Assembly (NCBI RefSeq): GCF_038066715.1
Contig: NZ_JBBUKT010000010.1
Coordinates: forward strand, 1 to 64,000
Source of the DNA: Luteolibacter sp. Y139
GTDB lineage: Bacteria > Verrucomicrobiota > Verrucomicrobiia > Verrucomicrobiales > Akkermansiaceae
Length of the DNA: 64,000 nt
Direction: 5' to 3'
In this document: one piece after another, positions 1 to 64,000 of the stretch
Layout: each line of letters starts with the position of its first letter
How positions within the stretch are numbered: position 1 is the stretch's first letter
The notes under the pieces: generated by a model
Told to the model about the DNA's origin: nothing
The model's database searches: none
The model's input: only the letters and a program-made list of their open reading frames with translations
Translations under genes and position numbers: made by a program

Positions 1-190
1 TGCCCCGACAAGGACAAGGAGAAGAAGAAGGAAGAACTCGTGATGTCCGGCGGCAAGGACAAGGACAAGGATGACTGCCCCGACAAGGACAAGGACAAGG
101 AGAAGAAGAAGGAAGAACTCGTGATGTCCGGCGGCAAGGACAAGGACAAGGACGACTGCCCTGACAAGGACAAGGAGAAGAAGGAAGAGA
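1..190 (+). repeat. Tandem coding repeat, about 75-81 bp units
   Basis: Two nearly perfect copies start at 1 and 76 and a truncated third starts at 157. Copy two has one extra Lys-Asp pair (6 bp). Repeat edges coincide with the Cys-Pro codons, so each unit adds exactly one cysteine to the encoded peptide. The array probably continues to the left of the window. Confidence 0.85.
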
Positions 191-207
191 AGCTCGCGAT
201 TCTCTGA
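1..207 (+). CDS. Bufferin/MNIO-type precursor peptide, C-terminal end (5' partial)
   Basis: An open frame enters at the left edge and ends in TGA at 205-207, giving 68 visible residues. They form a repeat of about 25-27 residues: Cys-Pro-Asp, a run of alternating Lys/Asp/Glu, the block EELVMSGG, then KDKDKDD. Cysteines lie at codons 1, 26 and 53, each in the context C-P-D-K. The DNA repeat units (1-75, 76-156, then a shortened unit) are almost identical, which points to recent expansion. The gene lies immediately upstream of DUF692 and DUF2063 genes, the arrangement of bufA-bufB-bufC operons, where BufA is an exported peptide whose cysteines are modified by the MNIO enzyme and which binds metal. 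The classical EGKCG core motif is not present in the visible part. The signal peptide expected for a BufA lies outside the window, so the assignment is inferred from neighbours and Cys repeats. Confidence 0.7.
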   Translation, partial: CPDKDKEKKKEELVMSGGKDKDKDDCPDKDKDKEKKKEELVMSGGKDKDKDDCPDKDKEKKEEKLAIL

Positions 208-226
208 TTTTCCGTTCCACGGATCG

Positions 227-258
227 CCCCGCGGCCATTTCGGTGCCGCGGGGTTTTT
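227..258 (+). terminator. Intrinsic terminator between precursor and MNIO genes
   Basis: A 9-bp perfect stem (227-235 pairing with 245-253) with a 9-nt loop is followed by five T residues. It lies 20 bp after the precursor stop and before the DUF692 start. Terminating here would make the precursor transcript more abundant than the maturation-enzyme transcript, with read-through or a weak promoter at 260-350 supplying the enzymes. Confidence 0.8.
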
Positions 259-351
259 CCGTCTTTAAGCAAAGAAGCCAGAGGCCCGGGTGGACGCTCT
301 CCTTTACTCCGATCTGGTTTCTGGTCTATTGTATCTGGTTTCTCGATTCCT

Positions 352-1215
352 ATGAGCGGCTCGCGATTCACGGCAGGCGTGGAACTGGCTACGGGCATCG
401 GCCTGCGGGTGCCGCACTACAACCACATCCTGGCGGAGAAGCCGGCGGTCGGGTGGTTCGAGATCATTTCGGAGAACTACATGGTGGAAGGCGGGCGGGC
501 GCTCGCGGTGCTCGATCAGATCCTAGATCAATACCGTGTGGTCCAGCATGGCGTGGGGATGTATCCGGGGGATGCAGGCGGCGTGAAATTCGACCATCTG
601 CGCCGGCTCAAGCGGCTGGTGCGGCGGACGAAGACGCCGTGGCTTTCCGATCACCTGTGCTGGGGCAGCGTGGATGGCAGCATGAGCCATGACCTGCTGC
701 CAATTCCCTTCACTTTCGAAGCGGCTCGGAAAACGGCGGAGAATCTGCGGATCATCCAGGACTTCCTGGAGGTGCCGCTGGCGATGGAGAACGTGAGCAG
801 CTACGGCGAGTTCAACGGCAACGAGATGACCGAGTGGGAGTTCCTGGCTGAGGTCACGGAGCTGGCGGACGTGGGGATTCTGTTAGACGTGAACAACATC
901 TACGTTTCCTCGGTGAACAACGGGTTCGATGCGATGGAGTATGTGAATTTCGTGCCGCCGGAGCGGGTGGCGCAGATCCACATCGCGGGGCATTCGCGCT
1001 ATGAGCGGTTCATCGTGGACACGCATGACCATCCGGTGGTCGATCCGGTGTGGAAGCTCTATGAGCGGGCGATCGAGCGCTGCGGGCCGGTGGCGACTTT
1101 GTTAGAGTGGGACGGGCGCATTCCATCGTTCGATGAAGTGTGGACGGAGGCGAAGAAGTCGGAGGCGTGGCGCGAGTCGGCCTTGGCGAAGAAGGAAGAG
1201 CATGAAGCCGCTTGA
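352..1215 (+). CDS. bufB: DUF692 multinuclear non-heme iron oxygenase (MNIO), BufB-like
   Basis: The 287-residue protein matches the DUF692/MNIO family, which uses a multi-iron centre in a TIM barrel to modify cysteines or nearby residues of ribosomal peptides; bufferin enzymes form thiooxazoles. Visible family motifs are ISENY (E41, N42), HGV (H66), LSDHLCW (D100, H101), MENVSSY (E146, N147), LLDVNN (D179, N181), QIHIAGH (H210, H214), DTHDHPV (D223, H225, H227) and LEWD (E252), covering the expected iron ligands. Length is typical. The ATG at 352 is chosen because the family N terminus (GIGLR) follows shortly. No good ribosome site is visible. It overlaps the DUF2063 gene by 14 bp, implying translational coupling, and follows a Cys-repeat peptide gene. 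Confidence 0.93.
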   Translation: MSGSRFTAGVELATGIGLRVPHYNHILAEKPAVGWFEIISENYMVEGGRALAVLDQILDQYRVVQHGVGMYPGDAGGVKFDHLRRLKRLVRRTKTPWLSDHLCWGSVDGSMSHDLLPIPFTFEAARKTAENLRIIQDFLEVPLAMENVSSYGEFNGNEMTEWEFLAEVTELADVGILLDVNNIYVSSVNNGFDAMEYVNFVPPERVAQIHIAGHSRYERFIVDTHDHPVVDPVWKLYERAIERCGPVATLLEWDGRIPSFDEVWTEAKKSEAWRESALAKKEEHEAA

Positions 1216-2083
1216 AGAGATCCAGCGGGAGTTCTTCGCCGCGCTGCACATGCCGCTGCGGGGGACGAGCCGGCGGAGCACGGAGCTACCGCCATGCAGC
1301 GAGGGGCATTTGCCGGAGTTCCTGGCGAAGGCGGACGAGCTGATGAAGGCGGGCGAGAACCTGTCCTCGGCGGAGCGGCTGGAGCTTTATCACCGGCAGT
1401 ACTGGTTCCGCGTGCTGGATTCGGTGGCGGATGATTTTCCGGTGCTGCGGAGAATGGCGGGGGAGGAGACTTTCTGGAGTTTGTTAGAGGGGTATTTGCA
1501 GGCGTTTCCTTCGGAGAGCTACACGCTGCGGCATTTGGGGCGGGCGGTGGCGCGGTTCGTTTCCGGATGGGAGGGGATCGATGCGATGCGTCGTCGCTGG
1601 TTCACCGCGGTGGCGGAGCTGGAGTATGCGGCGATGGAGACGTTCGAGGCGGCGGAGCGCGAGCCATTGCCGCCGGAGCGGATCGCGAGCGAGGTGCTGG
1701 AGCTGCAGCCGCATGTGCGATTGCTTGAGATGCCGGTGCCGGCGGATCTTTGTTATGCGTGGGAGAGCTTCGAGCCGTGTGAGGAGGAGGTGACGCGGGT
1801 GGCGGTGTGGCGGGGGCCGAAGGGCGCTCACATGCAACGGCTGGATGCGGTGGAGTTTGTTTTGTTAGGGCGGTTGAAAGAGGGGCGTTCGCTGGAAGAG
1901 CTGTTCGCGGATCCGGTGGAGCCGGAGCCGACGCCGGAGGAGGTGCAAGGGTGGTTTGCCGACTGGCAATCGCGCGGCTGGATCACGGCGCGGGGGAGCG
2001 AGGTGATCGAGCTTGTTCCGCAGGATGATGATTGGAGCGGTGTGGACAAGATGGGCTCGCAGGCGCGGGCGATGGAGGATTAG
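1202..2083 (+). CDS. bufC: DUF2063 (HvfC/BufC-type) MNIO partner protein
   Basis: The 293-residue product has the DUF2063 N-terminal helical domain (residues about 5-100, with the family-like stretches ERLELYHRQYWFR and DDFPVLRRM) and a variable C-terminal half. In bufferin and TglHI-like systems this protein pairs with the DUF692 enzyme as a recognition or partner subunit for the precursor. The ATG at 1202 lies inside the end of the MNIO gene (overlap 1202-1215) and was preferred to an in-frame start at 1133 that would add an Arg-rich shadow of the upstream gene. The last bases overlap the convergent VOC gene by 4 bp. Partnership with the neighbouring enzyme is inferred from family and overlap. 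Confidence 0.88.
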   Translation: MKPLEEIQREFFAALHMPLRGTSRRSTELPPCSEGHLPEFLAKADELMKAGENLSSAERLELYHRQYWFRVLDSVADDFPVLRRMAGEETFWSLLEGYLQAFPSESYTLRHLGRAVARFVSGWEGIDAMRRRWFTAVAELEYAAMETFEAAEREPLPPERIASEVLELQPHVRLLEMPVPADLCYAWESFEPCEEEVTRVAVWRGPKGAHMQRLDAVEFVLLGRLKEGRSLEELFADPVEPEPTPEEVQGWFADWQSRGWITARGSEVIELVPQDDDWSGVDKMGSQARAMED

Positions 2084-2466
2084 GCCTCGTAGAGTTCCAG
2101 CGGCAGGCCGTCGGGGTCGGCGAAGAAGGTGAAGCGCTTGCCGGTTAGCTCGTCGATTCTCACGGGCTCTACCTTCACGCCTTTCGATTCTAACAGAGTC
2201 ACGGCTTCGGCGACGTCTGGCGCGGTGAAGGCGAGGTGGCGGAGGCCGCAGGCTTCCGGGTAGCTCGGTCGCTTCGGAGGATCGGGGAAGGAGAAGAGCT
2301 CGATTTGCGTGCCATCGGCGATTTCGAGGTCCAGCTTCCAGGAGTCGCGGGCTTCGCGATAGGTTTCGGCGATGATGCGGAGGCCCAGGATTTCGGTGTA
2401 GAAGGCCTTCGATCGCGGATAGTCCGAGGCGATGATGGCGGCGTGGTGGAGGCGGAGGAGGTTCAT
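2080..2466 (-). CDS. VOC/glyoxalase I-like metalloprotein, YaeR type
   Basis: A 128-residue single-domain VOC protein resembling E. coli YaeR and Streptococcus SMU1112c. It has the N-terminal HHAAIIASDYPRSKAFYTEILGL signature (shown in part: HHAAI, DYPRSKAFY), the middle segment IELFSFPDPP, and the C-terminal metal-ligand region FFADPDGLPLELYE. Metal ligands expected from the family are the first His, a central His (LRHLAF) and the final Glu. The substrate is unknown; the family is related to lactoylglutathione lyase but that activity is not proven. The start at 2466 gives the conserved family N terminus. It lies 28 bp downstream of the membrane protein gene on the same strand, so they may be co-transcribed. 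Confidence 0.88.
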   Translation of the reverse strand: MNLLRLHHAAIIASDYPRSKAFYTEILGLRIIAETYREARDSWKLDLEIADGTQIELFSFPDPPKRPSYPEACGLRHLAFTAPDVAEAVTLLESKGVKVEPVRIDELTGKRFTFFADPDGLPLELYEA

Positions 2467-2494
2467 GGCTTCAGGTGTTCGCGGTCTCTCAGGG

Positions 2495-4513
2495 TTATGC
2501 ATCCAGCAGTTCAAGCAGGTCCTTCCTCTCCTGCTGGTCCACCTCATACTCGTAGCGGTTTGCCGCTGGAATGCGGGGTTCGATCTTCGTGAGGACGTTC
2601 AACTTGGTCCAATGCTTCTCCCGGGCGTGATGGAAAGGGACAAGCAGGGCCATCAAGAGAAGCCCCGTGGCATACGCGGGAACGAGGCTGCGTCCCCAAG
2701 TGAGAAAGCGCACGGCATGATGGCGTGGGCAGGTGGGAACTCCCACCGCGAGATTGATGATGATCACGGCAAGCAGTGCGATGACAAGCGTTCCTCCAAG
2801 GATATGCGCTCCTTCGCTCTGGCTCCATCCGGTAGCGGTGGCGATCGTCATCATGGTGGCACTCGCGACAACCGACAGGACCCGTGGACGCGGCCAACCC
2901 AAACAACCGAGGCGGAGGCCAAGCCGTCGCGATGCGAATTGGGCGGGGAGAAGAAGGATCGCTCCGGCAAGGGCTCCGAATCTGAGAAAGGTGGCGAGGC
3001 CAGCCTCCTGCGTGGCCGATGCGGTGGTGAGGGGCAGCAGCCACTCCAGAAGCAGATGAATCACGATGGGGAGGATGATGCCGACTCCCACGATCCATCG
3101 GTGATCGGAGGGACGCAATACTTGGACCAGAGCCTCGGAAAGGGCCTGTGCTTGCTTGCCTCGGGTGAAGCGGCCTCCAGCAGCCAGCAGCAGTACCATG
3201 AGGACGACTACGCCGACCATGGCCGAGGCGATGCGCCGCCACATCTCGCGTGCGGCCATTTCGCCCGGGATGAGATCGGCCAAGCTGATCGGCGGCGGAG
3301 ATTCCACAGCGGCTCCGGCAAGAAGGATGCCTCCACCTGCATCCTCCGCGAGCCCTCGCCATTGCTTCACCAGTTTGTCCGTGCGCTGACTTTGGGCTTC
3401 CTTGCGTTTCCCGATGGCTGCTTCAAGGCTCGAATATCGGGCCTCCTGCGAGGCAAGGCCGAGCATGCGGGCTGCCCGTGTGAAAGCGGGCAGGGAGCTG
3501 AATGGGAAAAGGATGGAACCGTCATTTCCGATCGAGCGTCGGGCGAAGATTTCCCATGCATCCGTGAGTGCCACAAAGCCCTCGCGATCACCGGCGATGG
3601 CAAGTTCCTCGGCGCGAGCGGCAATGGCTTGGGAAAGGTGCCCGAAGCTTGCTCCTGTTCTTGGCACCACCATGTGGAGGTAGGACGCGGTGAGCTTCCG
3701 TCCGAGCACATCGTCTCCGGGAGGAAGAATTTTCAGGCGCTGGAGCAGAAGCTCGTGTTCATACGACTTCATGCTTGGAAGGCGGGTGGCTTCCTGGAAA
3801 AGCCGGATGGCTTCCGCTTGGCCCGCGGTATCGAAGATATGATACCTCGGGGCTTTCGGATTCAGCTTGAGGACGTGGGAGGGGACAGGGAGTTCGTTGA
3901 TATTTCCCCGCGCCTTTGCTCCTGCCGCGAGGTAGCGGAACCAGGCATTCTGCGGATCCAGGCGGTCTGCGGTTTTGAGAAGATCGGGCGGAATGTCTGG
4001 CCCGGAGGCGACTGTCCGGGCGTAGTCTGCAAAGAGCGCGGGGTTTCCGGGGTCGCTGTCCCACAGGCTTTTTATCACATCGGCTTTGCTGGGTTGCGAG
4101 GGATCGCCGAATAGCAGCAAGCGCTCAGGCGCCGTTAGAGGGCCAAAAAGTCCGGGAACCTTTTGATCGATATCGGGGCCGAAGGGCAGGCCCGGCAAAC
4201 CGATTGCAGCCGGATCGGTCATCGCAAAAAGATCATAGGAGGCGAGCCGGAGTCGCACGTAGTCCCGTGCCAGCGGAATGGCGGCAAGAACCACGGCAAG
4301 TGCTGCGGCGACATACAAGATGACCTTGGCCCGCGATTTTGGCCGGGCCGTCTCCAGATTCGCGGCGGCTTGCTCAAGCGAATCTCCCCGGTGTTCTCCG
4401 GATTCCTGCGAGAGGACCGACCGCAGCTCCTGGGCCGCCATTAGCTGAAGCTCCGCATTGTCCGCCAGGGGGCGGACGGCAGCTTCGATAAAGCGCTCGG
4501 CGGGGTCGGGCAT
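2495..4513 (-). CDS. Membrane protein of unknown function, tandem paralogue 1
   Basis: A 672-residue protein I cannot assign to a named family. It has a short conserved cytoplasmic N terminus (DPAERFIEAAVRPLADNAEL), a first membrane helix near residues 63-83, a long soluble alpha-helical region of about 330 residues with TPR-like patches (for example LFADYART, TADRLDPQNAWFRYL), then about six hydrophobic helices from roughly residue 425 to 645, and an acidic tail ending LLELLDA. It has the same architecture and N-terminal residues as the upstream neighbour, so the pair arose by duplication. Spacing to the upstream gene is 78 bp, consistent with one transcript. A role in envelope sensing is possible but not supported by any motif I recognise. 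Confidence 0.75.
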   Translation of the reverse strand: MPDPAERFIEAAVRPLADNAELQLMAAQELRSVLSQESGEHRGDSLEQAAANLETARPKSRAKVILYVAAALAVVLAAIPLARDYVRLRLASYDLFAMTDPAAIGLPGLPFGPDIDQKVPGLFGPLTAPERLLLFGDPSQPSKADVIKSLWDSDPGNPALFADYARTVASGPDIPPDLLKTADRLDPQNAWFRYLAAGAKARGNINELPVPSHVLKLNPKAPRYHIFDTAGQAEAIRLFQEATRLPSMKSYEHELLLQRLKILPPGDDVLGRKLTASYLHMVVPRTGASFGHLSQAIAARAEELAIAGDREGFVALTDAWEIFARRSIGNDGSILFPFSSLPAFTRAARMLGLASQEARYSSLEAAIGKRKEAQSQRTDKLVKQWRGLAEDAGGGILLAGAAVESPPPISLADLIPGEMAAREMWRRIASAMVGVVVLMVLLLAAGGRFTRGKQAQALSEALVQVLRPSDHRWIVGVGIILPIVIHLLLEWLLPLTTASATQEAGLATFLRFGALAGAILLLPAQFASRRLGLRLGCLGWPRPRVLSVVASATMMTIATATGWSQSEGAHILGGTLVIALLAVIIINLAVGVPTCPRHHAVRFLTWGRSLVPAYATGLLLMALLVPFHHAREKHWTKLNVLTKIEPRIPAANRYEYEVDQQERKDLLELLDA

Positions 4514-4556
4514 TGGCGATTCTCTAGCAGATTGGAGGTATGGGGAAAGGGGCCTC

Positions 4557-4595
4557 TCAGGGTTTTACGTCGAGGAGTTCGAGCAGGCCTTTCAT
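4557..4595 (-). pseudogene. Vestigial duplicated C-terminal tail (12 codons)
   Basis: Immediately after the stop of the upstream paralogue, an ATG overlapping that stop (ATGA) opens a 12-codon frame encoding MKGLLELLDVKP. This matches the C-terminal tail DLLELLDA of the downstream paralogue. The sequence is best read as a relic of the tandem duplication or of a frameshifted tail. Translation as a micropeptide cannot be excluded. Confidence 0.45.
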
Positions 4596-6646
4596 TGTTT
4601 CAAGATTTCCAGCAGTTCGCGCCGCATTTGTTCGGCGGCCTGATACTCACGGAGAGAGGTCGCGGGGATGCCGGGTTCCCATCGGCTCACTGTATCCATT
4701 TTTACCCAATGGAGTTCCCGGGCTTGGAAGGTCCACGATGCCAATGCCGCCAGCAGGATCGCAACGAGCTGGGCAGGGAGTGCCGCCCGTCCGCAGACGA
4801 GCCAGAACAAGACCTTTCGCCTTGCCTCGACGGCGCAGGTCAGCAATGCCACGAGGAAGCCGAGTGCCATCGCTGCTGCGACCCAGAAGAAGATCTGGAA
4901 CACGGTCGAGGATAGCGCCGATGCACGGAGGAATGCGGTCACAAGAATGGTGATCGCCGGGATAGCCGCGGCTCCCACCAGAATCCACCGCTCGCGAACG
5001 GTATTGTGATTCCAGCCGACGCAATGCAAACGCATGTCGAGCCTGCGTCCTGCCAGCAGCATCGGGAAGGTGAGCATCACAGCCGCCGTTATCAGGAATC
5101 GTAGAAGGGTGCCTTCGAGACATCCGCTTGCCCGAATGCCAAATTCTTGCAGCCCCAGCGGAGTCGCCTGGTCGAGCAACAGGAGCACGGCGAAGGGCAG
5201 AAGCACGCCGCCGCCGAGGATCCAAGCATAGTCGACCGGTTGTAGCACGTGGCTCAGCGAATGGGAGAGCCGCCGGGCCTGATTGCCGCGGAGAAAGCGC
5301 GTGACTGCCAGCAGGAACGCGGCCACGGCAAAGACCGCAATCATCCCTGCACAGGCGAAGCGCCGGATCAAGGAGTGGTCCGCCAGGCGACCGGGCTCGA
5401 GTTCGGAGTCGTTGAAGGAGGGGGCATTGGTCCAAGAGAGATCGGCAAATTGCAGCCCGCCGCGCTCGCGGATTCGGTCGAGGTTCTGCTCGTTGGGCTT
5501 CGTGTTCCGGGCCTTGATCGCCTCATGCCACGCTTCGTGGCGCGCTGCCAAAGCCGGAAGGTCCAAGTCCCGGGCTGCCTTGGAAATGGCGTGAGACGCG
5601 ATGGTCACTCCATAGCTCGCGTTGGCGATCTGGCGAGGCGTGGATTCCGAGTGTTGGATTGCGCGAATGACGCAGGTCTCCCATGAGGAGGCCAACTGTT
5701 CCAAACCATGGCGATCCCCGGTGGAAGCAAGCTCCCACGAGCGCGCGGCGACGAGCTTGGCGAGTTCATTGGGCCGAGAGCTGATCCAGCTGCCGGGTCG
5801 ATAGATGAGAAGATAGTCGTAGGCCAATTTCCGGTCCCACCAGTTGTCACCCGGTGGCAAGACTGCGAGGCGTTGCAGTAGCATCCGGTCTTCGTAGGTC
5901 TCGTAGCGTGGCATCGCCGCTGCCTGTTGCAGGAGATCGAGTGCTTCCGCGGCCTTCGGGGCGTCGATGATGAGATAGGGGGGAAACGAGCCGCCTTTTT
6001 TCCTGATATGGTAGGGAACCTCGTTGAGCTTGGTGACCTTGCGAGCCGCGACTCCTGCCGCCAAATGCTGGTACCAGCCATTGCCGGGATCGATCCGGTC
6101 TGCGCTTGTGAGGAAATTCGCGGGCAGAGCCTTGGAGTCCTCGTAGGAAGCGCGGGCATAGTCAGCGAACAAGGCCGGATCTGCCGGGGTGCTGTCTCGC
6201 AGGGCCTGAAAGCGATCGAGCCACGGTCTTTTCGAGAGGTCGCCGAACAACAAGAGACTCTGCTGGGGAGAGCGTTCTCCGAAGGTTGCCGGGAGTCGGG
6301 CCACAGGGTGCCACTCCAAGTTTAGTGCCGGCAAAAGGGGGACTGGGTCTTCACCGCGAAAAATCAGAGCGTGCAGCGCCAAGCGTATTTTCAGGCAGTC
6401 GCGCACGGTCGGAAGAAGCGCTGCAATGGCCAAGGCGACGATCAGGAAGAGGCATGACCTGAGTATCCAAGGCGGGATTCGCGGCTTGGTGAGATTGGCA
6501 GTCGCCTCCTCGAAGGAAATCGCCTCGGGGGCGGGGTCGGCAGGGAGACCGGCGCGAAGCTCCTGGGCCGCCATCATCTGAAGCTCCGCATTGTCCGCCA
6601 GGGGGCGGACGGCGGCTTCGATGAATCGCTCGGCGGGGTCGGTCAC
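4592..6646 (-). CDS. Membrane protein of unknown function, tandem paralogue 2
   Basis: A 684-residue paralogue of the gene downstream. The first ~30 residues are almost identical (DPAERFIEAAVRPLADNAELQ) while the rest is strongly diverged. The order of parts is the same: conserved N-terminal segment, one membrane helix near 62-80, a long soluble helical region with the phrase TSADRIDPGNGWYQHLAAG equivalent to the neighbour's TADRLDPQNAWFRYLAAG (parts shown), then several membrane helices from about 440 to 660. No enzymatic motif is recognised. It is divergent from dnaE, with about 100 bp between the two starts that must hold both promoters. Confidence 0.75.
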   Translation of the reverse strand: MTDPAERFIEAAVRPLADNAELQMMAAQELRAGLPADPAPEAISFEEATANLTKPRIPPWILRSCLFLIVALAIAALLPTVRDCLKIRLALHALIFRGEDPVPLLPALNLEWHPVARLPATFGERSPQQSLLLFGDLSKRPWLDRFQALRDSTPADPALFADYARASYEDSKALPANFLTSADRIDPGNGWYQHLAAGVAARKVTKLNEVPYHIRKKGGSFPPYLIIDAPKAAEALDLLQQAAAMPRYETYEDRMLLQRLAVLPPGDNWWDRKLAYDYLLIYRPGSWISSRPNELAKLVAARSWELASTGDRHGLEQLASSWETCVIRAIQHSESTPRQIANASYGVTIASHAISKAARDLDLPALAARHEAWHEAIKARNTKPNEQNLDRIRERGGLQFADLSWTNAPSFNDSELEPGRLADHSLIRRFACAGMIAVFAVAAFLLAVTRFLRGNQARRLSHSLSHVLQPVDYAWILGGGVLLPFAVLLLLDQATPLGLQEFGIRASGCLEGTLLRFLITAAVMLTFPMLLAGRRLDMRLHCVGWNHNTVRERWILVGAAAIPAITILVTAFLRASALSSTVFQIFFWVAAAMALGFLVALLTCAVEARRKVLFWLVCGRAALPAQLVAILLAALASWTFQARELHWVKMDTVSRWEPGIPATSLREYQAAEQMRRELLEILKQ

Positions 6647-6748
6647 GGTGGGTCTGTTAGCAGTTTTTCCACGTAGCTATCAAGGATCGTGGCGCGCTGC
6701 CTTGCCACCCCGGGCCGGGGCGTCCAAATTCCTGCGCGCCCGATTCCG

Positions 6749-9700
6749 ATGTCCGATTCCTTCGTCCACCTTCACCTGCACACTGAATATTCGCTGCTCG
6801 ACGGGCTTGCCCGGACCAAGGAGGTGGCTGCGAAGGCGAAGGAGTATGGGATGCCGGCGGTGGCGATGACGGACCACGGGAACCTTTTCGGGGCGATCGA
6901 GTTTTTCCAGTCCTGCAAGAAGGCGGGGGTGAAGCCGATTTTCGGGTGTGAGATCTACCTGGCGCCGCAGAATCTGGAGGACAAGAAAGACATTCCGGGC
7001 CGCAAGCGGGCGTGCCACATGACGCTGCTGGCGGAGACGGATGAGGGGTGGACGAATTTGCAGAAGCTGGTTTCGCGGGGGCACCTGGAGGGGCTCTACC
7101 ATGGGAAGCCGCGGGTGGACCGGAAGGCGCTGCGGGAGTTTGCGAAGGGCGTGATTTGCCTCACCGGCTGCATTTCGGGGCCGGTCAATGAGTGGCTGTT
7201 GCTCGGCGACGAAGTGAAGGCCCGCGAGACGATGGCGGAGCTGGTGGATATCTACGGCAAGGAGAACGTTTACGTGGAGATCCACGATCATGGTCTGGAG
7301 CCGCAGCGGAAGATCACGCCGGGGCTGCTGAAGCTGGCGGCGGAGTTCGGGCTGAAGCCGGTGGCGGCGAACGATGTCCACTTCGTGAATCGCAGCGACC
7401 ATGAGGCGCACGATGTGATGATCTGCATCGGCACCGGCCGACTGATCATCGACGAGAACCGCATGCGCTACACGCCGGAGGTGTATTTCAAGTCGGCGGA
7501 GGAGATGCGGGCCTTGTTCGCGGAGATTCCAGGGGCTTGTGATGCGACGCTGGAGATCGCCGAGCGCTGCAATGTGGAGATCAAGCTGGATTCGACGAGT
7601 TCGGAGAAGTATCCGCAGTTCGATTCGCCGGATGGTTCGCCGCGTGAGGAGTATCTGATGCGCTGGTGTCAGGAAGGCCTGCTGAAGCGTTACACGGCGG
7701 AGCGGGCGGCGAGTCCGGAAGTGCAGGAGCGCCTCAAGTATGAGGTGAACATTATCAATCAGCTTGGGTTCGCGTCGTACTTCTTGATTACGGCGGACTT
7801 CATCCAGTGGGCGCGGGATCATGATATTCCGGTGGGGCCGGGTCGTGGTTCGGCGGCGGGGTCGCTGGTCGCTTATGCGATGGGGATCACGAATATCTGT
7901 CCGCTGGATTTCGGCCTGCTGTTCGAGCGCTTCCTGAATCCCGAGCGTGTCAGCCCGCCCGACGTCGATATCGACTTTTGCCAGAGCCGTCGGCCCGAGG
8001 TCATCGACTACGTGCGCCAGAAGTACGGTGAACGTAGTGTTTCCCACATCATCACCTACGGCACCCTCGGTGCGAAGAGCGTGTTGCGCGACGTGGCGCG
8101 GGTGATGGGCGTCTCCTATGGTGATGCGGACCGGCTGGCGAAGATGATCGAAGCCAAGCCGGGCGTGACGCTGAAGGGAGAGTATGAGGCGAAGCCGGAG
8201 CTGAAGGAGATGGTGGAGGCGTCCTCGACCTATCAAGAGCTGTGGCAGTATGCGCTGAAGCTGGAAGGTCTGACGCGAAACGTGGGCATTCACGCGGCAG
8301 GCGTCGTGATCGGGGACCGCTCGCTCGACGAGCACGTGCCGCTGACCCGCGGCAATGAGGGGGAAGTCGTGACCCAGTATGACATGGGCGCGATCACCGA
8401 GGTGGGCCTGCTGAAGATGGACTTCCTCGGCCTGAAGAACCTTACGGTGATCCAGGATGCAGTGGGGCACATCCGCGTTCACACGCCGGACTTCGAGATC
8501 GACAAGGTGCCGCTCGATAACCAGCCGACCTTCGACATCCTGAACCGCGGCGAGACGATGGGTGTGTTCCAGCTGGAATCCGGTGGCATGGTTGAGACCT
8601 GCCGGAAATACCAGATCGAGAAGATCGACGACATCATCGACCTTCTTGCGCTCTATCGACCGGGCGCTATGCAGTTCATCGACCAGATGATCGAGGTGAA
8701 GAAGGGGCGCAAGAAGCCCTTCTACGAGCACCCGCTGCTGGAGCAGGTCTGCGGCAACACCTACGGGGTGATGATTTACCAGGAGCAGGTGCAAAACGCG
8801 GCCAAGGTGCTCGCGGGCTACACGCTCGGCGGTGCGGACCTTCTCCGACGCGCGATGGGTAAGAAGGACCCGAAGAAGATGGCGGAGGAGCGCTCGAAAT
8901 TCGTCGAGGGCGCGGGGCGGGTGAACAATATCAATGAGAAGCTGGCCAACGCGATCTTCGAGAAGATCGAGATGTTCGCGGGCTACGGCTTCAACAAGTC
9001 GCACTCCGCTTGCTACGGTCACATCTCGTATTGGACGGCTTACCTGAAGGCGAACTTCCCGGTGGAGTTCATGTCCGGCTTGCTCTCGAACGAAATCAAC
9101 AACACCGACAAGATCGGCGTTTTCGTGGCGGAGTGTCACCGGATGGGGATCGAGATTTTGCCGCCGGATTTGAACAAGTCGAAGCTGCGGTTCGCGCCGG
9201 AGCAATTGGCCTCGGGTGCTTTCGCGATCCGCTATGGCCTCGCCGCGATCAAGAACGTGGGTGAAGGCGCGATGGCGACGGCCATTGCCGACCGCGAGAA
9301 GAATGGGGTGTTCACGACCATCGAGGACTTTGCAAACCGCCTCGACTCAAAGGCGGTGAACAAGCGCATCCTGGAAAACCTGATCAAGGCCGGTGCCTTC
9401 GACTGGACGAATGAGACGCGCGCGGGGATGACCTCGCGTCTGGAGCAGATCGTGGCCAGTGCGTCCTCGGCGCAGAAGGACCGGGCGCAAGGCCAGGTGT
9501 CGATGTTCGATGCGATGGATTTCGGGGCCGCTCCCAAGGCTACTACGATGACCGTCGTAGCGGTGGAGGAGTGGAGCAAGGACGACCGGCTCGCACACGA
9601 GAAGGAGCTGCTGGGCTTCTATGTCACGGGCCATCCGCTGGATAAATTCCGTGGGGTGCTGGACTCGGACAAATACATGAAGCTCGGCTTGCTGGATGAG

Positions 9701-10216
9701 ATCGAGGTGAGCAATCCGCGTGACCGGTTTCCGTTTGCGGGGATGATCCGCACGCTGGAGAGCAAGGTGACCAAGAGCGGCAAGCCCTTTGGGGTGATGG
9801 TGGTGGAGGACTTTACCGGATCCGCCGAGGTGGTGATGTGGGGCGAATCGTTCGTTCCCGCGCGTGATGCCGGGGTGTTGGCTGCGGGGAAGGTGATTCG
9901 TTTCAAGGCGCAGATCCAAGTGGATGATCGAACCGATTCGCGACGCCTGACTGGCTCCGAGATCAACGAGCTCAAGCCGCGCGGTAGCACAGCAAGCAAA
10001 GGCGCGGTGGAACTCACGCTGTGGACCGCGCGTCACTCGGAGCGGGATTTGCAGGACATCCGCGAGGCGATTTCCTCGAGTCCTGGAAAGATTCCGGTGT
10101 TCCTGCACTTCCAGAATAGTGCGGGGCGCCGTGCGACGGTAGAGCTGGGAGAGGAGTTCCGGGTGAAGCGGACGGATGTGCTGGATCGGGCGCTCGGGAG
10201 GTGGATGGATGGGTAA
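6749..10216 (+). CDS. dnaE: DNA polymerase III alpha subunit
   Basis: The 1155-residue product is the replicative polymerase subunit. The N-terminal PHP domain starts FVHLHLHTEYSLLDG (H7, H9, H11). The polymerase core carries GRGSAAGS and the catalytic PDVDIDF (D405, D407), followed by HAAGVVI, MDFLGLKNL and the fingers region YTLGGADLLRRAMGKK. FNKSHSACYG and an OB-fold region near the C terminus complete the architecture of DnaE1-type polymerases; there is no exonuclease domain as in PolC. The ATG at 6749 gives the standard N terminus; an in-frame ATG 60 bp upstream would add residues unlike the family. It is a single gene followed by an unrelated DUF4419 gene 22 bp downstream. Confidence 0.97.
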   Translation: MSDSFVHLHLHTEYSLLDGLARTKEVAAKAKEYGMPAVAMTDHGNLFGAIEFFQSCKKAGVKPIFGCEIYLAPQNLEDKKDIPGRKRACHMTLLAETDEGWTNLQKLVSRGHLEGLYHGKPRVDRKALREFAKGVICLTGCISGPVNEWLLLGDEVKARETMAELVDIYGKENVYVEIHDHGLEPQRKITPGLLKLAAEFGLKPVAANDVHFVNRSDHEAHDVMICIGTGRLIIDENRMRYTPEVYFKSAEEMRALFAEIPGACDATLEIAERCNVEIKLDSTSSEKYPQFDSPDGSPREEYLMRWCQEGLLKRYTAERAASPEVQERLKYEVNIINQLGFASYFLITADFIQWARDHDIPVGPGRGSAAGSLVAYAMGITNICPLDFGLLFERFLNPERVSPPDVDIDFCQSRRPEVIDYVRQKYGERSVSHIITYGTLGAKSVLRDVARVMGVSYGDADRLAKMIEAKPGVTLKGEYEAKPELKEMVEASSTYQELWQYALKLEGLTRNVGIHAAGVVIGDRSLDEHVPLTRGNEGEVVTQYDMGAITEVGLLKMDFLGLKNLTVIQDAVGHIRVHTPDFEIDKVPLDNQPTFDILNRGETMGVFQLESGGMVETCRKYQIEKIDDIIDLLALYRPGAMQFIDQMIEVKKGRKKPFYEHPLLEQVCGNTYGVMIYQEQVQNAAKVLAGYTLGGADLLRRAMGKKDPKKMAEERSKFVEGAGRVNNINEKLANAIFEKIEMFAGYGFNKSHSACYGHISYWTAYLKANFPVEFMSGLLSNEINNTDKIGVFVAECHRMGIEILPPDLNKSKLRFAPEQLASGAFAIRYGLAAIKNVGEGAMATAIADREKNGVFTTIEDFANRLDSKAVNKRILENLIKAGAFDWTNETRAGMTSRLEQIVASASSAQKDRAQGQVSMFDAMDFGAAPKATTMTVVAVEEWSKDDRLAHEKELLGFYVTGHPLDKFRGVLDSDKYMKLGLLDEIEVSNPRDRFPFAGMIRTLESKVTKSGKPFGVMVVEDFTGSAEVVMWGESFVPARDAGVLAAGKVIRFKAQIQVDDRTDSRRLTGSEINELKPRGSTASKGAVELTLWTARHSERDLQDIREAISSSPGKIPVFLHFQNSAGRRATVELGEEFRVKRTDVLDRALGRWMDG

Positions 10217-10238
10217 CCAATGAACTCCGCGATTCGCC

Positions 10239-11264
10239 ATGATCACCTTTGACGTCAGCGATGTGGAGCCGGGCACGAAGCCTTTGCCTGCCAGCGCTCC
10301 GCGTGTGGCATTGCAGTCTCGCCTCAAGCATCCCGTGGAGGCGTATGCGAGCAATTTGCCGCTGCTCGTGGAAGACGCCGGGGTGAACGGATTCGTGGCG
10401 GCCGCCCACTACGCTTTCATGGATCACCATCCGTTGGTGCTTTCACCGGACGATGTGTGGCTGTGCATCGCCCAAGGCTTCGCCCTTCATGTTGATCAGC
10501 ATGCGGAGGATCTCAGGAAGCGGCTCGTCGCCCATGAAGGCAAGGTGGAGATCGTCGTGCTCCGGGACGAGTTCATCAAGGGCTCTCCTGACAACGATTG
10601 GCAGGGCTGCTTCAGCGAGTTTTCGGACAGGATCGGAGAATATGTCGGCAGCACCCGCGATCTGCTGGTGTCGGGCTTCTCCACGACAGGGCCGATCGAG
10701 AAGGCGGCATCGGAGATCGTCCTGATGGCTGCCATGCGCCATTACTTTGATTACACCGTGGTCACCCGCTGCGGCATCCCGCGGATCACCCTGCTGGGAA
10801 CAGTGGAGGATTGGAGGATGATCCGCCAGCGGATCGAGGCACTGGCCGAGTTCGATTTCGAATGGTGGGTGCGCGTGCTCCGTCCGGTGCTCGATGAGTT
10901 CGTCCGATCCGCCGAAGGGAACCAGGACCGGCAGTTCTGGAGGTCCTTCTACAAATTCAACGATAGCTCGGGCGGACCGTTCATCAGCGGCTGGATCAAT
11001 GCGTTCTTTCCCTACCTGGAGGACCAGGGAAGACCGGCGGGTGAGCCATTTCTTTTCCGCAACGCGGGCGTCGGGGGACTCGTTCACGAAGGAATCTGCA
11101 GTGATAGGTTTCCGTCGGGCATGTCGCTTGCACCATTCGTGTGGGACTATCTCGACACTAAGATCCCGATGAAGCTGTTCGCGGGCTTTGCCGGAGTGTC
11201 GCAGGATCCGTGCACCTTGGAAGTGAGGTCGGCCATCGGTTGGGCCGTCGCTGAGGGGACATAG
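10239..11264 (+). CDS. DUF4419 domain protein
   Basis: A 341-residue soluble protein with the DUF4419 pattern: GFVAAAHYAFMDHHPLVLSPDDVWLCI near residues 50-75 (key residues H57, H63, H64, P71, D72, W74), then KVEIVVLRDEF, and a C-terminal region with SGWINAFFPYL. The family occurs in bacteria and fungi and its biochemical role is not established. No signal peptide or membrane segment is present. It starts 22 bp after dnaE, so it may be read from the same transcript, but there is no known functional link. Confidence 0.82.
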   Translation: MITFDVSDVEPGTKPLPASAPRVALQSRLKHPVEAYASNLPLLVEDAGVNGFVAAAHYAFMDHHPLVLSPDDVWLCIAQGFALHVDQHAEDLRKRLVAHEGKVEIVVLRDEFIKGSPDNDWQGCFSEFSDRIGEYVGSTRDLLVSGFSTTGPIEKAASEIVLMAAMRHYFDYTVVTRCGIPRITLLGTVEDWRMIRQRIEALAEFDFEWWVRVLRPVLDEFVRSAEGNQDRQFWRSFYKFNDSSGGPFISGWINAFFPYLEDQGRPAGEPFLFRNAGVGGLVHEGICSDRFPSGMSLAPFVWDYLDTKIPMKLFAGFAGVSQDPCTLEVRSAIGWAVAEGT

Positions 11265-11297
11265 GCCGCAGGGGAAAGCCTTGCGGCAGCAATGGAC

Positions 11298-11331
11298 AAA
11301 AAAACGTGGCCGGCGCTCCCCGCCGGCCACG
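11298..11331 (-). terminator. Intrinsic terminator for the blaI-M56 operon
   Basis: An 11-bp perfect stem (11305-11315 with 11321-11331) is followed on the minus strand by seven T residues. It lies just beyond the stop of the M56 gene. A second weaker dyad at 11265-11287 could serve the convergent DUF4419 gene. Confidence 0.85.
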
Positions 11332-11348
11332 CCCGATCGTGAAGCTCC

Positions 11349-13070
11349 TTACTTTCCGATCTGAATGCTGGTGTCGTCCGCGCTGAGCTGATTCTTCGTC
11401 GATTCGGCGACATAGCGGGCTGCTTCGACGAGTGGGACGTTTTTCAGCCGTAGCTCCTTGATCCTGGTATCGCCTTTGGTGCCGGGGCCGATATTGATGG
11501 CGGGGGCCTTCGTGCCAGCCAGTTCCTTCGATCGCTTGTTCAGGAAGTCCACCATTTCGGTGAGCGTGACGTCCTCGACATCGACCACCGGGATGATGAT
11601 TTCCTGCGCGGCGTCCGCGGCCTTGCCTTTCAGGGGCTCGGGGCGGGGTGCCGGAGGATCGGCGGGGCGGTCTACTTCTCCTTTGGGAATGAGAGTGATC
11701 GCGAAGTCGTCGATCTTCATCTTCGTTCCCGATTGCTCGGCGACTTCCTCAAGAAGCCGGCGGAGCGAGACGTTCTTCAATTGAAGCGTCGAACGATTCG
11801 GCGTCCACGTTTCTTGACCATCTGCGCCGCGCGCCTTGCGGATGACGAAGTTGATGCCCTTCTTCGTGGGATCCTTCTCACCCTCGTCCAACTGCACGCT
11901 CCGGATGCGGATGAAGTCGATGGATTCCTCCAGTGAGGTGTCATCGAAGGACGCCAGCGGGATGATGATAGTATCCAGCTTCTTCGAAATGTAGGCTTGG
12001 CCCGGGGTCATTGGCGGGGCGTCCTCTTTCTTGGGCGTGGGTGTCGTCTTTTCCTCGTTGCCGGCAGTGGTCTTTTCCTGGGCTCGAGTGGAGCCGAAGA
12101 GCGCGATGGTGGCGACGAGCAGGCTGCCGGTGACTTGCCATGCGGGATGGCTGCGGCGGTAGCGGGCGACGTCCGAGATCCGCGAACGGAGGCCGGAGAG
12201 ATTTTCAAAGAGTCCGACGAAGCCGAGGCGAAGGCCGGGGACCGCGGGGAGTTCCTGCATCTTCAAAAGGGCGTGGCCGTATTCCGAGCGGCGGTCCTGT
12301 GAATCGAGGGCGAGGACGCGGGCGTCGCAGGCGGTTTCGCGGTCCTGTCGCAGACGGGCGAAGGCGAACCAGATCACGGGGTTGAACCAGTGGAGGGATT
12401 GGAGGGCGAAGAGGAGCCAGTTTTGGGCGAGGTCGTGGCGTTTGATGTGGCTGAACTCGTGCAGGAGGATCAGGCGCGTTTCCGTGGCGGTGAAGGTCGC
12501 CGAGAATCCAGCGGGTAGCAGGAGCACGGGGCGGAGCAGACCGGAGACGGCGGGGCTTTCCACCTCGCGGGAGAGCCAGACGAGGGGGGCTTTCGAGAGG
12601 CCGGCGGCCTTGCTTGCGGCCTCGATTTCCTCCTGCAAGTCAGGATCAGGAGTGAGGGCGTGGGTGCGGATGGATGTGAGCTTCAAACGATAGCCGGTGA
12701 TGCCGGCGGTCATGGTGATGAGGAGGCCGGCGAGCCAGAGGGTCGGGAGAAGCGCGACGTTGTTAGAGGCGATGGCGGTAGTCGTTGCCACAGGGGCTTG
12801 TTCAGCACCGGTGTTCGCAGGGGAGGCTTGCAATGTCACCGGAGCGGCTGCCGGAGGAGTCGCATGACGTGCGGGAATCAGATGCACCGGGAGCGCCGGC
12901 ACGAAGGGGAGCACCATTACCAATAGCAAGGGCAGCCACAGCGGGTGCCGCCACTTGGCGGGCAGCCAGGGACGCAGCATCATCTGGATCGCGAGGATCG
13001 CGACGGCGACCAGCGAGGCGCGGATGGTGGTCGAGACCACCCATTCGAATACAGTCTCTAACAGGTTCAT
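11349..13070 (-). CDS. BlaR1-like M56 membrane metalloprotease with C-terminal secretin-like domains
   Basis: A 573-residue membrane protein. Residues 1-310 form a BlaR1/MecR1 peptidase M56 domain with helices near 14-34, 44-60, 108-127 and 310-326 and the zinc motif HEFSH at 204-208. The M56 proteases cleave partner BlaI-type repressors upon signal. Instead of the penicillin-binding sensor of BlaR1, the C-terminal ~230 residues after a charged Thr/Lys/Pro linker contain two similar segments (IIIPLASFDDTSLEESIDFI and IIIPVVDVEDVTLTEMVDFL, key shared residues IIIP-DV-D-TL-E-DF) followed by LKNVSL/LKNVPL, which resemble secretin/TonB short N-terminal folds. It lies 13 bp downstream of blaI. The signal it senses is unknown. 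Confidence 0.85.
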   Translation of the reverse strand: MNLLETVFEWVVSTTIRASLVAVAILAIQMMLRPWLPAKWRHPLWLPLLLVMVLPFVPALPVHLIPARHATPPAAAPVTLQASPANTGAEQAPVATTTAIASNNVALLPTLWLAGLLITMTAGITGYRLKLTSIRTHALTPDPDLQEEIEAASKAAGLSKAPLVWLSREVESPAVSGLLRPVLLLPAGFSATFTATETRLILLHEFSHIKRHDLAQNWLLFALQSLHWFNPVIWFAFARLRQDRETACDARVLALDSQDRRSEYGHALLKMQELPAVPGLRLGFVGLFENLSGLRSRISDVARYRRSHPAWQVTGSLLVATIALFGSTRAQEKTTAGNEEKTTPTPKKEDAPPMTPGQAYISKKLDTIIIPLASFDDTSLEESIDFIRIRSVQLDEGEKDPTKKGINFVIRKARGADGQETWTPNRSTLQLKNVSLRRLLEEVAEQSGTKMKIDDFAITLIPKGEVDRPADPPAPRPEPLKGKAADAAQEIIIPVVDVEDVTLTEMVDFLNKRSKELAGTKAPAINIGPGTKGDTRIKELRLKNVPLVEAARYVAESTKNQLSADDTSIQIGK

Positions 13071-13083
13071 GGTTTTCGGGGAT

Positions 13084-13467
13084 TCAGGATTTGTTCTGGG
13101 TCGATTGATCGAGGAGCTTCTTCAGCTCTTTGACCTCGTCCGGGGTGAGCCGGGCATTCTTGGCGAAGTGGACGAGCAGCGGTTTCGCGGCTCCTTGGAA
13201 GATGCGTTCGAGGAAGGACTCGCTCTCGGCCCGGACGCAGGCTTCGCGTTTGATGGCGGGGGAGTAGAGTTTCGGTGAGCCGGTTTGCTCTTCGATGGCG
13301 AGTGCGCCTTTTTCGACCAAGCGGGTGAGGAGGGTGCGAACGGTGTTTTCGGCCCAGGAGGTTTTCTCGCGGAGAGTCTTGGCGATCTCGGAAGCGGTGC
13401 GGGGAGAGTGGTCCCAGAGCACTTCCATGACGGCCCATTCGGATTCGGAAATGTTCGGTGCGTTCAT
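13084..13467 (-). CDS. blaI: BlaI/MecI family transcriptional repressor
   Basis: A 127-residue winged-helix repressor with the family pattern ISESEWAVMEVLWDHSPRTASEI near residues 5-27 (key: E7, W10, V14, L16, W17), the recognition-helix region WAENTVRTLLTRLVEKGAL and a helical dimerisation tail. BlaI proteins bind dyads containing TACA/TGTA and are cleaved by an M56 protease partner. Here the partner gene follows 13 bp downstream and a pair of matching dyads lies just upstream of the start, so autoregulation is likely. A link to beta-lactams is not implied, since no beta-lactamase is nearby. Confidence 0.93.
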   Translation of the reverse strand: MNAPNISESEWAVMEVLWDHSPRTASEIAKTLREKTSWAENTVRTLLTRLVEKGALAIEEQTGSPKLYSPAIKREACVRAESESFLERIFQGAAKPLLVHFAKNARLTPDEVKELKKLLDQSTQNKS

Positions 13468-13482
13468 GGCTTGAGTGCATTC

Positions 13483-13520
13483 ACCACAATTGTAGTGGGG
13501 TTGTCCACTACAATTGTGGT
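13483..13520 (-). promoter_or_regulatory. Paired BlaI operator upstream of blaI
   Basis: Two 16-bp sites, ACCACAATTGTAGTGG (13483-13498) and its exact reverse complement (13505-13520), are separated by 6 bp. Each has the ACAATTGT core typical of BlaI/MecI half-site pairs. The block begins 16 bp upstream of the blaI start codon, the place expected for autorepression. Confidence 0.8.
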
Positions 13521-13525
13521 GGGTG

Positions 13526-13692
13526 GTGAAAATGTGGCGCTCGCGGTGGTTTTGAGTTTTTCGACAAGGGCGCGCCGCGCACGTCTCGCCGCCCTTCAGG
13601 CCGCCTTGATTTGCGGGCTGGAGACCCAGCCCGATGGGCTGGGCTAAGGGATCTCGCCCCGTTGGGGCTGTAGAGTGCTTGGCTTTTGAAAA
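13526..13692. other. Gene-free stretch with short palindromes
   Basis: No coding frame with convincing character is present between the BlaI operator and the terminator of the heme protein gene. The stretch contains a GGGCTGGAGACCCAGCCC dyad, an AGCCCGATGGGCT dyad near 13628-13640 and the hairpin GCCCCGTTGGGGC at 13656-13668. These are typical of small intergenic palindromes, and the last shares its CCCGTTGGG core with two copies near 58.6 kb. Confidence 0.5.
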
Positions 13693-13722
13693 AAGAAGGC
13701 CGCCCGTTTCCGGGCGGCCTTC
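13693..13722 (-). terminator. Intrinsic terminator of the heme-protein gene
   Basis: A GC-rich stem, GAAGGCCGCCCG with CGGGCGGCCTTC and a short TTTC loop, is followed on the minus strand by six T residues. It lies about 35 bp beyond the stop at 13755. Confidence 0.85.
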
Positions 13723-13754
13723 TGAGACTTGGCAGGTCGATGATCTTGTGGAGA

Positions 13755-16700
13755 TCAGCCGCCCGTCGACTTCAGCGAGGAGAGATACTCGATGAGCGAG
13801 GTGAAGTCCTCGACCGAGAGGCCGGCGGCGAGGCCGGGGGGCATCATGGAGGAGGGCATGTGAGTCTCCTCGGTGATGTCCTCGCGCTTGATCTTGGCGA
13901 CCTGGCCGGTGATGTCGCGGACTTCGACGACGCCGTCGACTTCAGCGGTGACGAAGCCCATCTTGGCGGTGCCATCCTTGAGCTTGAGCATCGAGGTCTG
14001 GAAGCCCTGGGCCACGACCTTGCTGGGCTCGAGGACGGAATCGATGAGGTAGTCGCGGGTGAACTTGGCACCGGCAGCACCGAGGTAAGGACCCTTTTGC
14101 TCGGCCTTCAGGTCGATGGCGTGGCAGGCGATGCAGCCCTGTGCGGTGAAGAGGCGTGCTCCGACAGCGGGATCACCCTTGCCGGTCATGGCGGCCTTGG
14201 CCACTTCGGCGACGGACAGCTCAGCCACCTTCTTGCCTCCGGGGCCGGCGGCGGCGACGGCTTCCTTGGCGGCCTTCGCGGCATTGATCAGCTCGGAGTT
14301 ATCCCACTTCATGCCTTCCTCGATCTGCTTGTCGAAGCCGGACATCTTGAGATCGGCGATGGCTTGGAAGAAGCCGACTTCACGCGGGGTCTTCTCCAGC
14401 TCTTCCTTGATCTTCTTCTTCGCCTCGGGCTTGGCCAGCGGGCTATTCAGCACGGTGAGGATGGCCTTCCACGCGATGCAACTGACGGCATTGCCTTGCT
14501 TCGCGGCGATGTCGCGGAGGGCGCCGATCTGGTTGCCACGGTCGGGTGCATTGACGAAGTCGCTGATGTGCTGGGCTGCTTCGGCTGGTGCATTCTTTTC
14601 CTGACTCCAGGTGGCGAGCACGGCGAGACGGTGCGGCATGGACGAATCCTCGCCGCCTTTCGAGAGCGCCTTGTAGGCTTCCACACGCTGCGGGAAGGGG
14701 CGCTTCGGCTCCTTCGCCGCGGAGACGAGCAGCATGAGCTGGGTCGGATTAAGCTCCTTCGCGCTGAGGGCGGCGATCACCGGGTCGACGCCGGCGAGTT
14801 TCAGCTCGGCGACCGGCAGGCGGTTCTTGCCGAGGATGTCCAGCAGCGCGTTCTGGCGCTCCGGGGAAACCATGCCGAAGCCCTTTTCGATGGCCGGCTT
14901 GATCTTGGCGGTGCCTTCCCATTCCTCGGTCTCGTAATACGGGCCGCGGTCATCGGGGCGGGTGTTCCACCAGCTCTTCAGGTCCCATTCCTTCTCCTGG
15001 AAATAGAGGCGGGCGAGGGCGGAGAGGACATCGTAGCGCAGCTCGAGGTCGGCGGACTTGCCGAAGAGGCCGAGCAGGCCATTCACCACTTCCATGGTGT
15101 GAACCTTCTGGAGCGCCTGCAGCGCCAGCTTGCGGGTGGCGGTGTCTTCGACTGCCTTCAGGCAGGGCGGGATATTGCCGAGGGTGGCGAGCACTTGCAC
15201 GGCGGTGAGCTTGAGGCGGGGCGAGACGCCTTCCTCACGCCAATCGCCCGACGCGGCGAGGATCGCCGGAGCGGCTTCCTTTGCCTTGAGGCGGTTGAGG
15301 CCGATCAGGGCCTGGAGCACCACGCGCGGGTTCTTGTCCTTCAGCGAATCCACATAGAGCTTCACCGGCACGCCGGCGAGTTCGCCGCTGCGGTCGGTCA
15401 TGGCGCGCAGGGCTTGCTCGCGCATGGTCTCGTCGGCAGCGAGCTCGGTCAGATACTTGGTACTATCTTTCCCGTAGAGCTGCTTGAAGGTCCACACGGC
15501 AGCGGTGCGGGCACCCACGGAGAGCTTGGTATCCTTCGCGACGGCGAAGATGCCTTCCGCGAATTCCGGCTTTTTGCCGCGGCTGAGGATCTCACGCTGG
15601 GTTTCCAGACGCTGCACGGCGCTCGGCGAAGCGATGAGCTTCACGAGCTCGGCATCGCTGGCCTTGTTCACGTCCTGATACTTCGCGGCGGGCAGGCCGG
15701 GATAGGTGACCTGGAAGATCTTGCCGACCTTCTGGTCCGGCGTGTAGTCGAAGCCACCATTCCGCCAGTCGGCGAGGTAGAGGTGGGAATTGCCATCCAC
15801 ATCGACATCGGTTGCGTGGGGCAGCTTTTCGAAGTCCTTTTGCTCGATCGAGAAGCTCGCGCCTTCGCGCTTCCACGGATGGTAGTGGACGGTGCCGGTG
15901 GTCCAGTCGGTGGAGAACAGTGCATCCGTGAACTGCGGCGGGAAGCCCGGCTCGCTGAGCCAGAGCGCGCCGGTGCCGGAGCCACCGCCGTAGTCGGCGA
16001 GAGGCTTGATCGCGTCATCGGCGAAGTTCTGATAGAGGCGCGGGTAGCCGTGATCGCCGAACTGGGTGAAGTGGTGGAAGCGGGTGTTCCAGCCCTTGCC
16101 GTCGTTCGTATTGTCGCGGCTGAAGAGATCGAGCTCGGGGGAGATGGCGGTGTCGCAGATATTGCGGACCATCAGGTCGTAGGGCTCGATCTGCGAGCCA
16201 TCCGGACGCACGCGGAGCACACCGCCGCCGTGGAGGATGTAGGTGGAGCCATCGGTGCCCTTGGCCGGGTGGGCTCCGAAATCGCCGACGGCGATGTAGA
16301 GCCAGCCATCGATGCCCATGCGCACGCCATTCGTGGTGTGGTCGGCACCGCGCGGGTGCTCGATGCCGCCGCCGAGACCGGTGACGAGGTCCTTTTTCTC
16401 GTCCGCCACGCCGTCGCCGTCCTTGTCGCGGAAGCTGCTCAGGAAGGGCGGGTGGATGAGGTAAAGCGTATCGCCGACCATGTGGCCGCCGCGCGGGCTA
16501 TTCACGTCCGGGACGAACTTGACGAACTCGTCCGCCTTGCCGTCGCCGTCCTTGTCACGGCAGCGGATGATCCGCCCCATGTGTTCCTTGTGGCCCAGGG
16601 AGCCGTTTTGGTCGGACGAGACGTAGACGTCGCCATTGGCGGCAGCGGTGATGGCGGTCGGATAGTCGGCGTCCGGCGGACCGGCGAATTCCTTCATCAC

Positions 16701-16772
16701 GAAGCCTTCCGGGACGGCGGAAACGCAACTTACTGTCACGATAAGTGCGATTAGAGGACTGGAATGGTGCAT
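13755..16772 (-). CDS. PVC-type heme-binding CxxCH protein with beta-propeller and HEAT-like repeats
   Basis: A 1005-residue secreted protein. An N-terminal signal peptide (about 1-19) precedes a six-bladed propeller-like membrane-bound dehydrogenase domain (about 25-360) containing calcium-like DKDGDGKADE and DKDGDGVADE loops and EHPRGADHTTNG. A helical HEAT-like region spans about 370-800. The C-terminal cytochrome c-like domain has CIACH at 880-884, with MMPPGL near 977 as a probable axial methionine. This layout is typical of the large heme-protein families of Planctomycetes and Verrucomicrobia. It probably acts in periplasmic electron transfer or carbohydrate oxidation, but the substrate is unknown. 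Its start faces the nucleotidyltransferase gene across 158 bp. Confidence 0.93.
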   Translation of the reverse strand: MHHSSPLIALIVTVSCVSAVPEGFVMKEFAGPPDADYPTAITAAANGDVYVSSDQNGSLGHKEHMGRIIRCRDKDGDGKADEFVKFVPDVNSPRGGHMVGDTLYLIHPPFLSSFRDKDGDGVADEKKDLVTGLGGGIEHPRGADHTTNGVRMGIDGWLYIAVGDFGAHPAKGTDGSTYILHGGGVLRVRPDGSQIEPYDLMVRNICDTAISPELDLFSRDNTNDGKGWNTRFHHFTQFGDHGYPRLYQNFADDAIKPLADYGGGSGTGALWLSEPGFPPQFTDALFSTDWTTGTVHYHPWKREGASFSIEQKDFEKLPHATDVDVDGNSHLYLADWRNGGFDYTPDQKVGKIFQVTYPGLPAAKYQDVNKASDAELVKLIASPSAVQRLETQREILSRGKKPEFAEGIFAVAKDTKLSVGARTAAVWTFKQLYGKDSTKYLTELAADETMREQALRAMTDRSGELAGVPVKLYVDSLKDKNPRVVLQALIGLNRLKAKEAAPAILAASGDWREEGVSPRLKLTAVQVLATLGNIPPCLKAVEDTATRKLALQALQKVHTMEVVNGLLGLFGKSADLELRYDVLSALARLYFQEKEWDLKSWWNTRPDDRGPYYETEEWEGTAKIKPAIEKGFGMVSPERQNALLDILGKNRLPVAELKLAGVDPVIAALSAKELNPTQLMLLVSAAKEPKRPFPQRVEAYKALSKGGEDSSMPHRLAVLATWSQEKNAPAEAAQHISDFVNAPDRGNQIGALRDIAAKQGNAVSCIAWKAILTVLNSPLAKPEAKKKIKEELEKTPREVGFFQAIADLKMSGFDKQIEEGMKWDNSELINAAKAAKEAVAAAGPGGKKVAELSVAEVAKAAMTGKGDPAVGARLFTAQGCIACHAIDLKAEQKGPYLGAAGAKFTRDYLIDSVLEPSKVVAQGFQTSMLKLKDGTAKMGFVTAEVDGVVEVRDITGQVAKIKREDITEETHMPSSMMPPGLAAGLSVEDFTSLIEYLSSLKSTGG

Positions 16773-16930
16773 CGGCAGGGGCGAATACGGACTGAATCTG
16801 GAAATTTCTCAAGCTCCCAATGTGACCCTCCCCGTATGGGTGAGGGTTAGGACAAATTTCCGCCGGGCAGGGCAGGCCGGCGGCGAAGGGAGATTCTCAC
16901 CCTCCAGAGGAGAACGGATCCGGCGAAAAT

Positions 16931-17905
16931 GTGTTTTCACTGGTCACGAAATCCCTTGCCCGGCGGGGGCTGGCCGCGCAAATCCGCCGGGTGATTCGCA
17001 AGGCCTTCCTCCTGGGCGCCGGTCTCGGCACGCGGCTGCGTCCGCTGACCGACCTGCTGCCAAAGCCGCTGGTGCCGCTTTTCCACCGTCCGCTGATCGA
17101 GTGGGCGATGGACTCGTGCCGCGCGGCGGGGATCGAGGAGTTCGCGATCAATACGCACCACTTGGCGGAAGAATGGCTGCGGGTGGGTGGTGCATGGCAG
17201 ACGGATGGCGAGGGGATCGCGGGTGGAAACGGTCTGCCTTCGAAGAAGGGAACCTGGCAGGGACTTCCGTTGCATCTCTTCCATGAGCCGGACGTTCTGG
17301 AAACAGGCGGCGGCGTGAAGAACATCGAGGCGTGGGCTGGAGGCGAAAGCGTGCTCATTCACAATGGCGACATTTTCTCCTCACTGCCACTCGACCGGCT
17401 GATCGCGGCGCACGAGGCCTCGGGGAATCCGGTGACGCTGGCGCTGCGGTCGCAGGGGGATGCGAAGCACATCGCGATCGATGGAGAGCAGGCGATCGAC
17501 ATTCGCGGGAAGCTGGGACGGGCCGAGGGAACGCACGTGTTCTCGGGGATCTATTGCTTCACGCCGGAGCTGCTTGGGCTGATTCCGGGCAGGGAGAAGA
17601 TTTCGGTGATCCCGGCTTTTCTGGAGCTGGCCAAACAGGGCCGACTCGGTGGGGTCGTGCTGGATGACGGGCACTGGGCGGATCTGGGAGATCCGGCGGC
17701 TTATCTTGCGGCGCATCGGGAGCTGGCGCTGGCTCCGGCGATTCATGCGGAGGCTGTCGTGGCGCCGGATGCCGTGATTGAGCGGAGCGTGATCGGGCCC
17801 CGGGCGGAAATTGGTGCCGGGGCGGTGGTGCGGGACTCGGTCGTGTGGCCGGGGGCGAAGGTTGGGGCGGGGGAGGTTGTCGAGTCGCGGATCGTGACCT
17901 GGTAG
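16931..17905 (+). CDS. NDP-sugar pyrophosphorylase, possible MurU-type MurNAc-1-P uridylyltransferase
   Basis: A nucleotidyltransferase with the pyrophosphorylase signature KAFLLGAGLGTRLRPLT, followed by LPKPLVPLFHRPLI, VLETGGGVKN, LIHNGDIFS and WADLGDP. The C terminus has left-handed beta-helix hexapeptides (AVVAPDAVIERSVIGPRAEIGAGAVV in outline: AV-AP-AVIE-SVIGP-AEIGAG). The compact catalytic domain with Thr-Gly-Gly-Gly and Asn-Gly-Asp motifs is like MurU/RmlA-type enzymes. The annotated start is GTG 16931; another GTG at 16991 would put the signature at residue 6, as in most relatives, and may be the real start. An AmgK-like kinase lies 9 kb away, which suggests a cell-wall recycling role, but the substrate is inferred. 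Confidence 0.8.
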   Translation: MFSLVTKSLARRGLAAQIRRVIRKAFLLGAGLGTRLRPLTDLLPKPLVPLFHRPLIEWAMDSCRAAGIEEFAINTHHLAEEWLRVGGAWQTDGEGIAGGNGLPSKKGTWQGLPLHLFHEPDVLETGGGVKNIEAWAGGESVLIHNGDIFSSLPLDRLIAAHEASGNPVTLALRSQGDAKHIAIDGEQAIDIRGKLGRAEGTHVFSGIYCFTPELLGLIPGREKISVIPAFLELAKQGRLGGVVLDDGHWADLGDPAAYLAAHRELALAPAIHAEAVVAPDAVIERSVIGPRAEIGAGAVVRDSVVWPGAKVGAGEVVESRIVTW

Positions 17906-18041
17906 TCCGCACGCCCAACGTGTGGTTCACAGGTCGGTGAAGCGATCGGTAAAGTCCGCTCCAATCTCACTTCGGCCGCACTCGGAGAGTGCGGACCACG
18001 ATGGATCTGATAGATCCCGCGGAGTCGCTTCACTCGATCCT

Positions 18042-18512
18042 ATGACGCCACCTGCTTCCGAAGATGCAGCGCCTGCGGCGATCCTTCGTCCTGCCGGACC
18101 AAGAGATGCGGAGGAGCTGTCAGTGCTGCTTTCAGAACTCGGTTATCCTTCGGCACCGGAAGCCGTTGTCCGCCGCATTTCAGCCTGCGCGGATGTGCCG
18201 GGGCTATCGATTGTGGTGGCGACGATGGATGAACGCATCGTTGGCGTGGTGGCGGTGCATTGCGTGCCCACGCTGATTTCCGATGCGGCGTTGGGGAGAA
18301 TCACGGCGCTGGTGGTGGCCGACGAAATGCGCGGGCGGGGAATCGGCCGGCAACTGGTGGAAGAGGCTGAAGCCTTCGCGCGCAAGCAGGGGTGCGAGCG
18401 GATGGAACTCACGAGTGGCGATCATCGGCCGGGGGCGCATGCGTTTTACGTGCGGCTGGGCTATGCGGTGGAGGCGCGGCGGTTCATCAAGCATGGGCTG
18501 GGGGAGCGGTGA
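18042..18512 (+). CDS. GNAT family N-acetyltransferase
   Basis: A 156-residue GNAT protein. The acetyl-CoA-binding motif A is visible as ALVVADEMRGRGIGRQLVEEAE (key residues R, G, G, I, G in RGRGIG), followed by the C-terminal HAFYVRLGY of the GNAT fold, with AILRPAGPRDAEEL at the N terminus. The ATG at 18042 was chosen because the domain begins 13 residues later; an upstream in-frame GTG would add a 40-residue tail with no domain character. The acceptor substrate is unknown. Confidence 0.85.
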   Translation: MTPPASEDAAPAAILRPAGPRDAEELSVLLSELGYPSAPEAVVRRISACADVPGLSIVVATMDERIVGVVAVHCVPTLISDAALGRITALVVADEMRGRGIGRQLVEEAEAFARKQGCERMELTSGDHRPGAHAFYVRLGYAVEARRFIKHGLGER

Positions 18513-18554
18513 TTGATTCTCGCTGATCCGGGGTTGGGTTGTTAGGAGGGAAGT

Positions 18555-19256
18555 GTGTTTTCCACCGCAGACCGTTACTGGGCAGGTCACCTGAATTGCT
18601 TGCCGGATCAGCTTCTAACAAAGCCGTTCGATGTCGTCACCCATGGCGAGGAACTGCGCGGCTATAGCGGAGCGCTGGGATTGTTTCGCGATGGAACGGC
18701 GACCGTGTCGGTGCCGCCGGATCGCGAGGAAGAGCTTCGTGGGTTGCTCGCAGGTCTGGAGAACGGCTGCACGCCGGAGCAATTCGCTGCGGCGCTCGCA
18801 CCGGTTGCAGCCTTGGTGCTTGGTCCTGCGTATCTCGGCTACACGACGGAGATTTGCGGCGATGATTCGCAAGCCCGCGCCTTGAATGAAGCTGACGCCG
18901 CTGCCGTGAAGGATCTTCGTGAAGCCTGCGGCGAAGAGGAATGGGATCATGGAGGATCATCCCTTGAAGTTCCTTGCTCGGGGGTCTTCCACGATGGCCA
19001 ACTGGTCGCACTCGCAGGATATGAAACATGGGGCGAGACCATTGCTCACCTCTACATCGTCACGCATCCCGGTTATCGGGGGCGGGGCTTTGGCCGCAGT
19101 GCCGTTGCCCATCTTGCGCGTCGAGCCCTCACGAATGGCCTGCTCGCGCAGTATCGGACGCTGGATGCGAACACGCCATCGATCCGCATCGCTGAAGCGC
19201 TCGGGTTTCAACGCTATGCGACGTCGATGGCGGTGAGGCTGGCACCGGTGCCGTGA
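18555..19256 (+). CDS. GNAT-like acetyltransferase
   Basis: A 233-residue protein whose C-terminal half (about 110-225) has the GNAT elements GVFHDGQLVALAGYETW, IVTHPGYRGRGFGRSAV (acetyl-CoA loop RGRGFG) and NTPSIRIAEALGFQRY. The N-terminal half is a divergent domain of unknown function with YSGALGLFRDG. The GTG start at 18555 is supported by GGAGG at 18545-18549, five bases upstream. It lies 43 bp after another acetyltransferase gene. It ends two bases before the stop of the convergent gene on the other strand. Confidence 0.82.
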   Translation: MFSTADRYWAGHLNCLPDQLLTKPFDVVTHGEELRGYSGALGLFRDGTATVSVPPDREEELRGLLAGLENGCTPEQFAAALAPVAALVLGPAYLGYTTEICGDDSQARALNEADAAAVKDLREACGEEEWDHGGSSLEVPCSGVFHDGQLVALAGYETWGETIAHLYIVTHPGYRGRGFGRSAVAHLARRALTNGLLAQYRTLDANTPSIRIAEALGFQRYATSMAVRLAPVP

Positions 19257-19258
19257 GT

Positions 19259-21082
19259 TCACTTCACCAGCTCTTCGAAAACGATACCCTCCGGCACGTT
19301 TTCGTTGCGCTCCTTGAGAAGCTTGGCTGCCGTGGACCTCAAGGTGTAATCGCGGGTGAGCGGGGCTTCCCAGTAGCTTGCTGCGGGATGCGCGAGGTAG
19401 CTTCTGATCAAAGGGGTGTCGGCGGGATCTTCCCAAGCCGCAAGCAAGCGGAGCAGGCTATCGAGATCGCAGACCTGAGAATCAGCATATCCCATTACTC
19501 CTGGCTCTGGTGGAGGTGATCCTGCGAGTCGCTTTTCTTCCGCCTCTTTCGCCAGGAACCGGCGCAAGGGTTGGCAGAGTTCCGCCGGCAACTTTCCTCC
19601 GGCCTCCTCGATCTTATTTCGCCTCTGCCACAGGGGGCTGGCGGCATCGAGAGGTGAAGTCTCCAAGAGATGCAAGGCGATCGCCAGTTCCCATCCGGCA
19701 AGTTTTCCCTCCTCCTCGACGGAGGCTGGCCATAGCCACGCGAGCTCCTTGGGAGGCAGATCCAAATGATACCCCAGCCACTTGTTAGCTTGCTGGATTT
19801 TTCCCCGCCGCTTCAGGGCGCGGAACGCCGAAATCCGGGCGCTGGCGGCATCTTGTTCCATGATGAACGACCAACGCTCGTCAGGCAGATAGTCCGGTGT
19901 GATCCATTCACCTTCCAGGAAGGAACCTGCGGCTTCCCGCTCGGCGGCATCCGGTGACCGCAGGCTTGCGATGGCTTCCTCCAGCAGGGCGGCCGCGAGC
20001 TTGTGATCGACGCCCCATGGATTTCCGGAAAGCCGGATCGCTTCGAGTTGCTCCCAGCGGGCCGGATTCACGTTGATCGGGACGCCGTAGACCGGAACGC
20101 TTCGCAGATAACGCCATACGAGGGCGCGGCAGTTCTCCGGCGAACCGAACTCCGCCTGCCCACGAGGACGGATAAGCGCTGCGTGGCCGCGCCGAAACAG
20201 GGCGGGTGCATCCAGCCAGTTTTTTTTCCATGGCTGTCGCAGGAGCTTTTCCACCACTGCGTGGCATCGGGCCATCTCTTCTCCGGTCACGGGAGTTGTT
20301 TTCCAGCGGACCAAGGCTGCCTTGGTCAGGGGTGACTCGTCGTAGACCCGGTCGAGCTCGGCCGCGGCGAGGCATTCTTCGGGAGAGTGGGTCAGGTCGC
20401 TTGAGATGTATTCCGGCGAATTCCAGTCCTTGCCATCGAGCCCGTTGGCGATGGCTTTCCCGGCGAAGCCCCGGGGTGGGCTCGCGCGATTCAATTGCTC
20501 CGAACTGTAGTGTCCCTTGAAGGATGCCGAGACGACGGGCCGGTGATCACGGAGTTGGACACAATATCGCAACTCGCCGGTCATGTCTCCGACGGCCGGG
20601 TCCCATCCAAGGAGCAGCTTCCCGTGGCCGGGTGCCAGATCCTGTGGTGGCATCATCCCCACTCCGCAGTCGATGGAGTTGTCGTGGCAACTCCGCCAGT
20701 GGTCGCCGTCCTTCACCTCCGCGAAGCAGCGGAGGAAATTGGAATCGGCGTTTTTCAGGGGCTTGTCGGTCGCGTTCAGGAGGTAGACCGCAGTCCTTTC
20801 ACCGCCGTGGTCCTTCAGGTCGGGAAAGAGTGAAACCGCTCCGGCTTTCACTTTCAGCTCCCTTGAGAGTTCCGTGATCGGAAAGGTCGATATACTTCTG
20901 GCCACGCCAAAATCACCATATTCATCGACGGTGTGGCGGTTCTTGAGGGCCTCCCGCCCTTGGGTTTCGCGCGCCTTGATCTGATCTGGCGTGAGCTGGG
21001 ATGATGCGGTGGCCGCCAATGCCAGCGTCGCTACCGTGATCCGCAGCGAAGGGATGCGATGGCGCGAGGAGGGGAAACGCAT
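19259..21082 (-). CDS. Secreted protein of unknown function
   Basis: A 607-residue protein with a signal peptide (about residues 1-29, ATASSQ cleavage region). I do not recognise a family. The N-terminal third looks beta-rich with FLRCFAEVKDGDHWRSCHDNSIDCG, containing three cysteines, and the C-terminal two thirds are mostly helical with many Trp and Leu-rich segments. It is divergent from the M16 protease gene across about 90 bp and convergent with the upstream acetyltransferase. A peripheral periplasmic role is possible but nothing in the sequence proves it. Confidence 0.7.
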   Translation of the reverse strand: MRFPSSRHRIPSLRITVATLALAATASSQLTPDQIKARETQGREALKNRHTVDEYGDFGVARSISTFPITELSRELKVKAGAVSLFPDLKDHGGERTAVYLLNATDKPLKNADSNFLRCFAEVKDGDHWRSCHDNSIDCGVGMMPPQDLAPGHGKLLLGWDPAVGDMTGELRYCVQLRDHRPVVSASFKGHYSSEQLNRASPPRGFAGKAIANGLDGKDWNSPEYISSDLTHSPEECLAAAELDRVYDESPLTKAALVRWKTTPVTGEEMARCHAVVEKLLRQPWKKNWLDAPALFRRGHAALIRPRGQAEFGSPENCRALVWRYLRSVPVYGVPINVNPARWEQLEAIRLSGNPWGVDHKLAAALLEEAIASLRSPDAAEREAAGSFLEGEWITPDYLPDERWSFIMEQDAASARISAFRALKRRGKIQQANKWLGYHLDLPPKELAWLWPASVEEEGKLAGWELAIALHLLETSPLDAASPLWQRRNKIEEAGGKLPAELCQPLRRFLAKEAEEKRLAGSPPPEPGVMGYADSQVCDLDSLLRLLAAWEDPADTPLIRSYLAHPAASYWEAPLTRDYTLRSTAAKLLKERNENVPEGIVFEELVK

Positions 21083-21174
21083 GGCTCCAAGTTATGCATG
21101 GCCATGGAAAAGGTCATCGCCAAACTTCGTGGGGATCTTTGACACCCGGCAGCGGATTCGTCACACAGGTAGGC

Positions 21175-24057
21175 GTGATTCTGTTTCGCTCCCGCCGTTC
21201 GCGTTGGCTGGCCGCCGTGGCGGTGGTGGCGGGCGTGGCTTTGGTGATGGGGACCTGCCGGCATGAGGATGGCGGAGTGGAGGCGGCTCCTGCCCAGGCT
21301 TCCCGGTTGACGAAGGTGAGGAAGGCAGGGACGGAGGACATCGCGGGGTGGTCGAAGCGCTTCGCGATCCAACGGCCGCCGCCGGATGAACTGCGGGCGG
21401 ATCCGGCGCAGCAGTCGGGGGCATTCGAGAATGGGATCCGCTACCTGGTGATGGAGCATCCGGCGGGGCCGGGTGAGGTGAGCTTGCGCTTGCTGGTGCT
21501 GGCGGGATCGATGCATGAGGGACCGGGAGAGGACGGTTATGCCCACTTCATCGAGCACCTCGCGTTTCAAGAGACGGGACAGGGGAAGGCGATGGAGGTC
21601 TTCGAGCGGCTCGGCCTGGCGACCGGGGCGGACACGAATGCCCACACCGGGCTCGATCACACGCTGTATCAGCTCGATCTGCCGGCGGCCGATGATGCGG
21701 CGCTGGATATTGCCTGCAGCTTTCTGAGCCGCACTGCGGGCGGCATCACTTTTTCAGACGCGACGGTGGATGATGAACGACGGGTGGTGTTGCGGGAGCT
21801 GGAAGAGAAGCCGGGGAGCACGAAGTTTTTCCGGAAAGCCGCTGCGCTGTTGCCGGGCGTGCCGGCATTGAAACGTTCACCGGGCGGCACGAAGGAGTCG
21901 ATCGAGAGTGCGAGTCGTGCGGCGCTGTGGAACTTCTGGAATCGCAACTACGTGCCCTCGCGGATGGTGGTGGTGGCGGTGGGCGACTTGAAAGCAGGGC
22001 CGATGATCGAGCGGCTGCGGCGGCACTTTGCGGAGATCCCGGCGAGACCGGCGCCTGCCGAGCCTGCACTCGGTGACCCGATGGCCGCCAGCTCCGCGCC
22101 GGTCGCGTTCGTGGACGATGAAACGACGAAGCAGGTCACGCTGACGCTTGCTTCGCCGCGTCCGATCGACCGCGAGCCGGACAGCCTCGGCAAGCGGCGC
22201 GACGAGTTGGTGCGATGGGTGGCGCTTGAGATGTTAGAGCACCGCCTCAAGCGGGAGTTCCAAGGCAGGGATATCGCCGGATCACCGCCTGAGGGGGCAG
22301 GGGTGGAAGTGATGCCGGGAATGCGGTGGTTTCAAGTATCCGCCACCGCGAGCCGGCAGGATACGCGGCGGATCCTGAGGCCGCTGATCCTTGGCTTGAG
22401 GGGAGCGGTGGCGAGTGGATTTCATCCGACGGAATTCGCAGAGGCACGCGGAGAGATCCGGCATGAACTGCGGCAGGCATTGCTATCGCGCCTGATCGAT
22501 AGCACGGCAGATCTTGCGACGCGCTTGGCCGATGGCGCGCGGACCGGCCGGCTGGTGGAGTTGCCGGAGGATGAGCTGAATCGCTCGCAAGCGGATCTAG
22601 CGACGATCACGAGGGAAGAGTGCGAGGCTGTTTTGAAGGCAGAGTGGCCGATGCCGTTGCGCATCCTATTCAGTGGCCCAGCCGATCTTTCCAAAGACGA
22701 GTGGCTGTCCAGCACGGCGACTCGTGCCATGAGCGACCCGGCGTCGGGGATGATTCAGGGAACGGAAGCCACGAGGTGGGCTCCGGAGCCCATCGGCCCG
22801 CCGGGCAAGATCATCCGTCGCCAATTGGAGGAGAGCCGCGGCTATCTGGAAGCGGAGCTATCGAATCACGTCTTGGTGCGGCTGGCGCCCATTCCTTCGC
22901 TCGGAGGCTTTGTCCAAGTGCAGGTGGATGTGGGCTATGGCCGGCAGTCCTTGCCGCCGGGAAAGGCCGCACTGGCGACGGCGGCCCGGTCGCTCTGCCG
23001 CTGGTATCCACTGGAGGGCTGGGATGATCTGAAGCTCACTGCGGCGCTTGCCGACGAGGACGTCAGCCGTTTCTTCGGCGCGCAGTCGGATTCGTTGCAA
23101 TGGGAAGGGGAAACCGATCGCAGCCAGCTCCGCCGCCAATTGGATCTGCTGGCCGCGCTGGTGCAGCGACCCGGTCTCGCCACCCATTCGCCGGTCTGGA
23201 AGCCGAGCGCTCACACCAAGGCGTGGGAGGAAAACGTGCGCAGTTTTTTCAGCGCCTCGACGAGGGAGCGCTGGCGGCAACACACCGGCAGAGATCCGCG
23301 CTTCGAGCTCTATCCGGATGGGCTGATGGAGTCGGACAGCAGCCAGGTCGCGGATTGGCTGCTTCCGCAGCTGGCGGGCGAGCGTGTGTGCGTGAGTCTC
23401 GCCGGTGACTTCGAGCCGGAGGCCGCGTTGACGGCGGTGGCCGCGAGTTTCGGGGCCTTGCCGGAGCGGCCGCCGTGGGACGCGCCGAGTCCGTTTCCGC
23501 CGCCGCCGGTGACCGGGCCGGGCGTCACCCGCCTGCCGCTGGATGCGCCGGAGGCGGCGGCTTTGGTCACGCTTTCGTTTCCGCTGGGGCCGGCTGGCGA
23601 TGCGGAAGAGATGCTGCGGCGACGTTTGCTAGAGGAGCTTCTGCAGCTCCGGGTTCGCCAGGTGATGCGGGAAGAGCGAGGGGAGAGCTATGCGCCGATG
23701 GTGATGCGGAGCTGGCCGGTGAAGGATGGCATCGAGTGGCTGGAGGTGCGCGTCGCTTGTCAGGAAGGCCACGCGGAGGAAACGTCGGCCACCCTGCGGG
23801 AGATGATAGCGAATTTCCGCATGAAGGGGTGGACCTGGGATGAATTCCAGCGCGCGCTGCGTCCTCTGCCGCGCACCATCGCCCGCCGGAATCGCAGCCC
23901 GTCGGCGGTCTTGGCGAATCTTCAGGCACCGGTCCGGATGCCTGTTCCCGAGCAGCTCGATCCGGCGGCCTTGGCAGGGATGGAGAGCTCGGTGCGGGAA
24001 CTGGCGCAGCGGGTGTTGGATGTGGAGGCGGTGGTGGAGTTGCGGGTGGATGAGTGA
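21175..24057 (+). CDS. M16 family zinc metallopeptidase (pitrilysin-like)
   Basis: A 960-residue two-repeat peptidase. The inverted zinc motif HFIEH lies at residues 124-128 in GYAHFIEHLAF, and the third ligand region is DDERRVVLRELEEKPGS. The second M16 repeat (about 500-950) lacks a zinc motif but keeps the fold, for example the ERGESYAP-like EERGESYAPMV. An N-terminal hydrophobic segment follows Arg-rich residues (RSRRSRWLAAVAVVAGVALVMGTC), so the enzyme is probably exported or membrane-anchored; the Cys could be lipidated but the lipobox is poor. The GTG at 21175 was chosen over an ATG at 21094 because it starts directly at the signal region. Likely role: degradation of short peptides in the periplasm. 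Confidence 0.87.
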   Translation: MILFRSRRSRWLAAVAVVAGVALVMGTCRHEDGGVEAAPAQASRLTKVRKAGTEDIAGWSKRFAIQRPPPDELRADPAQQSGAFENGIRYLVMEHPAGPGEVSLRLLVLAGSMHEGPGEDGYAHFIEHLAFQETGQGKAMEVFERLGLATGADTNAHTGLDHTLYQLDLPAADDAALDIACSFLSRTAGGITFSDATVDDERRVVLRELEEKPGSTKFFRKAAALLPGVPALKRSPGGTKESIESASRAALWNFWNRNYVPSRMVVVAVGDLKAGPMIERLRRHFAEIPARPAPAEPALGDPMAASSAPVAFVDDETTKQVTLTLASPRPIDREPDSLGKRRDELVRWVALEMLEHRLKREFQGRDIAGSPPEGAGVEVMPGMRWFQVSATASRQDTRRILRPLILGLRGAVASGFHPTEFAEARGEIRHELRQALLSRLIDSTADLATRLADGARTGRLVELPEDELNRSQADLATITREECEAVLKAEWPMPLRILFSGPADLSKDEWLSSTATRAMSDPASGMIQGTEATRWAPEPIGPPGKIIRRQLEESRGYLEAELSNHVLVRLAPIPSLGGFVQVQVDVGYGRQSLPPGKAALATAARSLCRWYPLEGWDDLKLTAALADEDVSRFFGAQSDSLQWEGETDRSQLRRQLDLLAALVQRPGLATHSPVWKPSAHTKAWEENVRSFFSASTRERWRQHTGRDPRFELYPDGLMESDSSQVADWLLPQLAGERVCVSLAGDFEPEAALTAVAASFGALPERPPWDAPSPFPPPPVTGPGVTRLPLDAPEAAALVTLSFPLGPAGDAEEMLRRRLLEELLQLRVRQVMREERGESYAPMVMRSWPVKDGIEWLEVRVACQEGHAEETSATLREMIANFRMKGWTWDEFQRALRPLPRTIARRNRSPSAVLANLQAPVRMPVPEQLDPAALAGMESSVRELAQRVLDVEAVVELRVDE

Positions 24058-24097
24058 GGGGCGGCTGGGTGAACAGACTTGAAATGGGGAAATATCT

Positions 24098-24112
24098 GTA
24101 ATACGGTAATAC
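24098..24112 (+). promoter_or_regulatory. Direct-repeat operator candidate for vapB
   Basis: The heptamer GTAATAC occurs twice (24098-24104 and 24106-24112), ending 2 bp before the vapB start. VapB-type antitoxins often bind such repeats to repress their own operon. Confidence 0.5.
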
Positions 24113-24114
24113 CG

Positions 24115-24354
24115 ATGACCACCTTGAGCTTCAAAGTGAGCGAGGACGAGGCGAGGGAGATTCGCCGACAAGCGAAGCTCGCCGGCGTCACGGTCTCCGA
24201 ATTCCTTCGTCGTCGTGCGATGGGAAATGAGCCAGGTGAAGTGGTGGAGAAAATCCGCTGCGAATTCACCGGTGCGGAGATCTTTGCTCCATTGGCTGGA
24301 GCCGAGCCACTGACCACGGAAGCCGTGCGCGAGATGCTCGCTGATTTCCCGTGA
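24115..24354 (+). CDS. vapB: VapB-type antitoxin
   Basis: A 79-residue protein with an N-terminal ribbon-helix-helix pattern (TLSFKVSEDEAREIRRQAKLAGVTVSEFLRRRA: beta strand, helix, turn, helix) and a C-terminal acidic tail that would occupy the toxin. The ATG at 24115 gives the typical short antitoxin start; an upstream in-frame start would extend into the operator-like repeat. Its stop overlaps the GTG start of the PIN toxin by 4 bp, the usual coupled arrangement. Confidence 0.85.
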   Translation: MTTLSFKVSEDEAREIRRQAKLAGVTVSEFLRRRAMGNEPGEVVEKIRCEFTGAEIFAPLAGAEPLTTEAVREMLADFP

Positions 24355-24761
24355 ACTACCTGCTCGATGTCAATGTGCTGGTCGCGTGGGGCTGGGCGGA
24401 TCACGCCGACCACAAGCGGGTTGTCAGATGGATCGCGTCGACGAAGTCGTCGACCAGTGATTCCCTGGTGACATCATCCATCCCGGAACTTGGTTTTGTC
24501 CGTGTCTCTCTCCAGCGTGCTGCCGGACGTCTGACCGTGGAAGACGCCGTGAAGACGCTGCAATCCATGATCGGCTCATTGGGCGGGTCTCATGCGTTCC
24601 TGCCAGATGATCAGTCGTCGACCATGGGATTTGCGAATTGGTGCGCGGGAGCCTCGCGAACAACCGATGCGCACTTGCTGGCGTTGGCGGCGCGTCACGG
24701 TGCCGAACTGGCGACTCTAGATCTCGGAATACCCGGCGCCTTCGTGATTCCGTCCGTGTAG
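24351..24761 (+). CDS. vapC: VapC PIN-domain ribonuclease toxin
   Basis: A 136-residue PIN-domain protein. The acidic residues expected in the metal site are D6 (LLDVNVLVAW), E46 (IPELGFVR), D106 (TTDAHLLALA) and D124 (LATLD). VapC toxins cut tRNA or rRNA and are held inactive by VapB. The start is GTG at 24351, overlapping the vapB stop. All four acidic residues are present, so the toxin is probably intact. Confidence 0.92.
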   Translation: MNYLLDVNVLVAWGWADHADHKRVVRWIASTKSSTSDSLVTSSIPELGFVRVSLQRAAGRLTVEDAVKTLQSMIGSLGGSHAFLPDDQSSTMGFANWCAGASRTTDAHLLALAARHGAELATLDLGIPGAFVIPSV

Positions 24762-24836
24762 CTGGGTGCACATGCTTGTCGTGCCCCCTACGAGGCGGTT
24801 AAGCTCTGGTATCAGATTGCGCCACCGAATTGTCCG

Positions 24837-25658
24837 ATGAACCCTGAAACACCCATTGTCCTGTTAGGACCGCGGATGACCGATGATTCGGTCACCGTGT
24901 GGCGGACGTGCCTGGAGCTCGGCTGGACGCCTGAGCGAATCCAAGGCTGGCGGGTTGCAGAGCATCTCGCGATCTCAGGGCGACCGGTGATGATTTACGG
25001 AGAGCCGCTCTTTGCTGAAGCGGTGGCTGACCAGACCGGGTTAGTGCTGTTAGAGCCATCGATCGATTGGCTGACGACGTTGCCCCGGGAGCATCTGCTG
25101 CGGGACATCGAGCTGATGACGCTGGGCGAAGCACGCGCGCGGACGTCGCCCGCCTTCGTCAAACCTGCCGATGGCAAGATCTTCGAGCCGAAGGTTTATC
25201 CTTCCGGAAACGAGCTTCCCACCGACGAGCACGTGGACATGGACATCCCCGTGTTGCGCTCGGGCATCGTGGATTTCCGGCTCGAGGTGAGATGCTTCGT
25301 CCGGCAGCGGAACATCGTTACTCTCAGCCCCTATTGGCGGGATGGTGAACTCGCCCAGGATGAAGGCGGGCAGTGGAGCTTTCTAGAGGACGAAGAAAGC
25401 GGAGCCCGGGATTTCGCCGGAATGGTGCTGGCGGATGCTCGTGTGGCGCTGCCGTCGGCATGCACGCTCGACGTCGGTCGCCTGAGCGGCGGCGAATGGG
25501 CGGTGATCGAGGCAAATCCCTGCTGGGGTGCAGGGCTGTATGGATGCGACGCGAAGGAAGTGTTGCTCTCCATCCGGGATGCGATTGTGCCGAGAGGCTC
25601 GTTGTCTGATGACGACAAGCGCTGGGTTTCCAAGCGACGGGCCACCCTTCTCCCATGA
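24837..25658 (+). CDS. ATP-grasp domain protein (DUF4343-like)
   Basis: A 273-residue soluble protein with an ATP-grasp core: AFVKPADGKIFEPKVY (Lys-binding strand), EVRCFVRQRNIVTLSPYWRDG in the central sheet and WAVIEANPCWGAGLYGCD, with the acidic metal-binding residues in the last strand. The arrangement resembles the DUF4343 ATP-grasp family. Such enzymes ligate a carboxylate to an amine through acyl phosphate; the substrate is unknown. It stands between the VapBC operon and the zinc-ribbon protein gene. Confidence 0.78.
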   Translation: MNPETPIVLLGPRMTDDSVTVWRTCLELGWTPERIQGWRVAEHLAISGRPVMIYGEPLFAEAVADQTGLVLLEPSIDWLTTLPREHLLRDIELMTLGEARARTSPAFVKPADGKIFEPKVYPSGNELPTDEHVDMDIPVLRSGIVDFRLEVRCFVRQRNIVTLSPYWRDGELAQDEGGQWSFLEDEESGARDFAGMVLADARVALPSACTLDVGRLSGGEWAVIEANPCWGAGLYGCDAKEVLLSIRDAIVPRGSLSDDDKRWVSKRRATLLP

Positions 25659-25747
25659 GAGGAAGTCTTTGGTTTGCGCCGAGGGCATTCCAATGGATCG
25701 GGGCAATTCCCATCGCAGGAGAACGGTGACCTGATAGCCTGACGGCG

Positions 25748-26149
25748 ATGACTCTGGAGGAAATCGAGAGGGAATCGGCGAAACTCACGGCGGAGGAACG
25801 GGCTACTTTGGCGGCTCGTTTGCTGATGGACTCCGAATCGCGGCCCAGCGCTGAAATCCGGGACGAGCCGGAGCTGTGTGTCTGCCCGTCCTGTCAGAAA
25901 TCGACCAAGCGCATCGAGATCGAAACGGAGGCTGCCGATTGGGGGCGGATTCAGTTTCTCGGGAGATTGGCCGCGTGGAATCCCGACACGCAGCGGGCCA
26001 AGGTTTGCGAACATTGTGGCCACGTTTTTGACCGGACACTGGTCACCAATCCGGTGACGGACCGGATCGTCCAGTTCTTGTTCTTTGGCATTTCGGGGAT
26101 CGGGTTGGTTTGGTTGATAGTGATGATTGCGAAAGAGGTTTTGAGGTGA
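25748..26149 (+). CDS. Zinc-ribbon membrane protein with addiction-module-like N terminus
   Basis: A 133-residue protein in three parts. Residues 1-30 (EEIERESAKLTAEERATLAARLL) resemble the start of 'putative addiction module component' antitoxins. Residues about 42-100 hold two CxxC pairs (CPSC and CEHC), a likely zinc ribbon. Residues about 107-128 are a membrane helix (FGISGIGLVWLIVMIAKEV). I do not know a named family with this order. No toxin gene follows it, so the antitoxin-like segment is probably a reused helical motif. A palindromic 17-bp element lies just downstream. Confidence 0.65.
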   Translation: MTLEEIERESAKLTAEERATLAARLLMDSESRPSAEIRDEPELCVCPSCQKSTKRIEIETEAADWGRIQFLGRLAAWNPDTQRAKVCEHCGHVFDRTLVTNPVTDRIVQFLFFGISGIGLVWLIVMIAKEVLR

Positions 26150-26178
26150 GGGGCCCGGGAAGGGGAGGCCCCGGCCGG

Positions 26179-26195
26179 GTCGACGGAACGTCGGC
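26179..26195. repeat. 17-nt intergenic dyad (6-5-6 type), copy 1
   Basis: GTCGAC, a 5-nt spacer GGAAC, then GTCGGC. On the other strand the inner 15 bases are identical to those of the copy at 42534-42550. The element lies between the zinc-ribbon gene and the kinase gene. Confidence 0.6.
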
Positions 26196-26260
26196 ACCCC
26201 TTGACGGCTGAAATTTCCCCCTTGTCCCGCGGGAGTTCTTTCGAAAACTCCGGCGCCGCG

Positions 26261-27223
26261 ATGCCGACCGACTCGATTCTCTACGCCACCCGCCAGTACC
26301 TGGGGATCGCCCCGACTGTGTCCGTGACCCTGACCCCGATCAAGAAGGGCGCTTCGGGGCGGACGATCGTGCGGGTTGCGACGCCGGGGAAGGACCCGTT
26401 CATCGGCATCCACTGGACGGACGAGCGGCCGGACAGCGACAATTTCCTGCCGGTGGCGAAGTTCCTGAAGGCGACGAAGATCAACGTGCCGGAGATTTTC
26501 CACGAAATCCCGCACCGCCGGGTGGCGCTGGTGGAGGACCTGGGAGACACGGATCTGCTGTCCCTGAAGGACCGGCCGTTTGCGGAGCGGGAGCCATATT
26601 ACCGCTCGGCGCTGCAGCAGATCGACAAGCTCTTCTACTCGAAAGGGCCGAAGGATTTCGAGCTGATGCCAGCCTTCGATGAGTCGCTCTATCGCTGGGA
26701 GCAGGAGTATTTCTTCGATCACCTGGTGGAGGACCTGCTGGGGATGGATGCCTCCGGGCTTCGGGAAAACGAGGATTTCCAGGCGCTGGCGAAACGTCTC
26801 GGGAGCTCGGCGAAGCACCTGGTGCACCGGGATTTCCAGTCGCAGAACCTGCTGTTGAAAGACGGGAAGGCGTGGTGGATCGATTTCCAGGGGATGCGCC
26901 GCGGGCGGCAGGAGTATGACATCGCCTCGCTCGTGTTTGACCCCTACATGGATCACTCGGCGGAGGACCGGGAGGCGATCCTCTCGATCTGGGAGGACAT
27001 TTCCGAGGACCGGCCGGAGACGACGATCTTCCGCCAGTGCGCGGCCCAGCGGCTGATGCAGGCGCTGGGGGCGTATGGAAACATCGCCAGGAACAAGGGG
27101 GATGAGTGGTATCTCCAGTTCGTCGCGCCGGCCGCACGCAGTCTGGCGGAGGTGACCGCGGGGACGCCGCTGGAAAAACCCCTCGCGCCGGTGCTCGCGA
27201 AAGCGACAGAGTTCGCGCCGTGA
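26261..27223 (+). CDS. AmgK-like aminoglycoside-phosphotransferase-family sugar kinase
   Basis: A 320-residue protein of the APH fold, close in layout to COG3178/AmgK (anomeric MurNAc/GlcNAc kinase). The N lobe has KKGASGRTIVRV; the catalytic loop is VHRDFQSQNLLL (H189, D191, N196), the metal-binding motif WIDFQGMRRG (D208) and the following YDIASLVFDPY is characteristic of this branch. AmgK makes MurNAc-1-phosphate, which MurU converts to UDP-MurNAc. The ATG at 26261 was preferred to a TTG 60 bp upstream because it begins just before the fold. The next gene starts with GTG overlapping this stop by 4 bp. The sugar specificity is inferred. Confidence 0.82.
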   Translation: MPTDSILYATRQYLGIAPTVSVTLTPIKKGASGRTIVRVATPGKDPFIGIHWTDERPDSDNFLPVAKFLKATKINVPEIFHEIPHRRVALVEDLGDTDLLSLKDRPFAEREPYYRSALQQIDKLFYSKGPKDFELMPAFDESLYRWEQEYFFDHLVEDLLGMDASGLRENEDFQALAKRLGSSAKHLVHRDFQSQNLLLKDGKAWWIDFQGMRRGRQEYDIASLVFDPYMDHSAEDREAILSIWEDISEDRPETTIFRQCAAQRLMQALGAYGNIARNKGDEWYLQFVAPAARSLAEVTAGTPLEKPLAPVLAKATEFAP

Positions 27224-28863
27224 ATACCCCGTCGAGCCGGACCTTCACCAACGCCGCGATTTTGCTCGGCGTGGGGCTGTTCGCGCTCGGTGGAGCCTCG
27301 CTGATCCCGCCGCTGCGGGCGCTGGAGCGGTTCATCGTGAAGCAGATCGCACTGCAGATCGATCCGGTAGATACGATTCTCGATGGCCAGGGCAGCCAGG
27401 AGACCCCGTGGACGCGCCGGAAGGCGGTGCCGCCGGTGGTGCCACCGCCGCCGCGGGTGCTGACGATCGATGAGGATCCGGAGCATTGGTTCAGTGCTTC
27501 GCCGCTGGCAGCAGTCGATCATGCCTTGATTTTCGCCCGGCTGGCCGATGTCGGTCACAAGACGCTCGGGGTGGGCCACCTGATGGTGTGGGATCAGACG
27601 GATCCACTGGCGATGGGGGCGCTGCGGAAGCAGCTGGACCGCTTCGATGCGGCGGTGCTGGCACTGCCGCTGGCCCATGGTGCCGCGCCGGAGCCGGTGG
27701 CCGCGCCTTTCCTTCGCTGGTCGATCCCGGCGAGCGATGCGAAGGGGAAGGTTTCGGGGTTGCCGCAAGTGAACCGAGTCTCGATCCCGAATGTGGAGCT
27801 TGGAGGGCAGAAGACCCTGGGTGGGTTCTCGCTGTTAGAGAACGAGAAGGACCCGGGGGATGGGAAGCAGGCCCTGCTCGCGCAGTGGGGAGACCGGGTG
27901 ATTTTCTCTTTCCCGCTGGCGGTGGAGATCGCCGCGAACGGGCTGACGCCCGCCGATGTGCTGGTCAATGTCGGGCGGGAGGTCCGTCTCGGCATGGATG
28001 GCCCGGTGATTCCCATCGATGGCTTCGGCCGGGGTGCGGTGGCGGCGAACGTGCAGACGATCGAGGCCCCGGCGATGCGGCTGATTTACGAGAAGAACTC
28101 GCTGCCGCCGATGGCGGAGCCGCTGGTCACGCGCGATGTGCGGGCGGACTTGCCGCCCGAGGAGAAGGCGTGGTCGGACCGGCTGGCCGCGAGCGTGCAG
28201 GCGCTGCGGCAGGCGCAGCGCTTCCAGCAGGCGGTGACGCTGCCGCGGCCGGACACGCTGATGGAGCTGGCGCTGATGCTGGGCATGGTTTTCTTCGGCA
28301 CGTGGGCGACCTGCCAGCGGCACATCGCGTGGCGGGCCATCACGGCGCTGATGCTGGCGGGGATCGGGGCACAGCTGCTGTATCTCTTCGCCTCGCGGCA
28401 GAACCTGTGGCTGCCGCCGCTGGCGATCCTGTCGCCGGGGCTGACGGCCTTCGGGCTGGCGTTTGCGAAGAAGGGCGGAGCTGAAGCTCCGGTCGTAGTA
28501 GCGGCGGGCTCTTCTCCGGTGATCGATATTTCCTCGGAGATCGTGAGACCTGCGCCGGTGGTGCTGCCTGCTCCTGCGCAGCTGGTCATTTCCGAACCCG
28601 CGCCCGAGACGGAACCCATTTACCCGTCCGTGTATGACTGGCCTGATTCGGTTGCACCGGTGGATGAGGTAGAGTCGGCTCCCAAGCCGGCCCGCAAGGC
28701 GGCCAAGAAAGCCGCTGCGAAGAAAGCGGCCACCAAGGCTCCGGCGAAGAAGGCGGCCAAGAAAGCTCCCGCCAAAAAGGCCGCGAAGAAGGCAACGCGG
28801 AAGAAGGCCGAAGCCACGGACGACGTGGAAGCCGAGCCGGCTGACGACGAAACGGCTTCCTGA
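27220..28863 (+). CDS. CHASE2-like membrane protein with histone H1-like Lys/Ala tail
   Basis: A 547-residue protein with GTG start overlapping the kinase stop (GTGA). An N-terminal helix (about 7-29) leads to an extracytoplasmic domain (about 35-340) resembling CHASE2 sensors, with RVLTIDEDPEHW and DRFDAAVLALPL. Three membrane helices follow (about 346-366, 370-391, 396-416), the normal CHASE2 topology, placing the C terminus in the cytoplasm. The expected kinase or cyclase output domain is missing. Instead there is a Pro/Val-rich linker and, at about 488-531, a KAAKKA/PAKKA repeat like eukaryotic H1 and bacterial histone-H1-like proteins, followed by an acidic tail. The tail may bind DNA or RNA at the membrane. 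The argB start is 35 bp downstream. Confidence 0.75.
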   Translation: MNTPSSRTFTNAAILLGVGLFALGGASLIPPLRALERFIVKQIALQIDPVDTILDGQGSQETPWTRRKAVPPVVPPPPRVLTIDEDPEHWFSASPLAAVDHALIFARLADVGHKTLGVGHLMVWDQTDPLAMGALRKQLDRFDAAVLALPLAHGAAPEPVAAPFLRWSIPASDAKGKVSGLPQVNRVSIPNVELGGQKTLGGFSLLENEKDPGDGKQALLAQWGDRVIFSFPLAVEIAANGLTPADVLVNVGREVRLGMDGPVIPIDGFGRGAVAANVQTIEAPAMRLIYEKNSLPPMAEPLVTRDVRADLPPEEKAWSDRLAASVQALRQAQRFQQAVTLPRPDTLMELALMLGMVFFGTWATCQRHIAWRAITALMLAGIGAQLLYLFASRQNLWLPPLAILSPGLTAFGLAFAKKGGAEAPVVVAAGSSPVIDISSEIVRPAPVVLPAPAQLVISEPAPETEPIYPSVYDWPDSVAPVDEVESAPKPARKAAKKAAAKKAATKAPAKKAAKKAPAKKAAKKATRKKAEATDDVEAEPADDETAS

Positions 28864-28898
28864 CATTTCCAGATTTCCAATCCAAGATCCTCGCTCCC

Positions 28899-29777
28899 AT
28901 GTCGCTCCAGCATCCCATCGAAAAAGCCGAGTCCCTGATCGAAGCGCTGCCGTATTTGCAGGCCTTCCGCGGGAAGACCTTTCTCATCAAGATGGGTGGC
29001 TCGGCGATGGAGGATCCGGACTTGGTGGCGAAGGTGATGCGCGATGTCGTCTTCCTTGAGGTGGCCGGCATCAATCCGATCGTGGTGCACGGCGGTGGCA
29101 AGGCGATCTCCGCGGCGATGAAGGATGCGGGACTGGATGCCGAGTTCGTCGGCGGCTTCCGCGTGACCTCGGACCAGGCGATTTCGATCGTGGAGAAGGT
29201 GCTCTCGAATGAGATCAATCCGGGCCTCGTCCGCATGATCCGTGACCTCGGCGGCAAGGCCGTGGGCATCGCGGGGACGGATGTTTTCCTCGGCGAGAAG
29301 ATGCATGCCACGGGCAAGGATGGCGAACGCGTGGATCTCGGCCGGGTGGGGGAAGTGGTGGGTTGCCAGCTCGGGCAGATGGATGCGGCGCACCGCGCGG
29401 GCATCGTGCCGGTGATCTCGCCGCTCGCTGCGGAACTTGCGACCGGGCGTCCGCTCAATATCAATGCGGACCTTGCCGCGGCCGCGCTCGCGAAGGAGTT
29501 GCGGGTCGCGAAGTTGGTCTATCTTTCCGATGTGCCCGGGCTGATGAAGGACCCGACAAAGCCGGAGACCCTGATCAAGTCGGTGAGCCGCGCGCAGGCG
29601 GATGAGCTGATGGCGGACGGAACGATTTCCGGCGGCATGATCCCGAAGGTGAAGAGCGCGGTGGATGCGCTGAATGCGGGGGTGAGGAAGGTGCACTTCA
29701 TCGATGGCCGACTGCCGCATGCGTTGCTGCTGGAGATCTTCACGCACGGTGGCATCGGCACCGAGGTGACGCGCTAA
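28899..29777 (+). CDS. argB: Acetylglutamate kinase
   Basis: A 292-residue amino-acid kinase, the second step of arginine synthesis from glutamate. Motifs are FLIKMGGSAM (ATP site), IVVHGGGKAIS (substrate site), GLVRMIRDLGGKAVGI and INADLAAAALAKEL, with LVYLSDVPGLM and SGGMIPKVKSA near the C terminus. Length is normal. The N-terminal ~20 residues (EKAESLIEALPYLQAF) form the extra helix found in arginine-inhibited, hexameric enzymes, so feedback inhibition is likely. It follows the CHASE2-like gene by 35 bp. Its stop overlaps the convergent CHAT gene by 4 bp. Confidence 0.97.
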   Translation: MSLQHPIEKAESLIEALPYLQAFRGKTFLIKMGGSAMEDPDLVAKVMRDVVFLEVAGINPIVVHGGGKAISAAMKDAGLDAEFVGGFRVTSDQAISIVEKVLSNEINPGLVRMIRDLGGKAVGIAGTDVFLGEKMHATGKDGERVDLGRVGEVVGCQLGQMDAAHRAGIVPVISPLAAELATGRPLNINADLAAAALAKELRVAKLVYLSDVPGLMKDPTKPETLIKSVSRAQADELMADGTISGGMIPKVKSAVDALNAGVRKVHFIDGRLPHALLLEIFTHGGIGTEVTR

Positions 29778-32470
29778 GCGGTGCGGCGCTTGAAGAGGCG
29801 CGCGACGACGAAGAGGAGCAGCGGCAGCACGAGCGCGAGGCGCTTCCAGGGGAAGGCGGGCTTGGTCGCGGGTGTGCTGGTGGATTGCGCGGCGGCGATT
29901 TCCGCGCCGGTGGCGAGCGGCGTATTCTGGCTCAGGACGAAGGGGGCGTAGCGTAGCACGGCGGCTTCGAATTCGTCGTCGTTCTTGGCCTTGGCGAGGA
30001 ACTCGCGTTGGCATTGCCAGAGTGCTTGAGCCGGACGATCGGAGGCGAGTGCGAGCTGATAGAAACGCTCCATGAACTCGGGCGTGGAGCGGTCGGAGAC
30101 TGGCCACAGGGCGACGACGACTTCGCGGGCACCGGCGAGGGCGAAGCCCCGGCGCAGGCCGAGCAGGCCTTCGCCGGAGACGGCGGTGCCGGCGCCGGAT
30201 TCGCAGGAGGAGAGGGTGACGAGGCGGGTGCCTTGCAGCGGGAGCTTGGCGACCTCGGAGGGGAAGAGGAGGTCATCGTCCGGTGAGAAGAGCGGACTGT
30301 CTGCCTTTCTCAGCGCTGCTCCATGCAAGAGCAGGCCGCCGGCGTGGAGCAGGTCCGCGTGCTCGTCGAAGTCGAGGTCGGTGGCGGGTGACAGGTCATC
30401 CGCGAGGAAGAAGGCGTGGCAGCCCAGGTGCAGCACGGCGGGTGCTTTCGGGAGAGAGGCGAGTGCTTGTTCGCTGGCCTTTTCATTCCGCAGGAACTCG
30501 GAGCCGCGCGGTGCGAGCTTCTCCAGCCGGCTCATTTCGTCGGCGGTGCCCGGCATGTCGGCGAGGCTGGCGAGAAGTTCTAACAAAGGGTCATCGCCGG
30601 GAGGCTCTTTCGATTTCGGGAACTCCGAGACTCCTAGTAGTTCCCATGGCGATGAGGAGAGCTTCGTGGTTGCGGCGGGATTCAGGAGATCGCGGCCACT
30701 GGTGACGGTGGCGACCTGGAGGAAGCGCGAGCATAGCGGCTGCATGCCCTCATCCATCAGTGCGGGCAGGGGCAGGAAATGCAGCGCGCCGTCCGGGGAG
30801 AAGGCGATGTGCTGCGTCTCGGCGGGAAGCTCGCGGGCGATGGGTTCCCAGAATTTCTGATGAAGGGAGCGGAGGATGCCGCGGAGCTTCAGCGCGGGTG
30901 GTGGATTGCTTTTGCCAGCGAGGGCACTGGCCCGCCAGGCGAGGCGTTCGCGGAAGGCGGCGAGCCAGCGCTGGAGGTCCTCCTCGGTGCCTAGCAGCAC
31001 CCACTTCGGCGGGCCCTGGGGAAGCAGGATGACGGCTCCGTAGGTGTCCGTGCCGTCGAGGGCGGTGAAGCGCGTGGCATCGACCAGCGCCGAGCCGGGT
31101 GCGAGTGACTTCTGCACCGTTTGCCAGTCAGGGACGGCATCGGTCTTGCCTCCGGAGAGCATGGCATCGAAGAGGCGTGCCTTCGTGGCGAGCAGAACAT
31201 GAGCGATGCGCTGGGGATCGCCGGTGGCGCAGGGCAGGGAGACGAGATCGTGGCGCTGGAGGAAATTCAGCCGCTCCTGCTCGCTGCCGTGGCCGATGAG
31301 TTCATCGAGCACGGCGATGCCGAGTTCGGTGGCGCGGTCGATTTCCGGGGCGGCGGATTCGATCACCGAGATGCCGATGTTGGTGGCGCGATTGATTTCG
31401 GCCGCGGCATTGGGTGCGCCGGAGAGCAGCGCATTCCGGGCGAGATTGCGGGCGGTCTCGGCGGTCTGGAGGTGGATGCGGGGGAGGTGCTTCTCTTGGA
31501 GCGCTGCGGCCCGGCGCAGGGATTGTTCCGCGCCCTTGTAGTCGCCCTCGGCTTGTTGGGCGGCTCCCAGATTGTTCAGCGGAGTGATCAGCGAAGGGTG
31601 CTGGGGATCGAAGGATTTCTCCAACAGCGCCAGGGCCTCCGCGAAAGAGGCGCGGGCCTCCGAGGCATTGCCGGCGGAGAGATCGAGCGCGCCGAGGTTG
31701 TTGATGAAGGGGACGGCCCGGAAAGGGGTGTCGTGGTAAAAGGTGCGTGCTTCGCTGGCGGCTTCTTCCATGCCCTTGCGGGCTTCTTCGGTTTTTCCCA
31801 AGCGCAGGTTCGACAGCGCGAGCTGGCTGGAAAGCGAGAGGCGCAGCTCGGGATTCTCGAATTTGAGCGCGAGCGCCTCACGGAAAGTGTCCGCCGCACG
31901 GGCGTGGCTGCCGAGCACGTGGAGGTAGCGGCCGAGATTGCCGAGCCGGCGTGCCCGGGACTCGACGTCATCGGCCGGGGTGGCATCGAGCGCTTGGCGG
32001 AGCAGCTCGCCGGCTTCCGGGTAGTTTCCTTGGGCGAGGAGGTTGAGGGCGAGGTTGTCGGTGCCTTGTAGCCGCTCGGCTCCCTCAGGGCGGAGTTCGA
32101 TGACTTGTCGAAGGTGTTTCTCGGCGTCCGTTCCTTTTCCGAGATCCTGCTCGGCCATGGCCAATGCCTCCAAGGCATCCGAGCGTCCCGCGGGGCTGTC
32201 GGTGGCGAGGCGCTCGACCGCGGTTTGCAGATGGGGAAGGGCCTCCTCCGCCTTGCCGGCCTGTCGCTCGATGACGCCGAGCGCTTGCAGCGCGCGGCCG
32301 AGTTCGATGGCGTTTTCGTCCGAGGGTGCTTTTTGCCACGCCGCTTCCCAGTCGGCGACGAGAGCTTCGAGTTCCTTTTCCGCCGCGGCCAAGTCGTTCG
32401 TATCGAGCGCACGGGCCGCTCCCATGCCGAGGATCAGCAGGGTGGCGAGAGCGCGACGAATCGGGGGCAT
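29774..32470 (-). CDS. CHAT-domain protein with TPR repeats (caspase-like)
   Basis: An 898-residue protein. After a signal peptide (about 1-21) there are TPR repeats to about residue 360 (for example AAEKELEALVADWEAAWQ, ALNLLAQGNYPEAGELLRQAL in outline). The C-terminal CHAT domain (about 500-830) has the caspase-like dyad: H685 in LHLGCHAFF and C756 in LSSCESGAG. A final membrane helix (about 873-893) ends with KRRTA, so the CHAT domain probably faces outward and is tail-anchored. TPR-CHAT proteases can be regulated by partner proteins or act within defence systems, but no partner gene is next to this one. Both catalytic residues are intact. Confidence 0.92.
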   Translation of the reverse strand: MPPIRRALATLLILGMGAARALDTNDLAAAEKELEALVADWEAAWQKAPSDENAIELGRALQALGVIERQAGKAEEALPHLQTAVERLATDSPAGRSDALEALAMAEQDLGKGTDAEKHLRQVIELRPEGAERLQGTDNLALNLLAQGNYPEAGELLRQALDATPADDVESRARRLGNLGRYLHVLGSHARAADTFREALALKFENPELRLSLSSQLALSNLRLGKTEEARKGMEEAASEARTFYHDTPFRAVPFINNLGALDLSAGNASEARASFAEALALLEKSFDPQHPSLITPLNNLGAAQQAEGDYKGAEQSLRRAAALQEKHLPRIHLQTAETARNLARNALLSGAPNAAAEINRATNIGISVIESAAPEIDRATELGIAVLDELIGHGSEQERLNFLQRHDLVSLPCATGDPQRIAHVLLATKARLFDAMLSGGKTDAVPDWQTVQKSLAPGSALVDATRFTALDGTDTYGAVILLPQGPPKWVLLGTEEDLQRWLAAFRERLAWRASALAGKSNPPPALKLRGILRSLHQKFWEPIARELPAETQHIAFSPDGALHFLPLPALMDEGMQPLCSRFLQVATVTSGRDLLNPAATTKLSSSPWELLGVSEFPKSKEPPGDDPLLELLASLADMPGTADEMSRLEKLAPRGSEFLRNEKASEQALASLPKAPAVLHLGCHAFFLADDLSPATDLDFDEHADLLHAGGLLLHGAALRKADSPLFSPDDDLLFPSEVAKLPLQGTRLVTLSSCESGAGTAVSGEGLLGLRRGFALAGAREVVVALWPVSDRSTPEFMERFYQLALASDRPAQALWQCQREFLAKAKNDDEFEAAVLRYAPFVLSQNTPLATGAEIAAAQSTSTPATKPAFPWKRLALVLPLLLFVVARLFKRRTA

Positions 32471-32577
32471 CGGGGTTAGAAGCTACGTCGTTAACATCCC
32501 CGAAGTGTTCTCCGGTGACAAGCCTGCCAGCCAGTCTTCGCTTGAATACCCGCGCTTTGGGCGGAGTCTGAAATGCC

Positions 32578-33363
32578 ATGAAAGTCGCTGCACTGATTCT
32601 TGCCCTGAGCTTGCCGGCTCTGGCCGACTGGAAAGACGATGTGACCCCGGCCACGCTGGGCCCTCAGCCGAAGCTGGTGCCGCAGGAGTTCGAGTACCGG
32701 CTCTCGTGGAATGGGATGGTGGATGCCGGAAAGCTCACCTTCACCTTCGGCAAGCCGGATCCGAAGTTCCCGACCGACTACGTGACGCGGGTGACGGGTG
32801 GCAGCACGGGCGTGGCTTCCAAGCTCTACAAGAGCGATATCGCCCTGATTTCACGGCTCGATCCCGCGACCCTGAGGCCGCGCGCGTCGGTGGGCGTGCA
32901 AAACGAAGGGGATGAAATCGTGACCACCCGCAGCACGTGGGCGGGCACCCAGGTGACCAGCGAGCACGTGACCAAGGTGGTCAAGACCGGTGTGGAGGCC
33001 AAGCTGGACAGCACTTTTGTGTTCACCCCGGTGCACGACATCGTCTCGGCGATGCTTCATGTCCGCAGCCAGAAGTTGGACAATGGCGACACGCTCACGA
33101 TGCCGCTGATGCCTTTCAACAAGCCCTACCTGATGCGGGTAGAGGTGCTGGGGAGGGAGAAATTCGCCAACCGGGACACGATCAAGCTCTCGGTTTCCCT
33201 CCAAAAGATCGAGCCGAAGACCAAGACACTGCTGCCCTACAAGAAGATGAAGAGCACGACGATGTGGCTGTCCGACGATGCCAACCGGATCCCGGTGGAG
33301 CTGCGTTCGGAGGTTTTCATCGGCGATGTGCGGATGACCCTGGCCGGGGCGAAGAAGCTCTGA
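32578..33363 (+). CDS. DUF3108 secreted protein
   Basis: A 261-residue protein with a signal peptide (about 1-16) and the DUF3108 beta-rich fold: EFEYRLSWNGMVDAGKLTFTF, then LYKSDIALISRLDPATLRP, VHDIVSAMLHVRSQKL, and MWLSDDANRIPVEL near the end (key residues shown). The family is common in Gram-negative periplasms with no proven function; some members are linked to lipid or LPS handling. It stands alone, 107 bp from the divergent CHAT gene. Confidence 0.88.
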   Translation: MKVAALILALSLPALADWKDDVTPATLGPQPKLVPQEFEYRLSWNGMVDAGKLTFTFGKPDPKFPTDYVTRVTGGSTGVASKLYKSDIALISRLDPATLRPRASVGVQNEGDEIVTTRSTWAGTQVTSEHVTKVVKTGVEAKLDSTFVFTPVHDIVSAMLHVRSQKLDNGDTLTMPLMPFNKPYLMRVEVLGREKFANRDTIKLSVSLQKIEPKTKTLLPYKKMKSTTMWLSDDANRIPVELRSEVFIGDVRMTLAGAKKL

Positions 33364-33567
33364 GTAGCGGTCGGTTGCCTCGACCACGTTTAATTGACGG
33401 CCGTTTGGCGTGCAAAACGCGTCAAGCACGTAGAACTACGCTAAAACACTCGCTTGCCATTTTGTCCGATTTTGGAAAAGATAAGTCAACCTTAGCCGGA
33501 AGTAAGTATTTCTAGTGCGAAATGCATGATTCCCAAGGGGTTCTGTTCCCTTCCCCCGATAGTAACC

Positions 33568-33753
33568 ATGTCTTCGACCACGCCGGACGACCTAATGAAT
33601 GCCTTGGCCACCGAGTTGGGGGCCTTGAATGAGGCAAGCGCGGAACGTCTCACGACCATCCTGCGCGGCCTGTTTGCCTGCATGCAGGATCTTAACAGCC
33701 GGCTTGCCGTGCTGGAGAGCCAGGCGGCGCTGCAGGCGAACGGGGAGAATTGA
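33568..33753 (+). CDS. Small hypothetical coiled-coil protein
   Basis: A 61-residue frame, MSSTTPDDLMNAL..., with amphipathic helices and a heptad-like C terminus (LNSRLAVLESQAALQ). I do not recognise it. The start at 33568 follows an A/T-rich leader of about 200 bp after the DUF3108 gene that could hold its promoter. Codon use is compatible with neighbours, so it is probably a real gene. Confidence 0.5.
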   Translation: MSSTTPDDLMNALATELGALNEASAERLTTILRGLFACMQDLNSRLAVLESQAALQANGEN

Positions 33754-33802
33754 TGGATCTGAAGCCCGGAGAACCGCGTTGGTCCTCCGGGCCCCATTGG
33801 GA

Positions 33803-35503
33803 TCAGAGATACTTGTCGGTCACAGCGCCCTCGCTGGCGCTGGTCGTGAGCTTGGCATACTTCGCCAGCACGCCGCGGGTGTAGCGGGGAGCGGGCTGGG
33901 TCCAAGCGTCACGGCGGGCCTTGAGGGTGGCCTCGTCGAGATCGACGGAGAGGGTGTTGTTCACGGCGTCGATGGTGATGATGTCGCCGTCCACGAGCAG
34001 GCCGATGGGACCACCTTCGTGGGCTTCCGGGGTGACGTGGCCGACGACGAAGCCGTGGCTGCCGCCGGAGAAACGGCCGTCGGTGATGAAGGCGACCTTC
34101 TTGCCTAGTCCGCGGCCCATGATGGCGGCGGTGGGCCCGAGCATCTCACGCATGCCGGGACCGCCCTTCGGGCCTTCGCGGCGGATGACGATCACGTCGC
34201 CCTCGACGATCTCGCCGCCGAGGATGGCCTTCATGCCTTCGTCCTCGGAATCGAAGACGCGGGCGCGGCCGGTGAAGAGCTCGCCTTCCTTGCCGGTGAT
34301 CTTGGCGACCGCGCCGCCGGGGGCGAGGTTTCCGTAGAGGATGCGGAGGTGGCTGTCCTTCTTGATCGGGTTGCTGACCGGGCGGACGATTTCCTGGCCT
34401 TCGGGGTAGTAGAGCTTCGAGTTCGCGATGTTCTCCGCGAGGGTCTTGCCGGTCACGGTCATGCAGTCGCCGTGGAGCAGGCCGCCTTCCAGCAGGATGC
34501 GGAGCAGCGGCATGGTGCCGCCGATCTTCACCAGCGCGGCCATGGAATACTTGCCGGAGGGCTTCAGGTCGGCGAGCAGGGGCACGCGCTTGCCGATCTC
34601 GGTGAAGTCATCGATGCAAAGCGGCACTTCCGCGGCGTGGGCGGCGGCGAGCAGGTGCAGCACGGCATTGGTGGAGCCGCCGAGGGCGATCACGACGGTG
34701 ATGGCGTTCTCGAAGGCTTTCCGGGTCATGATATCGCGCGGCTTGATGCCGAGCTTGATCATGTTCACCACCGCGGCACCGGCGTCGAAGCAGTCCTGCA
34801 TCTTCTCGTCCGAGACGGCGGTCTGGGACGAGGAGTTCGGCAGGGAAAGGCCGAGCGCCTCGATGGCGGAGGCCATGGTGTTCGCGGTATACATGCCGCC
34901 GCAGGAGCCTTCACCGGGGATGGCGCAGGATTCCACGGTTTCGAGCTCCTCGTCCGAATATTCGCCCGAGGCGTGCTTGCCGACGGCTTCGAACACGGAA
35001 ACGACGTCGAGCTCCTTCAGCTCGCCCTTGATGGTGGCGCAGCCGGGGAGAATGGTGCCGCCGTAGACGAAGACGGACGGGCGATTCATGCGGGCCATGG
35101 CGATCACGCAGGCGGGCATGTTCTTGTCGCAGCCGCCGATGGCGACGAAGCCGTCCATGCCTTCGCAGCCGACGACGGTCTCGATCGAGTCGGCGATGAC
35201 CTCACGGGAGACGAGGGAGTATTTCATCCCTTCGGTGCCCATCGAGATGCCGTCCGAGATGGTGATGGTATTGAAAATGACGGCCTTGCCGCCCGCGGCG
35301 TCGGTGCCCTTCGCGGACTCCCTGGCGAGGCGGTCGATGTGAATGTTGCACGGGGTGACCTGCGACCAAGTGGAGGCGATGCCGATTTGCACTTTGGCGA
35401 AATCTTCCTTCTTGAAGCCGACCGCGTAGAGCATCGCGCGGGAAGGCGCGCGGTCTGGGCCGTCCAGCATGGGCGAGGAGTAAGGTCGGGTCTGATCGGA
35501 CAT
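33803..35503 (-). CDS. ilvD: Dihydroxy-acid dehydratase
   Basis: A 566-residue protein for the dehydration of 2,3-dihydroxyisovalerate and the isoleucine analogue in branched-chain amino-acid and pantothenate synthesis. Motifs include [17 protein letters not shown], the Fe-S cysteine region [10 protein letters not shown] (with C in GCEGMDG), [29 protein letters not shown] and [16 protein letters not shown]. Length is typical. Its upstream region is a 750-bp gene-free stretch, so its promoter probably lies there. It converges on the small coiled-coil gene across 50 bp. Confidence 0.97.
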
Positions 35504-36258
35504 GGGAGAGGGACGCTAGGGGGAGAGTCCGAGGGAGCCAAGAGCGGAATCGATTCCTCGGCTAGGAATGGCGGGCTCTGATTTTGAGGCCGGTTGGTGG
35601 GCGATGAGAGATTCAACCACGGATTACGAGGATGGCATGGATGGAAGAGATTGGGACCGGGATGGGATAAATTTGGATGTGATCCAGGACTCCCGTAATT
35701 CCGCCATATAGGCATACGGGAATAGTGAAATGCCTGCCGGGTGTTGCAGGGGGATGCGCTGCCGATTCCGCCGAAAATGAGGCGGTAAATGAGGGCGTGG
35801 GCGAGAGGCTCGTGTAAATTCCGCACGTAATCTCCGGAAGCGTTTGAAATGGCACCATTCACGAAGTTGCGGAGCTGTAGGGCTTTTCCTGACAAGGGTT
35901 TAGTCCGTTCGCGATTTCGCTTAAAATTTTCGTGGGAAGTCAGAAAAATCTCTTGCCGTGCCCGCAATTAGTATCGTTTGTAAATACCGCGTTAATTGCA
36001 GGTTGCTGCCCTTGCCGAGACACTCTCCTCACGAAAATCGCCGGTTCCTTTGAACCCAGGGAAACACCGGCACAAACCCAAGAGATTCCGTAGGGAGAGG
36101 GTCCGGCAAGGGCGAGCAGTCGCTCCTCCCCGTTTGCCTGCGACACTGCGCTTTACCCCTCCCAGGGCTTTGATTTTCCAGGTAGTCCGGCGTGGTGACG
36201 CGAAAGTGCCCCACCTGCTCTTGCCAGCCTGTCCGGGCAGGCCTATGGGGCTCCCGAC
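35504..36258. other. Gene-free, lower-GC intergenic region between ilvD and serA
   Basis: No credible reading frame is present. The G+C content falls, especially at 35600-36000, with several A/T-rich patches (for example TTAAAATTTTCG near 35920 and GTAAATACCGCGTTAATTG near 35979). The last 250 bp before serA are a GC-rich leader containing many short inverted pieces. This region must hold the divergent ilvD and serA promoters. A TTGCCG / TAGTAT pair near 35950-35975 is a weak promoter candidate. No known riboswitch core was recognised. Confidence 0.55.
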
Positions 36259-37863
36259 ATGGCCACTTACCGCGTGCTCGTTTCGGATCCGATTTCGGAG
36301 AAAGGTGTCGAGGCTCTCGCTGCCGCTCCGGGAATCTCCGTGGATGTAAATACCGGTCTCAAACCGGAAGAACTGCTGAAGATCATCGGCGACTACCACG
36401 GCCTCGTCGTCCGATCCGAAACCAAGGTCACCCCTGAGGTGCTCGCCGCTGCCAAGAATCTCAAGGCGATCGGCCGCGCCGGCGTCGGAGTGGACAACAT
36501 CGACCGCAAGGCTGCCACCGATCACGGCGTGATCGTGATGAACACGCCGACCGGGAATACGATTTCCACCGCCGAGCACGCGTTCACGCTGATGCTGAGC
36601 GCGGCCCGCAATATCGGCCCGGCGCACTCCGCGGTGCTGAAGGGTGATTTCAAGGCGGCCCGCAAGGCCTACCAAGGCATCGAGCTCAATACCAAGCGCC
36701 TCGCCGTCCTCGGTATGGGCCGGATCGGCACCGAGTTCGCCAAGCGTGCGCAGGCCTTCAACATGACGGTGGTCGCTTATGACCCCTTCCTGACCCAAGC
36801 CCGCGCCGATGAGCTGAAGGTGGAGCTGGCGAAGACCCCGGACGAAGCCCTGAAGGGTGCCGACGTGGTGACGCTGCACGTGCCGCTGACCCCGGAAACC
36901 AACCGCCTGATCAATGCCGACCGCCTTGCCCTGATGAACAAGGGCGCGCTGGTCATCAACTGCGCCCGTGGCGGCCTGGTGGATGAAGTCGCGCTGAAGG
37001 AGGCGATCGAATCCGGACACATCGCCGGGGCTGGTCTGGACGTCTTCGAAGTGGAGCCACCGCCGAATGACCACCCGCTTTTCACGCTGAACAAGCACGT
37101 GGTTTACACCCCGCACCTCGGCGCCTCGACCAATGAGGCGCAGGAGAACGTGGGCATCCAGGTGGCCGAGCAGCTTCGCGATTTCTTCGTCACCGGGGAG
37201 ATCAAGAACGCCATCAACATGCCGTCGCTGGATGCGGCGACGCGCGCGGCGGTGGGCCCCTACCTCGATCTGGCTGCGGCGCTGGGCAAGCTGCTTGCCA
37301 AGCTTGGACCGGAGAACCCGGACGCGCTGCGTGTGTCCTACCATGGCCCGCTGGCGACGAAGGATACCGGCCTCGTCTCGCGCACGGCCTTGATGGCGCT
37401 GCTGGAGGCCTCGCGGCCTGACGGGCAGGTGAACATTGTGAATGCGCCCGCCATCGCGACCCAGCTCGGGCTGGACGTGACCGAGTCGACGATCAACGCC
37501 AAGACCGAGTTCAACGAGCTGGTGGTGGTGGAGCTGAAGAAGGGCGACGTGCGCTATCGCGTGGCTGGCACCCTGATCGGCCAATCGCCGCGGATCGTGG
37601 AAATCGACAAGCTCTACGTGGACTGCAACATCGCGGGCCGCTTCCTGTTTGTGGAGAACGATGACCGCCCGGGTATCGTGGGTGTGATCGGCACGGCGCT
37701 CGGCAATGCCGGCGTGAACATCGCGAACATGGGTCTGGCTCGCACGTCCGATCGGACGCGCGCGCTGACGGTGATCGAGGTCGATTCCGAGCCGCCGGCC
37801 TCGCTGCTCGACCTGCTGAAGAGCACGCCGGGGATCGTGAAGGTGATCACGCTGGAGCTCTGA
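36259..37863 (+). CDS. serA: D-3-phosphoglycerate dehydrogenase
   Basis: A 534-residue long-type PGDH that oxidises 3-phosphoglycerate to phosphohydroxypyruvate, the first step of serine synthesis. The substrate-binding domain starts YRVLVSDPISEKGVEAL; the NAD site is LAVLGMGRIGTEFAKRA, the catalytic Arg is in INCARGGLVDE, the Glu in LDVFEVEPP, and the His in HLGASTNEAQ. The C-terminal ~200 residues hold the intervening ASB domain and an ACT domain (FLFVENDDRPGIVGVIGTAL), consistent with serine feedback. A terminator follows 27 bp after the stop. Confidence 0.97.
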   Translation: MATYRVLVSDPISEKGVEALAAAPGISVDVNTGLKPEELLKIIGDYHGLVVRSETKVTPEVLAAAKNLKAIGRAGVGVDNIDRKAATDHGVIVMNTPTGNTISTAEHAFTLMLSAARNIGPAHSAVLKGDFKAARKAYQGIELNTKRLAVLGMGRIGTEFAKRAQAFNMTVVAYDPFLTQARADELKVELAKTPDEALKGADVVTLHVPLTPETNRLINADRLALMNKGALVINCARGGLVDEVALKEAIESGHIAGAGLDVFEVEPPPNDHPLFTLNKHVVYTPHLGASTNEAQENVGIQVAEQLRDFFVTGEIKNAINMPSLDAATRAAVGPYLDLAAALGKLLAKLGPENPDALRVSYHGPLATKDTGLVSRTALMALLEASRPDGQVNIVNAPAIATQLGLDVTESTINAKTEFNELVVVELKKGDVRYRVAGTLIGQSPRIVEIDKLYVDCNIAGRFLFVENDDRPGIVGVIGTALGNAGVNIANMGLARTSDRTRALTVIEVDSEPPASLLDLLKSTPGIVKVITLEL

Positions 37864-37889
37864 TTTTGGAGCTTCTCTGAAGATTCAGG

Positions 37890-37928
37890 CCCGGGGCTGA
37901 GCTAGCGCTTGCCCCGGGTTCTTTTATT
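37890..37928 (+). terminator. Intrinsic terminator of serA
   Basis: An 8-bp perfect stem CCCGGGGC (37890-37897) pairs with GCCCCGGG (37911-37918), followed by TTCTTTTATTT. The loop is 13 nt with a small internal dyad (AGCTAGCGCT). Confidence 0.85.
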
Positions 37929-37976
37929 TAGCCCCTTGGAGATGGGAGAGGGGTGGATTTCGACCAACAACAAGCC

Positions 37977-38549
37977 ATGAGATACTTCATCTATCCCGGG
38001 GCTGCGGCCTCGCTGATCCTATCCGCCGCGACGATCGGTGGCCGTGCGAGCGCGCAGGCCGAGGATTCCAAGGCCGCGGATCCTGCCCGTCCGGATCCGG
38101 GCCTGATGCAGATTCCGGAAGGCTATCGCGACTGGAAGCTCATTTCCGTGGCTCGGGAGGAGGGGAAGCAGGACGACATCCGGGCGGTGCTGGGCAACGA
38201 CATCGCGATCAAGGCCTATCGCGAGGGGACGCTGCCGTTTCCCGATGGGGCGATCATTGCGCGGATCGCGTGGGCGCTGGTGCCCTCGGAAGAGAACAAC
38301 AAGGCCTTCGGCCAAGCCCAGTCCCACGTGGCGGGGGCGCCCAAGAATGGCGTCCAGTTCATGTTCAAGGATGCCAAGAAGTATGCTGCCACCGGAGGCT
38401 GGGGCTACGCGCAATTCAGTGAGGCCGATGGCAAGCCATTGATTGACAAGGTTAAGCTGGCCGCTTGCTACACCTGTCACCAGCCAGCTGCGGCGCATGA
38501 TTTCGTTTTCACGCGCTACTCCCTGGGTGGCTTGGCGGGGCAGAAGTGA
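37977..38549 (+). CDS. Cytochrome P460 family protein
   Basis: A 190-residue periplasmic protein with signal peptide (about 1-27, RASAQ). The P460 fold is visible from PEGYRDWKLISVAREEG, RAVLGNDIAIKAYREGTLPFPDGAIIARIAW, and the single heme motif CYTCH near residue 166-170. P460 family members oxidise hydroxylamine or bind NO in ammonia oxidisers, but those in other bacteria have unclear roles. The ATG at 37977 begins the signal peptide; an in-frame GTG 24 bp upstream is less likely. Confidence 0.88.
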   Translation: MRYFIYPGAAASLILSAATIGGRASAQAEDSKAADPARPDPGLMQIPEGYRDWKLISVAREEGKQDDIRAVLGNDIAIKAYREGTLPFPDGAIIARIAWALVPSEENNKAFGQAQSHVAGAPKNGVQFMFKDAKKYAATGGWGYAQFSEADGKPLIDKVKLAACYTCHQPAAAHDFVFTRYSLGGLAGQK

Positions 38550-38729
38550 AGGCGGGGATTCCCGGTTTTGAGAAGATCCGGTTGCCCGGCTAGCGGAATG
38601 CATCGAGAAAGTAGGGACTCGGTATTTACCTCTTCGTTCGACTGTCCGGAATTTGACGATGGAACTTCCCGTGTGCCTAACTTTCCCGTTGCCAACCCCT
38701 GAAAGCCACTCCTAGGCTAACCCCAGCAC

Positions 38730-39161
38730 ATGAAAAAACTCGCCGTTCTCGCTACCGCCGTGCTCGCCTTTGGCGGCGTTGCATCAGCCGACATCCAAGC
38801 TCCTCCGGGATCGACCTACACGTCGGCTCGCAAGCTCGGCCGCGGCATCAGCAATATTCTCTACGGATTCATGGAAATCCCGGAGCAAATGGTCCGCAAG
38901 TCCGATGACTACGGCCGCAAGGCTGCTTGGTCCTACGGCGTCGTGGATGGCACCAGCCGCGCCCTCCGCCGCCTCGGCTATGGCTTCTACGAAGTCTTCA
39001 CCTTCACCTGCCCGACCTATCGCGGCACCTTCAAGCAGCCGTATGAGCGCTGCGGCGAAGACAATCGCATCCAGATGAACCCGCACGATGGCCTCTCCGA
39101 GTTCCCGCCGGAACTGGGCTTCGAAAGCTACTTCTACCACACCCGCTCCCAGCGCTGGTAA
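38730..39161 (+). CDS. Exosortase-associated protein, TIGR04073 type
   Basis: A 143-residue exported protein with a clean signal peptide (about 1-20). The mature part has ARKLGRGISNILYGFMEIPEQM, SYGVVDGTSRALRRLGYGFYEVFTF and a Cys-containing tail with YRGTFKQPYE, matching the TIGR04073 family found in exosortase-bearing genomes. Its function is unknown. No exosortase or PEP-CTERM gene is visible in this window. An intrinsic terminator follows directly. Confidence 0.85.
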   Translation: MKKLAVLATAVLAFGGVASADIQAPPGSTYTSARKLGRGISNILYGFMEIPEQMVRKSDDYGRKAAWSYGVVDGTSRALRRLGYGFYEVFTFTCPTYRGTFKQPYERCGEDNRIQMNPHDGLSEFPPELGFESYFYHTRSQRW

Positions 39162-39198
39162 TCCGGTAGGACGTGTAGGACAAATCGTCTAAGTTTTT

Positions 39199-39236
39199 CC
39201 CGGCAGCGGTTTCATACCGCTGTCGGGATTTTTTTT
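39199..39236 (+). terminator. Intrinsic terminator after the TIGR04073 gene
   Basis: A 12-bp stem (39199-39210 with 39216-39227, one G-T mismatch) with a TTCAT loop, followed by eight T residues (39229-39236). It separates the TIGR04073 gene from the SHD1 protein gene. Confidence 0.9.
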
Positions 39237-39280
39237 GTCAACTTTTGGTCCCCGGCGGCGTTCTTTCACCACACACACCC

Positions 39281-40042
39281 ATGCGATCACTCCTCCTCAC
39301 GCTCCTGTTATCTAGTGCCGTTCCTCTTTTCGCGGAATCGCGGACGTGGAAGAGCGCCGACGGGGCAAGCTCCTTCAGCGGCGAATATGTCTCGCACGAT
39401 GACAAGCAGGTCACGATCCGCCGTGAGGACGGGAAGGTATTCACCGTGGCCTACACCAAGCTCCATCCCGACGACAAAACCTGGGTGGCCGCCCAGCCGG
39501 AGAATGCCGGGGGGAAAGCGGGCGCGGAAACCGAAGCGGCACCGGATCCGAAGGCGATTTTCGACACGCTGTGCTTCGGTGACAGCATCGATACGGTCAA
39601 AAAGAAGCTCAAGGAGAGCAAGGCGGTCGAAACCACCCTCGACGACACCTATCTGGGCCGCACCGGCATCAATGGCGTGTATCACACCCGCCAGAAGATC
39701 GGCGGGCTGCACTGCGAGCTCTTCTTCGACTGGACCGCCATGGACACCTTGAATGAGGTGATGCTGCAGACGCAGGGGCAGACGGCGGATGTGTATCCGA
39801 CGCAGCTCAAGGACACGTGGACGCAACTCGTGGAGCTGATGGGCGCGCTCCATGGCAAGCCGGTCCAGGCCGGCTCCTACCCGGGCGTCAAGCAGGTGAA
39901 GGATGACATGTTCCTGCCGACGCACCTGTGGAAGCTGCAGAGCGGCGGCTCGGCCTTGCTCGGCGTCTCGATGCAGCAGGGCGCTTATCTCGTGGTGGTT
40001 CGTTTCACCACGGAGAAGGTGCAGCCGACGGCGTTGCCGTGA
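39281..40042 (+). CDS. Secreted SHD1-like domain protein
   Basis: A 253-residue protein with a signal peptide (about 1-19, VPLFAES) and an N-terminal SLA1 homology domain 1-like module (RTWKSADGASSFSGEYVS...VFTVAYTKLHPDDKTWV, shown in outline), common in Planctomycetes and Verrucomicrobia. The C-terminal part has GDSIDTVKKKLKESKAVE, which looks like a calcium- or sugar-independent scaffold; function unknown. The ATG at 39281 gives the signal peptide directly. Confidence 0.75.
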   Translation: MRSLLLTLLLSSAVPLFAESRTWKSADGASSFSGEYVSHDDKQVTIRREDGKVFTVAYTKLHPDDKTWVAAQPENAGGKAGAETEAAPDPKAIFDTLCFGDSIDTVKKKLKESKAVETTLDDTYLGRTGINGVYHTRQKIGGLHCELFFDWTAMDTLNEVMLQTQGQTADVYPTQLKDTWTQLVELMGALHGKPVQAGSYPGVKQVKDDMFLPTHLWKLQSGGSALLGVSMQQGAYLVVVRFTTEKVQPTALP

Positions 40043-40049
40043 CCGGCGA

Positions 40050-41075
40050 TCAGCTTTCGGGCGCTGGAGCCGGGCTGGTCTTCGCGGGGATCAGCTTTCC
40101 GGAAACGATGAAGGCGGTGCCGGCGACGATCATGAACAGCGAGAGGAACTGACCGCTGGTCAGCATGCCGACCATCTTCGAGTCGGGCTCGCGGAATTGC
40201 TCGGCGAAGATCCGGAACAGCGCGTAGAAGATGAAGAACAGGCCGGTGAGCACGCCAGCCGGGGCTTTCGGGAAGCGGGTGCGGACGAACCAGAGGATGG
40301 CGAAGAGGGCGATGCCTTCCAACAGGCCCTCGTAAAGCTGGGACGGGTGGCGGGGGAGCAGGAAGGGCTCGATGGCCTTCGTAACCGCGGGTTCGTGGCG
40401 CTGGACTTCCAGCATCTGCTCGAAGGCGATGCGGTCCGGTGGCATTTGCTCCGACCACAGGGTCGCGAGCTTTTCAGAAGCATCTCCCGCGGCTGTGAGG
40501 GCGGAGTCCAGATTCAATCCCTCGGCGTTTTTCTGCTCCACGAGCGCGCGAGGGAATTTCACCGCCCAGGCGACGCCCTCGGCGGTGCGGCCGTAGAGCT
40601 CGCCGTTGATGAAATTCGCCATGCGGCCAAAGAACAGGCCGAGCGGGGAGACGACGCAGAGGCCATCGCCGAGGCCACGCCAAGAGACGTTCTTTTTCTT
40701 GGCGTAGAACCAGGTGAAGATCACCAGTCCGAGGATACCGCCGTGGCTGGCCATCCCGCCTTCCCAGACCTTGAAGACCATCAGCGGATCCTCAGTGAGC
40801 CAATCCCAGCCGTGTTCGCGGGTGTGATACCACAGCATGTAGCCGAGCCGGCCGCCGATGAAGACGCCGAAGATGGCCGCTGCCGCAATGAAATCGCCCG
40901 CCGCGCCGGGGGGCAGCACCCACAGCTTGCGCTTGGCCAATACGTTGAGCAGCCAGGCTCCGACGAGGAAGGCTGCCAGGTAGGCCAGCCCGTACCAGCG
41001 GAGCTGGATGGCATCGGTGAAGCGGACGAGCACCGGGCTCAGGTCATGGACGTAAGTCGCGAACACGGGGCGCAC
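40050..41075 (-). CDS. lgt: Prolipoprotein diacylglyceryl transferase
   Basis: A 341-residue membrane enzyme that transfers diacylglyceryl from phosphatidylglycerol to lipobox cysteines. Visible are RWYGLAYLAAFLVG, GGRLGYMLWY, GGMASHGGILG, the signature GRMANFINGELYGR and RHPSQLYEGLLEG. Between GELYGR and RHPSQLY there is an insertion of roughly 40 residues relative to E. coli Lgt (containing QKNAEGLNLDSAL and a Glu-rich helix), probably a lineage-specific periplasmic loop. Start is GTG at 41075. The gene converges on the SHD1 gene. Confidence 0.95.
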   Translation of the reverse strand: MRPVFATYVHDLSPVLVRFTDAIQLRWYGLAYLAAFLVGAWLLNVLAKRKLWVLPPGAAGDFIAAAAIFGVFIGGRLGYMLWYHTREHGWDWLTEDPLMVFKVWEGGMASHGGILGLVIFTWFYAKKKNVSWRGLGDGLCVVSPLGLFFGRMANFINGELYGRTAEGVAWAVKFPRALVEQKNAEGLNLDSALTAAGDASEKLATLWSEQMPPDRIAFEQMLEVQRHEPAVTKAIEPFLLPRHPSQLYEGLLEGIALFAILWFVRTRFPKAPAGVLTGLFFIFYALFRIFAEQFREPDSKMVGMLTSGQFLSLFMIVAGTAFIVSGKLIPAKTSPAPAPES

Positions 41076-41244
41076 CTCACACCATTCACCTCACTCGCGC
41101 AACCCATGGGGAGGAGAATGACGGATGAAGGGTGCCGTCCGGACGGGCCGGGGATCTGGCCGCCTTTCCGGGGCGCATTTGTCATTTGAAAAATCGTCAT
41201 TCGTCATTGTCCGCCAAGGCGGCTCGTGCTGTCCTCCCGCCGCC

Positions 41245-42528
41245 ATGAAAATCGTCGTCGCATACTCGGGAGGTCTCGACACCTCCGTTCTGCTTCTCTG
41301 GCTCAAGGAGAAGTACAACGCTGAAATCATCGCCTATTGCGCCGACGTGGGTCAGGGCGACGAGCTCGATGGTCTGGAGCAGAAGGCGCTCACCACCGGT
41401 GCCTCGAAGTGCTACATCGGCGACCTGAAGGAGGACTTCGCCGCCAATTACATCTTCCCGATGATCCAGGCTGGCGCGATCTACGAGGGCCGCTACCTGC
41501 TCGGCACCTCGATCGCCCGCCCGTGCATCGCGAAGGGCATGCTGGACATCGCCCTCAAGGAAGGCGCCGACGCGATCGCGCACGGTGCCACCGGCAAGGG
41601 CAATGACCAGGTCCGCTTCGAGCTTTCCGCCGCCTCGCTGGCGCCGAATGTGAAGTGCATCGCGCCTTGGCGCGACGCTTCATTCCGCGCGCAATTCCCG
41701 GGCCGCGCGGAGATGATCGCTTTCGCCGAGGCGAAGAACATCCCAATCAAGGCTTCGATGAAGAAGCCGTATTCGATGGACCGGAATCTCCTGCACATTT
41801 CCTTCGAAGCCGGCATGCTGGAAGATCCTTGGTATGACGCGACCACTCCGGCCGACCGCGAAATGTATGTGCTGTCGGTGGCTCCGGAAGACGCGCCGGA
41901 CACGCCGGAATACGTGGAGATCCTTTTCGACAAGGGCAACGCGATCGGCATCAAGCACGAGAACATCGATGCGCTCGTTGCCGAACTCGGCGATGTGAAG
42001 GTGACCGGCCAGAAGGATGGCTACGCACTGCTCACTCCGTATGGCGTGATGCGCGTGCTGAACCTGCTCGGCGGACGCAATGGCGTTGGCCGGGTGGACA
42101 TCGTGGAGAACCGCTTCGTCGGGATGAAGTCCCGCGGTGTTTATGAAACGCCGGGCGGCACGATCTTGCTCGCCGCTCACCGCGACCTTGAAGCGCTGAC
42201 GGTGGACCGCGAGGCGATGTTCATCCGCGACGGTCTGATTCCGAAGTATGCGCAGCTCGTCTATAATGGCTTCTGGTTCGCTCCGGAACGCGAGGCGATC
42301 CAGGCGCTGGTCACTCATACGCAGCAGACGGTTTCCGGCGAAGTGCGCGTGAAGCTCTACAAGGGCAACGTGATGAACGCCGGCCGCAAGAGCCCGCACA
42401 GCCTCTACTCCGAAGCCGTCGCCACCATGGAAGGCGGCCAGGAAGAAGCCTACAATCAGGACGACGCGACTGGCTTCATCTCGCTGAATGCGCTGCGCCT
42501 GAAGGCGAGCGCGCGGCAGGTGAAGTAA
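41245..42528 (+). CDS. argG: Argininosuccinate synthase
   Basis: A 427-residue enzyme joining citrulline and aspartate with ATP in arginine synthesis. The PP-loop is AYSGGLDTS at 6-14; further motifs are [27 protein letters not shown] and [22 protein letters not shown] in outline. The ATG at 41245 starts the PP-loop domain; an in-frame start 120 bp upstream only adds low-complexity sequence. A 17-nt dyad lies directly after the stop. Confidence 0.97.
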
Positions 42529-42533
42529 GGGGT

Positions 42534-42550
42534 GTCGACGTTCCGTCGAC
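42534..42550. repeat. 17-nt intergenic dyad (6-5-6 type), copy 2
   Basis: GTCGAC, a 5-nt spacer GTTCC, then GTCGAC, six bases after the argG stop and before the convergent oxidase. Its inner 15 bases match the copy at 26179-26195 in the opposite orientation. Confidence 0.65.
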
Positions 42551-42560
42551 GCTTAACGAC

Positions 42561-43472
42561 TCACAAGCAGCGGACATCGAGTTCAGGCTCGATGTCCGTT
42601 TCGTTTGCCAGCCAAGCGGCCAAGCGGCGGGCCACGCCGGGGGCGTAAAGAGAGCCTTTGGATCCGAGGCCGTTGAAGACGATGCGGCCGTCTTCCAGCG
42701 GGCCGATCACTGGCTGGCTCTTTCTAACGATGGGGCGCACGCCCGCATCGTGGGCGACGACTTCAAAATCCTCGCCGCCTAACAGGCGGGCGATCTTTTC
42801 CACTCGTGCGCGACCTTCAGGGGTGGGTTCACCATCGAGCCGATCCCAGACGTAGGTGGATCCTACCTTGAAGGTGTCGCCGCCGGTGGGCACCAGCCAG
42901 CCGCCGCCGCCGATGAGCATGCGGTCGTTTTTCCATGGGGCGCGGAGGGTGAGGATCTCGCCCTTGGCGCAGCGGTGTCGTCCGAGGCGTCCGGCCATCA
43001 AGCCGGCTGCGCCTTCGCAGAGAATTGGGGTGCCTGATCCTGTGTTTCGCTGGTCCGCGAAATAGGCTCGGGTGCCTTCGCAGAACTCGCGAGTGGCGAC
43101 ACGGCCGCCGCCTTTGAGGATGATCGCGCGGCTCCATCCCGGGACGTCTTCCTCGATGCGGTCGATCCACGGCTCGGCTTCTTCGAGCTTGGAATCGACC
43201 TTGGTCCATTCGGCCTCCGCGACCAATCGCCAGACGGGGAGGGGAAACCAGAGCTGCTTTCCTAACAACTCGCCGACGCGCGCGTAGAATGCCTCTGCTT
43301 CCGGCAGGAATTCCGCGATCCGCCAGCTCGGGCTGAAGTTCTTGCCGGTGACGGGATTGATCAGGCCGGCGGCGACCTTCGATGCTGCGCCGGGGCGATC
43401 GTCGTCTTCCCAGGTGAACGGCTCGCCGCGGAAATGCCGCTGCCAGGCGAGGCTGCAGCCCGCGAGGCCCAT
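42561..43472 (-). CDS. FAD-dependent amino-acid oxidase, ThiO/glycine-oxidase-like
   Basis: A DAO-fold protein of at least 303 residues. The C-terminal FAD-contacting region is GVRPIVRKSQPVIGPL and VFNGLGSKGSLYAPGVA; RLIGGGGWLVPTGGDTFKVGSTY (in outline) is typical of this branch. The FAD-binding GxGxxG strand begins right at the first ATG (MGLAGCSLAW), but the frame upstream also encodes SIHITG, completing the expected Rossmann beta strand, with no ATG, GTG or TTG before a stop at about 43530. Thus the true start may be a non-canonical ATC (43499 or 43487), or the gene is N-terminally damaged. The substrate is inferred from family. Confidence 0.75.
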   Translation of the reverse strand: MGLAGCSLAWQRHFRGEPFTWEDDDRPGAASKVAAGLINPVTGKNFSPSWRIAEFLPEAEAFYARVGELLGKQLWFPLPVWRLVAEAEWTKVDSKLEEAEPWIDRIEEDVPGWSRAIILKGGGRVATREFCEGTRAYFADQRNTGSGTPILCEGAAGLMAGRLGRHRCAKGEILTLRAPWKNDRMLIGGGGWLVPTGGDTFKVGSTYVWDRLDGEPTPEGRARVEKIARLLGGEDFEVVAHDAGVRPIVRKSQPVIGPLEDGRIVFNGLGSKGSLYAPGVARRLAAWLANETDIEPELDVRCL

Positions 43473-43550
43473 GCCGGTGATGTGGATGGAGTCGCTGATG
43501 CTACGATGGTGACTCGCGCGGGGTGGAAATCAACCGCCGTGGCAAAAGCC

Positions 43551-43814
43551 TTAATCGTAGTGCGTCCAAAGCCGCAGGACCTTCACGGTTTTCTCTTCTT
43601 CCAACACCTCGTAGACCAAGCGGTGCTGAATGTTGATCCGCCGAGAATAGGCTCCCTTCAGGTCGCCGACCAAGGCTTCGAACGGCGGGGGATTGGCGAA
43701 GGGATCGAGACGGATGACTTCCAGAAGCTCCTTTGCCTTGGTGGCGAGCGGAGTGCCCTTGAGCTTCTTTGCGTCCTTCTTTGCCTGACGGGTGAAGGCG
43801 AGTTCGTAGCTCAC
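43551..43814 (-). CDS. RelE/YoeB-type mRNA interferase toxin
   Basis: An 87-residue RelE-superfamily toxin: SYELAFTRQAKKDAKKLKGTPLATKAKELLEVI (outline), DPFANPPPFEALVGDLKGAYSRRINIQHRLVYEV (outline), and the C-terminal VKVLRLWTHYD, like YoeB. It cuts mRNA at the ribosome. The GTG start at 43814 overlaps the stop of the antitoxin gene by 4 bp. The Arg, His and Tyr residues near the C terminus typical of YoeB (HRLVYEV, HYD) are present. Confidence 0.9.
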   Translation of the reverse strand: MSYELAFTRQAKKDAKKLKGTPLATKAKELLEVIRLDPFANPPPFEALVGDLKGAYSRRINIQHRLVYEVLEEEKTVKVLRLWTHYD

Positions 43815-44053
43815 AGGTCGATTTCGCTGCTGCACTTCGACAGGGGCTCCTTCATGCCCTGAAGGATCGACTCGCGCATGCCCGGGATGCTCACGAGATG
43901 CAAAGTCTCTTGGATCGCACGCCAATCGTCCTCACCCACCAGCACGGCATTGCCTCGTTTGCCGGTGATCTGGATCGGCTCATGGTCCGACAAGGTCGCA
44001 TCAATGAGATTGTAGAGATCCGTGCGAGCGGAGGTGGCGGTCACCGTCTTCAT
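43811..44053 (-). CDS. Phd/YefM-type antitoxin
   Basis: An 80-residue antitoxin with the Phd/YefM N-terminal fold MKTVTATSARTDLYNLID, EPIQITGKRGNAVLV and the linker DDWRAIQETLHL, followed by a flexible C terminus that would bind the toxin. It probably represses its own operon. The toxin gene follows with 4 bp overlap. Confidence 0.92.
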   Translation of the reverse strand: MKTVTATSARTDLYNLIDATLSDHEPIQITGKRGNAVLVGEDDWRAIQETLHLVSIPGMRESILQGMKEPLSKCSSEIDL

Positions 44054-44083
44054 GGTGGAAGCGTACGGGATTCCGCTCGTAAA

Positions 44084-44614
44084 TCAACCGGCAATCTTGG
44101 CCGGATTCCCCAAGCGGTCATTCGTGAGACATGCTTCGCGGAAGAAGAGCTCGCTGGGGATCACGAGTTCGATCGATTCCAAAGGCTGTGGGATGTCGAT
44201 CCCACAGAAGAGGGCGACGAAGTCCTCGATCTCCATATTGCCGTAGCCGGTGCCGAGGGCAGTGATGGCGACGGTTTTCAAGCCGTCGATTTCCGAGCAA
44301 CGCTGGAGCACCAGGCGAATCGCTTCTACGGTGTCTTCGCGGGTGGTTTCGTAGAAGCCATTGGCGGCGACGACGGCGAACATGCGGCCCCAGGTTTCCG
44401 CTGGCTCGATCTCGAAGACGCTGCCGCGGTGGGCGATCTTTGAGCCGCTCGCTGCCAAGGCGCGGGTCATGGCGTCCTGCAAGGGCTTGCCGTGCTTGCC
44501 CAACAGGCTCGCACCTGCGCCACCGGAGAGGAAGAGGTGCTCATTGGTTGAAAAGACGATGGCGTCAGCCACCGTGTCCACGATATCACCTTGGCAGATT
44601 ATCCGTTCAGCCAT
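44084..44614 (-). CDS. Macrodomain (ADP-ribose-binding) protein
   Basis: A 176-residue macrodomain: ERIICQGDIVDTVADAIVFSTNE (strand and acidic loop, with D9), FLSGGAGASLLGKHG (phosphate loop), and AITALGTGYGNM (second loop). Macrodomains bind or remove ADP-ribose from proteins or nucleic acids. It lies 30 bp upstream of the Phd/YoeB pair on the same strand, so they may be co-transcribed. No ADP-ribosyltransferase toxin (DarT-like) is adjacent. Its 5' end is part of a duplicated segment that recurs at 45180. Confidence 0.85.
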   Translation of the reverse strand: MAERIICQGDIVDTVADAIVFSTNEHLFLSGGAGASLLGKHGKPLQDAMTRALAASGSKIAHRGSVFEIEPAETWGRMFAVVAANGFYETTREDTVEAIRLVLQRCSEIDGLKTVAITALGTGYGNMEIEDFVALFCGIDIPQPLESIELVIPSELFFREACLTNDRLGNPAKIAG

Positions 44615-44673
44615 CTTCGTAAGGTTGCGCCTTCGCTGAGAAAGATCAATGCTTCGTCTTCATGGCTAAGATC
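44578..44673. repeat. Diverged duplicate of a two-ended leader, copy A
   Basis: This stretch covers the first codons of the macrodomain gene (minus strand) and, on the plus strand, a leader ending CTTCATGGCTAAGATCG. It matches 45180-45277 over about 96 bp at roughly three quarters identity, including CACGATATC, TATCC-TTCAG, GAAAGATCAA-GCTTC-TCTTCATG. Downstream on the plus strand an ATG frame of 24 codons (from 44661) is the relic of a gene start equivalent to the one at 45265. Confidence 0.65.
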
Positions 44674-45184
44674 GTCGGCCAATTCGCGACCAAAGCCATG
44701 AGAGGAAGGCTAGAGCTAGAAGGTTCACGGTAGACCAAATGAGACTCGTCGGAATTGCTGCGATCAGAGCGAAGTTCCGTCCGGTGTCGCTCGACCAGCG
44801 GCTCATGGCTTCTCGAGCAGTCGGGGTCATCTCTTTGGGGGATAATTCGCCGTTTCCATCCAGGTCATATTTCTCCCACGCCCACCGCAGCTCGATTTCG
44901 GCTGCCACCACCACGCACAGATACAGCGCTGAGCTCAGGACCACGCAGCCGACAAACCAACGAACCGTGCTGCCCTCAACCCACGGCAAACGGTGCTTCG
45001 AAAACCAAGTCGCAAGCGGAAGCGCAAGCCAGAGAATCGCAAGGAGGTTGCCAACCATCGGGTAGATCGACACTGATCCTATCACGGGGTGCGAAGATAC
45101 GATCGTGAAGTCTTCGTGCGATTGGTGAAATTTGACACCAAATGAACGAGGCGTCCTGATCTCTTGCGTCTCACTCGCCTCCAC
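44666..45184 (-). CDS. Membrane protein with EF-hand loop
   Basis: A 172-residue protein with membrane helices near residues 44-61, 77-96 and 141-165. Between them is an EF-hand-like loop KYDLDGNGELSPKEM (Asp, Asp, Asn, Glu at the calcium positions) near 106-120. No family name is recognised. The start is uncertain: the GTG at 45184 sits inside the duplicated macrodomain-like leader, and an ATG at 45058 just before the first helix is an alternative. The upstream codons continue in frame into a relic of the macrodomain N terminus (EWIARQRDIVE). Confidence 0.6.
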   Translation of the reverse strand: MEASETQEIRTPRSFGVKFHQSHEDFTIVSSHPVIGSVSIYPMVGNLLAILWLALPLATWFSKHRLPWVEGSTVRWFVGCVVLSSALYLCVVVAAEIELRWAWEKYDLDGNGELSPKEMTPTAREAMSRWSSDTGRNFALIAAIPTSLIWSTVNLLALAFLSWLWSRIGRRS

Positions 45185-45277
45185 GATATCTCGCTGGCGG
45201 GCTATCCATTCAGGCTTCCTGAGCTGGGGTAGCCTCCGCCGGGAAAGATCAACGCTTCATCTTCATGTCCAAGATTG
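45180..45277. repeat. Diverged duplicate of a two-ended leader, copy B
   Basis: This is the second copy of the 44578-44673 segment. On its minus strand it preserves about 12 codons of a macrodomain-like start without a following macrodomain; on its plus strand it leads into the intact DUF3806-like gene at 45265. Confidence 0.65.
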
Positions 45278-45720
45278 CCACACGCCTTCCGAATGCCGAA
45301 GAGCAAGCGACCCTTCAGGGTGCCACCGCTTGGGTGAACGAGATTCTTGAGAAGGAGTTCAAAACCAAGGTGCGGTTGAAGGGGACGCGGGAGGATATTC
45401 CGACGCTGCACACGATGCTGAGCGAGGGGCCTTACACGGAGGATGTGGAGACAGAGCTGACGTCGTTCGGGATGGTCTTCGGGCACGTGCTCGCGCGTGA
45501 GCTTGGGATGCGCTGGGTCATTTATCGCGATGACGACGGAAGTGACTATGCCTTACAATACCAGGACCTGAGCCTCTTTCTTTTCCCCTGCGATATGATC
45601 GTGAAGCGGGTTGAAGAAGGAGAGGACATCAATGAGGTCAACCTGGAGGCAATACTGGAGAACTTGCACGCGGCGTTGGCCGAGGATGTGGCGAATGCGG
45701 CCAAACACCGGCAGTCTTGA
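45265..45720 (+). CDS. DUF3806-like protein
   Basis: A 151-residue acidic soluble protein. The pattern of helices followed by GHVLARELGMRWVIYRDDDGSDYALQY and LSLFLFPCDMIVKRVEEGEDINEV resembles DUF3806 proteins, which are often found in immunity-protein-like neighbourhoods. Function is unknown. The ATG at 45265 is placed at the end of a duplicated leader. Confidence 0.75.
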   Translation: MSKIATRLPNAEEQATLQGATAWVNEILEKEFKTKVRLKGTREDIPTLHTMLSEGPYTEDVETELTSFGMVFGHVLARELGMRWVIYRDDDGSDYALQYQDLSLFLFPCDMIVKRVEEGEDINEVNLEAILENLHAALAEDVANAAKHRQS

Positions 45721-45747
45721 TTGAAGAGGCCATCTTCTACCAAGATC

Positions 45748-46272
45748 TCATTGGGTGATGGCATTCTTCCTGTAGAGAACGTGATGGATCAAGGGATGGT
45801 CGGCCTCCAAGGAGGGATGCTCGAAGTCATCGCCCGGGTCATGAGAAAATCCCAGGCGCTCCATCAGCTTCCGCGACCTTGTATTCGATGCGGTCGTGAA
45901 GGAGACCAGTTGCTTTAGCTTCAGCGCCGAAAAAGCGTAGTCCTCCGCCTGCCGGGCTGCGGCGAAGGCAATGCCTTGGCCCCAGAATTTCTGGAGAAGA
46001 CGCCATCCGATTTCCACACAAGGGGTGAAATGGGCTGAGAACTTGGGCTCGGACAGACCCGTAAAGCCCGCGAATTCTCCGTCTACTTCGATTGCCCATA
46101 GACCCCATCCCCGCTGGTCGATGCCGTCGCGGAATCGCTGCAGGGCTTGCCGGGATTCGTCGGCACTCAGACGATGCGCGAAGAACCGCATGACCTCTGG
46201 ATCGGCGTTCATCGCTGAGAACGGCTCGAGATCAGCATCAATCCACTGGCGCAAGACAATGGAGGATTTCAT
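45748..46272 (-). CDS. GNAT family N-acetyltransferase (RimJ/RimL-like)
   Basis: A 174-residue acetyltransferase of the RimJ/RimL type: IVLRQWIDADLEPFSAMNADPEVMRFF (outline), FAGFTGLSE, VEIGWRLLQKFWGQGIAFAAARQAEDYAF (acetyl-CoA loop WGQGIA) and SFTTASNTRSRKLMERLGF. The ATG at 46272 overlaps the stop of the upstream small membrane protein gene (ATGA), so the two are coupled. The acceptor is unknown. Confidence 0.9.
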   Translation of the reverse strand: MKSSIVLRQWIDADLEPFSAMNADPEVMRFFAHRLSADESRQALQRFRDGIDQRGWGLWAIEVDGEFAGFTGLSEPKFSAHFTPCVEIGWRLLQKFWGQGIAFAAARQAEDYAFSALKLKQLVSFTTASNTRSRKLMERLGFSHDPGDDFEHPSLEADHPLIHHVLYRKNAITQ

Positions 46273-46586
46273 TCTGAGGTGCCAGTGGAGGCCCGGCGCT
46301 TTCTGAATCTCTGGAATAAAGTGAGTGACCACCAAGTGGCGAGAATCACCGCGGCACCGGTGACGGCAACCGCTGCCACGTTAAGTGCGGGCGCCAAAGG
46401 GTTCGGGTAGTCGATCATCTGGCCAGTCCCGGGGCGGAGATCCCAATAGACCTGCGCAAACGGAAATCCCGTGCCGTGGAAGCCGTCGGGCTTGCCCCAT
46501 GGAACTTGGGTGAGGCACATCCCGGCGACGAGGCTGACGCAGAGCCAAATGCCCAGGACGCCAGTGATCGTCACCTTCGGTTTCAT
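46269..46586 (-). CDS. Small membrane protein of unknown function
   Basis: A 105-residue protein with two membrane helices (about 7-26 and 70-90) separated by a Gly/Pro/Trp-rich extracytoplasmic stretch. No family recognised. It starts 9 bp after guaA and its stop overlaps the acetyltransferase start, so it probably belongs to the same transcript. Confidence 0.65.
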   Translation of the reverse strand: MKPKVTITGVLGIWLCVSLVAGMCLTQVPWGKPDGFHGTGFPFAQVYWDLRPGTGQMIDYPNPLAPALNVAAVAVTGAAVILATWWSLTLFQRFRKRRASTGTSE

Positions 46587-46595
46587 GGCCGGGGA

Positions 46596-48119
46596 TTACT
46601 CCCACTCGATGCTGGCCGGGGGCTTGGTCGAGATGTCGTAGAGTACTCGATTGATGCCCTTCACCTCGTTGAGGATGCGGTTGCTGGTCTCGCGCAGGAT
46701 TTGAGAGGGTAGTTCGACCCAGTCGGCGGTCATGGCGTCGTCGGAGATGACGGCGCGGAGATTGGTGGACCATTCGTAGGAGCGCTCGTCGCCCTTGACT
46801 CCGACGGTCTTGACCGGGATCAGGCCGGCGTAGGCCTGCCAGACTTTCTCATACCAGCCGTGCTCCTTGAGCTTGCCGATGAAGATGGCGTCGCACTCGC
46901 GGATGATGTGGAGCTTTTCCTCGGTGATGTCGCCGGGGCAGCGGACGGCGAGGCCGGGGCCGGGGAAGGGGTGACGCCAGAGGATATCGTGCGCGATGCC
47001 GAGCGAGGCACCGAGGGCGCGGACCTCGTCCTTGAAGAGTTCGGCGAGCGGCTCGAGGACCTTGCCCTGGGCTTGAAGCTCGAGGATGCGGTCGACGCGG
47101 TTGTGGTGAGTCTTGATCTTGGAGGCCTTCGACTTGGCGTTGGAGGCGCTTTCGATGACGTCCGGGTAGAGCGTACCCTGGGCGAGCATTTCAGCATCGC
47201 CGACGGCGTCCCAGAAGGTGTCGATGAAGAGTTCACCGATGATCTTCCGCTTGGCTTCGGGATCGGCCACGCCGACGAGTGCGCCGAGGAAGCGCTCGGA
47301 GGCATCGATGGTCTCGATCTTCACGCCCATGCGGTGGAAGTTGTTCTGCACTTCCTCGGTCTCGTTCTTCCGCATCAGGCCGTGGTCGACGTAGATGGCG
47401 CGGACGTTCACTCCGGCTTCGTGGAGAAGTACGGCGAGCACCGTACTATCGACGCCACCGGAGACACCGCAGACGACTTGCTTGGTGCCAACCGCGGCGC
47501 GAATGCCGTCGATGATCTCGCGCTTGAGGTCATCGATGCGGAAGGGCTCGAGGTTGCTGGCGGTGAGAAGGAAGTTGTGGAGGATGCGATTGCCCTCGTG
47601 GCTGTGCGTCACTTCCGGGTGGAACTGGATGCCGTAGAAGCGGTCGTCCCACTTGAGGGAAACGGGGGTGCCGTGCTGGTTGGAGGCGAGGACGACGGAG
47701 CACTCGGGGAGCTTCTCCACCGTGTCGGAATGGCTCATCCAGACCTGAGACTCGGGCGAGACGCCTTCGTAGAGACCGGTGCAGGAATCGGGCTTCAGAG
47801 CGGCGGGGCCGTATTCGCGGCGGTTGCTGGCCTTCACGGTGCCGCCGAACTTGATGTTGAGCAGCTGCATTCCGTAGCAGACGCCGAGCACCGGGACGCC
47901 GAAGGCCTTCAACGCTTCGAAGTCGAGGTCGGGTGCATCCACCTCGGAAGTGCTCTTCGGGCCACCGGAGAGGATGATGGCGCCGGGCTTGCCGATGTCC
48001 GGGAAATCCTCAAGCGCGTAAAGCTTCGCGAAGTAGCCGAGCTCGCGAACGCGACGAACGATGAGCTGGGTATACTGCGAGCCGAAATCGAGGACTGCGA
48101 CGTGATTGGTGTCGTGCAT
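46596..48119 (-). CDS. guaA: GMP synthase (glutamine-hydrolysing)
   Basis: A 507-residue enzyme converting XMP to GMP. The N-terminal glutaminase has DFGSQYTQLIVRRVRE, GVCYGMQ (nucleophilic Cys) and GIQFHPEVTHS (His, Glu). The synthetase domain has the PP-loop GVSGGVDSTV, and the C-terminal dimerisation domain ends PPASIEWE. It lies downstream of guaB on the same strand with one small gene between, so IMP to GMP conversion is encoded as a unit. Confidence 0.97.
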   Translation of the reverse strand: MHDTNHVAVLDFGSQYTQLIVRRVRELGYFAKLYALEDFPDIGKPGAIILSGGPKSTSEVDAPDLDFEALKAFGVPVLGVCYGMQLLNIKFGGTVKASNRREYGPAALKPDSCTGLYEGVSPESQVWMSHSDTVEKLPECSVVLASNQHGTPVSLKWDDRFYGIQFHPEVTHSHEGNRILHNFLLTASNLEPFRIDDLKREIIDGIRAAVGTKQVVCGVSGGVDSTVLAVLLHEAGVNVRAIYVDHGLMRKNETEEVQNNFHRMGVKIETIDASERFLGALVGVADPEAKRKIIGELFIDTFWDAVGDAEMLAQGTLYPDVIESASNAKSKASKIKTHHNRVDRILELQAQGKVLEPLAELFKDEVRALGASLGIAHDILWRHPFPGPGLAVRCPGDITEEKLHIIRECDAIFIGKLKEHGWYEKVWQAYAGLIPVKTVGVKGDERSYEWSTNLRAVISDDAMTADWVELPSQILRETSNRILNEVKGINRVLYDISTKPPASIEWE

Positions 48120-48158
48120 GAAGGGAAAGGGAAAGGAAATCTGGAGATGGACAGGGGA

Positions 48159-48521
48159 TCAAGCTTCACCCTGCGGACCGATGACAAGCTCCCATCGTTC
48201 GGAACTAAGCACGACCTCGCGCAGAATACCGATTACCGGATGGAAGACTGCGATAATATCGAGCTTATGGTCGGTTCCGCCGGGCTTCCGATAGGTCACA
48301 CTAAAGTTGCGGTCGCAAAGGCTCGTTCGGATGGCGTTTCTGATCGACCCGCAGCTCTGGAAAAAGTGCTCCTCCGTCAGAGCAAGCACGGTTGCCTGAG
48401 GCGGGAGAAGATCTCGCCGCACGGCTGATTTGACCTGGGCCTTCATCCAAAGTCCACGGATCACCCGGAACACCACGATGGTGCCGACGAAGATCAGTAG
48501 GACTTTGGACAGTTCGAGCAT
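48159..48521 (-). CDS. Small membrane-anchored protein of unknown function
   Basis: About 120 residues with one N-terminal membrane helix (KVLLIFVGTIVVFRVIRGLW) and a soluble C-terminal domain of about 90 residues (TVLALTEEHFFQSCGSIRNAI, FSVTYRKPG). Not recognised. It sits between guaB and guaA on the same strand, 30 bp after guaB. Start is given at the second Met; an ATG 9 bp earlier is also possible. Confidence 0.6.
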   Translation of the reverse strand: MLELSKVLLIFVGTIVVFRVIRGLWMKAQVKSAVRRDLLPPQATVLALTEEHFFQSCGSIRNAIRTSLCDRNFSVTYRKPGGTDHKLDIIAVFHPVIGILREVVLSSERWELVIGPQGEA

Positions 48522-48551
48522 GGTTCCCAAGGACGGGGAGTGTGGGAACTA

Positions 48552-50006
48552 TCAGCCAAGCGGCTGATAGTTCGTCGGCTCCTCGGTGATGACGATGTCG
48601 TGAACGTGGCTTTCGCGCAGGCCGCCCGCGGTGATGCGGGTGAAGGTGGCGCGCTTGCGGAGTTCCTCGAGGCTATTGGCACCGACGTAGCCCATGCCGG
48701 AGCGGAGGCCGCCCATGAGCTGGAAGATGACATCGGAAAGGGGGCCCTTGTAGGGGACGCGGCCTTCGACGCCCTCGGCGACGAGCTTGCCGGAGCTGTT
48801 CTGGCCGTAGCGGTCGCTGGAGCCCTTGTTCATCGCGCCGAGGGAACCCATGCCGCGGTAGGTCTTGAAGCGGCGGCCTTGGAAATAGACCGACTGGCCG
48901 GGGCTTTCGCGGGTGCCGGCGAGCAGGGAGCCGAGCATGACGAGGTCAGCACCGGCGGCGAGGGCTTTGACGACATCGCCCGAGTAGCGGATGCCACCGT
49001 CGGCGATGACCTTCACGCCAACCTCGCGGCAGTAACGGGAGACATTCTGGATCGCGGTGAACTGCGGCATGCCGACACCGGCGATGACGCGGGTGGTGCA
49101 GATGGAGCCGGGGCCGACGCCGACCTTCAGTGCGCTGGCACCGGCGGCGACGAGGTCCTTGGCGCCTTGTTCGGTGACCACGTTGCCGGCGACGACCGGG
49201 CGGTCGGAAAGCGAGCGGAGCTTCGAGATGACTTCCATCACGCGCGAGGTGTGACCGGTAGCAGCGTCGATGAAGAGCGCATCGGCACCCGCATCGATCA
49301 TCGCCTGGCCGCGTTCTACGCAGTCCGGACCGACGCCCACGGCGGCACCGCAGCGGAGACGGCCGGATTGGTCCTTGGCCGCGCTGGTGAAGGTGATGCG
49401 CTTCTCGATGTCGGAGCCGGTGATGAGGCCGACGAGTTTGCCATCGGCATCGACGAGCGGGAGCTTCTCGATGCGGTTCTGATAGAGAATGCGGCGGGCT
49501 TCCTCGAGCTCGGTATTGGCGGGGGCGGTGACCAGCTTGTCGCGCTTGGTCATCACGTCCTCGACCTTCGCGTCGTGGCGGTCGAGGTAGCGGACATCGC
49601 GGCCGGTGACCATGCCTTCGAGGCGGCCGTCGGCGTCGATGACCGGGAAGCCGGAGAAGCCATGCTCGGCCATGATGGCGCGGATTTCATCGATGGTCTG
49701 CTCCTTGCGAACGGTGAGCGGCTTCTGGATGACCGCGTTTTCCGAGCGCTTCACGCGGGAAACCATCGAGGCCTGCTCGGCGATCGAGCACGCGCGGTGA
49801 ATCACGCCCATGCCGCCCTCGCGGGCCAGGGCCACTGCCAATTCCGTCTCCGAGACCGTATCCATCGCGGCCGAAACGACCGGGATGTTCAGCCGGATGT
49901 CGGCTGTCACAAACGTGGAAATGTCCGATTCCGTAGGGAGAATCTCGCTCAACGCAGGAACGAGAAGCACGTCGTCGAAAGACAATCCGAGGGAAATATC
50001 CGCCAT
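48552..50006 (-). CDS. guaB: IMP dehydrogenase
   Basis: A 484-residue enzyme oxidising IMP to XMP. The barrel starts [16 protein letters not shown]; two CBS domains occupy about residues 93-205 ([41 protein letters not shown] in outline). The catalytic Cys is in GPGSICTTR and the flap is in the [19 protein letters not shown] region. Full length and intact. The guaB-guaA order is a common purine operon. Confidence 0.97.
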
Positions 50007-50116
50007 GGCGGAGTCAAAAGAGGAGCCCCCCCGGTATCAAGAGCGAATCTTGCGGAAGGACGAACTTTGAGTGGGTGAGTTTGCGCAGGGGATTGGGGAC
50101 CAGCGGGATGTGTCCA

Positions 50117-50152
50117 CGAAAAACCCCGCCGCGGTAAACCGGGGCGGGGTTG
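50117..50152 (-). terminator. Intrinsic terminator after the HAD phosphatase gene
   Basis: A long GC stem, AACCCCGCC... pairing with ...GGCGGGGTT around a TTTACC loop, is followed by TTTTTC on the minus strand. It separates the HAD gene upstream from guaB downstream. Confidence 0.8.
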
Positions 50153-50178
50153 GGAAATTTGAGAAGGAGGCGCGGGGC

Positions 50179-50799
50179 TTACTTCTTCACCACGTAGTTC
50201 AGTGGCGCGGGGATGGAGATGACGGTCATTCCGGCGAGTTGGCCGGCCATGACGCCAGCGGGGGCGTCTTCGAGCACCAGGCACTTCTCCGGCTTCACGC
50301 CGAGGAGTTGGGCGGCACGGAGGAAGATGTCCGGGGCGGGTTTGCCGATTTTCACGTCGTCGGCGGTGACCACGTCCTCGAAGAGGTCGGAGACGCCCAC
50401 GGCCTGGAGGGTCTTTTCGATCACCATGCGGGTGCCGCCGGTGGCGATGGCCATCGGGACCTTGCCGCGGAGGCTTTCCGCGAAGGCGGCGACCTCGTCG
50501 ATGAGTTCCAGCTTATCGAGCTTCTTGAGGAAGGCTTCGCGCTTGGAGAAGGCGACGCGCTCGGGATCGAGCTTCAGGCCGTATTCGTCGTTGATTTCGA
50601 CGACGATGTCCTTCGTTGGGCGGCCGCCCATCGCGTAGAACACGTCTTCCTTGAAAATGCCGCCCGCACCGTGGAGCGCCAGTGCTTCGCACCAGGCTTC
50701 AAAATGGTAGGGCATTGAGTGCACCAGAGTCCCGTCGCAGTCGAAAATCACCGCATCAAAGCCCTCCGCCGACAGTTCGATCTCACCAATGGTCGCCAT
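50179..50799 (-). CDS. HAD-family phosphatase, beta-phosphoglucomutase-like
   Basis: A 206-residue HAD hydrolase. Motif I is FDAVIFDCDGTLVHSM (Asp nucleophile and Asp+2), motif II ATGGT, motif III KIGKPAPDIF (Lys), and the last acidic motif VLEDAPAGV. The helical cap of beta-PGM/phosphatase type follows motif I (PYHFEAWCEALALHG). Substrate is unknown; possibilities include a sugar phosphate or a phosphoglycolate-like compound. Start at 50799 is the Met nearest the domain. It follows the UDP-sugar pyrophosphorylase gene by about 60 bp, so sugar-phosphate metabolism is plausible. Confidence 0.88.
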   Translation of the reverse strand: MATIGEIELSAEGFDAVIFDCDGTLVHSMPYHFEAWCEALALHGAGGIFKEDVFYAMGGRPTKDIVVEINDEYGLKLDPERVAFSKREAFLKKLDKLELIDEVAAFAESLRGKVPMAIATGGTRMVIEKTLQAVGVSDLFEDVVTADDVKIGKPAPDIFLRAAQLLGVKPEKCLVLEDAPAGVMAGQLAGMTVISIPAPLNYVVKK

Positions 50800-50859
50800 G
50801 CGCGCCGTCCGGGTATCAGCCCGGCACATAATGGCAAGTAGGCAAATTGAAAATGTCCT

Positions 50860-52251
50860 TCACAGAGGAAATTCCCCGTCGGTGTAGGTTCCCGATCTAA
50901 CAACCTTCCCGTCGCCGGAAGGGGCTGAAAACGCGACTTTTCCGCGCAGAACCACCCCATTTTCAAAGGCTAAGTGGCCGGAAATGCTCACTTCCTCACA
51001 ATCCGCGAGGCAGGGGGTGCCGAGATGTTCGATGGCATCCACCAGTTTATAGGAATCATCTAACTTCACGACCGGCGGCTGGCCATTGCGGGCGGGGACG
51101 AGCGCCACCCGGCCATCATCGCTGATCGAGTAGGCGCTGGAGCGCAGGGCGAAGAGGTCGGCGGTCGATTTGACCGGGGCGAAGCGGGAGCGGGGGACCT
51201 CGATCGCCTGGGCACCCTCGAAGCACTCGATGGCGGCGCCCATGGCGACTTCGAGCTGGATGACCGGGGTGGAATTCTTGTCGCGCGGGTCGATGGTTTT
51301 GCGGTTCTTGATCATGGGCAGCGGGAGGACACCGCCGCCCTTGGCGAGCTCTTCCTTGAGGAGGTCGAGGCGGAGCCAGATCGAGTTCGTGTTGAAATAC
51401 TGGTGGGTATCGATGTCCTGGAAGGCATCGAGATCGGAGTCCGGGCACTGGGCGACCTCGCGGAGGAGCAGGCGGCCATTGTCGGCGCGGACGGCGAGGT
51501 GGCCGCCCTTGCGGTCGGCGGGGGTGCGGCGGGTGACTTCCATGAGGAAGGGCGCGCCGGAGTCGGCGAAATGCTTCAGCAGGCCGGGTTCGAGGACTGC
51601 GCCAAGGTTGTCGGAGTTCGAGACGAAGGCGTATTTCACGCCGTCCGCCAGCAGGCGATCCAGCCAGCCGCTGCCAACGAGGGCGGGGTAGAGGTCGCCG
51701 TGGCCGGGGGGGCACCATTCGAGGGAGGGATTCGCGGGCCACTCGGCGGGGGCGAGGGTGGCCTCGTCGATCTTCGGCACCTGATTTTGCATCAGCTCGA
51801 CCTCGGAGGCTTCGGCGAAGCCACCGGCGGCGTGCTTCTTCAGGTACTCCAGCGTGTCATCGCTGGTGGAGAAGCTGTTCATCAGGAGCAGGCGGACCTT
51901 GGAGCCGCTGGCCTCGCGGAGGGCCATGACCTGGCGGACGATGAGATCGAGGAAGTTCACGCCGGGCCGGACTTCGAGGACGCTCTTCACCTTTTGCAGG
52001 CCCATGCTGGTGCCGAGGCCGCCGTTCAGCTTGATGACCACGGTCTGGGCGAGGAGGGTGGGATCCCATTCGCCATTGCCGGGTTCGAAGACGGCGAGGC
52101 CTTGGGCGGGCTTGATCTCGGATTCGGGGATGAGACCGGTTTCGTCGCGGCAAAGTGCTTCGTAGTTGTGGCGAAATGCACCAATTGCCGCTTCCATCAC
52201 GCCTGCGGCGCGCATCTTGCTCTCAAAAGCTGAAAAATCTCCTCGATTCAT
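50860..52251 (-). CDS. UTP-glucose-1-phosphate uridylyltransferase, UDPGP type
   Basis: A 463-residue eukaryote-like UDP-sugar pyrophosphorylase. The uridylyl site is VVIKLNGGLGTSMGLQ; further features are LLMNSFSTSDDTLEYLKK, WCPPGHGDLYPAL, FVSNSDNLGAVL (Asn-Ser-Asp) and the C-terminal beta-helix. It makes UDP-glucose or a related sugar nucleotide for polysaccharides. The start at 52251 gives the domain; the longer frame has a low-complexity extension. The rpoN gene is divergent, about 185 bp away. Confidence 0.93.
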   Translation of the reverse strand: MNRGDFSAFESKMRAAGVMEAAIGAFRHNYEALCRDETGLIPESEIKPAQGLAVFEPGNGEWDPTLLAQTVVIKLNGGLGTSMGLQKVKSVLEVRPGVNFLDLIVRQVMALREASGSKVRLLLMNSFSTSDDTLEYLKKHAAGGFAEASEVELMQNQVPKIDEATLAPAEWPANPSLEWCPPGHGDLYPALVGSGWLDRLLADGVKYAFVSNSDNLGAVLEPGLLKHFADSGAPFLMEVTRRTPADRKGGHLAVRADNGRLLLREVAQCPDSDLDAFQDIDTHQYFNTNSIWLRLDLLKEELAKGGGVLPLPMIKNRKTIDPRDKNSTPVIQLEVAMGAAIECFEGAQAIEVPRSRFAPVKSTADLFALRSSAYSISDDGRVALVPARNGQPPVVKLDDSYKLVDAIEHLGTPCLADCEEVSISGHLAFENGVVLRGKVAFSAPSGDGKVVRSGTYTDGEFPL

Positions 52252-52436
52252 TTGGGGTGGGAGGTGACGTCTGGTGCGGGGAAATTCCCGCATTCGCGCC
52301 GACCGCGCCCCGCCCTCCCACACAACTGCCGAGGTCGCAAGAAAAATATATTTTTCCGCTGGCACGAAATCTGCTAGACTATTCCTGATCGTAGGTTTTC
52401 ATCGGTCTGTCCGCAGCAAACTGTGGAATTTGAACC

Positions 52437-53840
52437 ATGGCCGATGCCTCGCTCCATCAATCTCAGGGACTGCAGCAATCGCTGGCTCCCCAGATGCGGC
52501 GCAGCTTGGAAATCCTCCAGGCGAACTCGATGGAGCTCCAGCAGCTCGTGCAGCAGGCGCTGGAGATCAATCCGGTGTTAGAGGACATCACGGAGTCCAT
52601 TTCGCTGGATGAGAATTCGCCGGATCCCGAGGAGGCGGACTCGCTGGCGAGTCTCAATGAGACTGACGATGACTGGCGCGACCTCGAGATCATGGAGCGC
52701 CGCTCGAATCCGTGGAGCGCGGATGACGAGGAACGCCGCGAGCATCTCTACAACTCGATCGTGGCGCCGGAGACGCTGCAGCAGCACCTTTCCCATCAGC
52801 TTGATCTTTCGCTGGTGGAACCCGATGTCCGCCAGGCGGCGCGGCATTTGATCGGCAACCTCGATCCGCGGGGCTTCCTTGATCTGCCTGCGGGAGAACT
52901 GGCGCAGCGGCTGGGCATTCCGAAGAAGAGCATGGATGCGGCGCTGAAGCTTTTGCAGAGCTTCGATCCGCCGGGCATCGGTGCGGCGGGGATCCAAGAG
53001 TCGTTATTGCTCCAGCTGGAGCGCAATGGCGAGGGGAACAGTCTCGAATACAAGATCGTCCGCGATCACCTCGAGGAACTCGCGAGAAAGCGCTACCCGC
53101 AGATTGCGAGGACGCTTGGAACGAGCGTTGAGCGCATCTCGGAAGCAGCTTCGCGGATTGGACGCCTGACACCGAATCCTGGTGGTGATTTTGATCCGAC
53201 GGGCAATCCCTACATCCAGCCGGATGTGGTCATTGAGAAGACCGACGAAGGCTTCCGTGCGCGTCTCACCAACGAGTACATGCCGAAGCTTCGCATCAGC
53301 GACTTCTACAAGGACATGCTCGGGAAGTCTTCCAATGACCGGAAGGCGCGGCATTTCCTGCGGGAGCAAATCCGTGAAGGGCGCACGCTGATCCGTTCGC
53401 TATCGCTGCGGCAGGAGACGATCCTTTCGATCGCGGAGAAGTTGATCGAGCATCAGCCGGCGTTCCTTGAGAAGGGGCCGCGTCACTTGCGGCCGCTGAC
53501 GATGAATGAGATCGCGGACCAGATCAGCCTGCATGCGACGACCATTTCACGCGCGGTGGCGGGCAAGTATGTGCTCACGCCCCATGGCCTGATGGAGATG
53601 CGCGCGTTCTTCGCCGCCGGCTATCAGACGGCGGATGGGACCGAGGTCTCGAACGCGGGTGTTAGAGAGGCGATTCAGGCGCTGATCGGGAAGGAAGATC
53701 CCGGCAAGCCGCTGTCCGACGATGCACTGGCGAAACAACTGAAGGAGCAGGGGATTCCGGTGGCGCGTCGGACCGTGGCGAAGTATCGCGAGCAGCTCGG
53801 GATCTTGCCCTCGCACTTGCGGAAATCGTTCACCTCCTGA
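52437..53840 (+). CDS. rpoN: RNA polymerase sigma-54 factor
   Basis: A 467-residue sigma-54. Region I is the Gln/Leu-rich LQQSLAPQMRRSLEILQANSMELQQLV in outline; the core-binding region II-III follows; the DNA-binding C terminus has LTMNEIADQISLHATTISRAVAGKYV (HTH) and the RpoN box VARRTVAKYREQ near residues 440-452. It drives transcription from -24/-12 promoters activated by AAA+ proteins; no such activator is seen in this window. The stop overlaps the convergent membrane protein gene by 11 bp. Confidence 0.97.
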   Translation: MADASLHQSQGLQQSLAPQMRRSLEILQANSMELQQLVQQALEINPVLEDITESISLDENSPDPEEADSLASLNETDDDWRDLEIMERRSNPWSADDEERREHLYNSIVAPETLQQHLSHQLDLSLVEPDVRQAARHLIGNLDPRGFLDLPAGELAQRLGIPKKSMDAALKLLQSFDPPGIGAAGIQESLLLQLERNGEGNSLEYKIVRDHLEELARKRYPQIARTLGTSVERISEAASRIGRLTPNPGGDFDPTGNPYIQPDVVIEKTDEGFRARLTNEYMPKLRISDFYKDMLGKSSNDRKARHFLREQIREGRTLIRSLSLRQETILSIAEKLIEHQPAFLEKGPRHLRPLTMNEIADQISLHATTISRAVAGKYVLTPHGLMEMRAFFAAGYQTADGTEVSNAGVREAIQALIGKEDPGKPLSDDALAKQLKEQGIPVARRTVAKYREQLGILPSHLRKSFTS

Positions 53841-54396
53841 GCCGGATCGTAACGCCTGCCATCAGCTCCCGAGCTGCGGCGAGGGCGACGAGGCCGATGC
53901 CGGTGAGTTCGAGGACCCAGTTCATCTTGATCCCGCCGATGCGCGAGGTCTTCAGGAAGACGTCCATGTGATGGAATGAGATGGCGCGGATGACGATGAA
54001 GGTCAGCAGGAACACGAGGCCTGCGCTGAGGAGCTTGTGGCCTCTAACAAAGGCGCGGTATTTCCACGCGAAGAGCGGACCGAAGAATGCCACGAGCGCG
54101 AGGATGGCGATGATGAAGAACTTCTGGAAGCCGCGGCGGTTCTCGTATTCTCCGAAGAAGCGGGAGATCTCGCGGCCGATGTCGGTAACGAGCGATTGGA
54201 GGTCGAGCTGCTTATTGAAGCAGAGGAAGGCCATCAGCACCGTGACGAAGAACCAGACGCGATTCCGTTCGCGGTTTTGACTCCACACTCGCCAAGCGAG
54301 AACGGCGGCGAGCGCGTAGGCGGTGACGGTGAACCAGCCCATGGGCGAGGGATCGCCGATGACGGGGCGCCAGCGGATTTTCAACAGCAGGTCCAT
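53830..54396 (-). CDS. Multi-pass membrane protein of unknown function
   Basis: A 188-residue protein with about four membrane helices (about 20-38, 48-64, 88-108, 120-143, and a weaker one near 165-185). Charged loops contain DIGREISRFFGEYENRRGFQK. No family recognised. It converges on rpoN with an 11-bp overlap. Confidence 0.65.
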   Translation of the reverse strand: MDLLLKIRWRPVIGDPSPMGWFTVTAYALAAVLAWRVWSQNRERNRVWFFVTVLMAFLCFNKQLDLQSLVTDIGREISRFFGEYENRRGFQKFFIIAILALVAFFGPLFAWKYRAFVRGHKLLSAGLVFLLTFIVIRAISFHHMDVFLKTSRIGGIKMNWVLELTGIGLVALAAARELMAGVTIRLRR

Positions 54397-55090
54397 GCCG
54401 GGGGAGACGGGTGCAGGAGCGTTGTTAGGAAGCCCTGCGGGTGAATCGGTGTCGATTCAATTCCCGGCGGCGGACCCCGCGAGCAGCCCCGATGGCGACG
54501 GGCCGGATGCTCATGCCGGGAAACACAAAAGGCCGGGACGGTCCCCGGTTCCCCCCGAGTGATTCGTCCCAACCTTCTGATGAACCGGATACCTTGTGCG
54601 TGAATCCGGTCTTTTCTTTTTCTCCGAGCCGCGATCCCCCGACCACGGCATCATTAGCACTACTACAACGATGATGTTGGCGACACCCATGAAAGCTTGG
54701 GGGCTGACGCGTAACCCATCCCCCGACGGGCTGGCGTCATTCCCCGGCGACCGGTTACCTGCCAGACGGAGCCAAGGCTGTAACGTCGTGAAGCATGCCC
54801 CCCGGCAATATTCGCGAGCGTTTCTCTGCCCTTGTTGGCTACCGTTCCCCCCGACAGGCGGACCGACTTTTGGAAATTGGTCGGCACCGGGGAGCCGAAG
54901 CTGCCGCGCGGTGCCACGAGTTCCTTCGCTTCCAATTCCCCGGCCATCCGGCAAGCACCCCCCGGAACTTGCAGTCCGGTCAGGGAAACTTGGAAGTGGA
55001 GGAAGCTCGTCATTACTGAACCAATCGCAATCGACCTGAGCGGATTTCCAAAAAATCCGTAAAATTTTTAGAAGCCGATGATTCGGGTTC
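54397..55090. other. Unexplained gene-free stretch with repeated C/G runs
   Basis: No reading frame has convincing codon bias. Six runs of five or six C residues followed by G lie at about 54552, 54632, 54719, 54798, 54849 and 54956, at spacings of 50-110 bp. The minus strand therefore has spaced G5-G6 runs. Imperfect hairpins occur (for example TTGGTCG-type pairing near 54868-54889). A minus-strand frame near 54690 encodes a short hydrophobic segment (GVANIIVVVVLMMPW) but has no ribosome site. It could be a structured RNA, a degraded gene or a spacer; known riboswitch, tmRNA, RNase P or SRP signatures were not found. Confidence 0.5.
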
Positions 55091-56740
55091 TCAGAAGGTC
55101 AGATTGATCCCGACGTGGCTGGCCTGCTCGGCGAAGTCGATCCGCCAGCCGTGATCGAAGCGGACATCGACGGAATCGGCGACTTTCATGCGCAGGCCGA
55201 AGCCGGCACTGGAGAGGGAGGAGGAGGGGCCATCCCGCATTTCGAGGGCGGCGTAGTCGAAGAAGCCGAGGACGCGGAAGGCGGCGATCTTGCCGGTCGA
55301 GATCAGGGGCGACTGGAGTTCCAGGGAGGTTTGGAGACCGGAGTCGGCGGAGTATTCGCGCTCCCCAACGCCGCGGACGGTCTGGTAGCCGCCGACGGCG
55401 AATTGCTCGGCGGGCAGGAGGCGGGAGTCGGCGACCTGGGCGGTGCCGCGGAGGTGAAGCTGCCAGTCCTTGCCGGGGCTCCACCAGCCGTCGCCGCTGA
55501 GGCGGCCGATGAGGTAGTTCGAGTTGGCCTCGGGATCGTAGGTGTGGAAATCGGCGTCGTCATTGTTGCCGCTGACACCACCGGGGGAGGCGATGAGGCT
55601 GGATTCGAAGGAGGCGGAGGCGTCTTCCCAATGGCCGCTGAGCTCGTGGCTGAGCTTGCCGTGGAAGAAGACGACCTCGCCGGGCGAGACGCTGCTGCCG
55701 CCGAAGAGGAGGAATTGGTCGGTGCCTTTCAGTTCGAAGCCGGCACCGAATTTTTGCTGCCAGCCTCCCCATGATGGCAGCGAGATCTTCTGCTGGGCGG
55801 CCAGCGACCATGACGAGCCTTCGCTTTCCACCGGGATGCCGCCGGTGGAGTAGCGGGAGGCGACTTCGGCGTAGGCGGCATCGAGCTGTAGGATCTGGTG
55901 GCTGGCGTGGAAGGGGATCTCCCAGTGAAGGGCATTGGCCAGCAGGGAGGACGCGGGTGCGCCGATAACGGCTTGCCAAGCAATGAGTTGCTCGCCAGGT
56001 GTCCAGCCAGCGGCACCGATCAGGAAGCGATCACGACCGAGGAGATCGGGGCCGCTGTTTTCGTAGCCGACATTGACGCGCCACGGGCGGGTTTCCTCGA
56101 AGGCGATGAGGAGATCGGCGGTGGCGGGCTCCACGCCGGGCGAAACGAACAGCCGCGGGTGGCGGAAGGCGGTGCGGCCGTACCAGCCCAATTGCTCATC
56201 GATATCGCCGCGCCGGATGGGCTCGCCGCTGCGGAGTCGCAGGCCTTTGGCGAGTTTTTCCGGGGTGCCGTATTTCGGGCGGGAGACGCCGACTTCGCCG
56301 AAGCGGCCGATTTCCAAGGTAAAGCGGAGGATGCCCTGGGAGAAATCCTGATCGGGGACCTCCAGCGCCACGACGGGGAAACCCTCGCGGTCGTAGTGGA
56401 TGAGGATCTCATCGGCGATGGAGGCCATCTGGCTGGCATCGAGCGGCTGGCCGGAGAAGCGGCTGAGGCGCTTGGCGAGCCTGGCGGGTGAGGGGACCTC
56501 GAGGTCTTTCGTGGCTGAGAGGCCGGTTGCCAGGTCTGCCTCTTCGCCTCCTCCGGGCGCGACGAGCACCACCTTGTCCAGTCGCTTCACCAGGATTTCG
56601 CCGCCGGGAGTGGCCTCAGCGGAGGCGCGCACGGCGGGCAGGGATTCGGTGGCCTGGGCCTCGGGCAAGCGCGGGTCGATGCCCGGCAGCGATTGCCCAC
56701 GGACGGTGGCGACGAGGCAGACGGCGAGTAGGAAGCGCAT
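55091..56740 (-). CDS. TpsB/ShlB-FhaC-HecB family outer-membrane transporter
   Basis: A 549-residue two-partner-secretion transporter. After a signal peptide (about 1-16) come two POTRA-like regions (ILVKRLDKVVLVAPG; LSRFSGQPLDASQMASIADEILIHYDREGFPVVALEVPDQD in outline) and a 16-strand barrel. The barrel motif VRGVGEREYSADSG in the L6 loop (VRG tip) is the hallmark of the family, and the final strand ends VGINLTF with a terminal Phe. Start is placed at 56740 before the signal peptide; upstream in-frame Met codons at 56773 and 56788 are possible. A subtilase gene is divergent across about 270 bp; no TpsA exoprotein is adjacent. Confidence 0.9.
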   Translation of the reverse strand: MRFLLAVCLVATVRGQSLPGIDPRLPEAQATESLPAVRASAEATPGGEILVKRLDKVVLVAPGGGEEADLATGLSATKDLEVPSPARLAKRLSRFSGQPLDASQMASIADEILIHYDREGFPVVALEVPDQDFSQGILRFTLEIGRFGEVGVSRPKYGTPEKLAKGLRLRSGEPIRRGDIDEQLGWYGRTAFRHPRLFVSPGVEPATADLLIAFEETRPWRVNVGYENSGPDLLGRDRFLIGAAGWTPGEQLIAWQAVIGAPASSLLANALHWEIPFHASHQILQLDAAYAEVASRYSTGGIPVESEGSSWSLAAQQKISLPSWGGWQQKFGAGFELKGTDQFLLFGGSSVSPGEVVFFHGKLSHELSGHWEDASASFESSLIASPGGVSGNNDDADFHTYDPEANSNYLIGRLSGDGWWSPGKDWQLHLRGTAQVADSRLLPAEQFAVGGYQTVRGVGEREYSADSGLQTSLELQSPLISTGKIAAFRVLGFFDYAALEMRDGPSSSLSSAGFGLRMKVADSVDVRFDHGWRIDFAEQASHVGINLTF

Positions 56741-56959
56741 GGCCGACAGCGGAGGGGACGGCAGGGGGAGCATGCCGACTTCCAACAACGGCCGATGATT
56801 AGCAATTCCGAGCTATCAAGGCAAAGCGAAAGAGTTATACGAATCTTTTTAAAATAGACCTTCTGGGTTTCTTTATTTTTAGAAATACAAGCTTCCAAAC
56901 CCTTGAAATTATAAGGTTTTTAAGACTTCCAAGCATGATAGGTCAATCATGACAAGGGC

Positions 56960-56988
56960 TGGACAAATGGGGAAAAAGTTAGATAAAT
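56960..56988 (+). promoter_or_regulatory. Sigma-70 promoter candidate for the subtilase gene
   Basis: TGGACA at 56960-56965 and ATAAAT at 56983-56988 are separated by 17 bp, in the most A/T-rich intergenic stretch of the window (56800-57000), 25 bp upstream of the GTG start. A promoter for the divergent transporter probably lies in the same stretch. Confidence 0.45.
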
Positions 56989-57013
56989 CGCGCGCGTCCT
57001 AACACCTCGCCCC

Positions 57014-58438
57014 GTGACCGAAACCGCACTCCGGATTTCCCGCGGCATCTTCCGATTCCTGCTGCCAATCTTGGCTCTCGCGCAGGTGTCGGCAGAGCCG
57101 TCGACGGCGGACTGTGCGCAGGCGGAGCGGGACATTCCGATCTCTCCGAACGGCGCGGTGGCGGATGCCGGCTGGGCATTGGGGCGCTTGAACAAGGCCG
57201 CCTCGGCCACCAATGCGTCTTTTGTCTATCCGGAGACGACCACGCCGGTGCGGCTCTACATTATCGATACCGGGGTGAGCCCGATCGGCTCCTGGTTCAC
57301 GGCGAACAAGAACCTGAAGTCCTTCCGTTCCGAACTGGTGCGGGCGACGGGTGATCCGACCACCTCCAGCGTGGTGGTGCACGGCACGCAGATGCTGTCA
57401 CTGATTGTGGGGCCAGGCACGGGAGCGGCGGTCGGTACGCCGGTGCACGTGGTGAACTACAATATCTACCCAGGGACGAACGCCACGACCACGCTGGGCA
57501 GGCTGCAGGATGCGATTTTCCGGGTGCTGGATGATTATGAGGAGAACCCGGGTCTTCCGAGCGTGCTTTGCATTGCCAACAGTTCTCCGGATCCTGCCAA
57601 GAGCGCGGCCCTGGAGTCGCTGGTGAATCAGGCGGTTCAAGCGGGCATCACGGTGGTGGTTTCCGCAGGTAACCAGAAGGCCAAGGCGGCCAATTACATT
57701 CCCTCTGCCTACGGGACCAAGGCGGGCGTGATCTCCGTGGGGGCTTCCGGCACCGACAACAAGCCATGGGTGGGTACCGGTGGAACCGGCACGAATACGG
57801 GGACCGCAGTGGACCTGTATGCGCCGGGCCAAAATGTCCGCACCCTGAATGGGACGGATCCGCAACCGGGGAACTACGCTTATGCTGACGGCACCAGCCC
57901 GGCATCGGCGCTGACGGCAGCGGCCGCCCTGATCCAGCTTTCGCGGAATCCGTCGCTCACTCCGGCCCAAGTGGAAAAGGCGCTGACGACCACGGGGGTC
58001 GCGGCAGTGGCAGAGCAGCCGTCTTCTCCGAACGCGCTTGAGGCGCCGAAGGCGCTGGTGCAGGTCTTGCCGGATCCGGAAGGCGATTCGGATCTGGATG
58101 GTGTCAGCGATATTCTCGAGAGCTTCTTTGGCAGCAATCCCGCGAGCTCCGCAGTGCTGTCGACGCCGATGTCGGTGGTGAATGTTTCGGGTCAGGCGCA
58201 GCTTTCGTTCAGTATCTCCAGCGATCTTTTCAATCCGGCTGATCCTTATGTCCTCATCGATGGATCGACGTGGAAGGTGCGGGTTTCCGGCAATCTGCAG
58301 GATTGGGAAGATGCGACCGGCACGCTGACGCAAGGCGAAGCGGCGGGTGGATTGATCCCGGTGACGTTCTCGGTGCCGAGTGGTGGCTCGAGGGTTTTCC
58401 TGCGGATCGATGTGGCGGCGCCGGTGGCTCAGCCGTGA
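57014..58438 (+). CDS. Subtilisin-like serine peptidase (S8)
   Basis: A 474-residue exported subtilase with signal peptide (about 1-27). The catalytic triad is D85 (LYIIDTGVS), H123 (VVHGTQML) and S295 (ADGTSPASAL), with the oxyanion Asn N220 (VVSAGN). The Met of the canonical GTSMA motif is replaced by Pro. Residues about 353-375 (DSDLDGVSDILESFFGSNP in outline) are a thrombospondin type-3-like calcium repeat, and the last 90 residues form a beta-rich domain. The start is a GTG. The divergent TpsB-type gene might export or anchor it, but that is inferred from position only. Confidence 0.9.
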   Translation: MTETALRISRGIFRFLLPILALAQVSAEPSTADCAQAERDIPISPNGAVADAGWALGRLNKAASATNASFVYPETTTPVRLYIIDTGVSPIGSWFTANKNLKSFRSELVRATGDPTTSSVVVHGTQMLSLIVGPGTGAAVGTPVHVVNYNIYPGTNATTTLGRLQDAIFRVLDDYEENPGLPSVLCIANSSPDPAKSAALESLVNQAVQAGITVVVSAGNQKAKAANYIPSAYGTKAGVISVGASGTDNKPWVGTGGTGTNTGTAVDLYAPGQNVRTLNGTDPQPGNYAYADGTSPASALTAAAALIQLSRNPSLTPAQVEKALTTTGVAAVAEQPSSPNALEAPKALVQVLPDPEGDSDLDGVSDILESFFGSNPASSAVLSTPMSVVNVSGQAQLSFSISSDLFNPADPYVLIDGSTWKVRVSGNLQDWEDATGTLTQGEAAGGLIPVTFSVPSGGSRVFLRIDVAAPVAQP

Positions 58439-58734
58439 GGGTGGTTTTTTGCGGAGGCGTCCGGTGAGTGGCGGCTCTTTTTGTCCTAACGTCGGGCCTT
58501 ATGCGGGGAAGAGCCCTATGGATCCAAGGTAGATTCCATGTGAGGCGCAGACGGCCCACCTGGTTAGCCCAGCGGACTCCTATCAGAAGGCACCGAGAAG
58601 CATGAGGTCTCCCGTTGGGAGACAAAGCAGGCAGCCGCTTTACCCGGCACTTCGTGCCGGGCTTTTATGAGTCGTCCCGTTGGGACGAGGAGGCGGGATG
58701 AATCCCGCGCTCCCAGTGGAAGACACTCCTGTGA
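58439..58734. other. Gene-free stretch with three hairpins
   Basis: No coding frame. It contains CCCGTTGGG-cored hairpins at 58607-58623 (GTCTCCCGTTGGGAGAC) and 58673-58687 (CGTCCCGTTGGGACG) and the CCCGGCAC/GTGCCGGG hairpin at 58643-58661. It is a cluster of small palindromes rather than an RNA gene I can name. Confidence 0.55.
58643..58666 (+). terminator. Possible terminator for the subtilase gene
   Basis: An 8-bp stem CCCGGCAC / GTGCCGGG with TTC loop is followed by CTTTT. It is about 200 bp past the stop, and the T-run is short, so its activity is uncertain. Confidence 0.5.
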
Positions 58735-59745
58735 TCAGTCGCAGCCGCAGCAGGCGGGAGCCGGGCTGAGGGGGCGGTCTTCTTCGGCGGCGGGGGCGGC
58801 CATGGCGGGATTCGGGGCCTGGGTGCCGAGGCCGAGTTTGGCGAGGAGCTTTTGGTCGGCTTCAACGGCGGGGTTCTTCGCGGTCAGGAGCTTGTCCCCG
58901 TAGAAGATGGAATTCGCGCCAGCGAAGTAGCAGAGGGCTTGGGTTTCGTCGGACATGCGGGTGCGGCCGGCGGAGAGGCGGACCTTTGCCTTAGGCACGG
59001 CGATGCGGGTGACGGCGATCATGCGGACGACATCGAAGGCGTCGATCGATTGGCTGTCGGCGAGCGGGGTGCCGGGCATGGGCATCAGCGAATTGATCGG
59101 CACGCTCTCGGGCTGCGGATTGAACTCGGAGATAACCTCGAGCATTTTCAGGCGGTCCTCGGTGGATTCGCCGAGGCCGAGGATGCCGCCGCAGCAGACG
59201 GACATGCCGGCGTCCTGGGCATTGCGGATGGTGCGCAGGCGATCGTCGTAGGTGTGGGTGGTGACGATGTTCGGGTAGTGCTCGCGCGAGGTGTCGAGGT
59301 TGTGATTGTAGGCGGTGACGCCGGCTTCCTTGAGGGCCTTGGCTTCTTCCGGGCCGAGTTCGCCGAGGGTGACGCAGACTTCCATGCCGAGGGTGGAGAC
59401 GTCGCGGACGATATCGAGCACTTGCTCGAAGCGCTGGGTGCCGCCGCGGACGCCGCGCCAGGCGGCGCCCATGCAGAAGCGGGTGGAGCCGGTTTCGCGG
59501 GCGGCCTTGGCGCGCTCCATGATGGCGTCCTTGCTCATGAGGCGCTCGATCTCGACGCCGGAGTTGTAGCGGGCGGATTGGGCGCAGTAGGAGCAGTCTT
59601 CCGAGCAGCCGCCGGTCTTGATGGAGAGCAGGGTGCAGAGCTGGACTTCATTGTTTTCCCAATTCGCCTCATGCACGGCGCGGGCCTGCTTGAGGAGTTC
59701 GAAGAGGGGCAGGGAATGGAGGCGCTGGAGTTCGGCGAGAAGCAT
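58735..59745 (-). CDS. bioB: Biotin synthase
   Basis: A 336-residue radical-SAM enzyme inserting sulfur into dethiobiotin. The SAM cluster motif is GGCSEDCSYCAQSARY (CxxxCxxC); other motifs are CMGAAWR, VCVTLGEL, YNHNLDTS, CCGGILGLGE and INSLMPMPGTPL, and RLSAGR for the second cluster ligand. The ATG at 59745 gives the usual N terminus; a longer in-frame extension is ignored. The C terminus ends APACCGCD, an unusual Cys-rich tail. No other biotin gene is nearby. Confidence 0.96.
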   Translation of the reverse strand: MLLAELQRLHSLPLFELLKQARAVHEANWENNEVQLCTLLSIKTGGCSEDCSYCAQSARYNSGVEIERLMSKDAIMERAKAARETGSTRFCMGAAWRGVRGGTQRFEQVLDIVRDVSTLGMEVCVTLGELGPEEAKALKEAGVTAYNHNLDTSREHYPNIVTTHTYDDRLRTIRNAQDAGMSVCCGGILGLGESTEDRLKMLEVISEFNPQPESVPINSLMPMPGTPLADSQSIDAFDVVRMIAVTRIAVPKAKVRLSAGRTRMSDETQALCYFAGANSIFYGDKLLTAKNPAVEADQKLLAKLGLGTQAPNPAMAAPAAEEDRPLSPAPACCGCD

Positions 59746-59854
59746 GGGTGAAGAAGCAGATGAGGTCGGACCGGTGGATTTACCGCAGAGACGCGGAGAT
59801 CGCGGAGGGACGCAGAGAAAGAGGTAAGAAGAGTGGCGGGTGGGGAAACGGTGG

Positions 59855-60523
59855 TTAGCGGACCCAGCCTTCGCCGAGGGGGAGTTTGCCCTGGCTGATA
59901 ACGGTGTAGTCGGTCTTGCCGGTGGCACCTTCCATCTTCACGCCGGTGGCGCTTTTCCAGACCTTGGCCATGCTTTCACCGGTGTGGCAGCCCCAGCTCT
60001 TGCAGTAGGCGTCCTTGGCGAAGATGCCGCCGCGGATCTTGCCGAGGTCACGTTCATGGAGCCAGGCGGTGCAGGCGCCCATGATGTGATTGCCGTAATC
60101 GAGCATGAAGCAGTAGCGGTTCGAGTGGCCGAAGTAGTCGAAGGTCTGGACGGTGCCGCGCGGGCGGCTGTTGAGCGAGGAGATCAGGCTCGGGCCGCCA
60201 TCGATCCAGACGAGGGAGACATTGCGCTTGCTGGCGAGGTCGGCGATCCAGCTGGTGTAGGGCTGGTGGTCTTCCTGGCCGCGCTCCTGGTAGCCGGGGC
60301 GGTAGACCATCCAGACGATGGAGGCGTCCTTGCCGTAGGCGGTGCGGATTTCCGCCATGCGGAGGGTGGAGGCGCGGACGAAATTCCCCCAGAAGCGGTC
60401 GTGCTGGTCTTGGGGCACGCGGAGGTTCTCAAAATTCCGCATGGCCGGGCCGCCGGTGACGATGACGTGTTCGGCGGAGGCGAGTGAAATGAGCGCGAAA
60501 AGGGCGAGCAGGACGTGGCGCAT
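59855..60523 (-). CDS. Secreted protein with clan-CD-like His/Cys dyad
   Basis: A 222-residue exported protein (signal peptide about 1-17). It has a first block with IVTGGPAMRNFEN, a middle beta strand SLVWIDGGPSL, then TFDYFGHSN with H133 and DAYCKSWGCHTGES with C179. Hydrophobic strand plus His-Ser/Gly, then hydrophobic strand plus Cys-Xaa-Gly, is the order of caspase/gingipain (clan CD) catalytic residues. I do not recognise a named family; the protease assignment is an inference from this pattern. It lies 110 bp upstream of bioB on the same strand. Confidence 0.6.
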   Translation of the reverse strand: MRHVLLALFALISLASAEHVIVTGGPAMRNFENLRVPQDQHDRFWGNFVRASTLRMAEIRTAYGKDASIVWMVYRPGYQERGQEDHQPYTSWIADLASKRNVSLVWIDGGPSLISSLNSRPRGTVQTFDYFGHSNRYCFMLDYGNHIMGACTAWLHERDLGKIRGGIFAKDAYCKSWGCHTGESMAKVWKSATGVKMEGATGKTDYTVISQGKLPLGEGWVR

Positions 60524-60562
60524 GGGGGCGAGTGTAGGGATCAGGGGCGGGGTGGCAATGGT

Positions 60563-60994
60563 TCACTGGGAGAGCGGAATTTCATTCCGCTGTAAAGGTC
60601 GCTCCATCCAGTCCTGAGCGGCTTCCCTTAAATCAGGATCCGTGCTCGCCAAGCCCCTTAAAATCAAACGGTCAAAAGCTTCTCCCCTGCCGAGTTCGTC
60701 ATAGACCCAAAGGAGCTGCCTAAACTCCCACTCGTCCTCCAAGTCGAGCACTCGATGGGCAGTTTCCTCGAGGTGAGCCACCCGGACATTCTCCGGAACC
60801 TCCTTTAACATTAGCCTGCCGAGGGTGATGTTTCCCATATGTTGGCACTGGCAGGCTCTTTCCAGCAGGAACGAAAAGAGCTGCCGTGCCTGCTCTTTTT
60901 CCAAGAGTGAGGCACGCGAAATATCTTTCGATAGCCCCGGAGAAATGGCTTCGAGAGCGGCTATGAAAGCCTGACCATACCGGCTGTGCTGCAA
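60563..60994 (-). CDS. Hypothetical helical protein
   Basis: A 143-residue, mainly helical, acidic protein ([15 protein letters not shown] helices; [28 protein letters not shown]). Not recognised. The start at 60994 is TTG. The frame stays open upstream to a CTG overlapping the stop of the preceding C-S lyase gene (position 61027), so translation may start there by coupling. There is no ATG in frame. Confidence 0.55.
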
Positions 60995-61023
60995 GGCTTG
61001 GATATCACCCTGTAGCTGTTTTC

Positions 61024-62166
61024 TCAGACCATGGCACGAGCCATTTTTTCCAAGCCGGCAAGCATGCGGGCGCGGGTGGTGCCGAAGTTGAAGCGGATCC
61101 AGCCGGGCCAGCCGAAGTAGGCGCCGTCGGAGAGGAAGAGGCCGGCGTTTTTTTCGAAGTGTTGGGCGGGGTTGTCGACGTTCATGCCGCGGGCGTCGAT
61201 CCAGGCGAGGTAGGTGGCTTCGCCGGGGACGACTTTCAGGGCGGGCATGCGCTCGGCGATGAAGGAGTCGAGGAGGGCGCGGTTTTCGCGGAGGTAGGCG
61301 AGGAGTTGCTGGCGCCAGGGCTCGCCGTGGCGGTAGGCGGCTTCGGCGGCGTAGTAGGAGAGGGCGTTGATCTCCGAGAGGGTGTGGCCGCGTTGGGCGG
61401 AGAAGCGGCGGCGGATGGTATCGTCGGGGATGACGGCGAAGGCGTAACCGAGGCCGGCGATGTTCCAGGTCTTGCTGGGGGAGAGCAGGGTGATGGTCCG
61501 CTGGCGGAGGTCATCGGGGAGCTGGAGGGCGGAGAAGTGCGGGGTCTTTTCCGCGTCGAGGATGAGGTCGCAGTGGATTTCATCCGAGACGAGGACGAGA
61601 TCGTGCTTCACGCAGAAGCGGGCGAGCTCCTCGACTTCCTGGCGGGTGAAGACGCGGCCGAGGGGGTTCTGGGGATTGCAGAGGAGGAAGACCTTGGTTT
61701 CCGGGGTGACGGCGTCTTCCATGGCGTCCCAATCGAATTCGTAGCGGCCATTAACGAGGACGTGGTCGACGGTGATGAGCTTGGCGAGGCCGTCGTGGTG
61801 GACGCCGATGAAGGGCGGGTAGACCGGGGTGCAGGTCATGAGGGCCTGGCCTTCCTCGCGGCAGAAGGCGCGGCCGGCGAGGGAGAGGGCGGGGACGAGG
61901 CCGCCGAGGTGGACGACTTGCTCGCCGGGGACGGTGACGCCGCGCTGGTTTTCGAGGTAAAGGTCGATGGCTTCATTCAGGCCGGCGTGGGCCTGGGCGT
62001 AGCCGAAGACGCCGTGATTCACGCGGGCGTGGAGGGCTTCGATGATTTCGGGGGCGGAGGCGAAATCCATGTCCGCGACCCAGAAGGGGTCGAGCTCGGG
62101 CTTGCGGTCGAACTTGATGCAGCCGGTGCCTTGGCGGGTGATGGGGACGTCGAAGTCGTAGGTCAC
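61024..62166 (-). CDS. PatB/MalY-like cystathionine beta-lyase (C-S lyase)
   Basis: A 380-residue fold-type I PLP enzyme. The start [13 protein letters not shown] and [13 protein letters not shown] are family signatures; the PLP Lys is in [10 protein letters not shown], and [13 protein letters not shown] and [12 protein letters not shown] are further conserved sites. It cleaves C-S bonds of cystathionine or cysteine derivatives, giving homocysteine or pyruvate; in E. coli MalY also regulates maltose genes. Its start faces hisF across about 90 bp. Confidence 0.93.
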
Positions 62167-62253
62167 GGGCGGGTTTTTAATGCAGGTTCGGGCGTTGGCA
62201 AGGGTCCGTGCGGTGGGGTGGTTGGACTTTGGGCCCGTCCGGAGCTTCCGGTC

Positions 62254-63060
62254 ATGGACATTGACCCCGGCTCCGGGTCGGGTTTTCCTCCCGCCGTGCT
62301 TGCCAAACGCATCATCCCTTGCCTGGACGTGACCGACGGTCGTGTGGTCAAAGGCGTCAATTTCGTGGATCTGATCGATGCCGGGGATCCGGTGGAGGCG
62401 GCGATGGCTTACAATGCGCAGCAGGCGGATGAGCTGGTGTTCCTGGACATCACGGCGTCATCCGACAATCGGGCGACGATGGTGGATGTGGTGCGGCGGA
62501 CGGCGGAGCATTGCTTCATCCCGCTGACGGTGGGCGGTGGCATTCGCTCGGTGGAGAACATGCGCGAGATGCTTTTGGCGGGGGCGGACAAGGTGGGGAT
62601 CAATACTTCGGCAGTGAAGGATCCGGGGCTGGTGGATGCGGGGGCGAAGGCCTTCGGCAGCCAGTGCATCGTGGTGGCGATCGATGCCAAGCGCGAGGGT
62701 CCGGGAAAGTGGGGCGTTTACACGCACGGCGGTCGCACGGCGGTGGGACTGGATGCGGTGGAGTGGGCGAAGGAAGTGTGGCGTCGTGGAGCGGGAGAGA
62801 TCCTGCTGACGAGCATGGATGCCGATGGAACGCAGGCGGGGTATGATTGCGAGCTGACGGCGGCGATTTCGGAGAGTGTGGGGATTCCGGTGATTGCCAG
62901 CGGTGGTGCCGGGAATCTGGATCACATGGTGGAGGTGTTAGAGAAGGGGAAGGCGGATGCTGTTTTGGCAGCGAGCATCTTCCACTTCGGGAAGCACACG
63001 GTGGGGGAGGCGAAGCGGTATTTCTCGGAGCGAGGGATTCCGGTGAGGCCGGAGATGTGA
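62254..63060 (+). CDS. hisF: Imidazole glycerol phosphate synthase, cyclase subunit
   Basis: A 268-residue TIM barrel making IGP in histidine synthesis. Motifs: [22 protein letters not shown] in outline (catalytic Asp in CLDV), [46 protein letters not shown] (second Asp) and [11 protein letters not shown] 62254 has a GGAG site nine bases upstream and adds 14 residues before the standard MLAKRIIPC; a GTG at 62296 would give the standard N terminus but has no ribosome site. The partner hisH is not in the window. Confidence 0.95.
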
Positions 63061-63070
63061 GGTAAGGAGC

Positions 63071-63109
63071 GTGGACATTCTGTCCACGCCGTGTCGACAG
63101 GATGTCGAC
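63071..63109. repeat. 17-nt intergenic dyads, copies 3 and 4
   Basis: Two 6-5-6 dyads lie side by side after hisF: GTGGAC-ATTCT-GTCCAC (63071-63087) and GTCGAC-AGGAT-GTCGAC (63093-63109). They belong to the same family as the copies at 26179 and 42534. They sit between the convergent hisF and HAD genes and may act as a bidirectional terminator. Confidence 0.65.
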
Positions 63110-63114
63110 ACTCC

Positions 63115-63744
63115 TTATAGGCCTTCCAGCGAGGGGACGACGTTGTCTGCCATGGAGAAGTCGAGGCAGGCGGTGGTGCGGTTGGGGACGGCCCAGACGT
63201 TGAGGCCGGCGGCTTTGGCGGATTTGACGCCATTGAGGGAGTCCTCGATGGCGAGGCATTCGTTGGCGGGGAGGCCGAGGCGTTTGATGGCTTCCAGCCA
63301 GAGGTCGGGGGCGGGCTTGATGCGCGGGGCATCGCCGCGGCAGACGACGTGGCGGAAGTACGGCATCAATCGTAGTTTCTCCAGCCAGCCATCGACCCAG
63401 TGGTGGGAGGAGCTTGAGACGACGGCGAGGGGGATGCCTTGGGCGTTGAGTTTTTCTAACAAGGCGACGACGCCGGGCATGGGGCCGGCTTGTTCGAGGT
63501 CGCGGCGGATTTCGACCTGGCGGTCTTCATCGAGCTGGTGCCAGTCGAAGCTGCGGCCGGTGAGTTCTTCGAGGTGGATTTTGGGAGACCAGGTGTCGAA
63601 GTCGGAGCCGATGCATTGGGTGTAGGTTTCCAATGGGAGCGGGTGGCCGTTGGCGAGGAAGGTGCGGTGCCAGGCCTCGTAGATGGCCCACTCGGTGTCG
63701 ACGAGGACTCCATCGAAGTCGAAGAGCACGGCGGAAAATTGCAT
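63115..63744 (-). CDS. HAD-family phosphatase, beta-phosphoglucomutase-like
   Basis: A 209-residue HAD protein: AVLFDFDGVLVDTEW (motif I), VVSSSS (motif II), RIKPAPDLWLEA (motif III Lys) and AIEDSLNGVKSA (motif IV). The helical cap is of the beta-PGM/phosphatase class. Start at 63744 gives the domain directly; a longer frame upstream is not conserved-looking. Substrate unknown. It differs from the HAD gene near 50 kb in the cap and in motif I residues. Confidence 0.9.
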   Translation of the reverse strand: MQFSAVLFDFDGVLVDTEWAIYEAWHRTFLANGHPLPLETYTQCIGSDFDTWSPKIHLEELTGRSFDWHQLDEDRQVEIRRDLEQAGPMPGVVALLEKLNAQGIPLAVVSSSSHHWVDGWLEKLRLMPYFRHVVCRGDAPRIKPAPDLWLEAIKRLGLPANECLAIEDSLNGVKSAKAAGLNVWAVPNRTTACLDFSMADNVVPSLEGL

Positions 63745-63855
63745 GCGTGGGGATGAAGGGACGCGGGATGGCGGGCAAGGCCGATCTTGTAGCAGAATGG
63801 CTGCGGACCGCGGTCTGATGCGGGGTGGCGATCTTGTTGGAAGGCTCGCTCTGCC

Positions 63856-63874
63856 GGAACGGCGCAGCCGTTCC
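63856..63874. repeat. Short hairpin between HAD and GyrI-like genes
   Basis: A perfect 8-bp dyad, GGAACGGC-GCA-GCCGTTCC, without a T-run. It is flanked by CTGCCG and GCTACG. It looks like a common intergenic palindrome. Confidence 0.5.
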
Positions 63875-63884
63875 GCTACGAACA

Positions 63885-64000
63885 TTATTTCGCCGGGAGG
63901 TGGACCCGGGTGACGAGTTCGGCTTCGGGGGTGACGGTGGGGTCGTTGTCGTAGATTTCGAACAGGGGGACTTTTTTGTCGGCGGTGAATTTTTTGGCGC
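63885..64000 (-). CDS. GyrI-like effector-binding protein, C-terminal end (partial)
   Basis: The minus-strand frame entering from the right edge encodes 37 residues ending ...VPLFEIYDNDPTVTPEAEL followed by VTRVHLPAK and TAA at 63885. The pattern EIY-NDP-TPEAEL-T-V-P is characteristic of the C terminus of GyrI-like/AraC effector-binding (SOUL-like) domains. The rest lies outside the window. Confidence 0.6.
   Translation of the reverse strand, partial: AKKFTADKKVPLFEIYDNDPTVTPEAELVTRVHLPAK

Follow-up and report, generated by a model that had tools for sequence, protein, structure and literature searches.

The three genes at the start of the analysed DNA probably direct the synthesis of a bufferin- or captophorin-like RiPP that is exported and binds metal, in which an MNIO enzyme would oxidise the cysteines of a repetitive, highly charged peptide before export, and in which the peptide core derives from a Cys-Lys type; the modification, the export and the metal are predictions from sequence. 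The DNA in question, referred to here as the window, comprises 64,000 nucleotides of Luteolibacter sp. Y139 (NZ_JBBUKT010000010.1, positions 1 to 64,000, forward strand).

Position 1 of the window is the first base of contig C10 of this genome (G000) and lies inside the repeat gene, which is cut by the contig end. The 3′ part of this precursor peptide gene (1..207, plus strand, open at the window edge) reads CPDKDKEKKKEELVMSGGKDKDKDDCPDKDKDKEKKKEELVMSGGKDKDKDDCPDKDKEKKEEKLAIL from base 1 to the stop at 207. It encodes three cysteines in CPDK units within a Lys-, Asp- and Glu-rich chain with the tail -LAIL, and Tandem Repeats Finder assigns it an 81-bp period with 2.3 copies and 94% matches. 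The preliminary description, made from the window alone, had called for recovery of the upstream sequence, and within the genome that contains the window the repeat of the precursor gene was also located at the end of contig C19 (G000:C19:1-408, minus strand, outside the window). Read outward, this 5′ part encodes MKASNALVAAALAGVFSAGLASA, an N terminus that by its sequence pattern resembles a Sec-type signal peptide, and then four Cys units before the contig ends, the first being DDCPGK and the next three DDCPDK. In the relative G039 a single contig carries the sequences that flank both C19 and C10, in matching order and with the repeat between them; therefore, the two contig ends are most likely one gene that was broken in assembly. 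Taken together, the two parts hold at least seven Cys units, a lower bound obtained by adding up the two contig ends.

The precursor gene is followed by the MNIO gene (DUF692; 352..1215, plus strand), which encodes a 287-residue protein of the bufferin-maturase type as judged by Pfam and NCBIfam models, alignment and structure prediction. The third gene (1202..2083, plus strand) encodes a 293-residue DUF2063 partner of the PME type; comparison with relatives places its start at 1202 rather than at the longest-ORF start of 1133, and it overlaps the end of the MNIO gene by 14 bases. This is the bufferin-type gene order, with the precursor directly before the MNIO and DUF2063 genes. The three-gene cassette itself contains neither a DoxX gene nor a sigma factor gene, and a glyoxalase-like gene runs in the opposite direction at its end (2080-2547, minus strand).

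The initial observation that the repeat gene adjoins intact MNIO and DUF2063 genes holds: both reading frames are open and complete, with Pfam scores of 330.4 bits (PF05114) and 53 bits (PF09836), respectively. The MNIO additionally passes the NCBIfam model NF050167 (MNIO_BufB) with 325.1 bits versus a cut-off of 310. Residues His66, His101, Glu146, Asp179, Asn182, His210, His214, Asp223, His225, Glu252 and Asp254 align with the motifs of solved MNIOs and are invariant in 33/33 aligned enzymes; we take these eleven residues to be the metal site. The AlphaFold model of the protein (mean pLDDT 78.0, pTM 0.83) has its best structure match in the DUF692 structure 3bww (TMq 0.77), with TglH and MbnB entries next, and on sequence and model the enzyme looks intact. 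PMC13097082 describes the Asp that follows the last Glu as the catalytic base of MNIOs, and by analogy of motif Asp254 is presumed to serve as the base here.

The repeat unit of the precursor follows the pattern K-x-K-D-D-C-P-(D/G)-K. The DDCPDK core proposed earlier is present in six of the seven units, three on each contig part, but not in the first, which is DDCPGK; similarly, the proposed single cysteine per unit applies to all seven units here, but not to relatives L035 and L030, which carry Cys-less units at the C-terminal end. The EGKCG bufferin core, noted before as missing from the peptide, is absent from both precursor parts. Searches of the precursor against Pfam and NCBIfam models, with a limit of E 1, gave nothing above any cut-off, and at the same threshold the peptides P0001 and P0002 matched neither a Pfam family, DUF2282 included, nor the BufA2 model NF050166. 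As for the literature, the strings DDCPDK and DDCPGK appear in no open-access paper text searched (supplements being outside the scope), KDDCP appears in four of these texts, all unrelated by title, and none of them contains Luteolibacter and MNIO together. The core motif was thus rightly called undescribed with respect to curated families and the open-access texts searched.

Several features of the peptide extend to its relatives. N termini similar to that of the C19 part occur in 104 of them, and at the nine all-Cys-Pro genome loci charged residues make up a fraction of 0.58–0.71 of the chain after residue 24. The C-terminal dipeptide is Ile-Leu in 101 of the 107 precursors collected and Ile-Ile in one, the remaining five being the window's cut half, P0020, P0069, P0073 and P0086; among the Cys-Lys relatives, Ile-Leu does not rank with the twelve most frequent dipeptides at the C terminus.

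To follow the cassette through the family we used a sample of 195 genomes, of which 12 had a match to the precursor and 28 a match to the MNIO. An MNIO of at least 86% identity is present in 11/195, and the same eleven genomes carry a homologue of the peptide immediately before the orthologous enzyme, in the order precursor-MNIO-DUF2063. The twelfth precursor match (G014) is a different Cys peptide in a genome with no MNIO match. The window's genus is represented by 18 sampled genomes; precursor and MNIO occur together in seven of them and are both missing from the other 11. All cysteines precede Pro in nine genomes, and in each of these nine loci the gene for the peptide comes before that for the MNIO; the cores of G133 and G127 are different. 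Among the best 80 of at least 564 relatives, screened by script with named contigs, the sole all-Cys-Pro peptide is that of Haloferula sp. BvORR071, which is identical to the precursor of G071. The script that called precursors applied simple rules and found none at 10/107 loci, and at some related loci the peptide is farther off (about 1.46 kb upstream in L062-L064, beyond the partner gene in L061). Shared ancestry inflates these counts. A chance repeat beside DUF692 is rejected on the co-inheritance of peptide and enzyme.

The best reading of the sequences is that the Cys-Pro core is a descendant of the Cys-Lys (BufA2-like) core, which refines the preliminary description by connecting the motif to a known one through sequenced intermediates. 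MNIOs that are 64–71% identical to that of the window come mostly from Acidobacteria and other Verrucomicrobiota, and are located behind Cys-Lys peptides that usually have four to six cysteines, such as CKGKNDCKGQGGCKSSDNGCKGKNSCKGKGGCATDG. The peptides of the window genome's second cassette and of L091 score 33.1 and 39.3 bits, respectively, against the BufA2 model, the cut-off being 60. One Akkermansiaceae branch (21 rows with support 100/98 in the first tree, 20 rows with 100/99 in the larger tree) holds peptides rich in Lys, Asp and Glu with the cores KDGCKGK, KDKCSGK, KDGCPGK, KDDCPGK and KDDCPDK, and P0032 combines DDCPGK and DGCPGK in one peptide. Within this branch the core moves from KDGCKGK through KDGCPGK towards KDDCPGK and KDDCPDK.

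The precursors themselves were collected from protein searches with 38 and at least 91 matches (the latter among the 8000 candidates sharing most words) and from the loci, yielding 108 distinct sequences, some of them fragments, or 107 once a Cys-less one was dropped. In this set 68 precursors are all Cys-Pro, 14 are mixed and 25 are without Pro; the all-Pro class is defined by Pro, and counting Pro within it is circular. Lys occupies position -3 in 366/370 units and position +3 in 362/370, in a collection in which rows found by similarity favour conserved motifs. A single origin of Cys-Pro is unsupported: the all-Pro label needs two changes on the first tree and the any-Pro label three on the larger tree. 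Gains and reversals are indistinguishable here, and both trees have a midpoint root.

This graded series has a bearing on what kind of protein the repeats might otherwise encode. Alternating Lys and Asp with D-D-C-P-D resembles thrombospondin type 3 repeats, and a calcium-binding or structural protein built of such Asp-rich repeats could have acquired an MNIO neighbour by chance. We regard this as very improbable, as P0001 and P0002 lack any Pfam match up to E 1, the peptide is co-inherited with the MNIO, and its motif grades into those of BufA2-like peptides.

The motif also changes together with a residue of the enzyme. According to PMC13097082 (2026), the catalytic Asp is followed by Phe in Lys-Cys (EGKCG) enzymes and by Asp in Cys-Lys enzymes, where a model places that second Asp against the substrate Lys that follows Cys. 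The window's MNIO has Gly at this position (255, codon at 1114-1116, next to Asp254) in place of Asp. We compared 97 deduplicated loci with an MNIO identity of at least 60% and a precursor found: any Cys-Pro was present in 0/75 loci with Asp255 and in 13/22 of the others, and in 8/75 Asp255 loci Cys is followed once or twice by a member of the set P, S, N, D, E, T and Q. The pairing is not strict, with L038 and L060 combining Gly255 with Cys-Lys and Cys-Ser, L126, L127 and L160 combining Ala255 with mostly Cys-Lys, and L108 (Gln) and L115 (Glu) having mostly Lys or Ala after Cys. The outer members of the Akkermansiaceae branch, L047 and L048, have Ala255 with Cys-Lys, Cys-Asp, Cys-Ser, Cys-Asn and Cys-Glu; because they have Ala without Cys-Pro, loss of the Asp seems to have preceded the gain of Pro in this branch. 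In a separate lineage (L150 and L151), Ala255 goes with peptides containing KDGCPAK and KEGCPGK.

Charged Cys peptides can bind metal unmodified, and the peptide could in principle be a metallothionein-like thiol chelator in which Cys-Pro blocks the enzyme, the MNIO then acting on another substrate. The behaviour of FonBC, which accepted Pro at none of the sites tested (PMC13097082), speaks for such a block, but the motif and the enzyme residue beside the catalytic base vary together, the genes for peptide and enzyme are neighbours and are inherited together, and the peptide gene lies before the MNIO gene in 9/9 all-Cys-Pro loci, which makes the unmodified chelator an improbable alternative. 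Modification of the peptide by its neighbouring MNIO is the reading we prefer.

In the mechanism that we propose for this modification, the Sec-type signal peptide of the precursor would probably double as the leader, as has been suggested for oxazolin (PMC13419390). In the cytoplasm, the MNIO and its DUF2063 partner would oxidise the Cys of each unit, with 5-thiooxazole as the most likely product, after which Sec would export the modified chain; its high charge may keep several soft-metal sites, probably for copper, soluble and so permit metal buffering. In the course of evolution the enzyme would first have lost the Asp by which it recognises Lys at the position following Cys, and this position would later have been taken by Pro.

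The presence of Pro has consequences for the chemistry. Two routes to 5-thiooxazole are published in PMC13097082, one via an azetidinone, whose formation involves deprotonation of the N-H that follows Cys, and a direct one, requiring the N-terminal amide alone; the 2026 paper leaves the mechanism undecided, and the route to oxazolone-thioamide that it gives likewise uses the N-H after Cys. As Pro offers no N-H after Cys, 5-thiooxazole on Cys-Pro would, by our own deduction from the scheme text, exclude the azetidinone route for that enzyme. We lean towards the view that this is a natural MNIO family with Pro after every target Cys, in which either 5-thiooxazole arises while the amide that follows Cys is not deprotonated and specificity has been rewired beside the catalytic base (Asp to Ala or Gly), apparently in two lineages, or a new Cys modification is made. 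A rival reading, in which the enzyme oxidises Cys to something other than 5-thiooxazole or oxazolone-thioamide, would accord with the dependence of one 5-thiooxazole route and the oxazolone-thioamide route on an N-H that Pro lacks, as well as with the 18 columns near the active site that, by the criterion set in our analysis, differ between this clade and the Cys-Lys enzymes. Still, we consider it unlikely, given that the direct route is in principle compatible with Pro, that all characterised MNIO-PME1 products carry 5-thiooxazole (PMC13097082), and that Cys-Pro is found beside other Cys motifs in mixed peptides (14/107). A native Cys-Pro substrate, if confirmed, would separate the two published routes, and the locus belongs to a natural series, running over Cys-Lys, Cys-Ser and mixed peptides to Cys-Pro, of changes in how such an enzyme reads its substrate.

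Compared with known systems, the peptide is best read from its sequence as a divergent bufferin/captophorin, and it would add charged, multi-site bufferin-like peptides to the Akkermansiaceae, with a motif missed by the Pfam and NCBIfam models searched. It has the same kind of signal peptide and several cysteines as the BufA2/Cys-Lys bufferins (NF050166; Buf_6/12Cys in PMC12452194; the Cys-Lys group in PMC13097082), and shares with this group the C-x-G-K spacing, Lys at +3, the order precursor-MNIO-DUF2063 and an MNIO that passes the bufferin-maturase model and sits in the same MNIO tree. Unlike the BufA2 group, it has Pro rather than Lys after Cys, one Cys per Lys-, Asp- and Glu-rich unit, a C-terminal Ile-Leu, an MNIO with Gly rather than Asp at 255, and no match of the peptide to the BufA2 model. 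The EGKCG repeat peptides, or captophorins (oxazolin HvfA, fontiphorin and gonophorin; PMC13097082, PMC13419390), likewise have one Cys per short unit, a signal peptide, and an MNIO with a PME1 partner; in contrast, they have Lys before and Gly after Cys, where the present peptide has Asp and Pro, and their enzymes are described with Phe where the window's MNIO has Gly.

BufA1/DUF2282, as described for Caulobacter vibrioides Buf1 (PMC12452194), is also an exported Cys peptide encoded in the order bufABC, but has four conserved cysteines in a folded domain, whereas no DUF2282 match was found here. Methanobactins (MbnA-MbnBC) share the MNIO fold and, in principle, Cys oxidation; however, the MbnB structures match our MNIO model at 15–18% identity, and the proposed methanobactin route to oxazolone-thioamide uses the N-H after Cys that is missing from Cys-Pro. 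The adjamnio-3 precursors (PMC12452194) share the signal peptide and a DUF2063-type partner and are predicted to be unstructured, a likeness drawn from their description. The same paper mentions additional precursors with a signal peptide, in the hundreds and with 1 to 18 cysteines each; in its main text the string 'verrucomicrob' is absent, and its account of these precursors does not describe the present motif. From soil bacteria, PMC8692599 describes precursors with six cysteines that accompany DUF692 and DUF2063 genes.

To assess selection on the repeats we used 38 units, each with an 11-codon core, from the nine all-Cys-Pro genomes. Four codons are used for Pro, whose presence in 38/38 units is partly due to the choice of genomes. 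The core has a mean dN of 0.073 versus a mean dS of 0.780 (555/633 between-genome unit pairs with a defined estimate, the pairs being non-independent); with dN far below dS, the core is therefore under purifying selection within the all-Cys-Pro group. For the signal peptide, dN is 0.213 and dS 0.481 over 35 pairs, which indicates conservation, if not a strong one at the codon level. The near-perfect repeats had also been taken to indicate recent change in copy number. Copy number does vary, from 3 to 7 Cys among the eight complete genes of the nine genomes, but its recency is weakly backed by the third-position identity of units (0.768 within a genome versus 0.709 between genomes), even if certain units match each other perfectly along 33 bases. 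Strong concerted evolution of the units, considered on the same comparison, likewise gained little from it.

Two elements may bear on expression of the cassette. A promoter-like element with TGGAAT is present in 12/18 upstream regions, these 12 being the ones aligned, and is absent in L032, L034, L047, L048, L056 and L057; it may resemble an ECF sigma promoter. The extended form GGAATAA-N15-RTCKYA matches the 7.1 Mb genome exactly at a single site, which lies upstream of the precursor gene, and its reversed control has no match; as the exact form points to no other gene in the genome, a regulon defined by this element was rejected. The second element, recognised by folding, is a GC-rich hairpin between the precursor and MNIO genes (227..258, plus strand; arms 227-235 and 245-253, followed by TTTTT). 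A terminator scan with a loop limit of 8 reported no plus-strand site at 227..258, where the loop is 9. Across the 22 loci folded, a GC-rich hairpin with a T run lies between the precursor and MNIO genes in 9/9 all-Cys-Pro loci, and we infer that it acts as a partial terminator, which would yield more precursor than enzyme.

Most precursors of the window's peptide family share a C-terminal end: Ile-Leu closes 101 of the 107 sequences (window 1–207, peptides P0002–P0091 and loci L029–L048), and it is absent from the twelve commonest C-terminal ends of the Cys-Lys relatives, the BufA2-like peptides with Lys after Cys. In the precursors of loci L035 and L030, Cys has been lost from C-terminal repeat units while the charged K/D/E sequence is kept. 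Upstream of the window's own precursor gene, the 5′ part of which most likely lies on another contig (G000:C19), we located a promoter-like element, GGAATAA-N15-ATCTTA (L005:476–503, minus strand). Its exact pattern has one match in the genome, and TGGAAT occurs in 12 of 18 upstream regions.

The same genome carries a second, more ordinary cassette (L008:1882–6028, contig G000:C4), in which genes for a sigma factor and DoxX are accompanied by those for a BufA2-like peptide, an MNIO and DUF2063. The peptide scores 33.1 bits, whereas the cut-off is 60. The MNIO is 67–69% identical to the window's enzyme and has an Asp after the catalytic Asp.

The MNIOs of L049 and L050 (46–47% identity to the window's) are preceded by ORFs that encode 258 and 225 residues, including 10 and 9 Cys, respectively. 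The products of these ORFs have Tat-like twin-arginine N termini (SRRDFIKTFSVGA and SRRRFLKTIGGSAVAG) and may be Tat-exported MNIO substrates. The BufA2-like peptides upstream of the L126 and L160 MNIOs have a lipobox-like Cys within the signal peptide and are perhaps lipoproteins.

Further downstream in the window, two adjoining large ORFs on the minus strand (2495–4513, 672 aa; 4592–6646, 684 aa) are likely tandem paralogues, judging by their nearly identical N terminus, DPAERFIEAAVRPLADNAELQ.
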